A stretch of DNA of 32,354 nucleotides, taken from the IMG/VR virus record IMGVR_UViG_3300032265_002304, positions 1-32,354 of that record; one strand, given 5' to 3'. Both the position numbers and the translations under genes were made by a program. This stretch comes from a virus. Under the pieces are notes generated by a model, which ran no database searches, was not told the DNA's origin, and was given only the letters and a program-made list of their open reading frames with translations. Shown one piece after another: positions 1 through 32,354 of the stretch (position 1 is the stretch's first letter; every line of letters begins with the position of its first letter).

Positions 1-1
1 A

Positions 2-364
2 GTAGGTAATTCACATGTATATGATTGGTATCAAGATAAAATGTCTAAGGTAGCTTGGAATAAACCAAGAGAATTACCTGGCTGGGCTAAGGCAATCTTC
101 AGCCCAAATATGGTTGCGGCAGGCAACATACAAACACAAGAGGAATTAGATCAACTAACACAAACAGTTATTGACAATCTTGACTATTACCTTTATAATA
201 TAGGAACAGTAGATAAATGGATTCACCATTTTGAAGCTCATAACAATTATTGTAAGAATCAAAAACTAAATCCTCACACGCCTGCTATGATGGTTAATTT
301 CGGAGTAGATAAAACGGTGTTTATGAATTTTATGGATGAGCTACTTTTCCCAGAAACACCATGA
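2..364 (+). CDS. Ferredoxin-dependent bilin reductase (PcyA/PcyX/PebS superfamily), 3' end only
   Basis: The reading frame is open from base 2 through the first ATG at 41. The codons before that ATG read like protein (YDWYQDK), and no ribosome binding site precedes it, so I treat this as the last 120 residues of a gene starting outside the window. The visible part has the C-terminal signature of ferredoxin-dependent bilin reductases: ELPGWAKAIFSPNMV matches the family's LPEWG..IFS block. Further on, HNNYCKNQKLNPHT followed by NFG and ending in DELLFP matches the PcyA-type HYCQQQQKND..FGE..LFD end. These soluble enzymes reduce biliverdin to phycobilins with electrons from ferredoxin. The central catalytic His/Asp residues lie outside the window. 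At the position of the C-terminal Asp used by PebS I see Asn-Pro, which would fit a PcyA/PcyX-type enzyme better. The stop overlaps the gp33 start (ATGA). The superfamily call rests on alignment by eye and the subfamily is open. Confidence 0.68.
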   Translation, partial: VGNSHVYDWYQDKMSKVAWNKPRELPGWAKAIFSPNMVAAGNIQTQEELDQLTQTVIDNLDYYLYNIGTVDKWIHHFEAHNNYCKNQKLNPHTPAMMVNFGVDKTVFMNFMDELLFPETP

Positions 365-627
365 ATGAAGAAATAAATTATATACTAACCGACAGCTTGA
401 TTATTACCAAAAAATTTAGATCACCTAATGAGTTTTCTCTACATATCGAGGAAAGAGTATTTAGAGAAAAGATAGGTTATATGGATGCCGTTATTCAATA
501 TTGTACAGAAGTAGATATTGACATTGAATCTATTTCAAAACTAATTAATCAGTCTCTTAAAGATAAAATCCAAACAGAAGCCGAGGATCAAAATTATTTG
601 AAAAAACGAGGAAAGCTACCATTGTGA
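361..627 (+). CDS. 33: gp33-like late transcription co-activator
   Basis: This 88-residue protein matches the C-terminal half of T4 gp33 (112 residues). LKDKIQTEAEDQNYL aligns with T4's IEKIQSEAIDENLL, and the preceding acidic helical segment also fits. gp33 tethers host RNA polymerase (on the beta flap) to the sliding clamp gp45, so that with gp55 it activates late transcription at TATAAATA promoters. The start ATG overlaps the upstream stop as ATGA, suggesting translational coupling; no good Shine-Dalgarno sequence is visible. The order 33-59-32 is the same as in T4, which strongly supports the call. It is shorter than T4 gp33 at the N terminus. Confidence 0.85.
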   Translation: MNEEINYILTDSLIITKKFRSPNEFSLHIEERVFREKIGYMDAVIQYCTEVDIDIESISKLINQSLKDKIQTEAEDQNYLKKRGKLPL

Positions 628-1244
628 CTATGGATGAATTCTCAGTGTATAAAATGTATCTTGCTCTTAAGTTACATTTCACTACAGAAAATTATGATGT
701 TATCGCACAACGCGGTAGAGTAAGAGCAAGTAGAGCTGCTTTTGCTAAACGAAAAGATTTATACTCAATCAAGAAAGTATCCAAGACCTATTCAGACGAG
801 GAAGTCGCAAACTTCTTAGTAGCCAATTTTACATCCGGAGATAGATGGGGAGGAATGTTTGATTCCGAAGCAGGTGAGCGATACTCTGAATGGAAGAAGC
901 GAATAGAAAGCCTTGGTTATATTTTTACTAACGATTTGGATAGATTAATCGAAGAACTTGATGCGTCAAATATGAGTTTTGCAGATGCGTTTAAAATCAC
1001 AAAAGCACAGCATCCATATATAATAAAAGCATTTATGAGAAAGACTATAACACTTGAAACATTAGTTATTCTTGAAAAGCTTGAACCATTTTTAGATAGG
1101 TTTGATTCTGAGATTTCAGACAAGATTATTTGGCCAGATATATCTAGGCTGATGCGAAAATATAAACCATTTTTACGTTTTGATAGGGAAAAATTCGATG
1201 CAATATTTAGAAGAAGAGTTGGACATAAACTCTCAAAAAATTAA
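624..1244 (+). CDS. 59: gp59-like loader of the replicative helicase
   Basis: This 206-residue protein (T4 gp59 is 217) shares the N-terminal signature SVYKMYLALKLH..YDVI followed by RVRAS.AAF.KRKD, matching T4 SVYKLYLMIKQH..YDVI..RVSDAAYQKRRD. gp59 binds forked DNA and gp32 and loads the gp41 helicase during recombination-dependent replication. I use the GTG at 624, which overlaps the gp33 stop and lies about 11 nt after an AGGAA motif; an ATG two codons later at 630 is the alternative. The protein is all-helical in appearance and rich in Lys/Arg, as expected. Its position between gp33 and gp32 is the T4 arrangement. Its 3' end is overlapped by the next small gene. Confidence 0.92.
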   Translation: MTMDEFSVYKMYLALKLHFTTENYDVIAQRGRVRASRAAFAKRKDLYSIKKVSKTYSDEEVANFLVANFTSGDRWGGMFDSEAGERYSEWKKRIESLGYIFTNDLDRLIEELDASNMSFADAFKITKAQHPYIIKAFMRKTITLETLVILEKLEPFLDRFDSEISDKIIWPDISRLMRKYKPFLRFDREKFDAIFRRRVGHKLSKN

Positions 1245-1422
1245 GCGACTCGAAAGTGAGTTAGAGATGACACGTGATGTCTTACATACCACAATAGAAT
1301 CATTGAAAGAAACCCAAAGATATTTAATGAAATTAGCGTACAACCAAACTGAAATTACAAAGAAAGTTTCAAAGTGGCCGTACATTGTAGTAGATTCCGC
1401 AAGTAAGGATGATACAGTTTAA
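1198..1422 (+). CDS. Small coiled-coil protein, function unknown
   Basis: I place the start at the ATG at 1198, preceded by an AGGGA motif at about 1187, giving 74 residues and a 47-base overlap with the end of gp59. An ATG at 1180 is possible but has poorer context. The sequence is one long amphipathic helix: heptad-like Leu/Ile spacing through EEELDINSQKIKRLESELE and on to about residue 50, then a short tail with a KWPYIVVDS strand. This looks like a coiled-coil oligomerisation or adaptor peptide. No family is recognised. Its place between the helicase loader and the ssDNA-binding protein suggests co-expression with replication genes, but that does not establish a role. Confidence 0.6.
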   Translation: MQYLEEELDINSQKIKRLESELEMTRDVLHTTIESLKETQRYLMKLAYNQTEITKKVSKWPYIVVDSASKDDTV

Positions 1423-1451
1423 TAAGGTATAAGGAGCCTTAACTTTTTAAA

Positions 1452-1655
1452 ATGAGTATTAAGAAGAGAAATTTTAATCCCGATTATGAACATGATCGAG
1501 AAGGTAAACTTAAAAATATAAAACGTAAAAGTGTTATTGACAAACACAAAAAGATTATATATAATATAGCATCATCTAAAAAGATGGATGATGACATTGA
1601 TGAATTTGATTATGATTATGCGACATTTGGTAATGGCAAATTTAAACAGCGTTAA
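1452..1655 (+). CDS. Small charged protein, function unknown
   Basis: A 67-residue protein with a strongly basic first half (KKRNFNPDYEHDREGKLKNIKRKS) and an acidic run (MDDDIDEFDYDYATF) near the C terminus. I recognise no family. An AAGGAG motif at 1431-1436 lies 15 nt before the ATG, longer than the usual spacing. No other start codon exists in frame between them, so the gene relies on a long spacer or on coupling. The charge split would suit a nucleic-acid or protein-docking peptide, but this is only a description. It is the last gene before gp32 and shares its direction. Confidence 0.55.
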   Translation: MSIKKRNFNPDYEHDREGKLKNIKRKSVIDKHKKIIYNIASSKKMDDDIDEFDYDYATFGNGKFKQR

Positions 1656-1693
1656 TACAATAAACATACACCGTAAATACGAAAGGAAATATT

Positions 1694-2620
1694 ATGGCAA
1701 TCAACTCACTAGCTGATCTAAGAAAATCCCGCGGCGGATTTGAATCTCTTATGAAAGAGGTTGAAAAGATCTCCAACCCCCAAGGCGAATCAAGAAGTGG
1801 CGATGATCGTTTCTGGCAACCAGAAGTCGACAAAGCAGGTAACGGCTATGCTGTTATTAGATTCTTACCTACCCCTAAAGGTGAAGACCTTCCATGGGTT
1901 AGAGTTTGGAATCATGGATTCCAAGGCCCAGGTGGGAAATGGTATATCGAAAATTCCCTTACAACTCTAGGCAAAGCAGATCCTGTTTCTGAACATAACA
2001 CAGAACTATGGAACTCTGGCTCTGATGCAAATAAGGAAATTGCTCGTAAGCAAAAGCGTAAGCTCAGCTATATCACTAACATCCTTATTGTTAAGGATCC
2101 TGCACATCCCGAAAACGAAGGTCAAGTTAGACTTTATAAGTTTGGCAAGAAGATCTTTGATAAGATTAAGGACATGGCAGAACCACAATTCCAAGACGAA
2201 AAACCTGTCAATGTATTTGACTTTGATACAGGCGCAAACTTTAAATTAAAGATTCGCCAAGTAGAAGGTTATCGTAATTATGACAAGTCAGAGTTTGACT
2301 CTGCAGGTCCAATCTCGGAAGATGATGATATCGTAGAAGGTATTTGGAACAAGCAACATTCTTTGACACAGTTCTTAGATGAAAAACACTTTAAGTCATA
2401 TGACGAATTGAAGAAGAAATTCGAAATGGTCATGGGATTGAATGGTGCGTCTACAGCAGCGGTAAAACCTGCGGCAGATGTTGACTTGGATGAAGATGTT
2501 CCTACAAGATCATTCGCACCTAAGACAGAAAAGGCACCTGTTAAGGCGCCTGTTAAGGAAGTAGACTTTGATAATGACGATGATTCATTATCTTATTTTG
2601 CTAAATTAGCAGAAGATTAA
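1694..2620 (+). CDS. 32: gp32 single-stranded DNA-binding protein
   Basis: This 308-residue protein (T4 gp32 is 301) keeps the family order. It has a basic N terminus with LADLRKSRGG (the gp32 self-association segment) and an OB-fold core with DKAGNGYAVIRFLP, WNHGF, KWYIE, NILIVKDPA.PENEG and RLYKFGKKIFDKI. The Ala/Pro linker and acidic tail (VDFDNDDDS) are the usual contact site for replication partners. It coats ssDNA in replication, recombination and repair. A good ribosome binding site (GAAAGGA) precedes the ATG. Oddity: T4 gp32 binds zinc through His64, Cys77, Cys87 and Cys90. Here His74 is kept in WNHGF, but the protein has no cysteine at all, so this site must be absent. A strong terminator follows immediately. 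Confidence 0.96.
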   Translation: MAINSLADLRKSRGGFESLMKEVEKISNPQGESRSGDDRFWQPEVDKAGNGYAVIRFLPTPKGEDLPWVRVWNHGFQGPGGKWYIENSLTTLGKADPVSEHNTELWNSGSDANKEIARKQKRKLSYITNILIVKDPAHPENEGQVRLYKFGKKIFDKIKDMAEPQFQDEKPVNVFDFDTGANFKLKIRQVEGYRNYDKSEFDSAGPISEDDDIVEGIWNKQHSLTQFLDEKHFKSYDELKKKFEMVMGLNGASTAAVKPAADVDLDEDVPTRSFAPKTEKAPVKAPVKEVDFDNDDDSLSYFAKLAED

Positions 2621-2639
2621 AACCAGCTCCCCTTGGTTT
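2617..2639 (-). terminator. Possible weak terminator for the minus-strand operon
   Basis: On the minus strand, after the tape-measure gene stop, AAACCA (2639-2634) and TGGTTT (2625-2620) form a 6-bp stem with an 8-nt loop. The run of T at the end of the second arm continues to base 2617. It is AT-rich and weaker than the adjacent plus-strand terminator. Together they would make a convergent terminator pair in about 45 bp. Confidence 0.3.
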
Positions 2640-2641
2640 AG

Positions 2642-2663
2642 CCCCGCCCTGTGCGGGGTTTTT
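2642..2663 (+). terminator. Intrinsic terminator after gp32
   Basis: A perfect 6-bp GC stem, CCCCGC (2642-2647) with GCGGGG (2653-2658), encloses a CCTGT loop and is followed directly by five T (2659-2663). It lies 21 bases after the gp32 stop and next to the stop of the convergent tape-measure gene, so it ends the plus-strand replication block and insulates the minus-strand operon. Confidence 0.85.
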
Positions 2664-4253
2664 CTATCTTATACCTCGGCGAGTTCTAAACATATCCATC
2701 ATTTTAGTTCCTGTTCCTTCTGCTTGTATCTGAGCTGCGGAAATAGTAGGAGTGCCACCATTCGTTACGTTTTGTGTAATAGATTGATTGAACATTTGTG
2801 CGTTGGGAGCTAACTTATTTGCCATAGCTTCAGTTTTATCATATGCTTCTTTTAATGTATCATATACCGCAGTTCCAAGTCCCGGTAGTAAATTAACAGT
2901 CTGAGGATTTGCGTCTGTGCCGAAATTAATTTCGCCTAACTTATCCATTTCCCCAACAATAAAATCCTTTGCATCAACTAATTTATCTACAATTGCCTTT
3001 TCCATTTTCTTTGGAAGATCTTCAAAATTCGTTAGCATATTTTTAATAGATTCATTCATCTTTTTAGTATAATCACCTAGTGTGTCGGTTTGTTTTTCTA
3101 AATCTTTTTCTTTTATTTCTTTATCTTTTTTCTCGTTTTCTGCGTCTATTTCTCCCGCCCTTGTCATAGGATCGGTAAAGAATTTTTTAATTTTATTTAA
3201 AGGATTTGATGGATCGTCCCATTTCAAAGGTCCACCACCGCCGTTTTCCTTATTTTTATTTAGTGTTTCTTGTTCTCCATCAGAAGTACCATATAACACG
3301 CTTCCCGCTAAAGCGCCTAGCCCCAATGCACCTAATATACCTGCTAATAATTTACCTTTACCGCCTGTGGCACCTTCGGGAACATATGCACCGGATCCAT
3401 TTTGTTTCAAAGTTCCCATGTCTCTAGGTTGTCTAGGGCCTTCAAGTTCTGGTAATCCATTTGGTCCTATTCTACCACCACCGGCTCTACCATTTTGATT
3501 TCTATTTCTTTCAACATCTCCTGCTCCTCCGCCCATTCCGCCAATTCTATTTAAACCCATTGCAGCGAGTAACATCTCTCCCAATGCCGTAACTGCTGCA
3601 ACTATTGCTGCACCTACAGATCCTAATGTTGTAATAATGCCTGTTAGAATGGGAACAACGATAGTACCTAAAAATGTTACTAGTAATGTACCACCTTGTA
3701 ATACTGTACTAATAAGACTAGATAAGAACCCTCCGCTTTTTTCGCCATCGCCTCCATTCTGAGAATCCTTTATTTCAATCCCCAATTTTTCCGCAATAGC
3801 CTTTGCGAGAAGCTCTCGTTCTCTTTTTCTAGGACCTTCTTCATTGGCTTGTCTTAGGAAATTAATATTTAAGGCAGTCGTTTCTGTTAACTCTCGTACC
3901 CTTGTTATCTCTTCCATCATCTTTTGTTGATATTTAGATGGGCCAAATAATTTGTTTATTGCAGATTTAAAAAATCCTGTAGATGAGGATTCGTCTTTAG
4001 TTTTGGATTTATTATCAGATTTATACTTTTCAAAATACTTTTGTATTGATGACATTCCTTGCTGGTTACCCTGAAAGAATTCTCTTTGCGAATTTCTTAT
4101 ATCTTTTCTTAGTTCAGAAAACTCTTTTCTCTGATCCATAATACTATCAGATAATTTATGTAACACTTTTGTTTGTGCAGATAAACTATCATTCTGAGTT
4201 TTTAGTGTATTGTGAATTAGTATATCACTTAGGGGATTTTGTGGTAGTGCCAT
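2664..4253 (-). CDS. Tape-measure-like tail protein (candidate functional equivalent of T4 gp29)
   Basis: A 529-residue protein, close to the length of T4 gp29 (590). The N-terminal 150 residues are helical and coiled-coil-like (QTKVLHKLSDSIMDQRKEF, then many Lys/Glu/Gln). A long hydrophobic stretch follows at about 176-233 (LISTVLQGGTLLVTFLGTIVV, continuing Ala/Gly-rich). Then come a Gly/Asn/Arg-rich linker, a second hydrophobic segment at 301-321 (LLAGILGALGLGALAG) and another charged helical region. Helical arms with internal hydrophobic segments are typical of tape-measure proteins. The context agrees: it lies directly downstream of gp26 and the gp51-like frame, which are hub and chaperone functions, as lambda H follows G/GT. 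No direct sequence match to T4 gp29 is evident to me, so the role is inferred from layout, size and composition. Confidence 0.6.
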   Translation of the reverse strand: MALPQNPLSDILIHNTLKTQNDSLSAQTKVLHKLSDSIMDQRKEFSELRKDIRNSQREFFQGNQQGMSSIQKYFEKYKSDNKSKTKDESSSTGFFKSAINKLFGPSKYQQKMMEEITRVRELTETTALNINFLRQANEEGPRKRERELLAKAIAEKLGIEIKDSQNGGDGEKSGGFLSSLISTVLQGGTLLVTFLGTIVVPILTGIITTLGSVGAAIVAAVTALGEMLLAAMGLNRIGGMGGGAGDVERNRNQNGRAGGGRIGPNGLPELEGPRQPRDMGTLKQNGSGAYVPEGATGGKGKLLAGILGALGLGALAGSVLYGTSDGEQETLNKNKENGGGGPLKWDDPSNPLNKIKKFFTDPMTRAGEIDAENEKKDKEIKEKDLEKQTDTLGDYTKKMNESIKNMLTNFEDLPKKMEKAIVDKLVDAKDFIVGEMDKLGEINFGTDANPQTVNLLPGLGTAVYDTLKEAYDKTEAMANKLAPNAQMFNQSITQNVTNGGTPTISAAQIQAEGTGTKMMDMFRTRRGIR

Positions 4254-4256
4254 ATC

Positions 4257-4463
4257 TTACTTCTGTTGTTTTGCTCTTAGTTTTTCATTCTCTTCATTAA
4301 TGTGATTAATTAACATAGTAACGTAAATATCTCTTTCCCACGGTAGCATATTTTCTATATCAGATAATGAGTAATTATGATTATTCATTAATGAGAAATT
4401 AAGCTGATAATAATTAAGGAGTCCTTCGTGCGAAAGAGTTAGACGAAAAAATTCTGAAGACCC
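4257..4463 (-). CDS. 51: gp51-like segment in the -1 frame of gp26 (frameshift product)
   Basis: This open frame runs on the minus strand from a TGA at 4466-4464 to the TAA at 4259-4257. Downstream of the gp26 stop it encodes about 60 residues of convincing protein, with LSHEGLLNYYQLNFSLM followed by NYSLSDIENMLPWERDIYV, ending in a Lys/Gln-rich helix. It resembles the short gp51-type baseplate hub assembly proteins of cyanophage-like T4 relatives. There is no ATG, GTG or TTG before an internal ATG at 4388, which would discard the conserved-looking first part and lacks a Shine-Dalgarno sequence. The simplest reading is that it is translated as a C-terminal extension of gp26 after a -1 frameshift at 4451-4445, giving a fusion of about 291 residues (229 from gp26 plus 62). 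A short 43-residue product from 4388 is the alternative. Confidence 0.72.
   Translation of the reverse strand, partial: GSSEFFRLTLSHEGLLNYYQLNFSLMNNHNYSLSDIENMLPWERDIYVTMLINHINEENEKLRAKQQK
4422..4451 (-). other. Candidate programmed -1 ribosomal frameshift site (gp26 to gp51)
   Basis: On the minus strand the gp26 frame reads AAT TTT TTC GTC TAA. T TTT TTC (4451-4445) is a canonical X XXY YYZ slippery heptamer two codons before the stop. After a 7-nt spacer (4444-4438), TCTTTC (4437-4432) pairs with GAAGGA (4427-4422) around a GCAC loop: 6 bp with one G-T wobble. Slipping back one base makes the next codons CGT CTA ACT, which open directly into the gp51-like frame. Heptamer, spacer and stimulator all sit where expected. 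The stem is short, so efficiency may be low, or a larger fold may add to it. Confidence 0.72.
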
Positions 4464-5131
4464 TCAAGATTTAATTCATTATGTGCTCCGCATTCGGAAC
4501 AATCTTGTTCTACATGCTGTACTACTTTTGGCATAGTTAAAAAGAAAGTTTCTAATAAACCAAACTGTGCTTTTGAAAATCCGTTAACAAATTCTACCAA
4601 TTCTTCCTTAGTGTAGTCATCATATAATTGTTCATCGGTATATACATTCCTGATACAATCGCATAACAATTCTACAACACTTTCAGATTTAAAATTATTA
4701 TATATCTTTAACATTTCCTCAAATTTAGGATAGCGCATTTCTAATCCAATGTTATCCGATATTAGAATTTTTGTGGTATGCTCAGGATCTTTTTTAACTT
4801 CAGCTTTAGTTATATCAAGATCAAATTTAATCTTATTCTCGCAATTATTACATTGTAGTGTTAGGTTTGCCGTTTCGCCTACAGACTTTGCTCTTAGATT
4901 TAAAAAGATATATTCTATATCAAAATTTGGTAAATCGTCCATCTTTAATTTATTGAATGTACAAACATCTACAAGATCCACAATTATTCTGTGTATCTCT
5001 TCTCCGTCCGATTCTAATGCTGTTAATAAAATTTTATATTCTTTTACTAAGAATGGTCTGTATTTGATTTTTTCCCCGGTTGATGGTAAGATCAATTCAT
5101 ATGTTGGGGTTTCTAATTTTGGTAATGCCAT
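4439..5131 (-). CDS. 26: gp26-like baseplate hub assembly protein
   Basis: A 230-residue protein (T4 gp26 is 208) of the T4 baseplate-protein family. It shows the typical start (LETPTYELILPSTGEKIKYRPF) and two CxxC pairs (Cys94/Cys97 in LQCNNCE and Cys211/Cys214 in DCSECGAHN) that look like a split zinc ribbon. It also has the helical middle with EEMLKIYNNF. In T4, gp26 works with gp51 in assembly of the central baseplate hub. An AGGAA motif sits about 8 nt before the ATG on the minus strand. The last codons form a slippery heptamer, so I infer two products: gp26 alone and a gp26-gp51 fusion. It lies between the tube protein and the tape-measure-like gene in the minus-strand late operon. Confidence 0.85.
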   Translation of the reverse strand: MALPKLETPTYELILPSTGEKIKYRPFLVKEYKILLTALESDGEEIHRIIVDLVDVCTFNKLKMDDLPNFDIEYIFLNLRAKSVGETANLTLQCNNCENKIKFDLDITKAEVKKDPEHTTKILISDNIGLEMRYPKFEEMLKIYNNFKSESVVELLCDCIRNVYTDEQLYDDYTKEELVEFVNGFSKAQFGLLETFFLTMPKVVQHVEQDCSECGAHNELNLEGLQNFFV

Positions 5132-5147
5132 GATTTAATTCCTATAA

Positions 5148-5816
5148 TTAAAATGCTTGTTTTGTAAGTCGGTTAAAATTTCCTGTTGCAGATTCGGCAG
5201 GTGTTGCTTCAGTGTCAATCATTGAGCCATTTCTAATAGTATCGTATGGATATAATTTATCATTTAATCCACCCGCATGGTTAGGAATAGCTTTTCTATA
5301 AACAAAGTTTACAGATAATTTGTGCAGGCTGTTTTGACTGCTGTTATTGACTTCTAATAAATTATATGATTTTGGAAATGCATCAGTCAATAATATAGAA
5401 TATGTTGTTTCGTTTTTCTCATTCAATTGATAAATTCCAATATCTGTCACATAATCACTTTGATAATTTACGTTATAGTTTACAGGATTTATAACTATTG
5501 CCATCCAGCAATCAAAAAACGCTTTAATGTCCATTTGTTGATCCATTAAAAATGTCATTGCCATTCCATCGCCACCATAATCTATTGTAGATGGTCTTTG
5601 ATACGCGGGACCATATATTCGTTGTTGTTTAACCCCTATACCTATAGGAGGTAAACTTGCGGATTCGCAAAATAAACTAACTAAGTTTATATTTCTAAAT
5701 CTTGCATTTTCTAATATTTTTGCAGGAGTATTAATGAAAACTTCAAATCTATTTTGTTTAGCAACGCCTCGCGTTCTAACTTCTGTTTGAAATTTGCTTA
5801 GTGAAAAGTATGACAT
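5148..5816 (-). CDS. 54: Tail-tube-fold protein, probable gp54 baseplate tube initiator
   Basis: A 222-residue protein with the conserved layout of the gp19/gp54-type tube proteins of T4-like phages. It has an N-terminal helix and NRFEVFI strand, then FCESASLPPIGI, then the QRIYGPAYQRPSTIDYGG block, the KAFFDCWM helix, and TDIGIYQLNE followed by LLTDAFPKSYNL. In T4, gp54 sits on gp48 and nucleates polymerisation of the gp19 tube; its core is homologous to gp19. The gene is shorter than T4 gp54 (320). Its place in the baseplate operon, close to gp48 and gp26 rather than next to a sheath gene, favours gp54 over the main tube protein gp19. The fold call is firm; the gp54 versus gp19 assignment is less so. 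Confidence 0.68.
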   Translation of the reverse strand: MSYFSLSKFQTEVRTRGVAKQNRFEVFINTPAKILENARFRNINLVSLFCESASLPPIGIGVKQQRIYGPAYQRPSTIDYGGDGMAMTFLMDQQMDIKAFFDCWMAIVINPVNYNVNYQSDYVTDIGIYQLNEKNETTYSILLTDAFPKSYNLLEVNNSSQNSLHKLSVNFVYRKAIPNHAGGLNDKLYPYDTIRNGSMIDTEATPAESATGNFNRLTKQAF

Positions 5817-5819
5817 TTA

Positions 5820-6392
5820 TTACCTACTGTATTTTTCTTTTGTGTCTTGCCAGACAGTTTCTTTTTTAGCGTTAGCAAAGTTTTCAACAGGTAACATTGA
5901 TGCTGTTATCCAATCATTAAAATCAATTTTTAAAAATCTTGATCTGACGTGCGGCTTTAGATAATGTTTTACGCACGCAGTTGCCATATGATATCTCGAT
6001 GAGCTATTTAGTAATTGCCAAGATAATTGTATTTTTGTTTTTTGATCTGTTCTTTTATCGGTTGCTAGATCTGTGAGAGCGCCTAGTAAATTAAATCTAG
6101 CTAAGTATGGGAGATAGTGCAAATTAATTCCTAAAAATCCACCAGGGACTAAACTAAAGGGAAGCACCAATGGTAATCTATCATAGTAAGGTAATGTTGC
6201 TTTATGCTTAGGATCATACATAAAAAGATACATTTCTCCAGGGACTAAACTAGTAGTTAATTGTTCATTTTTTAAAAGATTTACTCCAGTAACTCCGGAT
6301 CCTAAATTTCTAACTTGGCTACGATACCAGGTATACGACTTCTCAGCGTCGCCCCTTTTCATACTTACTACTTTAAATATATTATCAGCCAT
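5820..6392 (-). CDS. Conserved T4-like structural or completion protein, unassigned (gp2-like candidate)
   Basis: A 190-residue protein with SYTWYRSQVRNL near the start, then PGEMYLFMYDPKHKATLPYYDRLPLVLPF and GGFLGINLHYLPYLAR. A helical and basic C-terminal part follows (KPHVRSRFLKIDFNDW). The YYDR..PLVLPF / FLGLN-HYLP pattern is familiar from uncharacterised proteins of marine T4-like phages. I cannot tie it to a T4 protein with certainty. It overlaps the end of gp4 by 8 bases, and in T4 the neighbour of gene 4 is gene 2 (DNA end protector), so a gp2-like or tail/head-completion role is a reasonable hypothesis only. It is co-transcribed with gp4 from the late promoter at 6868-6875. Confidence 0.6.
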   Translation of the reverse strand: MADNIFKVVSMKRGDAEKSYTWYRSQVRNLGSGVTGVNLLKNEQLTTSLVPGEMYLFMYDPKHKATLPYYDRLPLVLPFSLVPGGFLGINLHYLPYLARFNLLGALTDLATDKRTDQKTKIQLSWQLLNSSSRYHMATACVKHYLKPHVRSRFLKIDFNDWITASMLPVENFANAKKETVWQDTKEKYSR

Positions 6393-6840
6393 TTACTAAT
6401 CCTAAATCTTTTTCAGTTAATATCATAAATGTCATGTTTCTATCTTTACAGAATTCAAATGCGGCTTTCCATTTTGCCTCATTTACACCATACTGAAAGA
6501 CTTCATCTACAAATCTCTTTGTTTTCTTTGCCGGAATCGCAGGAGGTTTGGTAAATCTTTCGGGTTTAATTTCTACAAGATATTTTTGGATTTCGCCATT
6601 TTTGTTCTTAATTTTGATATAAAAATCCACAAAATATCTATGGACTTTTTTATCCAAGGGTGATATATAGGGCACAATAATCGTCTCAGACCCCCACTCT
6701 AGTACGGACGAATTAAGATCACACCATTTCATAAACCTAAGCTCCCACAATGAACGATAAACAATATTTGTAATATCGCCTTTATATTTCGCAGGGTTTT
6801 TGGTTTTAAATTTTCCCTTGTATGTTTTGGTGTACGTCAT
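6385..6840 (-). CDS. 4: gp4 head completion protein (TnsA/nuclease-like fold)
   Basis: A 151-residue protein (T4 gp4 is 150) with the conserved start YKGKF..KNP.KYKGD.TNI.YRSLWELRFMKWCD. It carries a nuclease-type acidic set: Glu33 in LWEL, Asp72 in YFVDFY, and Glu90-Ile-Lys92 in LVEIKPE. This is the E...D...ExK pattern of TnsA-type endonuclease folds. In T4, gp4 (also called gp50 or gp65) is needed to complete filled heads before tail joining. The active-site residues look intact, so nuclease activity is plausible but unproven here. It is the first gene of the minus-strand operon and begins 28 bases downstream of a perfect late promoter element. Confidence 0.9.
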   Translation of the reverse strand: MTYTKTYKGKFKTKNPAKYKGDITNIVYRSLWELRFMKWCDLNSSVLEWGSETIIVPYISPLDKKVHRYFVDFYIKIKNKNGEIQKYLVEIKPERFTKPPAIPAKKTKRFVDEVFQYGVNEAKWKAAFEFCKDRNMTFMILTEKDLGLVNG

Positions 6841-6844
6841 CCGT

Positions 6845-6852
6845 TATAAATA
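6845..6852 (+). promoter_or_regulatory. T4-type late promoter for the gp48 operon
   Basis: A perfect TATAAATA octamer, the T4 late -10 element read by gp55-RNA polymerase with gp33 and gp45. The ATG of gp48 is at 6884, leaving a leader of roughly 25 nt. It likely drives the long plus-strand tail operon. gp33, encoded in this window, would act here. Confidence 0.85.
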
Positions 6853-6867
6853 ATTATGTTCCAACAA

Positions 6868-6875
6868 TATTTATA
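6868..6875 (-). promoter_or_regulatory. T4-type late promoter for the gp4 operon
   Basis: TATTTATA on the plus strand is a perfect TATAAATA on the minus strand, 28 bases upstream of the gp4 start at 6840. The two octamers point away from each other but are crossed: each lies downstream of the other's expected start site, so the two initiation complexes probably overlap. Confidence 0.82.
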
Positions 6876-6883
6876 AGAAATTT

Positions 6884-8026
6884 ATGGTATCTCCCACTAG
6901 AATTCCGCAAGATGCTGTAGCAGAAAAACAACGTCTAGATAAGTCGAATGCCATCAAATCAAACTTCAAATCCGAATATAAAATTGGTACATACCAATAT
7001 CCGGACGATTTACGGGTAAGACCAGATTTACAACACTTTGTTGCATTTTTTATTAATGTTAGAGATAAGGGCAGATTGGGCATAAACAACAAAGATAAAC
7101 AATATTTTGTAAGTGACACTGAGCAAAAGAGATTAGACGCACTAGCGGCGGATAGACCAAATCTACAACCTGTTGATATCGTACAAGGAATAAAGACAGT
7201 ACAAAATAATGCAGGTACGATTGCTGCATCTGCATATCTATTATCAAGATTAGGATCGGGTACTAGATTTGCTGATATTGGAACAACTATTGCTGGAACT
7301 GCAGGAGCGGCACTCGCAGGAAAAGTAGGTGCAAAATTATTTCAAAATGTCACGGACAATGCAACTGCATTACAAATAGGAACAACACATAGACTAAAGG
7401 ATGTAGTAGCGTTACATCTTGAAGAAAGACCAACCGTTAGATATACTACAAGATATAATAATGGTGGAGATATGGGATTTCTTACTGGACTATTGGTACA
7501 AGGATCAGCAGCAGCATCTGCAGGGACATTAAAAAATCTAGCACCAGAAATTCAGGCAAGAGCATTATCGGAATTTGCTAAATTACCAGGATTGGGTGTT
7601 CTCAATAATTTACGAGAACTATCTACTAAAACTAGAACAAATCCTTTTAGAGAAGTATTATTCGAAGCAGTAGATTACAGATCTTTTCAATTCAAATATA
7701 GATTTTATCCAAAGAGCAAATCCGAAACTGACAGAGTGCACGACATTATTACAATGTTTAAAGTACATATGCATCCGGAATTAACATCTGGAAAATTATT
7801 TTTTATTTACCCATCTGAATTTGATATACAATATTACTATAAAGATAAAGAAAATAATTACTTAAATAAATTTGCAAGATGTGCATTGGTTGATATGCAG
7901 GTTGATTATGGTGGTGAGCAATTCACTACATTTGAAGATGGCGCACCTACAGAAATAGGGATGTCTTTAACATTCCAGGAACTAGAACAAATGACATCTG
8001 AAGGAATTGAAAAGTATGGCTACTAA
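6884..8026 (+). CDS. 48: gp48 baseplate tail tube cap
   Basis: A 380-residue protein (T4 gp48 is 364). After a charged N terminus (residues 1-80) comes a long Ala/Gly-rich helical insert (about 105-155, with AGTAGAALAGKVGAK). The tube-like domain then has the NPFREVLFEAVDYRSFQFKY block, LFFIYPSEFDIQYYYK, CALVDMQVDYGG and the C-terminal FEDGAPTEIGMSLTFQELE. The ending matches gp48-type proteins, which use a tube fold to cap the baseplate hub and seat gp54 and the tail tube. It is the first gene after the plus-strand late promoter. Its 3' end overlaps gp53 by 11 bases. The Shine-Dalgarno sequence is weak (TAAGAA). Confidence 0.85.
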   Translation: MVSPTRIPQDAVAEKQRLDKSNAIKSNFKSEYKIGTYQYPDDLRVRPDLQHFVAFFINVRDKGRLGINNKDKQYFVSDTEQKRLDALAADRPNLQPVDIVQGIKTVQNNAGTIAASAYLLSRLGSGTRFADIGTTIAGTAGAALAGKVGAKLFQNVTDNATALQIGTTHRLKDVVALHLEERPTVRYTTRYNNGGDMGFLTGLLVQGSAAASAGTLKNLAPEIQARALSEFAKLPGLGVLNNLRELSTKTRTNPFREVLFEAVDYRSFQFKYRFYPKSKSETDRVHDIITMFKVHMHPELTSGKLFFIYPSEFDIQYYYKDKENNYLNKFARCALVDMQVDYGGEQFTTFEDGAPTEIGMSLTFQELEQMTSEGIEKYGY

Positions 8027-8627
8027 TCTTTTTGCCGACTATCCAAAAACTTCGTATACTTTAGATAACAATTTAACAGAACAAGTTGTTATTGATATAT
8101 TTAGACGTATTGTACTAAGTAAAGAATATAGAGATAACTCAATATATTTCGAAGAATATGAAGTATTACATGGCGAAAAACCTGAAGAAATTTCTTTTAG
8201 GTTTTATGGCACTCAGGATTTGCACTGGTTGATACTAATGATTAACGATATAATTGATCCAAGATTCGAATGGCCCGTATCCGAGGAAAATTTATACAAA
8301 GCAGTATCTGACAAATACGGTGGAGATAAAAATATCTTTACTATTAATAGTGCAAAAAATAAAGCTGGACAACAAGTAGAAACATATTTTATTTTAACCG
8401 AAGATTCATCTTATAAAAACCCGATAAGATTATTATTTGAAAGCAACGATCCCAATTCTATTAATACACCAATTGCATATAAGGTTTCTCCAGAAATTTC
8501 AGATTATGTAAGTAATTTTGAAGTTGCAGAAAGTAAAAATGAAAGCTACCGATTGATTAAAATACTAAAGCAACAATATGTTCAAGATATTTTAAACAAT
8601 TATAAGAGCATACTGGCAGAAAAATAA
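8016..8627 (+). CDS. 53: gp53 baseplate wedge protein
   Basis: A 203-residue protein (T4 gp53 is 196) with the strong signature GEKPEEISFRFYGTQDLHWLILMINDIIDPRFEWPVSEENL, matching T4 RPEELANAIYGNPQLYWVLLMCNDNYDPYYGW. A lysozyme-like KYGG element and a helical C terminus follow. gp53 clamps adjacent baseplate wedges around the hub. I choose the ATG at 8016, with AAGGA at 8001-8005, over an in-frame TTG at 8007. The gene overlaps gp48 by 11 bases and its TAA shares a base with the next ATG (TAATG), so translation is probably coupled. Confidence 0.92.
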   Translation: MATNLFADYPKTSYTLDNNLTEQVVIDIFRRIVLSKEYRDNSIYFEEYEVLHGEKPEEISFRFYGTQDLHWLILMINDIIDPRFEWPVSEENLYKAVSDKYGGDKNIFTINSAKNKAGQQVETYFILTEDSSYKNPIRLLFESNDPNSINTPIAYKVSPEISDYVSNFEVAESKNESYRLIKILKQQYVQDILNNYKSILAEK

Positions 8628-9964
8628 TGGATCAAATTGCGTTTCCAGGTGACGTAAATATTAAAAATCTTGCGTTGGTTTCCCCTAATACGGGAAATTT
8701 TTTGCCATTGCAAGATTATTTGATAGAATTAAATTTAATGGAAAATATATTTTCTCCTGTACTTACAGGCACTTTATTATTATCTGATAGTAGAAATTTA
8801 ATACAAGAATTTCAAATAGATGGAAGCGAATATTTAATACTAACATTTGTAACTCCTGGGCTTGAGTTAGATAATGCAATATCCAAGGCATTTCGTATCT
8901 ATGGTTTAGAAAATAAAAATTATGTAAATGACGGAAGTACATTAGTATATCAATTAAATTTTTCATCTGTTGAACAATTTAATGATATTTTGAATGCCGG
9001 CATATTTAAAGAATTTAAGGGAAAACCCGAAGAAGTAATTCAAGAATTATTTTTTAGATATATGCAGGATGAACGTAACGTCAGACTTGCAGGAGAACCC
9101 GATACTGGCGGAAAATCTTCATTGACCATACTAGGAGAAAGTGATAATACTATAAAATTTACATCACCGGGATGGAGCCCTATAGAATGTATAAATTGGG
9201 TGGCAAGTAAAACACTTCCAAAAAATAGTACAGCAGCAAATTACTTATTTTGGGAAACAACCAAAGGATTTTATTTTGGAAGTATGGATGAAATTTTTAA
9301 TGCAGCAGATACGTTATCCATAGGAGAATATGTATACTCGCAGGCTTTTATAAGTTCACTAGGTTCTGAAGAACGTAATAAAGCTATGTATGCGATAAAA
9401 TCTTTAAGGATTAATAAGTCGTTTGACCAAGTATCGAATAACTTATCTGGTTATTTTGCTAGTAGAATCGTAGATGTTGATTTATATAACAAACAGTATG
9501 AGACTGTAAACTATAATCATATAGAAAAATTTAGTAATTATAAGCATTCTGAAGGCAACCCAGAGCCAATGTTTAACAAAGCAAGTTTTGTAAATCCATC
9601 AAATCACATAGAAGTAAACTATAGTCATTCTAAATTGTATGATAATCAAGATAATAATTTTGACACAAAAGTAAAATACATATATGGTAATAGAAGATCG
9701 AATCTATTAGAATTACAAAATTTTAATATGGAAATTGTTATATCGGGCAGAACAGATATAGAAGTTGGAAATTTTATTAAGATAAAAATACCCAAAAAAG
9801 ATCCTGGTGCTATTGGCAACGAAAGTAAAAACACTAATAAAAATGATCATTTATATTCTGGTAATTATTTGATAACAGGATTGACACATAAGATTAACTT
9901 TAAAACACACACGATTGCTATGACATGCGTCAAAGATTCTTTTTCAAGTAAGGAAACTATATAA
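8627..9964 (+). CDS. 27: gp27-like baseplate central hub protein
   Basis: A 445-residue protein (T4 gp27 is 391) directly upstream of gp5, its usual partner. It has the hub architecture: a barrel-like N-terminal domain (LQDYLIELNLMENIFSPVLTGTLLLSDS), a middle with SPIECINWVASK, and a C-terminal barrel (FNMEIVISGRTDIEVGNFIKIKIP followed by YSGNYLITGLTHKI). gp27-type trimers form the torus linking the tail tube to the gp5 spike. Direct identity to T4 gp27 is low by eye; the call rests on the shared LITGLTHKI-type ending, length and neighbours. Start and stop couple by TAATG overlap to gp53 upstream and gp5 downstream. Confidence 0.75.
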   Translation: MDQIAFPGDVNIKNLALVSPNTGNFLPLQDYLIELNLMENIFSPVLTGTLLLSDSRNLIQEFQIDGSEYLILTFVTPGLELDNAISKAFRIYGLENKNYVNDGSTLVYQLNFSSVEQFNDILNAGIFKEFKGKPEEVIQELFFRYMQDERNVRLAGEPDTGGKSSLTILGESDNTIKFTSPGWSPIECINWVASKTLPKNSTAANYLFWETTKGFYFGSMDEIFNAADTLSIGEYVYSQAFISSLGSEERNKAMYAIKSLRINKSFDQVSNNLSGYFASRIVDVDLYNKQYETVNYNHIEKFSNYKHSEGNPEPMFNKASFVNPSNHIEVNYSHSKLYDNQDNNFDTKVKYIYGNRRSNLLELQNFNMEIVISGRTDIEVGNFIKIKIPKKDPGAIGNESKNTNKNDHLYSGNYLITGLTHKINFKTHTIAMTCVKDSFSSKETI

Positions 9965-12492
9965 TGGGAACAATATGGTGGACAGGTGTAGTTGAGGACA
10001 GAGATGATCCTGAAAAATTAGGAAGATGTCGCGTAAGGGTATTTGGTTGGCATACTGAAGATATTACTATAATGCCTACAAACACTTTACCATGGGCGTT
10101 ACCCGTACAACCTATAACATCTGCAGCAACATCGGGTGTAGGGTCTGCTCCTGTGGGCATTGTAACCGGATCTTGGGTAGTTGGATTTTTCTTAGACGGC
10201 GACGAGGCACAAAAACCCGTTATTATGGGTACACTTGCAGGCAAACCTTTAGCAACTGCAGAAGCATTATCTACGCAGTCACAAAATTTAACAGCTAAAA
10301 ACTATATCAAAGATCAAACGGGCAAACCGATATATGACCAACAGGGAAACCCTATAAGTTCAGCAGATGATGTATTATTGGAAACTGATACATTAAAACC
10401 TTTAAAAACGCAAGACTTAAATTTAATATTTGAAGCATTAGGTGCAGAATTATCAAACAATAAGTATACAAAAATAGGTGATAACGGTGAGTTAGGTAAA
10501 TATCAATTTACTGCATCTATGCTTATAGATTTGGGATACGTACAAAGACCCGCAGGTGGTATCATTAGTAATACTATATTAGATACTCCTAGCCTTTGGA
10601 ATAACTTAAACGGGATTAAGTCTAAAGCAGATTTTATTAATAATACTGCAGAACAAGAAACCGCTATGTTTTCTAATACGCAAAATAACTATAACACGTT
10701 AGTTCGTTTGGGTAAAATACAAGAAACAGATGACTATAAAATTGTTGGCGGTTTAATAGCATCGGCTCACGTTATGGGAGCAAAGAATGCAGATAAACTA
10801 GATAAAAAAGATGTTGCAGGACAAAGAGCAGAAAAATATTTTACACTCGGGAATTCTGTATTGGGTGGGGATGCTACAGAATTTATAAGACAATATCAAG
10901 AAGCAGGAAATTATTTACCGCAGACATCCACTCTTAATAACGAAGATCTAGCAAAAGTAAAAGGATTTACTGATCCAAATAAAAAATATCCAAAATATGA
11001 ATATGTCGGATTATCCGATATTAATAAATTAGCAACAAGTGATAGATCTCATTTATTATTTCAAATAAAAGAAAATAAAAGAATAGAGAATATTCCGTTA
11101 GGTAGAACAGATCAAACTTGGGATGAACCAGAATCTGCGTATGGTGCAGCATATCCATACAATCAAGTTATTGAAACTGAGGCAGGACATGTAATTGAAA
11201 TAGATAATACTCCAAACGCCGAACGATTACACGTATTTCATAAAACCGGCACTTACATTGAAATAGATGTTAATGGCACAATGGTTAGAAAAGTAGTGGG
11301 GGACAATTACGAAGTAATAGATCGTAATAACTTTGTATATGTAAAAGGCGCACAATGTCTAACGGTGGAGGGCAAAACAACTATATTAGTTAAAGATGAT
11401 GCACAAATAGAAGTAGAAGGTTCTGTATCTGTGACAGGACATGGAGATGCATTAGTACAAGCGGCGGGTTCAATGGCAGTAGTTGCAGAATCGGCAATCG
11501 TAACAGCAAAAAATAGTTTAGATATTGTATCAGAAGGTGCAATTAATTTGCAAGGTAAAAGTGTTAACATATATGCAACAGGTGGTGATATAAACATCAA
11601 ATCTAATAAAGACCTTAACCTACAAACAGGAAGCGCAAATACGTTAAGTTTGAAAGGCGGTATTTCTTTATTAATGGATGCCTTGTCTGTTAAAACTAAA
11701 ATGGGTGCAAATTCCATCAAAGAAATATTATTATCAATACTAACTCCGCCAGATAAGAAAACACCTAACACTACACCGATACCTGTATTGCAAAGAAAAG
11801 CATTAAACGATGACTCATTCTTATTTGATGCAGGAGAATCTGGGGCGACTGCATATAGTAAAACTCGTTCATTAAAAGGCGATATCTCTAATAATATTAG
11901 TTTACAGCCAAACGCTAAAGATTTAGCTGCACCTAATAGTAAATCTACAGGTTCAATAAGCGTAGCGCAAGTTAATTGCGACATATGTAATAAGTTTAAT
12001 AATAGTTTTCCAAGATCGTTTAAATTATCTAAGAATTTTACACTTGGTCAATTATTGGTTGGTAAATTTGGAGTTGGTCTACAAGCTCAAAGAGGACTAC
12101 AAGAAAAAGATATTGTATGTAATCTAATTCAATTAGCAGAAAATTGCCTCGAACCAATAAGAGCAAAATATCCAGATATGCAAATTAGTAGTGGTTTTAG
12201 ATCTGGCGGCAATTCGAGCGATCACAATATAGGAGGGGCGGCAGATATAGTTTTCCCTAGTAGAAGCGTAAATTCTGTAAAAGATATAGCAGCATGGATA
12301 GTAGAAAATGTCCCACATCGTCAGTGTTTATTAGAATATGAGACATATTCTGGTACAGATAAAATCCGAGTGGTGTGGATACATATATCATTCTTGTCAC
12401 GTAATGGTTATTTGATAGAATCTAGCTTCCCTCCAGTACAAACATTTGTAAATCACCAATCTAAGTATAGTAAATTAGTAAATCTAGCATAA
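9964..12492 (+). CDS. 5: gp5-like baseplate hub spike with transglycosylase-like and M15-type peptidase domains
   Basis: An 842-residue protein (T4 gp5 is 575). Residues 1-95 are the gp5 OB-fold (WWTGVVEDRDDPEKLGRCRVRVFG). Residues 150-310, where T4 carries lysozyme, instead hold a lytic transglycosylase-like domain: AELSNNKY with candidate catalytic Glu162, then GELGKYQF. Residues 450-575 are a repetitive strand-rich region fitting the gp5 triple-stranded beta-helix. Residues 675-842 look like an M15-family peptidoglycan peptidase: SSGFRSGGNSSDHNIGGAADI with zinc ligands His754 and Asp761, candidate Glu791, and WIHIS with His807. The protein would pierce the outer membrane and cut both glycan and peptide parts of the wall during injection. 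The peptidase is placed after the helix, at the spike end. The transglycosylase call is weaker than the peptidase call. Confidence 0.88.
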   Translation: MGTIWWTGVVEDRDDPEKLGRCRVRVFGWHTEDITIMPTNTLPWALPVQPITSAATSGVGSAPVGIVTGSWVVGFFLDGDEAQKPVIMGTLAGKPLATAEALSTQSQNLTAKNYIKDQTGKPIYDQQGNPISSADDVLLETDTLKPLKTQDLNLIFEALGAELSNNKYTKIGDNGELGKYQFTASMLIDLGYVQRPAGGIISNTILDTPSLWNNLNGIKSKADFINNTAEQETAMFSNTQNNYNTLVRLGKIQETDDYKIVGGLIASAHVMGAKNADKLDKKDVAGQRAEKYFTLGNSVLGGDATEFIRQYQEAGNYLPQTSTLNNEDLAKVKGFTDPNKKYPKYEYVGLSDINKLATSDRSHLLFQIKENKRIENIPLGRTDQTWDEPESAYGAAYPYNQVIETEAGHVIEIDNTPNAERLHVFHKTGTYIEIDVNGTMVRKVVGDNYEVIDRNNFVYVKGAQCLTVEGKTTILVKDDAQIEVEGSVSVTGHGDALVQAAGSMAVVAESAIVTAKNSLDIVSEGAINLQGKSVNIYATGGDINIKSNKDLNLQTGSANTLSLKGGISLLMDALSVKTKMGANSIKEILLSILTPPDKKTPNTTPIPVLQRKALNDDSFLFDAGESGATAYSKTRSLKGDISNNISLQPNAKDLAAPNSKSTGSISVAQVNCDICNKFNNSFPRSFKLSKNFTLGQLLVGKFGVGLQAQRGLQEKDIVCNLIQLAENCLEPIRAKYPDMQISSGFRSGGNSSDHNIGGAADIVFPSRSVNSVKDIAAWIVENVPHRQCLLEYETYSGTDKIRVVWIHISFLSRNGYLIESSFPPVQTFVNHQSKYSKLVNLA

Positions 12493-12504
12493 TAAATATC
12501 AATT

Positions 12505-12903
12505 ATGGCCCTAACAAAAGCAGTAAAACAATTTGTAGATTTGGATTTATCATTTAAAATAAATCCCTTTACAAAAGATCTTTATCTAAAAACAGATGAA
12601 GATGCAATAAAAACCGCTCTAAAAAATTTAATAAAAACTAAAAATTTTGAGCGCCCATTTCATCCAGAAATCGGCACACAGGCACATACATTATTATTTG
12701 AACCCTTTGGTGCGGCAGTTAATGTTGCTATGAAAAGAACCATTGAGGACACTATTAATACATACGAACCAAGAGTAAGATTAATAGACGTTACAATAAC
12801 AGAATCTTCTGAAACAAATGAACTAGTTGTTACAATTAATTTTACGTTAAAAAATTCAGATAGACCAATAACAATTACAACTTTACTAAGTAGAGTACGA
12901 TAA
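12505..12903 (+). CDS. 25: gp25 baseplate wedge protein
   Basis: A 132-residue protein, the same length as T4 gp25, with the family signatures FERPFHPEIGT, LLFEPF and the EPRVRL motif. gp25 forms the inner wedge core with gp6 and gp53 and is the sheath-docking element conserved across contractile injection systems. It starts 12 bases after gp5 and ends directly against the gp6 ATG. No strong ribosome binding site is visible, so coupling to gp5 is likely. An AATAAATA sequence just upstream is too close to the ATG to serve as its promoter. Confidence 0.95.
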   Translation: MALTKAVKQFVDLDLSFKINPFTKDLYLKTDEDAIKTALKNLIKTKNFERPFHPEIGTQAHTLLFEPFGAAVNVAMKRTIEDTINTYEPRVRLIDVTITESSETNELVVTINFTLKNSDRPITITTLLSRVR

Positions 12904-14745
12904 ATGGCAAACTACAGATTAGCAGAATTAGACTTTGATGATATTAAAGTCAATCTAAAACAATTTCTAACAAACTATAGAGATAAAGATGGATCATTAA
13001 TCTTTAAAGATTATGATTTTGATGCATCTAGTTTATCTATACTATTAGATATTTTATCCTACAATACTCATTACAATGCATATTATGCAAATATGGTTGC
13101 TAATGAGATGTTCTTAGATTCCGCAGTTAAAAAATCTTCAGCAATATCCTTAGCAAAACATTTGGGATATACACCGCTATCCTATAGAAGTGCAAAAGCA
13201 AAGATTAGTTTTACTGTAACAGATCCAATTAATTCGCCTCCCACATTAACCTTGCCAAAATTTTCGCCGTTTACAACTTCAATAAATGGAATAAGTTATT
13301 CTTTTTGTAATCTAGATCCTGTAACAATTAAGCCTGTCAATGGCGTATATTTATTCTCAGATGTTTCTATCGTTGAAGGGTCTCCTCTATCATATACTTA
13401 TAGAGTAGATGTTTCGGGGCCAGACGAAAGATATACAATACCAAATTTAAATATTGATACTACAACAATTAGAGTAACAGTACAAAATTCATATTCAGAT
13501 TTAACAACAGTAACATACGTTCAAGCGGGTGGCCTTGAAGCAGTTGATCCGTTATCTCAAGTTTATTACTTGGAACAAAATCCAACAGGATATTATGAAA
13601 TATTCTTTGGCGATGACACAATAGGTAAAAAATTAAAACCAGGAAGTCTTGTTAAGATTGAATATTTAATTAGTAATGGTACCATATGTAATGTATCCAG
13701 TAATATAGAACAAAATTTTTCACTTGGCATTACAATCGGCGGTGTGCAAGTAGGAAGTTCTATTTTAGCAACACAAAATTCATCGGGTGGCAATAACGGG
13801 GACACTATAGAACAAATTAAATTTAAGGCACCTAGATTTTTATCATCATTTAATCGCGCAGTAACTGCAAACGATTATAAGGCAATTATCGAATCTAATT
13901 ATCCATTGGTAGAATCTATAGCTGTATGGGGTGGTGAGGATAATGTGCCACCAAAATATGGGAAAGTTATTATATCATTAAAACCGTATGCAGGATATAC
14001 AATTAATACTGAAATTAAAAATAGAATTAAACAGGATATTCTTCAAGAAAAAAAAATGATGACTGTTATTCCTGAATTCGTTGATCCTAATTATTTGTAT
14101 ATTTCATTAGATACTAAAGTAAAATTTGATCCTAAAAATTCAAGATATAATGCTAACGAAATTGCTACATTAGTTAAAGCAAAAATTAACGATTACTTTA
14201 GTACAGATTTACAAAAATTTAATCAAAGTTTTATTTATTCTAAATTATCTAAAAATATAGATTTAGTTGATTCTTCAATTATAGGTAATATAACTAATTT
14301 TAAAATACAAAAACGTATAGTACCAACTGTAGGTATCACAAACACATATAATGGAACTAATGCAATAAAATTTGCTAATCCGTTAATGTCTGGAAGTGTT
14401 ATTTCTACAGCGTTTTATTATAGAATAAATACTGATATAAAAACTGTATATGTAAAAGATGTTATAACTACAGAAACTATAAGCACACTAAATCTATATG
14501 ATTTCTATACAGATTCCTTAGTTTCACAAAATATAGGTACTGTAGATTATAATATGGGTATTGTATCAATACCAAAACTAAAAATTGCAGGATATATAGA
14601 AAATAATACCGATATAAGAATATATGCAAAAATAGAAGAACTGGATATTAATGCATCTAAAGATTTGATATTGGTTATAGATGATGGGACCTTAGATACT
14701 ACATCTAAGAAAATATCTGGACTAGTCGTTACGGTAACAGTATAA
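12904..14745 (+). CDS. 6: gp6 baseplate wedge protein
   Basis: A 613-residue protein (T4 gp6 is 660). The N terminus has the strongly conserved LDFDDIKVNLKQFL, FKDYDFDASSLSILLDILSYNTHYNAYYANMVANEMFLDSA and AKHLGYTPLSYRSAKA blocks of the gp6/baseplate J-like family. The middle has YYEIFFGDDTIGKKLKPG, and the C-terminal half is a strand-rich domain. gp6 dimers form the ring that ties wedges together and surrounds the hub. The sequence is AT-rich but otherwise ordinary. It begins immediately after the gp25 stop. Confidence 0.95.
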   Translation: MANYRLAELDFDDIKVNLKQFLTNYRDKDGSLIFKDYDFDASSLSILLDILSYNTHYNAYYANMVANEMFLDSAVKKSSAISLAKHLGYTPLSYRSAKAKISFTVTDPINSPPTLTLPKFSPFTTSINGISYSFCNLDPVTIKPVNGVYLFSDVSIVEGSPLSYTYRVDVSGPDERYTIPNLNIDTTTIRVTVQNSYSDLTTVTYVQAGGLEAVDPLSQVYYLEQNPTGYYEIFFGDDTIGKKLKPGSLVKIEYLISNGTICNVSSNIEQNFSLGITIGGVQVGSSILATQNSSGGNNGDTIEQIKFKAPRFLSSFNRAVTANDYKAIIESNYPLVESIAVWGGEDNVPPKYGKVIISLKPYAGYTINTEIKNRIKQDILQEKKMMTVIPEFVDPNYLYISLDTKVKFDPKNSRYNANEIATLVKAKINDYFSTDLQKFNQSFIYSKLSKNIDLVDSSIIGNITNFKIQKRIVPTVGITNTYNGTNAIKFANPLMSGSVISTAFYYRINTDIKTVYVKDVITTETISTLNLYDFYTDSLVSQNIGTVDYNMGIVSIPKLKIAGYIENNTDIRIYAKIEELDINASKDLILVIDDGTLDTTSKKISGLVVTVTV

Positions 14746-14746
14746 T

Positions 14747-16123
14747 ATGATAGAAGACGTATTTGTCCCTCAAAAATTATTGGGGCCATTAAAAAAATAT
14801 GGGGTATCGACACCTGATACTTATGTTGGTTACTTAGAGGGTTGGTTTTATCCGCTGTTTACTACTCGCGGTGAAGCAATAAAAGAAGATCTCGATAGAG
14901 GCGGTAGGGGTATCTATCGAGTTCTTACTTTCTATGGAACTGTTGGTGAATTTTATATTCCGGATAGTTATCAAAATATTGCAAAAAATAAAGATCCTAT
15001 CATTTATACTTTATACAATGGAGAAGGTGCAGAAAATCCATTTAAAAGAATACAAAATAAATTATCAATTCTAGTACCAAATCAATTTCCAGAATTTGTA
15101 CAAGAAGAATATGAGATGTTTGTTACCTTTATAAAAGCTTATTATGAGTTTCTTGAACAAGATTATCAGGCACAAGAAGTGCTGCAAGATATTACAAAGT
15201 ATGCAGACATAGACACAACAGCTGAAGAAATGATAGAAAGATTTATTAGTAATTATGCAAACGATTTATCAAAATCTAAAATTACTAATAATAGATTACT
15301 AGTAAAAAAGATAAGAGAAATTTATAGTAAAAAGGGCACAGAGCCTTCTTATAGAATGTTGTTCAATATTTTATATAAAGAATCTATAGACTTTTTCTAT
15401 CCATATGATATTGTACTAAAACCGTCGGACGGCAAATGGACTATCCCCGAAGCATTAAGAGTAAAGCAATTATCCATTCAACAAAATTTATTTGATTTTG
15501 AAAATACGATAGTTATAGGATCTATATCAAACGCATCAGCAGTTGTAAGTAAAGTTATTAAAATTGATTTGTCTGGTAATGATGTATATGAATTAACATT
15601 AGAGCCAGGAAGTATACGAGGTGAATTCCTAAATGAAGAACTCGTGTATGCTACTAAAGTAGTTACATTGAGTGCGGGCGAAAGAGTTACATCTCAAATA
15701 AACGCAAAAACATATGCCGTTCTCAGTAGAGTAAAAATTAATGATGGCGGATTAGGATATGCAAAAAATACAAATTTAACAATAACAGATAGCACAGGTG
15801 TTCTTGCTAAAGCAAAAATAAAAGAAGTCAATAGATATGGGTCAATTACCAGTATTGAAGTATTAGAATCTGGATTAAATTATTCAGCCAATACTAGTAT
15901 AGATCCTGGATATCCTACTGTTCCACTTTTTGGTAGGTATGATATTAAACGAGGACAAGTTACTGTATCTTTTCCTTTAGCTCACGGAATAGTAAAGGGC
16001 AAAAATATAAAGGTAAATTATACGGGAAACGTATTCAGCCCAGTCGATAATACTTCGCATACTGCAATAATAACAGCTATACCAGATGCTAAATCAATTA
16101 GATTTAAATATCCAGGATTTTAA
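14747..16123 (+). CDS. Baseplate wedge protein, gp7-like candidate
   Basis: A 458-residue protein in the position of gene 7 (between gp6 and gp8). The N-terminal 90 residues (GVSTPDTYVGYLEGWFYPLF, with an RGGRGIYRVLTFYG block) are followed by a helical domain at about 115-225 (FPEFVQEEYEMFVTFIKAYYEFLEQ, then ADIDTTAEEMIERF and KKGTEPSYRMLFNILYKE). Strand-rich repeats then follow (KINDGGLGYAKNTNLTI, VLESGLNYSANT). The helical block is widespread in marine T4-like wedge proteins. T4 gp7 is far longer (1032), and homology is not visible by eye. The protein ends abruptly and the next ORF starts at the very next base. The next ORF also carries a C-terminal block that I associate with this family, suggesting a split protein. 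Confidence 0.6.
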   Translation: MIEDVFVPQKLLGPLKKYGVSTPDTYVGYLEGWFYPLFTTRGEAIKEDLDRGGRGIYRVLTFYGTVGEFYIPDSYQNIAKNKDPIIYTLYNGEGAENPFKRIQNKLSILVPNQFPEFVQEEYEMFVTFIKAYYEFLEQDYQAQEVLQDITKYADIDTTAEEMIERFISNYANDLSKSKITNNRLLVKKIREIYSKKGTEPSYRMLFNILYKESIDFFYPYDIVLKPSDGKWTIPEALRVKQLSIQQNLFDFENTIVIGSISNASAVVSKVIKIDLSGNDVYELTLEPGSIRGEFLNEELVYATKVVTLSAGERVTSQINAKTYAVLSRVKINDGGLGYAKNTNLTITDSTGVLAKAKIKEVNRYGSITSIEVLESGLNYSANTSIDPGYPTVPLFGRYDIKRGQVTVSFPLAHGIVKGKNIKVNYTGNVFSPVDNTSHTAIITAIPDAKSIRFKYPGF

Positions 16124-17611
16124 ATGACAGCAACATATATCTTATCAACACCGAATGCGTATGTCAACGAAGGCGATACGATAACTGTAAATTTAAATAC
16201 GACAAATGTAGCAGACGGTACTCGTGTTCCTTTTGCAATTACTGGTACAGGTATATCAAGTCAAGATTTTTTAGGCAATCCTTCTCTCATAGGAAACTTT
16301 GTCGTATTTGGCGGGTTAGCTTCTGTATCGTTTGTAGCAAAAAATGATCTTTTGACAGAATATGATGAAACATTATTATTGACATTGACAGGTACAGGAA
16401 ACTACGAAAGTATAAATGTAACGATTCAGGATACTTCTAAAACTGTTGTTACATCTATAGTTAATTTTTCTATAAATGCCACGCCGTCTGTTATACGAGA
16501 AGGACAATATGCAAACTTTAATCTCACTGCATCGGGGTTAACTCCAGGTACAGTTGTTCCATACAGATTATTGGGCGTAAGTCAAGATCGTCTTGGGTAT
16601 GGGAATGTGACAGGATTATTAACTTTCGTATCATCCAACGTTGTGGGTGTAACATCTGCAAATATTTCCTTTCCGATATTACAAGATCAAAAAACACAAG
16701 GAGATTCTACAGCAGTTTTATTATTAAGCCCAGAATTTTCATATTCATTGGTTGTATCGGGAACTGTTACCATAAAAGATACATCTGTAGCTATAATCCC
16801 CACATTAACTTTGACAACAAATAAAGGCGATGTGAAGGAAGGGGAAAGTGTTACAATAACATTAACAACATATAATATACCAAATGGTGTGGTATACCCT
16901 TACCAAATAATACCTTATCCCACAGAGAGATATCCCCAAGTTGTTGACATAAGCAGGTTTAATGGTATAGCATCATTAAAAGGGAACTTCCCAGCAACCT
17001 CAGGCAATACTACAAGTATTACTTTATCCATACGAGATAATTTTATTTTTGATCAACCTACATATTTCTATATAGGTATTCCGGATGAAACGGTTACGAG
17101 TCCATTGATACGGATTTTAGATTCAGGAAATACATTTTTGGCATCGTCAGGTGCATATTCGGGAAATGCGTATATCTCATTTTTAGATAAAGCAGATCTT
17201 GTTTCTAACATAGGCAGTATTACTATAAAAAATGGATATTGGAAAGATACATCGGGACAATTATCTGAAAGTATATTTTTACAGGGAAGAACGCCTTTTG
17301 CACCAGAAGGATCTGCAGCATATTATCAACCTTTTTCATATGTTATTCGGTCATCAAAATCCATCGAGGAATGGGGCAGTGCAATAAAAACAATGCTACA
17401 TCCTGCAGGACTTAGTATTTTTAGTGAAATAAATAATGAGACATTGCCGTCTAATACTCCTAAAATTGTAACCGCTGCTACAAACGATGCAGAAATACAA
17501 ACATTTGCAGTTATAACTGCAGATATTTCTAAATTAGATGCTAGCGAGATATCAACACCCACAATAACTGCTCTAAAAGTAGATGCAGTATCAGCATTGT
17601 ATAACATATAA
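16124..17611 (+). CDS. Calx-beta-like repeat protein with a wedge-type C-terminal domain
   Basis: A 495-residue protein. Three similar domains at about 1-105, 110-222 and 226-335 each begin with a (V)NEGDTITV / IREGQYANF / VKEGESVTI strand and end in a VTIQDTS / VTIKDTS / IRILDSG strand. This pattern resembles Calx-beta/immunoglobulin-like domains found in adhesins. Residues 365-440 (IKNGYWKDTSGQLSESIFLQ, then YYQPFSYVIRSSKSIEEWGSAI and HPAGLSIFSEI) look unrelated to the repeats and resemble a block I know from the C termini of gp7-position proteins in related phages. The ATG follows directly on the preceding stop (TAAATG). Likely a surface-exposed baseplate or adhesion component; the exact role is unknown. 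Confidence 0.6.
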   Translation: MTATYILSTPNAYVNEGDTITVNLNTTNVADGTRVPFAITGTGISSQDFLGNPSLIGNFVVFGGLASVSFVAKNDLLTEYDETLLLTLTGTGNYESINVTIQDTSKTVVTSIVNFSINATPSVIREGQYANFNLTASGLTPGTVVPYRLLGVSQDRLGYGNVTGLLTFVSSNVVGVTSANISFPILQDQKTQGDSTAVLLLSPEFSYSLVVSGTVTIKDTSVAIIPTLTLTTNKGDVKEGESVTITLTTYNIPNGVVYPYQIIPYPTERYPQVVDISRFNGIASLKGNFPATSGNTTSITLSIRDNFIFDQPTYFYIGIPDETVTSPLIRILDSGNTFLASSGAYSGNAYISFLDKADLVSNIGSITIKNGYWKDTSGQLSESIFLQGRTPFAPEGSAAYYQPFSYVIRSSKSIEEWGSAIKTMLHPAGLSIFSEINNETLPSNTPKIVTAATNDAEIQTFAVITADISKLDASEISTPTITALKVDAVSALYNI

Positions 17612-17621
17612 TAAATAATAA

Positions 17622-18920
17622 ATGCCGAATATAATAACCAATAAATTCAAATTAGTTAATGCAAAAAATTTCCTAGATAGTTTTAATACTTCCGGGAATG
17701 TTTCTTTGTATATGTTTTTATCCAAACCTGGTCCTTGGAATGCAAATGAAGATGTTCCAGGTATAAGGGATAACCTACAACTAGAACCTAGTATATGGGA
17801 CAATATTGTTAGCTTAAAACAAATTACTCCGGGCAATATGGTCAGTGTTGTTAAACGTATAGATTGGCAATTTAAAACTGTATACGCAGAATATGCACAC
17901 GATGATGAAAATTTGTTGGATAAAAATTTCTATGCGGTGAACAAAGATTTAGATGTATATAAATGCATAGATAACTCTGGCGGTTCAGAGTCTACCGTGC
18001 AACCAACAGGTCAAAGTTTAAACATATTCAAAACTTCGGATAATTATAAGTGGAAATACTTATATACAATTTCAACATCTGATAAGTTAAAATTTCTAAC
18101 AACTAATTGGATGCCTGTTAGAAAAAATGATGCAGTTGCAGCAGTTGCAGTGCCAGGAGGAATTGAAAATATTAAGATATACAATGGCGGTACTAATTAT
18201 TCAGTATTTACAAACGTTACTATTGAAGGCGATGGTGCTAATGCAGACATAAAGGCTAGACAAAATTTGGGAGTTTTATATGATTTTTCATATATTAATC
18301 CCGGAAAAGGATATAATTTTATTTCCGCAACATTAAATGATACGCAGAATTCTGGAAAATCTGGAAACATAAAACCAATAATAAGTCCTTTGCTAGGACA
18401 TGGTGCAGATCCTGTTTTAGAATTGGGTGCACATTTTGTTATGCTAAATGTTAAAACAGAATATAATGAAGGATATGGAGATTTCCCTGCAGGATTTACC
18501 TTTAGACAATTAGGTCTAATAAAAAATCCTAAGAATGTTTATAACACCAATGCAAATACAGCAACATTAAGTGGTCTAGCAGGTTTAAGACTTACTTCAA
18601 TAAATGGTAGTTTTTCTAATAATGAATTTTTAGAAGGTCAAAATACAAATGCAAATGCGTATGTAGTTACTTCTAATGTTGTTTCTGGTAATGGATACTT
18701 AAAATATATACAGTCTTTTGATTTGACAAGTAACTATAAAAAATTTAGTATAGGCGAAACTGTACTAGGCAAAACTTCTGGTGCAACTGCAGTTGTTGCA
18801 AATACAATCGTAGCAGAAGTAATAAAAAATACCGGCGATATAATCTATGTGGAGAATAAACCTCCGTTAACTAGATTAATAAACCAAACAGATAATCTAC
18901 ATCTTGTATTAGAATTTTAA
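17622..18920 (+). CDS. 8: gp8 baseplate wedge protein
   Basis: A 432-residue protein (T4 gp8 is 334). The N terminus (ITNKFKLVNAKNFLDSF followed by SLYMFLSKPGPWNANED) and the C terminus (GDIIYVENKPPLTRLINQTDNLHLVLEF) match T4 gp8 (VTSKFRTEKMLNFYNS, FGRSEPWSSNEN, GEMIYMENRPPIIMAMDQTEEINILF). The block YKWKYLYTIS matches T4 YVWEYLFEI. gp8 dimers join gp7, gp10 and the wedge arms. The extra length is a Gly/Asn-rich strand insert in the middle (about 185-390). The gene is separated from the preceding stop by 10 bases. Confidence 0.9.
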   Translation: MPNIITNKFKLVNAKNFLDSFNTSGNVSLYMFLSKPGPWNANEDVPGIRDNLQLEPSIWDNIVSLKQITPGNMVSVVKRIDWQFKTVYAEYAHDDENLLDKNFYAVNKDLDVYKCIDNSGGSESTVQPTGQSLNIFKTSDNYKWKYLYTISTSDKLKFLTTNWMPVRKNDAVAAVAVPGGIENIKIYNGGTNYSVFTNVTIEGDGANADIKARQNLGVLYDFSYINPGKGYNFISATLNDTQNSGKSGNIKPIISPLLGHGADPVLELGAHFVMLNVKTEYNEGYGDFPAGFTFRQLGLIKNPKNVYNTNANTATLSGLAGLRLTSINGSFSNNEFLEGQNTNANAYVVTSNVVSGNGYLKYIQSFDLTSNYKKFSIGETVLGKTSGATAVVANTIVAEVIKNTGDIIYVENKPPLTRLINQTDNLHLVLEF

Positions 18921-18929
18921 GGAAAAGAT

Positions 18930-21900
18930 ATGGCGGATTTAACAAGTGTTTCACCTTACTTTGATGACTTTGACGCAACCAAAAATTACGTTAAGGTATT
19001 ATTCAAACCAGGTGTTGCAGTACAATCTAGAGAATTAACACAATCTCAAAGTATATTACAAAATCAAATAAAACAAGTTGGTGATTTTCTTTTCTCAGAT
19101 GCCGACAAAGTAATAGGTCCTAAACCTATAGTAAATCTAGATGCAAGAAATATTAGATTAAACCCTTTAGATAGTAGGGGTGTTCCTATAGATGTTAATA
19201 ATTTTTTAGGAACATATGTAACAGGCGGAACAACTAAAGATTTAATTGGGTATGTGGAATTTGTATATACTGCAGATGATCCTGACTTAGGAGATCCTCC
19301 GTCAATAGTAATATCCTTAAAGAAATTTAATTCTACAAATAATGGAATATTTGGTATATCCGACGTTGAGGATTTATATTTTTATATAGATTACACAGAT
19401 GCTTTAAATGAGTCGACACCCAACTTTAAAGCAAGAACAAGTACAGATATTACAAAAAATGCAATATCTACAGTATCTCCTTATTCAAGAACTGTAACAT
19501 TTACAAACCCAACAACATTGATATCTGTGGGTGACTTATTAGTTCATCCTGCAATAACTAAACCATTATATGTTGTAGCAATTACAAATACTTTAGAAGT
19601 AGTTATTAATACTGAACCAGGAATTGCAATAGGTGGAGAAACAATATCTTTTGTTACAAAATCGTGTAATCCGACTTCAATCGTTACGCAAGATGTTGCA
19701 ACATTTTATAAGTATGGATATTTTGTAACAAACATTTTATCTAAAATTGTGCCCGATAAAACAACATCATATCCCACAAAATTAATTGCATTTTTAACCG
19801 GCCAACAAATTATCACAAGTGAAGATGATCCTTCCTTATTAGATCCCGCATTTGAAAGTTCTAATTATTTTGCAGCGGGTGCAGATAGATTAAAAATAGA
19901 TTTATCTTTAGCAAGTGTAGATACTCTACAAAAAAGCGTATCAGATTATATAAAATCAGGTAATACTACGGGTAAAGATTTAATTCCATTGATTAATTTT
20001 AATCAAGGGGATATTGAATATCTAAGAGAATTATCTGTAGATAGTAATTTAGAAAAGAAACTTGCAGAAAGAACATATGATGAATCCGGAAGTTATATTG
20101 TAGATCAATTTCAAATTACTCCTAGGCAAATTGTGGATGGCAATCCTAATTTATATTTTAATATAGGCCCAGGTAAAGCATATGTAGGTGGGTATCCTGT
20201 AAAAACTGTAGGTACTACTAGATTAATCATTCCAAAATCGACAAAAACTGAGACAAAAACAGGATATAATATTAATACTATACAAGGCAACTATTTAAAG
20301 GTTGCTAATGTTCAATATCTATTAATACCGCCGCAACATACTGTTGCAAGCGCAAATTTTTTAGAATTGCACAATGTAAGAAATCCTGCTAATTCATCTA
20401 CTAGAGTAGGTACTGTAAGTTTTAAAAATTTAGAGTATGATACGTCTTTAGGAAAAGACACAATATTCAAATTTTTCTATAATTACTACGCTCCAGTAAC
20501 AGAAGCACCTGCGACTTGGTCAGCATGGTCTTCTAAGTATAATATCCCTTCAGATGAAGGACAATATATTGCAAATATACTATATACTAATAATGATTTG
20601 TTGGGTAATTATGGCCCTGCAAGTACCGCTCATTATGGATTATTTAGAGAACCCGATGTTGCAGGAGTTGCAAGTTGGTGGAATTATTGGAATAGCAATG
20701 GTAGGGATATTGCAAAAGTTAAGCAAGCATTTGCGTTAGCTGCAGAAAATGGCGGTACTTCCGATTCTTCAAGAATATTATCAAATACCAAATCGTATCT
20801 TCAGGTAATTAACAATAGTCCATTTATCGATGGATTATTAAATGTGCAACAAGTTAAAAGTATCGTTGGGGTTTCAAATGAACTTACTAACCAAGGAACT
20901 TCTGCAACATACGGTTCGCCATTTTTCTATGCAGATATAGCAGATCCTATAGGATTAGATAGTTCCAATGCTATTAAAGTATTTGATCAAATATCCGCAG
21001 ATAAACTCGTATATCCAGTAAATAAAAAATATCTAACGACTTTAAGAAATATTAAAACTCAATATAATAAAGTATATAACAATGCTATTTTTACCGGGGG
21101 TACTTATAGTAAAACTCTATCTGCTCCAGAAACACTTGCATTAGGTGATGGAACGATCCCATCTAGTACTGCTAGATCAAATTTTACTGTACTTGTCAAA
21201 TCCGGGGCAACAGCAAATATTGCATTGGGTCCATATAATTTTGAAAAAGGATCTGTGGTTGTTACTGGTAATGGAGCAACAGTAACATTTGATTTAAGCG
21301 ATCCTTCCTTTACGGGTATTGCAGACATATCTTTAAAAATACAAAATGATAATACACAAATCAGAACAAAAACGTTAGTAGATCAAGTGTATACAATTGT
21401 AAATATTACTGCGGCAGAAAAAGAATACGACCTAGCTAGATCAGATATATTTAGGTTTACTGGAGTATATAAGTTATCAAATGTAGGAAAATATTTAGGA
21501 AATTGGACATCATCTGCTAGTTATAACTATAATGATATTGTAACATTAAATGGTACTCCTTACATAGCTGTTGCACCATCTTCAAATGTATATGTTTATA
21601 ATACTAATACTTGGAATATTATTAAAACAGAAAGTCTCGGAAATTATGTTTTAGATAATGGACAGAGAGATAATTTTTACGATCATGGAACTGTAAAATT
21701 TATAGGCGGTACAAGTGCAATACCGGGTAATGTATTAATTACATATTCGTATTTTACCCATACTGGCGAAGGTCCATTAACTGTAGAATCATATAGTTCA
21801 AACATATATGGTCAAATTCCAATCTATAGATCGGTCACAGATGGCTCTTCTTATGATCTAAGAGACTGTTTAGATTTTAGACCAAGACGAGTGGATTATT

Positions 21901-23525
21901 CCATGTATCAAAATTATAATACCGCAGTAATCCCTATTAGCGATGTTATAACCGAAGCAGATGTAACATATTTAATAGGTAGAATAGATAGATTATATGT
22001 AACAAATAATTTACAAAATTTTAATTCTCCTTATAATTGTTTTCATTTAGAATCAGGAATAGCATCTATTAGTCCTGTAAATGCTGTAGATAATTCGGAT
22101 TTGTCCAAATTAAGTATAGCAACGATTACTATTCCACCTTACACAGTTAATGCATTTGATTGTATTTTAACATACGATGATAATAGACGATATACTATGC
22201 GGGATATCGGTAAGATTGAAAAGCTCGCAATTAATCTAGATAAACAAGTAAAATTGCATGCTATAGAAATTGCAAATCTTAAAGGTGTGATAACTAACGA
22301 TAATGGACAATCGTTATTAAAATCTGGGATCTTGGTTGAAGATTTTACTTCAACCGATAAAGGTGATATAACTTCTGGTACTTTTGTATGTCTAATAGAT
22401 ACTAAAAACAAAACTTGTTACCCGGGTATGAATTCTTCTGATATTGGCTTTGGAATTATTCCTACAACGAGCATATCAAAAATTGGCGATATAATTAGTA
22501 TGCCATATGTGGAAGAAGTATTTGCCTCACAATTAGAAGCAAATAGTATTGTCAATCCAAATCCTGCAGGTATAAATGATGGTAGAGGCAGATCACAACT
22601 TTCAAGATCTAACGGAAGAGGTGTTAATTTATTACTAACTGGAGCATTATTGATTGCAGGATATTACGCATACCAGGCAGGATTGTTTGCCGCGGCATGG
22701 GCAAGTTTATCTTCAGCAGCAGCATCAGCATCTGCCTGGATAAGTTATCAAGCGTATTGTGCGGAATTGGCAATGAATGGTGCAATATCATATTTAAGGA
22801 ATGCGGCAATTTCTTATTTGGATAGTATAGGCGTATTTAATACTGTTGTTACAACACAATCGGGATTGGGAGTAAGTACAGGAATAGGCACAGTACTTAA
22901 TGGTGCACCGTCTGCTAGTGCAATCGCAGCAATGGAAGCAGAAGCAGGACAAGTTGGTGCAGAATTTATAGTTGCAAATCCTGAACTATATACTACATAT
23001 GAAGTAGCAATTGCACAAAATATGGTTGCTGCACAAGCTGAATATGCATATGCATCTAGCGTATCTACATTAACCGCAGGAGCAGGCACAACATCATATA
23101 CAACATCCTCAGCGGTAACTGCATTAGAAGGATATTATGGTGAAAGTGCAGCAAGTGCTATAGGAGTTGGAGGTGGCACTGCAGTTACAAGTACTGTAGG
23201 GGCAACAACTGCAGCATCTGTAGAAGGTGCATATTCCACAGGATATGTTGTCGAAGGATTAGGAGTAGCAGAAACAGGTGCCACCGCCGGTGCAGCATCA
23301 ACAACAGCGGCAACGACTGCAGGCATATCAGAATTCTTTGCAGGTTCTTGGGGAGTTCCTCAAGTAGCAGCTGCGATTGCGATTACATATGTGGCAATTA
23401 AGATAGCACCAGAAATAGCAAAAGATGTATCACATGTTGTAAATGAAGTAGGCAAGGTTGGTCAAGGTGCAATAGACTCTGTCAATGATTTAGGCAATGA
23501 TTTAGCCGACATTGGCGGATGGTAA
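18930..23525 (+). CDS. DUF4815-type giant tail/baseplate fiber protein with Ala-rich hydrophobic C terminus
   Basis: A 1531-residue protein. Its start (SPYFDDFDATKNYVKVLFKPGVAVQSRELTQSQSILQNQI, residues 7-46) is the diagnostic N terminus of the DUF4815 family, found in T4-like marine phages. The long middle is strand-rich. At about 537-615 an inserted helical module (GLFREPDVAGVASWW) resembles the DUF4214-like modules of bacterial surface proteins. DLRDCLDFRPRR (about residue 975) is another conserved phage motif. From about residue 1230 the character changes to Ala/Gly/Ser/Thr-rich with hydrophobic, membrane-like stretches (VNLLLTGALLIAGYYAY; VPQVAAAIAITYVAIKIA). A good Shine-Dalgarno sequence (AAGGA) precedes the ATG. 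Probably a large baseplate-attached fiber; the role of the C-terminal part is unknown. Confidence 0.8.
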   Translation: MADLTSVSPYFDDFDATKNYVKVLFKPGVAVQSRELTQSQSILQNQIKQVGDFLFSDADKVIGPKPIVNLDARNIRLNPLDSRGVPIDVNNFLGTYVTGGTTKDLIGYVEFVYTADDPDLGDPPSIVISLKKFNSTNNGIFGISDVEDLYFYIDYTDALNESTPNFKARTSTDITKNAISTVSPYSRTVTFTNPTTLISVGDLLVHPAITKPLYVVAITNTLEVVINTEPGIAIGGETISFVTKSCNPTSIVTQDVATFYKYGYFVTNILSKIVPDKTTSYPTKLIAFLTGQQIITSEDDPSLLDPAFESSNYFAAGADRLKIDLSLASVDTLQKSVSDYIKSGNTTGKDLIPLINFNQGDIEYLRELSVDSNLEKKLAERTYDESGSYIVDQFQITPRQIVDGNPNLYFNIGPGKAYVGGYPVKTVGTTRLIIPKSTKTETKTGYNINTIQGNYLKVANVQYLLIPPQHTVASANFLELHNVRNPANSSTRVGTVSFKNLEYDTSLGKDTIFKFFYNYYAPVTEAPATWSAWSSKYNIPSDEGQYIANILYTNNDLLGNYGPASTAHYGLFREPDVAGVASWWNYWNSNGRDIAKVKQAFALAAENGGTSDSSRILSNTKSYLQVINNSPFIDGLLNVQQVKSIVGVSNELTNQGTSATYGSPFFYADIADPIGLDSSNAIKVFDQISADKLVYPVNKKYLTTLRNIKTQYNKVYNNAIFTGGTYSKTLSAPETLALGDGTIPSSTARSNFTVLVKSGATANIALGPYNFEKGSVVVTGNGATVTFDLSDPSFTGIADISLKIQNDNTQIRTKTLVDQVYTIVNITAAEKEYDLARSDIFRFTGVYKLSNVGKYLGNWTSSASYNYNDIVTLNGTPYIAVAPSSNVYVYNTNTWNIIKTESLGNYVLDNGQRDNFYDHGTVKFIGGTSAIPGNVLITYSYFTHTGEGPLTVESYSSNIYGQIPIYRSVTDGSSYDLRDCLDFRPRRVDYSMYQNYNTAVIPISDVITEADVTYLIGRIDRLYVTNNLQNFNSPYNCFHLESGIASISPVNAVDNSDLSKLSIATITIPPYTVNAFDCILTYDDNRRYTMRDIGKIEKLAINLDKQVKLHAIEIANLKGVITNDNGQSLLKSGILVEDFTSTDKGDITSGTFVCLIDTKNKTCYPGMNSSDIGFGIIPTTSISKIGDIISMPYVEEVFASQLEANSIVNPNPAGINDGRGRSQLSRSNGRGVNLLLTGALLIAGYYAYQAGLFAAAWASLSSAAASASAWISYQAYCAELAMNGAISYLRNAAISYLDSIGVFNTVVTTQSGLGVSTGIGTVLNGAPSASAIAAMEAEAGQVGAEFIVANPELYTTYEVAIAQNMVAAQAEYAYASSVSTLTAGAGTTSYTTSSAVTALEGYYGESAASAIGVGGGTAVTSTVGATTAASVEGAYSTGYVVEGLGVAETGATAGAASTTAATTAGISEFFAGSWGVPQVAAAIAITYVAIKIAPEIAKDVSHVVNEVGKVGQGAIDSVNDLGNDLADIGGW

Positions 23526-23556
23526 TAAATTAATGTATAATTAGTAGGAAAAACAA

Positions 23557-25287
23557 ATGGCTCAAATTCAAGATCAAAATGTAGTTGCAGGGGATAATCA
23601 GCAAATACCAATATACTCAAGCTCACAGTTATTAGGGTTTAGTGTTTCTATGATGCCACCAAATACTACAATATATGTATATTGTAATGGGGTAGATATA
23701 ACCAAATTTTGTGCACCATCCACAAAAGGAGCGTTGATTAGTGATCCAATTGTAACCGATCAATTGGGAAATGCAGGAGGATATCTTTATATTCCTAGTA
23801 TGGAAGGAAAATATAAATTTCTTGCTGGCGAAATGATGATAACATTTGGCGATGCACCAGGTAGTATTGCCTCATGCAAATATATATCTGAATCTATATT
23901 CATGAACCATGGTCTTAATCAAGTAGATACAGAACAAGGTGGTACTATATCATTAAGAACAATGGAAAAAATCAGAACTTCTCCATCAGGATCTTCTGTA
24001 CTGCCTAATACAACACAAGCAAGATTGGACCCGTTAGCTCAAACATTTGTAGTTGATGCAGCAAAATATCCGCTTGGAATATTTGTTACTGGAATTAATT
24101 TATATTTTTATACAAAAGATGACAAATTACCAATTGGTGTAGAATTACGACCAATGGTTAATGGTAAACCATCAACAATAGAATATTATTCTGGATCTTT
24201 TGTAATGGCTAATCCTGCAGATGTTAATGTGTTTGATTCAGCTACAGGGAACACACCTGCTACAGTATTTACATTTCTCTACCCTATATTTTTAAGACCA
24301 GGAGAATACGCATTTTGCGTAACAACTAAATCTGATAAGTATCAACTGTTTTCAGCAAAACAAGGCGACGGAAAAACAGTAAAACAACCGTTCGCTGGAT
24401 TATTATTTAAACCGCAGAATACAGGGGATTGGGTGGGAGATGCAAATGAAGATTTAACGTTTGTTATAAGAAAAGCAAAATTTCAAACAGGATCTGTTAC
24501 ATTTAAAATGCAAACACCTGCATTGACTAGTACAGAATTTAGTAGACTTAGATTATTAAGTACAGAAATTAATTTTGGTGGAACTGCAGGTATTGATTAT
24601 AAGATACAAACAACCCAGGCAGGCTCTGGAATAAAATCTGGTTTTAATTCTATTGCTGCAGGAAGCCTTGCAAAAATTGACGGAAGACAAGTTGCAGCAG
24701 CAGAAGGAGATATTGTTCTAGAAGTCACTATGACAACAAAAAATGAAGACGTAAGTCCTCTATTAGATCAGCAATTAATATCTGTACAAGCATTTAATCC
24801 TTTGGTTAAACCCTATACTGCAGAAATATCAAATAGCGAATTAGCTCCAAACGATGGCACAGCAAGATCAAGATATGTTAGTAAAGTAATTTCTTTACAA
24901 GAAGGATTTGATTCTACGGGGTTAGAAGTTAAGGTAGATGTTAATAGAAAAATAGGAACAGATATTGAAGTATATGGAAGAGTGTTATCTAGAAACGATG
25001 GTTCTTTTGTAAGTGGAATTAAAAATAGACCATGGGTGCGTTTACCTTTATATGCACCAGGACAAAAAACATTCGTAGGCGTAAGTGATACAAAATTTAA
25101 TCAGGAAGTATATAGATTACTTGAACCTTCACTGAGTTATACTAGTGCAGCAAATATAGCGGCAAATGTATCCGTCACTGCATCCTATACAGATTTTGCA
25201 CAGTATCAAATTAAGGTAGTATTTTATTCAAATAATCCAACATACTTACCTAAAATTAAAAACTTAACAGCAACTTCGGTACTATAA
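23557..25287 (+). CDS. Conserved tail/fiber structural protein following the DUF4815 gene
   Basis: A 576-residue, strand-rich protein. RLDPLAQTFVVDAAKYPLGIFVTGINLYF at about residues 158-187 is a motif I know from structural proteins of marine T4-like phages, usually encoded next to DUF4815 proteins. FLRPGEYAFCVTT and the C-terminal QIKVVFYSNNPTYLPKIKNL fit the same group. No enzymatic motif is seen. A clear AGTAGGAAAA ribosome binding site precedes the ATG after a 31-base gap. Likely a baseplate or proximal fiber component; no T4 counterpart is assigned. Confidence 0.7.
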   Translation: MAQIQDQNVVAGDNQQIPIYSSSQLLGFSVSMMPPNTTIYVYCNGVDITKFCAPSTKGALISDPIVTDQLGNAGGYLYIPSMEGKYKFLAGEMMITFGDAPGSIASCKYISESIFMNHGLNQVDTEQGGTISLRTMEKIRTSPSGSSVLPNTTQARLDPLAQTFVVDAAKYPLGIFVTGINLYFYTKDDKLPIGVELRPMVNGKPSTIEYYSGSFVMANPADVNVFDSATGNTPATVFTFLYPIFLRPGEYAFCVTTKSDKYQLFSAKQGDGKTVKQPFAGLLFKPQNTGDWVGDANEDLTFVIRKAKFQTGSVTFKMQTPALTSTEFSRLRLLSTEINFGGTAGIDYKIQTTQAGSGIKSGFNSIAAGSLAKIDGRQVAAAEGDIVLEVTMTTKNEDVSPLLDQQLISVQAFNPLVKPYTAEISNSELAPNDGTARSRYVSKVISLQEGFDSTGLEVKVDVNRKIGTDIEVYGRVLSRNDGSFVSGIKNRPWVRLPLYAPGQKTFVGVSDTKFNQEVYRLLEPSLSYTSAANIAANVSVTASYTDFAQYQIKVVFYSNNPTYLPKIKNLTATSVL

Positions 25288-25288
25288 T

Positions 25289-25495
25289 ATGAATGAACGA
25301 TTTGTTTCTGTAGAGAATGATTTAAGTTATGTTAAAGATACTTATACGTCTGCATTACTAAATAATGATTTACACGCATTAGCAGAATATAAACAAAAGA
25401 AAAAAACATTAAACCAAATTGCCATTATGCAAGACGAAATAAATATGCTGAAGGAAGAGCTTCAGAAAATTAAAAACCATTTACAGTTAAGTTAA
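25289..25495 (+). CDS. Small coiled-coil protein in the fiber operon
   Basis: A 68-residue protein starting one base after the preceding stop. The second half is a continuous coiled coil (KKTLNQIAIMQDEINMLKEELQKIKNHL), and the first half has a Tyr/Leu-rich helix. The size and composition suit an oligomerisation or chaperone peptide for neighbouring fibers, but no family is recognised. It is followed two bases later by a fiber gene. Confidence 0.65.
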   Translation: MNERFVSVENDLSYVKDTYTSALLNNDLHALAEYKQKKKTLNQIAIMQDEINMLKEELQKIKNHLQLS

Positions 25496-25497
25496 CT

Positions 25498-27114
25498 ATG
25501 CCATCATTAAAAAATCTTTCAAACGTAAATGTAGGTACTACTGCCAACGACGGCACAGGTGACCTATTACGAGATTCGTTCATTAAAATAAACAATAGTT
25601 TAAACTCCTTATATACTGGAGGACAAGTAACTTCGTTTAGTAATGATAATCAATTTGCGCCAGGATATACATGGGAAAATGACAAGCGTACTGGGATATA
25701 TAATCCTCAAACCGGAGAAATTGGGTTTGCATTAAATGGACAAGAAGGTTTATATCTAAATCAAAATGGTACTATTACTTGGTTTGGTTCTGCATTATCT
25801 ACACAGGGCTATGTGGATAGTCAGATTACTAGTTTTACTGGTGGAATAAGCGCAGCTAATATTGTGGTAACCACCGGAACAGGTAATACTACAGTAACAG
25901 TAAACGGAGTACCTGTAGTTTCTGCATTACCAACAACAGGAAATTCTCAGGGAAGAATAGTATTTTATCTAGGAGATGTTTGGATATATTCCTCATATCC
26001 TACAGGCAATGGTACGGGATTATCGGCAGATGCTCCAATTGCTAGGGCCGCAGGATCAGACTCAAGATGGGTTAAATTCAGAGGCGATACCGCAATAACT
26101 GTTGGTTCAGTTAGACCAGCAACAGCACCCGAGGGTACTTTATATTATGAAACAGCAAATGCGTTGCCTTATTTCTTTATATCTGGCGCATGGAAAACAT
26201 TATCAAGTGTTATAACATCAAGCGCCCCATCTGGATTAGATGTATTATCCGTATTGCCTGCGGTAGGGGATCCTACAAACTATTCAGGTAGAACAGTTGT
26301 TGTAGGTACTACCGCGTATATATTCATAAGTGGAGCATGGCAAAATTTAAGCAATTATGTTGGTGGTGCTTCAGGTGGAAGTGGAAGTGGAATATCTGCA
26401 GGAACCGCATTGCCTGCAAGCGCGAATGCATATACATTATTCACAAAAACTGGGGCGAACGCTGACCTGTATATCTATACAGGATCCCAATGGAATACAA
26501 TATCACAATATACGGCAAATGCAGGTACCGCAAGAATAAAAACACTAGGAGCATTGCCCTCAGATGTAACATACTATAATCCCGGAGATTTAGTAATTGT
26601 ATCAGGAAAGAGTTATATTTTAAGAACAGATAAATCTGTTTGGGATTTATATTCTCCAGGAGCAAATACTACAGTAACAAATATTGTTTTAAATGCGGGT
26701 CAAGTTAGTAATGTAGAGTTATCCGCAAATTCTGTAACTAATAGTAAAATAGTACTTGGTGCAGTAACCGGCGATAGAATTGCAGATAACACTATAACAG
26801 GAAGACAAATACTAGACTTATCTATAGGATCCGCAGAATTATCGCCAAATGCTGTGACAACAGGAAAAATCCAAGCTGGGTCTATAACTGATAGAGAAAT
26901 TGCAGGAAATTCAATTAATGGTACAAAAATTATTTCTGGTACTATTACAAGATCTCAGCTTTCATCTAATATATTTAATAACTTAAATGTTACAGCAAAT
27001 GCCCTATCAGATGTATCTCAAAACTTAGGTACTGTAGTTTCAGGTTCACTACGATCCATAGATGGAAAAATGATAATTGATATCAATAATAAAATTATTA
27101 GAATTGAGTTATGA
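25498..27114 (+). CDS. Tail fiber-like protein with repeats
   Basis: A 538-residue protein. The start NVNVGTTANDGTGDLLRDSFIKINNSL is a conserved N-terminal attachment motif of phage fibers. At about residues 205-385 there are several related units of the form 'LP...G..V....YIFISGAWQNLS' (for example YFFISGAWKTLS, YIFISGAWQNLS, LYIYTGSQWNTIS), possibly glycan-binding. Residues about 400-495 hold short repeats of the type ITGRQILDLSIGSAELSPNA, typical of fiber shafts. The stop overlaps the next ATG (ATGA). Likely a host-recognition fiber; the receptor is unknown. Confidence 0.75.
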   Translation: MPSLKNLSNVNVGTTANDGTGDLLRDSFIKINNSLNSLYTGGQVTSFSNDNQFAPGYTWENDKRTGIYNPQTGEIGFALNGQEGLYLNQNGTITWFGSALSTQGYVDSQITSFTGGISAANIVVTTGTGNTTVTVNGVPVVSALPTTGNSQGRIVFYLGDVWIYSSYPTGNGTGLSADAPIARAAGSDSRWVKFRGDTAITVGSVRPATAPEGTLYYETANALPYFFISGAWKTLSSVITSSAPSGLDVLSVLPAVGDPTNYSGRTVVVGTTAYIFISGAWQNLSNYVGGASGGSGSGISAGTALPASANAYTLFTKTGANADLYIYTGSQWNTISQYTANAGTARIKTLGALPSDVTYYNPGDLVIVSGKSYILRTDKSVWDLYSPGANTTVTNIVLNAGQVSNVELSANSVTNSKIVLGAVTGDRIADNTITGRQILDLSIGSAELSPNAVTTGKIQAGSITDREIAGNSINGTKIISGTITRSQLSSNIFNNLNVTANALSDVSQNLGTVVSGSLRSIDGKMIIDINNKIIRIEL

Positions 27115-27614
27115 CAACCACAGTATTATATGCGGGTAATGTAAATACAACAAATGTTGTTTGTATATTCTCAAATCCAACAGGGTTGTCGGGAAATAAC
27201 GCACCGTTATTTAATCCAACACAAAACTTAGATAGATTATATTTTGATTCAAGATTTGAGTATTTGAATATAGTATACAACGGCACATTTACAACAGTAT
27301 ATAATGCGGTTGATACTAATTCTTCTGATCCTACAATTTTGGTTAAGGGTGAAAATTATAAGACAACTGTTATTCATAATTTTGGATATACCCCTGCGGC
27401 AATTTTGTTAGACTTTGATACCAAAGAAATAATTGGTGCACAAAATTTTATACAATCTGTAAATAGTTCTTTTAGAGTAGCATCATTACAAATGGATTCA
27501 AATAATTTTTATATTAAAGAACGATATCACGTTGTTAACGATCCTTTACCATCTGTAACTAGACGATACATTATATTAGCATTTAAACATCCTGCAACTG
27601 TTCCTAGTTTTTAA
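27111..27614 (+). CDS. Fiber-operon structural protein, unknown family
   Basis: A 167-residue, strand-rich protein coupled by ATGA overlap to the preceding fiber gene and followed two bases after its stop by the next gene. It has one notable block (VIHNFGYTPAAILLDFDTKEIIG) followed by an RYIILAFKHP strand. I recognise no domain. Position and composition suggest a small tip, collar or accessory protein of the fiber system. Confidence 0.6.
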   Translation: MTTTVLYAGNVNTTNVVCIFSNPTGLSGNNAPLFNPTQNLDRLYFDSRFEYLNIVYNGTFTTVYNAVDTNSSDPTILVKGENYKTTVIHNFGYTPAAILLDFDTKEIIGAQNFIQSVNSSFRVASLQMDSNNFYIKERYHVVNDPLPSVTRRYIILAFKHPATVPSF

Positions 27615-27616
27615 TT

Positions 27617-28774
27617 ATGGCTAATGTATTACTTTTAAACATATCTGATCAATTGGTTACATTTGGTGCCAATGCAAACATCGGAGTAAACTTTAATTCT
27701 GATAATGGATTTATCTATAAAAAGGATAATCAATATATTAGTACTACGGGATCTGCTTTTACTAAAACATTATATTCTACAAACTTAGTATTATATCAAG
27801 AAACAGATGTTGGGATATCATACATAGATTATAGCCAATTAACTAAAAGACAATCACTTGGTCCGCAGGTACCGAAGTCTGGACCGTTTATAGAAAATTA
27901 TTCTGTAAATGGAGATTTAAATACTAGTAATTTTATAGAATTACTTTTAATAGACAAGCCACCTATTAGAACAGGGGAGTTTCAATTTACAATAGGAACA
28001 GTAACTTTTACTGGGGCTATAACTAAACAGACAACATATACCCAATATAATTGGCAAAGAGTAGGTGGGGTCTATACATATGTGGAAAGCTCAACTCCGT
28101 TAGGATATGGTATAGAAATAAGCAGAAGTGCTTTGTATAATATTAGTTTGGTGAATGGTTCATATGTTTATACACCAACAGATTTATTAAACTTCTTAAA
28201 CTTGTTAAAAGGTGGCGAAGAAATAACATCTACATCTAATACAGGAAATCCAAATACTGGCGGTGGAATAATATCTACATTATCAACATCTATTACAGCA
28301 TTGCCTATAACGTCTTACTATATTCCTGCCGCGGATGCACTAAGATATATAGCAAGTTATCCTGATTTAATAATTGCGTACGGCACAGACTATACAAAAG
28401 GACAACAGGATTATGCAAATTCTGCAGGCGCAAGACCTATATTATTTGATCCTATTGCGTATTTGAATAAGTATGCAGATATAAGATTATTGTATGGTTA
28501 TGATACTTATAATGCAACAATACATTATATTACCACCGGATATTATCAGGGCAGAACAGCAGATGCCAGTTCTACAAATCCATTAACAGGTGGTTTATAT
28601 GATGAACGGTATAGTGCAATAACACTTGCAGACGATTTGATAATTTGGCCTCAGGGAGAAACTTTGGCAGGATCGGGTTCTTCATTAACTTATAGATATA
28701 ATACTACAAGTTTCTTTGTAAATGGAAATGTTCCTGTTACTGGTAATGTAAAATATTTGGGGGTTTTGGTATGA
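27617..28774 (+). CDS. Fiber/adhesin-like protein with YIASYPDLI repeats
   Basis: A 385-residue protein. The N-terminal part is strand-rich (LLNISDQLVTFGANANIGVNF). Residues about 239-315 hold two related helical units, DALRYIASYPDLIIAYGTD..KGQQDYA..AGARP and DPIAYLNKYADIRLLYGYD..NATIHYITTGYYQGR. This repeat (Y-IAS-PDLI-A-G, then HY---G--EGR) is one I know from bacterial extracellular proteins rather than classical phage fibers. The C-terminal 70 residues (LYDERYSAITLADDLIIWP) form another strand domain. The stop overlaps the next ATG (ATGA). Probably a receptor-binding component, perhaps with host-derived modules. Confidence 0.62.
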   Translation: MANVLLLNISDQLVTFGANANIGVNFNSDNGFIYKKDNQYISTTGSAFTKTLYSTNLVLYQETDVGISYIDYSQLTKRQSLGPQVPKSGPFIENYSVNGDLNTSNFIELLLIDKPPIRTGEFQFTIGTVTFTGAITKQTTYTQYNWQRVGGVYTYVESSTPLGYGIEISRSALYNISLVNGSYVYTPTDLLNFLNLLKGGEEITSTSNTGNPNTGGGIISTLSTSITALPITSYYIPAADALRYIASYPDLIIAYGTDYTKGQQDYANSAGARPILFDPIAYLNKYADIRLLYGYDTYNATIHYITTGYYQGRTADASSTNPLTGGLYDERYSAITLADDLIIWPQGETLAGSGSSLTYRYNTTSFFVNGNVPVTGNVKYLGVLV

Positions 28775-29253
28775 GTTTTTCTTTTAATTCTACAGAATTA
28801 GTAGTCAAAGATAAACTAGGAAAAATAAAGTTTTCTTTAGATAAGAAAATGGCTCCTATTTTATACAATGTCACCGGAACTATACAAATACCTGCAGTAT
28901 TAGCAGCGGATCCAGCCGCAAGTTTTGTCGCCAGAACTGATGAATTTCCAATCGTTTCAGACGATTTAATAAATACTAATGACTACTTTATTATGCCCTT
29001 TTATGCTATAAATGGCGGTATCTCTGATAATTCTGGATTTGTTACTAGCGGACAAGGTTCGGTACAAGTTAGAGAAATAACCCAACCTAGTACTGGGGAA
29101 TATCTAGGCTGTTCTATAATGACAACGATTGTAGAAAATGGAGTTTTAAAAATTATATGTAAGCATAATTTAGATAGAGGACAGTATATCAACATTGCAG
29201 GAGATGTTATTATAAATGTCGCATATAGAATATACTACGGGAGATTTAACTAA
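28771..29253 (+). CDS. Small fiber-operon structural protein, unknown family
   Basis: A 160-residue, mostly strand protein beginning at an ATGA overlap. Visible blocks are DKLGKIKFSLDKKMAPILYNVTGTIQIPA near the start and IICKHNLDRGQYINIAG followed by YRIYYGRF at the end. I recognise no family. A stem-loop spans its stop codon. The alternation of larger fibers with small strand proteins suggests it is a fiber tip or connector. Confidence 0.6.
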   Translation: MSFSFNSTELVVKDKLGKIKFSLDKKMAPILYNVTGTIQIPAVLAADPAASFVARTDEFPIVSDDLINTNDYFIMPFYAINGGISDNSGFVTSGQGSVQVREITQPSTGEYLGCSIMTTIVENGVLKIICKHNLDRGQYINIAGDVIINVAYRIYYGRFN

Positions 29254-29258
29254 TCTCC
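29240..29258 (+). other. Stem-loop across the stop codon before the collagen-like gene
   Basis: GGAGATT (29240-29246) and AATCTCC (29252-29258) form a perfect 7-bp stem with a TAACT loop. It contains the TAA stop of the preceding gene and lies in the longest intergenic gap of the fiber operon (39 bases). No T-run follows, so it is not a standard terminator. It could act as an RNA processing or stability element. Confidence 0.4.
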
Positions 29259-29292
29259 GGACGCAAAGAAAAATAACTAATCACGGATTAAA

Positions 29293-31926
29293 ATGTCGTT
29301 AATCAAAAATATAGAACTAACCCAAGGTACAACGTTTACCGATACGGTACAATATCTGGATGATAATAAAAATCCAATTAGTCTAACAGGTAATGTAGTA
29401 TACGGACAAATACAAAAATCTGCAGGCGGAAATGTCTTAATGGCATTTACTGCAACTATTACTGATTATGGTAATAGTATAATTAGTTACGGAATAACTT
29501 CTCAAAATACAGCAAATATTGCATTTGGAAGATATGTATATGTGCTTAATGCGACAGACAGTAATGTAGTTTTAAACATATCTTCAGGTTTTGCAACAGT
29601 TAACGAAGGCGCTATTCCTGGTAGAATTAGTGTTCAACCCGAAACACCTGCTGCATTCAATCCAATATTTTTATACGTAGGCGCAACTGGTCTTAGAGGT
29701 AATGTAGGAACAACAGGCGCAACGGGTATTGCTGGTCCTTCAGGCGCAACGGGTGCGGGTGCTACCGGTGCAACAGGAACGATTGGTTCTACAGGATTAA
29801 CGGGTAATATTGGCGCAACAGGATTAGGTGCTACAGGTGCTACAGGATTAATAGGTGCATCTGGGGCAACAGGTTTGCGAGGATTAACCGGCAATGTTGG
29901 TTCCACCGGTGTACAAGGTGCAACAGGATCAATAGGAGCAACAGGTGCTACAGGAACAATCGGGGGACAAGGACCTATAGGTAGTACTGGCTCAGTCGGT
30001 GCAACTGGTCTTACAGGAGCAACAGGGTCATTAGGTGCTACGGGTGCTACGGGGGATGCTGGCGCAACAGGTGCAAATAGTACAGTAGCAGGGCCTGCCG
30101 GTGCAACAGGTATACAGGGCGCAACAGGTTTACGAGGATTAACAGGTAATGTTGGTTCTACGGGTGTACAAGGCGCAACAGGATTAGCAGGGTCTCAAGG
30201 TGCTACAGGTATTACAGGAGCATCAGGATCTATAGGTTCAACAGGTGCCACAGGTATTACAGGTGCAACTGGTCTAACAGGTGCTACAGGATCATTGGGT
30301 GCTACAGGTATTATTGGTTCAACCGGTGCCACCGGGTTTGGTCTAACAGGTGCAACAGGATTATTAGGTGCAACCGGTCTAACAGGTGCAACAGGATTGT
30401 ATATTGTATCGGGCGGTCTATCTCTTGGTAATTTAACATTAAATTTTAATAATGGAAATTCGTTAACATTATCGGGCTCATTCTTAGGATCAACAGGTGC
30501 AACGGGTATTCAAGGTATTCCTGGAACAGCAGTTGCAGTTGGTGCTACAGGTGCAACTATTTTATCGGCAAATGTTGCATCGGGAAATTTAATATTTACA
30601 TTTAATACAGGTAATACTATAACAACAACAGGTTCCGTATTAGGTGCAACTGGAGCTACGGGTTCTAGAGGATTGGTAGGTAATATAGGATCTACAGGTA
30701 TTACTGGTAATGTTGGTCTAACAGGTAATGTTGGCGCCACAGGACCCCAAGGAAATATTGGTGCTACTGGAGCAACAGGATTAACAGGTAATGTGGGTGC
30801 ATCTGGAATATACATAAATTCTGCAGCTGTTATATCTGGAAATTTACAACTATTGTTTAGTGATGGAAATACATTAATTGCATTTGGTTCAGTATTAGGA
30901 GCCACGGGTCCAACTGGATTAACAGGAAACATTGGATTGACAGGTAATGTTGGCGCCACAGGATTGTATATAACTGCTGCAAATATTATAAGTGGTAATT
31001 TAAGTTTAACATTTAACAATAGTAATACATTAACAATAAACGGTTCTTTATTAGGGGCAACAGGCCCTCAAGGTAATGTTGGTCTAACAGGGAATGTTGG
31101 TTTAACAGGGAATGTTGGTGCAACAGGTCCTTCGGGTAATGTTGGTGCAACCGGTTTGACAGGTGCAAATAGTACTGTATCGGGTCCTACGGGGGCAACT
31201 GGTTTAACAGGTAATGTTGGTTTAACAGGTAATGTTGGGGCAACAGGTTTAACTGGTAATATAGGCGCATCTGGAATATACATAACGTCTGCAAATATCA
31301 TAAGTGGTAATTTAACATTAACATTTAATAATAGTAATACATTAGCAGTAATTGGTTCATTAATAGGTGCTACAGGCCCAACAGGATTAACGGGTAATGC
31401 AGGTATTGCTGGGAATGTTGGTTTAACAGGTAATATTGGCGCAACAGGACCTTCGGGTAATGTTGGTGCAACGGGTGTTGCGGGAGCAAATAGTACTGTA
31501 TCGGGTCCTACGGGAGCAACTGGTCTAACAGGTAATGTTGGTTTAACAGGTAATGTTGGCGCAACAGGACCTTCGGGTAATGTTGGTGCAACTGGTCTAA
31601 CAGGTAATGTTGGCGCAACAGGACCTTCTGGTAATAGTTATACATTACCAACAGCAAATACTACAGTATTAGGCGGAGTTAAAATAGATGGAACTAGTAT
31701 TACCATTAGTAATACTGGCGTCATCAGCGGCGCAAGTACCTATTCATTACCAACTGCAACTACTACAGTATTAGGCGGAGTTAAAATAGATGGAACTAGT
31801 ATTACCATTAATGGTTCTGGTGTTATAAGTTCTTCGGGTAGTGGATTTGCTAACATAAATATAGATGGAGGGGGCAGTGTTACTTTATTTACTGCTGATC
31901 TAAATCTCGACGGAGGACCTGCATAA
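29293..31926 (+). CDS. Collagen-like fiber protein with beta-strand interruptions
   Basis: An 877-residue protein. Residues 1-110 form a strand domain ([26 protein letters not shown]) like the N-terminal domains of phage upper-baseplate and fiber proteins. From residue 130 a Gly-X-Y region begins, dominated by GATG, GLTGN and GNVG triplets. It is interrupted five times by a 34-residue unit of the form (I/L)[17 protein letters not shown], then NTL..GS.LGATG (starting about 30397, 30556, 30808, 30964 and 31276). The end has two copies of a [16 protein letters not shown] module. This would be a long trimeric collagen-like fiber with regularly spaced strand clasps. There is little proline in the triplets; Thr is common instead. 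DNA-level repeats suggest length variation by recombination. Confidence 0.8.
29680..31638 (+). repeat. Collagen-like Gly-X-Y coding repeat region
   Basis: About 2 kb of 9-bp-phased repeats with GGT/GGC at every third codon outside the strand interruptions. Many units are near-identical at the DNA level, for example GGTAATGTTGGTTTAACAGG, which occurs several times after 31075. Two segments of about 70 bp, starting near 31171 and 31492, are almost the same (AGTACTGTATCGGGTCCTAC and onward). Confidence 0.8.
31659..31708 (+). repeat. 50-bp exact direct repeat, copy 1
   Basis: Identical to 31761-31810 (offset 102 bp, 34 codons). It starts TACTACAGTATTAGGCGGAG and ends ATTACCATTA. It encodes the [16 protein letters not shown] module near the end of the collagen-like protein. 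Identity at third codon positions suggests a recent duplication or gene conversion. Confidence 0.85.
31761..31810 (+). repeat. 50-bp exact direct repeat, copy 2
   Basis: Second copy of the 31659-31708 sequence, in the same reading frame and 102 bp downstream. The flanking codons differ (serine after copy 1, asparagine after copy 2). Confidence 0.85.
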
Positions 31927-31971
31927 TGATAAAAATAAATTCAATCAATTCGACCATTGCCGGGAGCATAA

Positions 31972-32354
31972 ATGGCATATAAAATACAACTAAGAAGAGA
32001 TAGCGCAACCAATTGGACTACTGCTAATACAGTTTTAAGCCAGGGGGAAATTGGTCTCGAAACAAATACAGGTAAAATAAAAATAGGCGATGGTTCCTCA
32101 GGTTGGGGACAATTAGGATATTTTGCAAACGTATCTCCGTTTCTAACAACGGCAAACGTAGCAGAAATTACTAATTTATATTTCACAAATGCAAGAGTGA
32201 ATGCTACTGTTACGCCAATGTTAACCACAGCTAACGTAATTGAAACAAATGCCAATTTATATTTTACGACAACGAGAGTTAACGCTACGGTTCAACCGTT
32301 CTTAACCACAGCTAACGTAATTGAAACAAGCGGAAATTTATATTTTACGACAAC
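31972..32354 (+). CDS. Tail fiber protein with LYFT repeats, 5' part only
   Basis: An open frame from the ATG at 31972 runs off the window end (127 full codons). A GGGAG motif 5 bases before the ATG serves as ribosome binding site. The N terminus YKIQLRRDSATNWTTANTVLSQGEIGLETNTGKIKIGDG is the common phage fiber attachment module (Mtd-like/hyaluronidase-like N terminus: QLRRDT..NW...N..L..GE.G.E.DTGK.KIGDG). After it come units of the form NLYFTNARVNATV then FLTTANVIETN, typical of fiber shafts. Base-level repeats with an 81-bp period are visible (32221-32248 equals 32302-32329). The C-terminal receptor-binding part is not in the window. Confidence 0.82.
   Translation, partial: MAYKIQLRRDSATNWTTANTVLSQGEIGLETNTGKIKIGDGSSGWGQLGYFANVSPFLTTANVAEITNLYFTNARVNATVTPMLTTANVIETNANLYFTTTRVNATVQPFLTTANVIETSGNLYFTT
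32221..32329 (+). repeat. Repeat with 81-bp period in the last fiber gene
   Basis: TTAACCACAGCTAACGTAAT plus the next 8 bases is identical at 32221-32248 and 32302-32329, a 27-codon period. A further match is TTTATATTTTACGACAAC after each copy. A more diverged unit precedes them at about 32140-32200. The array continues beyond the window end. Confidence 0.75.

Follow-up and report, generated by a model that had tools for sequence, protein, structure and literature searches.

Bilin reductases of phages are commonly regarded as aids to light harvesting in cyanobacteria. The window analyzed here, a complete virus record of 32,354 bases (34% GC), begins inside a gene resembling those of ferredoxin-dependent bilin reductases (FDBRs) and runs from it directly into a gp33-gp59-gp32 block, which raises the question of what such an enzyme does at this place and in which host. 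The best explanation we can offer, at a probability of roughly 65%, is that a working FDBR ends a three-gene cassette inserted at gp33 of a T4-like phage with a non-cyanobacterial, possibly betaproteobacterial host, that its product would be phycocyanobilin (PCB), and that its use would be iron gain and biliverdin disposal.

The first gene (positions 2–364, + strand) has no start inside the record and runs off its left end, with 120 coded residues in the ORF list; the truncation is the plain end of the virus record. The preliminary description, made from the letters alone, had recognized here the C-terminal signature of an FDBR on the PcyA/PcyX side, and both motifs it named, ELPGWAKAIFS and HNNYCKNQK, are found in the translation. 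The fragment matches Pfam PF05996 (Fe_bilin_red; E 3.2e-5, profile positions 126–228 of 228) and phrog_7278 (E 1.9e-7). At 24.1 bits the Pfam score lies under the family cut-off of 31 because half of the protein is missing, and the complete protein of the relative L003 scores 78.2 bits (E 9.7e-22), above that cut-off. Together with the viral relatives and the fold of the full-length protein (below), these matches confirm the fragment as the C-terminal part of a genuine, conserved FDBR, whose family occurs once in the record of the window.

The peptide patterns by which relatives were collected from viral contigs come from the fragment in the window, so that phages at a greater distance are missed. 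The scan gave 58 loci, every one coding a relative, among which 51 (L002–L051 and L059) form the clade of the window, with 28 distinct full-length reductase proteins, and seven (L052–L058) are more distant. Many of the 51 are near-identical copies, so that counts given for the clade are not counts of independent events; loci with open 5′ ends (L002 and others) and L059 (35 residues) were counted for gp33 and left out where residues are missing. The nearest complete relative is L003 (224 aa), 95% identical to the window over the fragment, and at the DNA level the left end of the window is 91.5% identical to L002 over 3.1 kb and 96.1% to L003 over 2.3 kb. No FDBR relatives were found in a scan of plasmids, and a scan of genome contigs gave two MAG contigs only, both of which look phage-like. 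These two, L079 (Ca. Neomarinimicrobiota, 335 kb) and L080 (Rickettsiales, 30 kb), carry a PcyX-like gene, a heme oxygenase gene (hemO) and a nitrilase-like gene, and the neighbors that they share (Hsp20-, ClpS- and GuaB-like, assigned by eye) suggest that both come from a large marine phage and were mis-binned as bacteria.

Family, fold, catalytic residues, gene order, purifying selection and the lack of psbA, PHY and CpeT in the records searched were all computed on relatives. For the reductase, the median dN/dS comes to 0.163 (from 490 of 595 pairs); hemO has a median of 0.234, the gene preceding hemO 0.161, and gp33, gp59 and gp32 have 0.081, 0.113 and 0.106, respectively. No pair used exceeds 0.55, and the values are rough because dS is high in many pairs (median 1.0–1.3). 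By these codon comparisons, the cassette genes are kept as proteins and the reductase is under purifying selection.

Gene order and the insertion site

Within the window, the TGA stop of the reductase and the ATG start of gp33 overlap as ATGA (361–364, +), and the direct coupling read from these letters in the preliminary description extends to the relatives, with gp33 directly after the reductase in 51/51 loci of the window clade. The gp33-type late transcription co-activator (361–627, +; PF16805, E 2.5e-22; phrog_254) in turn overlaps by 4 nt with a gp59-type helicase loader (624–1244, +; PF08993 and PF08994; phrog_269, E 3.4e-60). Two small ORFs of unknown function, both conserved in relatives, follow: one overlaps gp59 (1198–1422, +; the ORF list gives the frame from a TTG at 1180) and has weak matches only (E 0.016 at best in Pfam, 0.026 at best in PHROGs), and the other (1452–1655, +; from the ORF list) has no Pfam or PHROG match. 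The last gene of the collinear block encodes a gp32-type single-stranded DNA-binding protein (1694–2620, +; PF08804, E 3.5e-46; phrog_224, E 2.2e-119). Near the other end of the window, positions 29293–31926 encode an 877-aa protein made mostly of collagen-like GATG/GNVG repeats, probably a tail fiber.

The upstream heme oxygenase gene that had been proposed for such an enzyme is present in the relatives, directly before the reductase in all 46 loci that hold a whole reductase gene beginning 250 or more bases inside the contig. PF01126 identified hemO in 17/18 records, the one miss (G001, the contig of L002) ending inside the reductase. Before hemO lies a conserved gene of ~200 codons resembling 2OG oxygenases (40 of the 43 loci with room), which is not next to hemO in L025, L026 and L040 and whose frame in L042 has a stop well before hemO. 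The junctions are tight: the reductase and gp33 overlap by 4 nt in 39 of the 51 relatives and by 8 nt in ten (1 nt in one, a 2-nt gap in one), hemO and the reductase by 8 nt in 37/47 loci, and the 2OG-like gene and hemO by 4 nt in 28 of 42 measured. Given that the genes overlap by 4, 8 and 4 nt in most loci, the arrangement suggests that the 2OG-like gene, hemO, the reductase and gp33 form one translationally coupled unit. Neither hemO nor a tmRNA is found in the 32,354 bases of the window, which ends inside the reductase; judging from the relatives, the window's own phage would carry heme oxygenase, the 2OG-like gene and a tmRNA further upstream.

The first cassette gene matches phrog_2954, named 'ferrochelatase', at E 3e-51 to 1e-53 in five proteins. 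Its alignment shows the HxD...H...R pattern known from 2OG-Fe(II) oxygenases, and a structure model of modest confidence (pLDDT 77.7) matched 726 PDB chains at E ≤ 1e-3; prolyl-4-hydroxylases, the first of them from Pseudomonas, head the matches listed. By sequence, Pfam returned no match for the L007 protein and just E 0.0023 for that of L029, and a profile search of PDB sequences returned none. We predict a 2OG-Fe(II)-oxygenase-like protein and, on the predicted fold, have rejected the name 'ferrochelatase', which for the phrog_2954/Mosig_00059 family in PHROGs and GenBank looks wrong. The gene is 36% identical to Mosig_00059 ('putative ferrochelatase'), which lies in the heme cluster of the Pelagibacter phage Mosig. 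A functional link between the 2OG-like gene and hemO is a possibility, and the link may also be incidental, given that marine phages lacking hemO often carry the former (154 of 50,697 phage records hold a relative, vs. 3 with hemO relatives, at different E limits) and that the annotation of Mosig lists another ten iron dioxygenases or Asp/Arg hydroxylases beyond the heme cluster (our count). We also noted unannotated hemO relatives in two single-cell records, Marine virus AG-345-P14 (MH319765, 44989–45567) and AG-345-D19 (MH319721, 244–837).

At the start of the cassette, just upstream of the ATG of its first gene, eight loci (ATGs at L003 780, L004 381, L027 3027, L030 138, L031 4174, L032 1234, L033 1301 and L034 1638) show a hairpin whose loop is complementary to the following Shine-Dalgarno sequence, and similar hairpins were seen in L007, L026, L037 and L041 by eye only. 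The scan gave 11 distinct hits, of which 8 lie where a cassette begins, and five shuffled sets averaged 1.4 (the real hits de-duplicated, the shuffled ones not); the hairpins have at least three different stems. Such a hairpin could possibly form a pseudoknot that hides the ribosome site.

Further upstream of the cassette lies an exonuclease (phrog_298 in L007), and ARAGORN detected a permuted tmRNA there in 11 of the 31 window-clade loci on which it was run. The Mosig genome has the order exonuclease, hypothetical gene, tmRNA, gp33 and then, after other genes, gp59 and gp32, with counterparts identical at 44% (exonuclease), 49% (gp33), 34% (gp59) and 53% (gp32); there is no cassette there, and the hemO-FDBR cluster of Mosig sits far off, beside neck genes. 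Given that Mosig keeps this gene order without a cassette there, the cassette probably entered the genome directly before gp33. Considering as well the methylophage Melnitz, for which the available text describes a tmRNA directly upstream of the late transcription co-activator (PMC9004378), the junction between tmRNA and gp33 looks like the place of insertion. In the distant lineage L053–L056, gp59 and gp32 likewise come after hemO and the FDBR, and L056, the locus examined for it, has a gp33-type gene in between. Throughout L053–L058, hemO lies upstream of the reductase, and gp59/gp32 lie downstream wherever the contig extends that far. Since the arrangement recurs at this distance, the link of hemO-FDBR to the gp33-gp59-gp32 block is, on gene order, either old or repeated. 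Four cyanophage FDBR places that we viewed have other neighbors, namely cpeT and gp5, ribonucleotide reductase, pebS and terminase, and a 2OG gene and structural gene.

Descent, active site and predicted product

In a tree of 43 rows, PebS and PebA stand apart (100/99). Within the remainder, 34 rows, almost all of them from phages or viral contigs, form a clade (98/97) that holds the Lys lineage, a PcyX clade (98/66; 5owg, Mosig, L052 and L079) and the window clade (99/99). The PcyX and window clades join each other at 93/91, before PcyA. Alphaproteobacterial PcyA (the AX clade) and CB_2 lie outside the sampling of the tree, and a treekit warning applies to the join of the window clade with the rest, at which long branches meet. 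In this sampling, the reductase does not fall inside the clade of cyanobacterial and cyanophage PcyA, and by descent it belongs with phage PcyX, apart from PebS/PebA. A PebS-type enzyme was rejected on the separate branch and on the Pro that replaces the C-terminal Asp of PebS, the Asn-Pro noted earlier being correct in the alignment.

The AF2 model of the full-length L003 reductase (pLDDT 90.9) has the FDBR fold. Its top Foldseek matches are PcyA, and its VIA Z is 23.9 to PcyA 2g18 (217 residues), 21.6 to PcyX 5owg (175 residues, 1.8 Å, 29% identity) and 18.1 to PebS. By sequence, the nearest solved protein is PcyX 5owg (E 4e-44), with PcyA at E 1.1e-12.

Since the upstream part is absent from the window fragment, the catalytic residues were read in relatives. 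Positions 76, 88 and 105 of Synechocystis PcyA are Glu, His and Asp in 28/28 distinct window-clade rows, and the trio, including the central His and Asp in which the preliminary description had seen a decisive check, is present in 50/50 loci covering the site (L059 is too short). All 50 thus have Glu where PcyX-type enzymes have Asp55: this position is Asp in PcyX 5owg, Mosig, L052 and L079, and Lys in both distinct proteins of L053–L058 (RKCHLK/RKAHLK). In 5owg this Asp is the 63rd residue of the chain, with the next catalytic Asp 31 residues further on, and it would be Asp55 if the entry numbering runs 8 lower, as the structural comparison suggests. Nearer the C-terminus, the motif NPHTP is common to the window clade and PcyX, and PcyA rows have ND or NK. 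The earlier placement on the PcyA/PcyX side therefore holds for descent, by the tree (with PcyX, 98/97) and by the PcyX-like NPHTP, and needs qualifying for chemistry, for which the catalytic Glu suggests the PcyA type rather than the PcyX type.

We predict that enzymes of the window clade make PCB rather than phycoerythrobilin (PEB), given the Glu at this site, the report that a CB_2 phage enzyme lacking the PcyX-specific Asp55 makes PCB (PMC11480375, available text), and the proposal, in the accessible part of PMC10151467, that PcyA evolved by gaining Glu76, a residue absent in PcyX, together with 18-vinyl reduction. Against this prediction stands the remark in PMC13193486, as far as its text was available, that structure/function relationships of FDBRs are not reliably predictable. 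The alternative, in which the enzyme is PcyX in function, forms PEB from biliverdin and treats Glu for Asp as a conservative swap, draws on the nearest solved relative, on the joining of the two clades before PcyA and on the shared NPHTP. We regard it as unlikely, if the foremost of the alternatives, considering that the PcyA-type Glu is invariant in the covering relatives while Mosig, L052 and L079 keep Asp, and that the phage enzyme without that Asp makes PCB.

Purpose and host

The reading we prefer, a working PCB-forming FDBR closing a cassette at gp33, would proceed as follows. The cassette would consist of a 2OG-Fe(II)-oxygenase-like protein, a heme oxygenase and, last, the bilin reductase, and would probably be translationally coupled into the gp33-gp59-gp32 replication/late-transcription block. 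Heme oxygenase would open host heme to biliverdin, CO and Fe(II), and the reductase, with host ferredoxin and its Glu-His-Asp trio, would carry out a four-electron reduction of biliverdin, most likely to PCB, so that the cell would gain free iron and dispose of biliverdin during phage DNA replication. Fer2 ferredoxin was found in 0/18 viral contigs, and in Mosig and the cyanophage P-SSM2. For the window's own phage, the upstream genes, the host, the product and electron donor of the enzyme, its co-expression with replication genes and its purpose are what we infer, the purpose being to release iron and turn over heme and not to harvest light.

The bilin could also itself be the point, with PCB or PEB serving as chromophore for a host phytochrome or a bilin-binding globin and altering light signaling. 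In E. coli, by the available account (PMC11480375), the PcyA of the CB_2 phage provided for a functional phytochrome, and bilin-binding globins occur with pre-PcyA in heterotrophs (PMC10151467, in part); however, PHY was found in 0/14 viral contigs, so no phage phytochrome accompanies the enzyme in these records, and we consider this use doubtful, slightly more so than a PcyX function.

Less probable still, by a clear step, is that the window holds an ordinary cyanophage pigment gene supplying phycobilisomes in an infected (freshwater) cyanobacterium. Many cyanophages do carry pcyA or pebS, the best of the cyanophage gp32 proteins listed reaches ~56% identity to that of the window, and the window's gp8-like protein has a Synechococcus elongatus phage as top match among those listed (29%). 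Against this, gp32 is equally close to that of the pelagiphage HTVC008M (55.9%), the reductase groups with PcyX, apart from cyanophage PcyA, and Photo_RC/psbA (PF00124), found in the cyanophage control P-SSM2, was found in 0/18 viral contigs, which are fragments but include ones of 222, 190 and 119 kb. CpeT was likewise absent (0/14 viral contigs), which says little since P-SSM2 lacks it too.

The tmRNA class points the same way. Rfam classes were looked up in 21 chosen loci, 16 of them of the window clade. The betaproteobacterial class (RF01850) was assigned in seven of the eight window-clade loci with a complete tmRNA (L006, L007, L012, L029, L034, L037 and L041), the eighth (L031) matching the general permuted class only; in the rest of the 16, the tmRNA is truncated (L003, L005 and L027) or gave no match (L021, L026, L033, L038 and L045). 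The alphaproteobacterial class (RF01849) was assigned in Mosig, L056 and L053, and the method is supported by Mosig, whose alpha class fits its known SAR11 host. A counter-example is the methylophage Melnitz, with a tmRNA of alphaproteobacterial type (PMC9004378, available text), and the class is thus an imperfect host marker. Since psbA was not found and seven of the eight complete tmRNAs are of the beta class, a cyanobacterial host is argued against, the cyanophage pigment gene was set aside as first choice, and the phages of the window clade are probably not cyanophages; a betaproteobacterial host is a lead rather than a result. Compared with 398 genomes, the phage tmRNA gave short matches only (in 155/398), the six best being one-piece tmRNAs with tags such as ANDETFALAA, and no host name can be drawn from this comparison. 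Matches in phages were partial (19% of the query among those listed) and fell in Stenotrophomonas and Xanthomonas phages, no similar tmRNA was found on plasmids, and the phage tag was not found in the literature searched. Separately, we noted a cluster of 25 tRNA genes (L096:8018-13784) on the L029 contig (G008, 222 kb), plus a permuted tmRNA with the tag ANDEQFALAA, and unusual tags in other relatives, e.g. ANDDYFYQDLKLAA.

Chance resemblance or a decaying gene, to which only the sub-cut-off Pfam score of the fragment would lend itself, is refuted by full-length relatives far above the cut-off, purifying selection, the intact catalytic trio and the FDBR fold of one relative.

More tentatively, and beyond the preferred reading of an iron-releasing cassette at gp33, the window may belong to a large clade, so far overlooked, of T4-like phages that infect freshwater betaproteobacteria, in which a non-photosynthetic heme-to-bilin pathway sits in a replication/late-switch operon at a tmRNA|gp33 hot spot and mines host heme iron for iron enzymes produced in the course of infection, such as the 2OG oxygenase, while the reductase clears biliverdin. 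The word freshwater is here our assumption from JGI sample numbers. If true, PcyX-like phage enzymes outside phototrophs would have evolved PcyA-type chemistry anew or retained it. The clade is conserved (51 contigs beside the window), is without detectable photosystem genes and is tied to late transcription and replication genes, and the role of heme oxygenase and bilin reductase in phages of non-phototrophs would become directly testable with it. Test material includes many natural enzymes, naturally occurring Glu, Asp and Lys variants of a single catalytic position, and a defined insertion site that in one relative is free of the cassette.

Comparison with known systems

Phage hemO-pcyA/X cassettes, often with alaS, are described from oceans, peat bogs and lakes in the available text of PMC11480375 (2024), which links the marine ones to pelagiphages and demonstrates one freshwater phage PcyA. 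The host of PcyX-carrying phages, called unclear in the preliminary description, is no longer wholly so, as the Pelagibacter phage Mosig carries hemO with a PcyX-like gene and the same source suggests that the marine cassettes originate from pelagiphages. The characterized PcyX, a metagenomic phage enzyme (EBK42635, PDB 5owg), is like the window-clade enzyme in fold, clade, active-site His and Asp and NPHTP, and phage PcyX also lies next to hemO; it differs in having Asp in place of Glu and in making PEB, and a gp33 neighborhood is not reported for PcyX in the text available. The Mosig cluster (MT647606, Mosig_00054/00053) likewise has hemO directly before the FDBR and a 2OG ('ferrochelatase') relative, but with four genes between the latter and hemO, and the exonuclease-tmRNA-gp33-gp59-gp32 order lies elsewhere in that genome. 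Its FDBR is 35% identical and has Asp at the site, its cluster lies beside neck genes, and its host (SAR11) and tmRNA class (alpha) differ.

A further known system is that of the CB_2 phage with vHemO, vPcyA and vAlaS, compared by description only (PMC11480375, available text); this is a freshwater phage with hemO and a PcyA/X-like FDBR that lacks the PcyX Asp and makes PCB; it differs in carrying alaS and in its proposed host, Methylocystis. An alaS three-gene cassette does not apply here, given that alaS (TIGR01821) was found in 0/14 window-clade records, fragments that could hide alaS elsewhere, and in 1/18 overall, the distant record G018 (contig of L056, Lys lineage). That match has one TGA counted inside the matched stretch. 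A link to methanotroph phages with pmoC, of the kind described for CB_2, was also dropped, with no AmoC match in 18 records, a result that is weightless since the control gave none either.

The PcyA of cyanobacteria and cyanophages shares the Glu-His-Asp trio and the fold, but stands on separate branches, is 23–30% identical in its cyanophage copies and has ND or NK rather than NP near the C-terminus. Cyanophage PebS, likewise a phage-borne single-polypeptide FDBR, belongs to another branch and has Asn at the place of His88 and a C-terminal Asp where the window clade has Pro. Melnitz shares the permuted tmRNA directly upstream of the co-activator, and differs in that the word heme is absent from the main text of its paper (PMC9004378). 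Our searches around the window clade and around bilin genes of betaproteobacterial phages, which covered neither subscription papers nor supplements and did not use gp33 as a query, showed no report of this clade. While hemO-FDBR cassettes as such are already published, the window clade is new and well supported, with PcyA-type residues on a PcyX-side enzyme that is fixed beside gp33.

Follow-up and report, generated by a model that had tools for sequence, protein, structure and literature searches.

A single gene at the gp26/gp51 locus of a T4-like myophage very probably makes short and long tail assembly chaperones through a −1 frameshift

The DNA analysed here, referred to as the window, is an IMG/VR virus record 32,354 bases long. 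On its minus strand it carries a tail tube gene, the gp26–51 locus and a long ORF, in that order. The upstream neighbour (5148..5816) encodes a 222-aa tail tube protein (phrog_45 tail tube, E 6e-31). The gp26-like gene (4439..5131) encodes a 230-aa protein with the C-terminus ...EGLQNFFV*, a putative short tail assembly chaperone. PF12322 (T4_baseplate) matches this protein over its whole length (residues 9–229, E 2e-60), and phrog_150 ('baseplate hub') matches it with E 4e-64. Directly after gp51 lies a 529-aa ORF (2664..4253) with a hydrophobic, Gly/Ala-rich middle. Searches of Pfam, PHROGs and NCBIfam gave no convincing family match for this ORF; its position and length make it a candidate tape measure protein.

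The 3' end of the window gp26 reads CAG AAT TTT TTC GTC TAA. It contains the slippery heptamer T TTT TTC (4445..4451, minus strand) in the gp26 phase, at which a −1 slip pairs TTT TTT. One codon (GTC) separates the heptamer from the TAA stop of gp26 (4439..4441, minus strand), which is reached only without a shift, and the spacer following the heptamer is GTCTAAC (4444–4438, minus strand). An open −1 frame runs from 4463 to a stop at 4259–4257 and encodes the C-terminal tail of gp51 (4257..4445, minus strand, 62 aa plus stop), which is matched by phrog_634 ('baseplate hub assembly catalyst', gp51) with E 2.4e-25. No ATG, GTG or TTG was found in this frame ahead of the conserved part of gp51. 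The products predicted from the reading frames are gp26 of 230 aa and a gp26–gp51 fusion of 291 aa, with a common N-terminus. An earlier reading made from the sequence only (the sequence-only reading) had described the heptamer, a 7-nt spacer, the position of a stem, products of 230 and 291 aa, and a gp51-like −1 frame without a start of its own. Its coordinates and lengths were all correct, and the missing start was borne out.

Taken alone, the heptamer in the window gene is within chance. When synonymous codons of the window gp26 were shuffled, 57% of trials placed a T6 heptamer in phase within the last 8 codons, as gp26 ends in Phe-Phe and prefers TTT. Only across relatives does the heptamer lie far beyond chance. 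A protein search in IMG/VR, together with phage records, gathered 276 loci, and a gp51 profile (HMM) was run over all three frames downstream of gp26, with 263 loci usable. The gp51 domain lay in the −1 frame at 261 of these 263. One of the two exceptions was L036, which has lost the junction to a deletion; in the other, Vibrio phage K445, the tail could be seen by eye in the −1 frame. The deletion in L036, an IMG/VR relative, lies at about 3069, where it removes the last part of gp26 together with the beginning of the gp51 tail; it may represent an assembly fault or a defective copy.

Heptamers were counted in 82 non-redundant genes (<80% identity). T TTT TTN was present within the last 11 codons in 77 of the 82 genes, and exactly 3 nt before the stop in 66, compared with 9 occurrences in 18,728 codons elsewhere in the same genes. 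All 77 genes whose protein ends in F[FL] contained it. The second codon of the heptamer was TTC in 65 genes, TTT in 8, TTA in 3 and TTG in 1. The first Phe codon was TTT in 77/77, versus 67% elsewhere, and the preceding codon always ended in T (naive log10 P −23, overstated because the genes are related). The site is thus an X XXY YYZ heptamer that is conserved and in phase within the overlap, as defines canonical −1 programmed frameshifting.

Examination of the −1 frame showed no gp51 start codon in 43 of the 82 genes, including that of the window. KVP40-like phages, phiM7, phiM9 and Yut2 contain an ATG overlapping the gp26 stop or just after it, which the window lacks; judging by the sequence, a separate gp51 start is possible in these lineages. 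The heptamer stays conserved even in lineages having an ATG. In the window's clade, the −1 tail frame had a pN/pS of 0.21, versus 1.18 and 2.94 for the other two frames, which contained stops in all sequences. The −1 frame downstream of the junction is under purifying selection, and invariant or near-invariant residues were found over 76 gp51 tails. The sequence-only reading had proposed a −1 frameshift fusing gp26 to gp51, to be checked by comparing junctions of related phages. The comparison returned both the −1 offset and the heptamer, and the proposal is supported by these and by selection on the −1 frame. The results further support the view that the slip in this T4-type 'baseplate' gene is ancient and widespread, spanning cyanophage-like viruses as well as Aeh1 and KVP40-type phages.

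Profile comparisons related the frameshift gene to the two T4 proteins. In T4-type gp51, the alignment with the frameshift gp26 took in residues 7–201 and broke off at the slip site (E 5e-16), and that with the −1 gp51 tail took in residues 206–253 (hhalign, E 3e-9). The frameshift gp26 was also matched by T4 gp26 (E 9e-31), which in turn aligned with T4 gp51 (E 3e-17), and phrog_150 covers positions 3–248 of T4 gp51 and reaches the end of T4 gp26. Because gp51 aligns end to end with the fusion and gp26 with the short form, T4 hard-wires the pair as two genes, gp51 corresponding to the fused form and gp26 to the short form. A natural control is provided by gp26 of RB55 (T4) and Kc304, which keep Phe-Phe but encode it as TTC TTT, so that the heptamer is abolished with the protein unchanged. 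In a maximum-likelihood tree, T4 gp26 and T4 gp51 formed a group that excludes all frameshift genes (98/94), the pattern that a duplication in the T4 line should leave. Because this tree has long branches and no root, the order of events rests on distribution. The frameshift form is used by Aeh1, KVP40-type phages and P19 (also filed under Straboviridae), and the simplest reading of the sequences would be an ancestral slip, then duplication in the T4 line.

The fold of the products was modelled with AlphaFold2, which gave a pLDDT of 90.9 for the window gp26 and predicted the gp51 tail as three helices (pLDDT 84.5). In a VIA-align comparison (995 aligned chains), the best PDB chains for the gp26 model were 3fgx (Z 7.7), 2ob9 (HK97 gp13, Z 7.4) and 3klu (Z 7.0), with the next at 4.2; these matches are confined to gp26 residues 1–93, and a Z below 8 alone may reflect a common arrangement and is no proof by itself. 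All three chains are described as tail assembly chaperones (PMC9603447). Foldseek with the gp26 model matched viral gp26 relatives, and gave no match in the PDB at E below 0.18. The PDB sequence search with the gp26 and gp51 profiles gave no match at E below 0.09, and the NCBIfam search nothing above cut-off. The sequence-only reading had likened the pair to the lambda gpG/gpGT tail chaperones, a likeness upheld by the short and long forms with their T4 homology and by the chaperone fold match. By sequence, model and analogy, gp26 and gp26–gp51 would constitute a tail assembly chaperone pair of the gpG/gpGT type.

Several other explanations of the locus were weighed. The gp51 tail could be translated on its own, as a small protein whose start lies in the overlap or which arises when ribosomes re-initiate at the gp26 stop. 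GenBank annotators wrote it so for several cyanophages; records such as those of S-PM2, phiM7, PVA8 and phiM9 annotate a separate gp51 of about 53–59 codons, and some lineages have the ATG at the gp26 stop described above. We consider this very unlikely, given that this frame offers no ATG, GTG or TTG in the window or in 42 other representatives, that the heptamer is conserved even where an ATG exists, and that T4 carries the same two domains fused. Homopolymer runs are error-prone, and a single gene copy would leave open that the T run was wrongly sequenced or assembled and hides one long frame. The same offset recurs, however, in 261 loci drawn from complete isolate genomes and numerous separate assemblies, with a frame-0 stop codon at the run or just after it, and the base after the six T varies by lineage (C, T, A or G). 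This breadth of conservation refutes such an error, whose probability is negligible. Little more credible is a chance slippery motif at a dead junction with a decaying gp51 remnant: the frequency of the motif among shuffles of the window gene would allow it, but the low pN/pS of the tail, its invariant or near-invariant residues and the conservation of the site across phage families speak against it, and selection on the tail refutes a decaying remnant.

The remaining alternative accepts the frameshift and takes its products to be parts of the baseplate hub rather than tape-measure chaperones. The family names (PF12322, phrog_150, phrog_634) say baseplate hub, and a T4 review cites some genetic work placing gp26 in the hub (PMC3004832). 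The table of the same review, however, gives hub assembly chaperone as the role of gp26 and gp51, and gp51 as absent from the particle (PMC3004832); the gp26 model fold matches tail assembly chaperones, and Vladimirov et al. 2022 assign gp26/gp51 as tail assembly chaperones, as their title and the papers citing them indicate. We therefore regard hub parts as unlikely, though less so than the alternatives above.

Our preferred reading, which we hold with high confidence, is that one gene at the gp26/gp51 locus of this T4-like myophage makes a short and a long tail assembly chaperone. It is based on the reading frame, conservation of the site, selection, T4 homology and fold, all computed, and from these we infer slippage in the cell and its rate, production of the long form and the chaperone role. 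The majority of ribosomes would finish gp26 at its stop, while a minority would move back by one base at U UUU UUC, with tRNA-Phe on UUU and UUC, and continue through the gp51 tail to give the 291-residue gp26–gp51 protein. The fixed ratio of the two products proposed in the sequence-only reading is not supported. By analogy with lambda gpG/gpGT, both forms would coat the tape measure through their common N-terminal domain, and the long form would recruit tail-tube subunits with its helical tail. T4 makes the two forms from two genes, gp26 as the short form and gp51 as a hard-wired fusion.

Possible stimulators were sought on both sides of the slip. The sequence-only reading had pointed to a 6-bp stem-loop downstream (4422..4437, minus strand), with arms TCTTTC (4437–4432) and GAAGGA (4427–4422) and the loop GCAC. 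Its energy of −4.5 kcal/mol (z −0.59 versus shuffles) is weak and non-significant, 11 of 17 distinct relatives cannot form its outer pair, and pair counts over the 17 showed no compensatory change at any pair. Folding, shuffles and pair counts thus leave this stem unsupported as a stimulator in the window's clade, and the earlier suggestion is not retained. A pairing between upstream and downstream sequence in an 86-nt fold (z 0.12) was also dropped. Family-wide, 55-nt stretches starting +2 to +12 nt past the heptamer fold better than shuffles, with a mean z of −1.38 at +6 versus about −0.2 at most other offsets; the window itself is non-significant. In S-PM2 (L217 2212–2275), a 14-bp stem (z −3.84) starts about 9 nt past the heptamer, and strong stems after the heptamer occur also in its relatives L219, L215, L253 and L251, and are absent from the window's clade. 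Upstream, a Shine-Dalgarno-like GAGGG (4461..4465, minus strand) lies 9 nt before the window heptamer and may act as a stimulator. Similar cores (GAGG/GGAG) cluster 8–11 nt upstream of the heptamer across relatives, and a conserved Glu codon, placed five codons ahead of the first Phe, is GAG in 34/49, versus 28% elsewhere (naive p 3e-9). These sequence patterns make the Shine-Dalgarno-like element and the family-wide downstream folding suggestive as stimulators.

A variant arrangement was observed in the Ackermannviridae (L084 4740–4930, L085 4720–4880, L179–L196, and L277, which is CBA120). Their gp26 genes keep the gp51 tail (DFHLIFEIDLLSYFVMCDEL...) in the −1 frame, where it is often unannotated. 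At the junction, ATTTTCAT[T/C]TAA, no XXXYYYZ heptamer was found, and only a U UUC tetramer lies just before the stop. Upstream of the first in-frame ATG, the tail had a pN/pS of 0.21 versus about 0.95 for the other frames (12 codons), a mark of purifying selection. The Ackermannviridae may shift at the U UUC tetramer or by some other route; that they make the same chaperone pair by an unusual −1 shift is a tentative reading of their sequences, to which we give somewhat less than even chances. If it is true, one gene family would have three routes to the short/long pair, namely a classic heptamer, a non-canonical slip and gene duplication.

The sequence-only reading had known of no description of such a frameshift for T4-type gp26/51, which does not hold in the light of the literature. 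Papers citing Vladimirov, Gautam & Davidson 2022 (Virology 566:9-15) indicate that this work identified the tail assembly chaperone genes of T4-like phages (PMC12846349, PMC10885494), and one quotes from it poly-T slippery sites in the short chaperone genes (PMC12846349). The other describes an alternative in T4, a short gene accompanied by a fused one (PMC10885494), and the present profile comparison confirms this two-gene arrangement. As far as these citing papers convey it, the slip-made gp26/gp51 pair had already been reported for other T4-like phages, and the window is a further case. Sullivan et al. 2010 had noted that the N-terminal ~200 residues of T4 gp51 have no counterpart in cyanophage gp51, and that gp51 is missing in Aeh1 (PMC3037559). 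Contrary to the latter, Aeh1 (L090 1441–2384) does have the gp51 tail, which follows the TTTTTTC of gp26 in the −1 frame. In the isolate records examined, the two frames are never joined; gp51 is given separately or omitted, the latter in the records of S-PRM1, Aeh1, P19, T751, phiEa2809 and CBA120. The long chaperone therefore appears to have been missed by annotation in many T4-like genomes.

The window was compared with the closest known systems. As in lambda gpG/gpGT, it has short and long forms with a common N-terminus and a −1 slip close to the end of the first frame, in a gene adjoining that of the tail tube. The slippery site of lambda is G GGA AAG, unlike the T6 heptamer of the window. 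Lambda gpG/gpGT and other tail assembly chaperones were reportedly treated by Xu, Hendrix and Duda in 2004. The N-terminal fold of the window gp26 model resembles that of HK97 gp13; unlike HK97 gp13, the window protein is about twice as long and has two Cys-pair motifs, and it has no sequence match to the chaperones of the PDB. By its description, the locus of phage Adele (Vandenendeviridae/Andersonviridae) is similar, in that a conserved T-rich stretch close to the end of its short chaperone gene has been proposed as the site of a −1 shift, but its motif is GTTTTT and the phage families are different (PMC12846349). The short gp51 tail of the window is the same as the cyanophage gp51 of Sullivan et al. 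2010, whose account makes no mention of a frameshift (PMC3037559). With the T4-like chaperones of Vladimirov et al. 2022, as the citing papers show them, the window shares the protein family and the short/long pair. Unlike T4 itself, which has two genes, the window uses the slip, and T4, the textbook phage, would be the exception in which two genes have replaced it.
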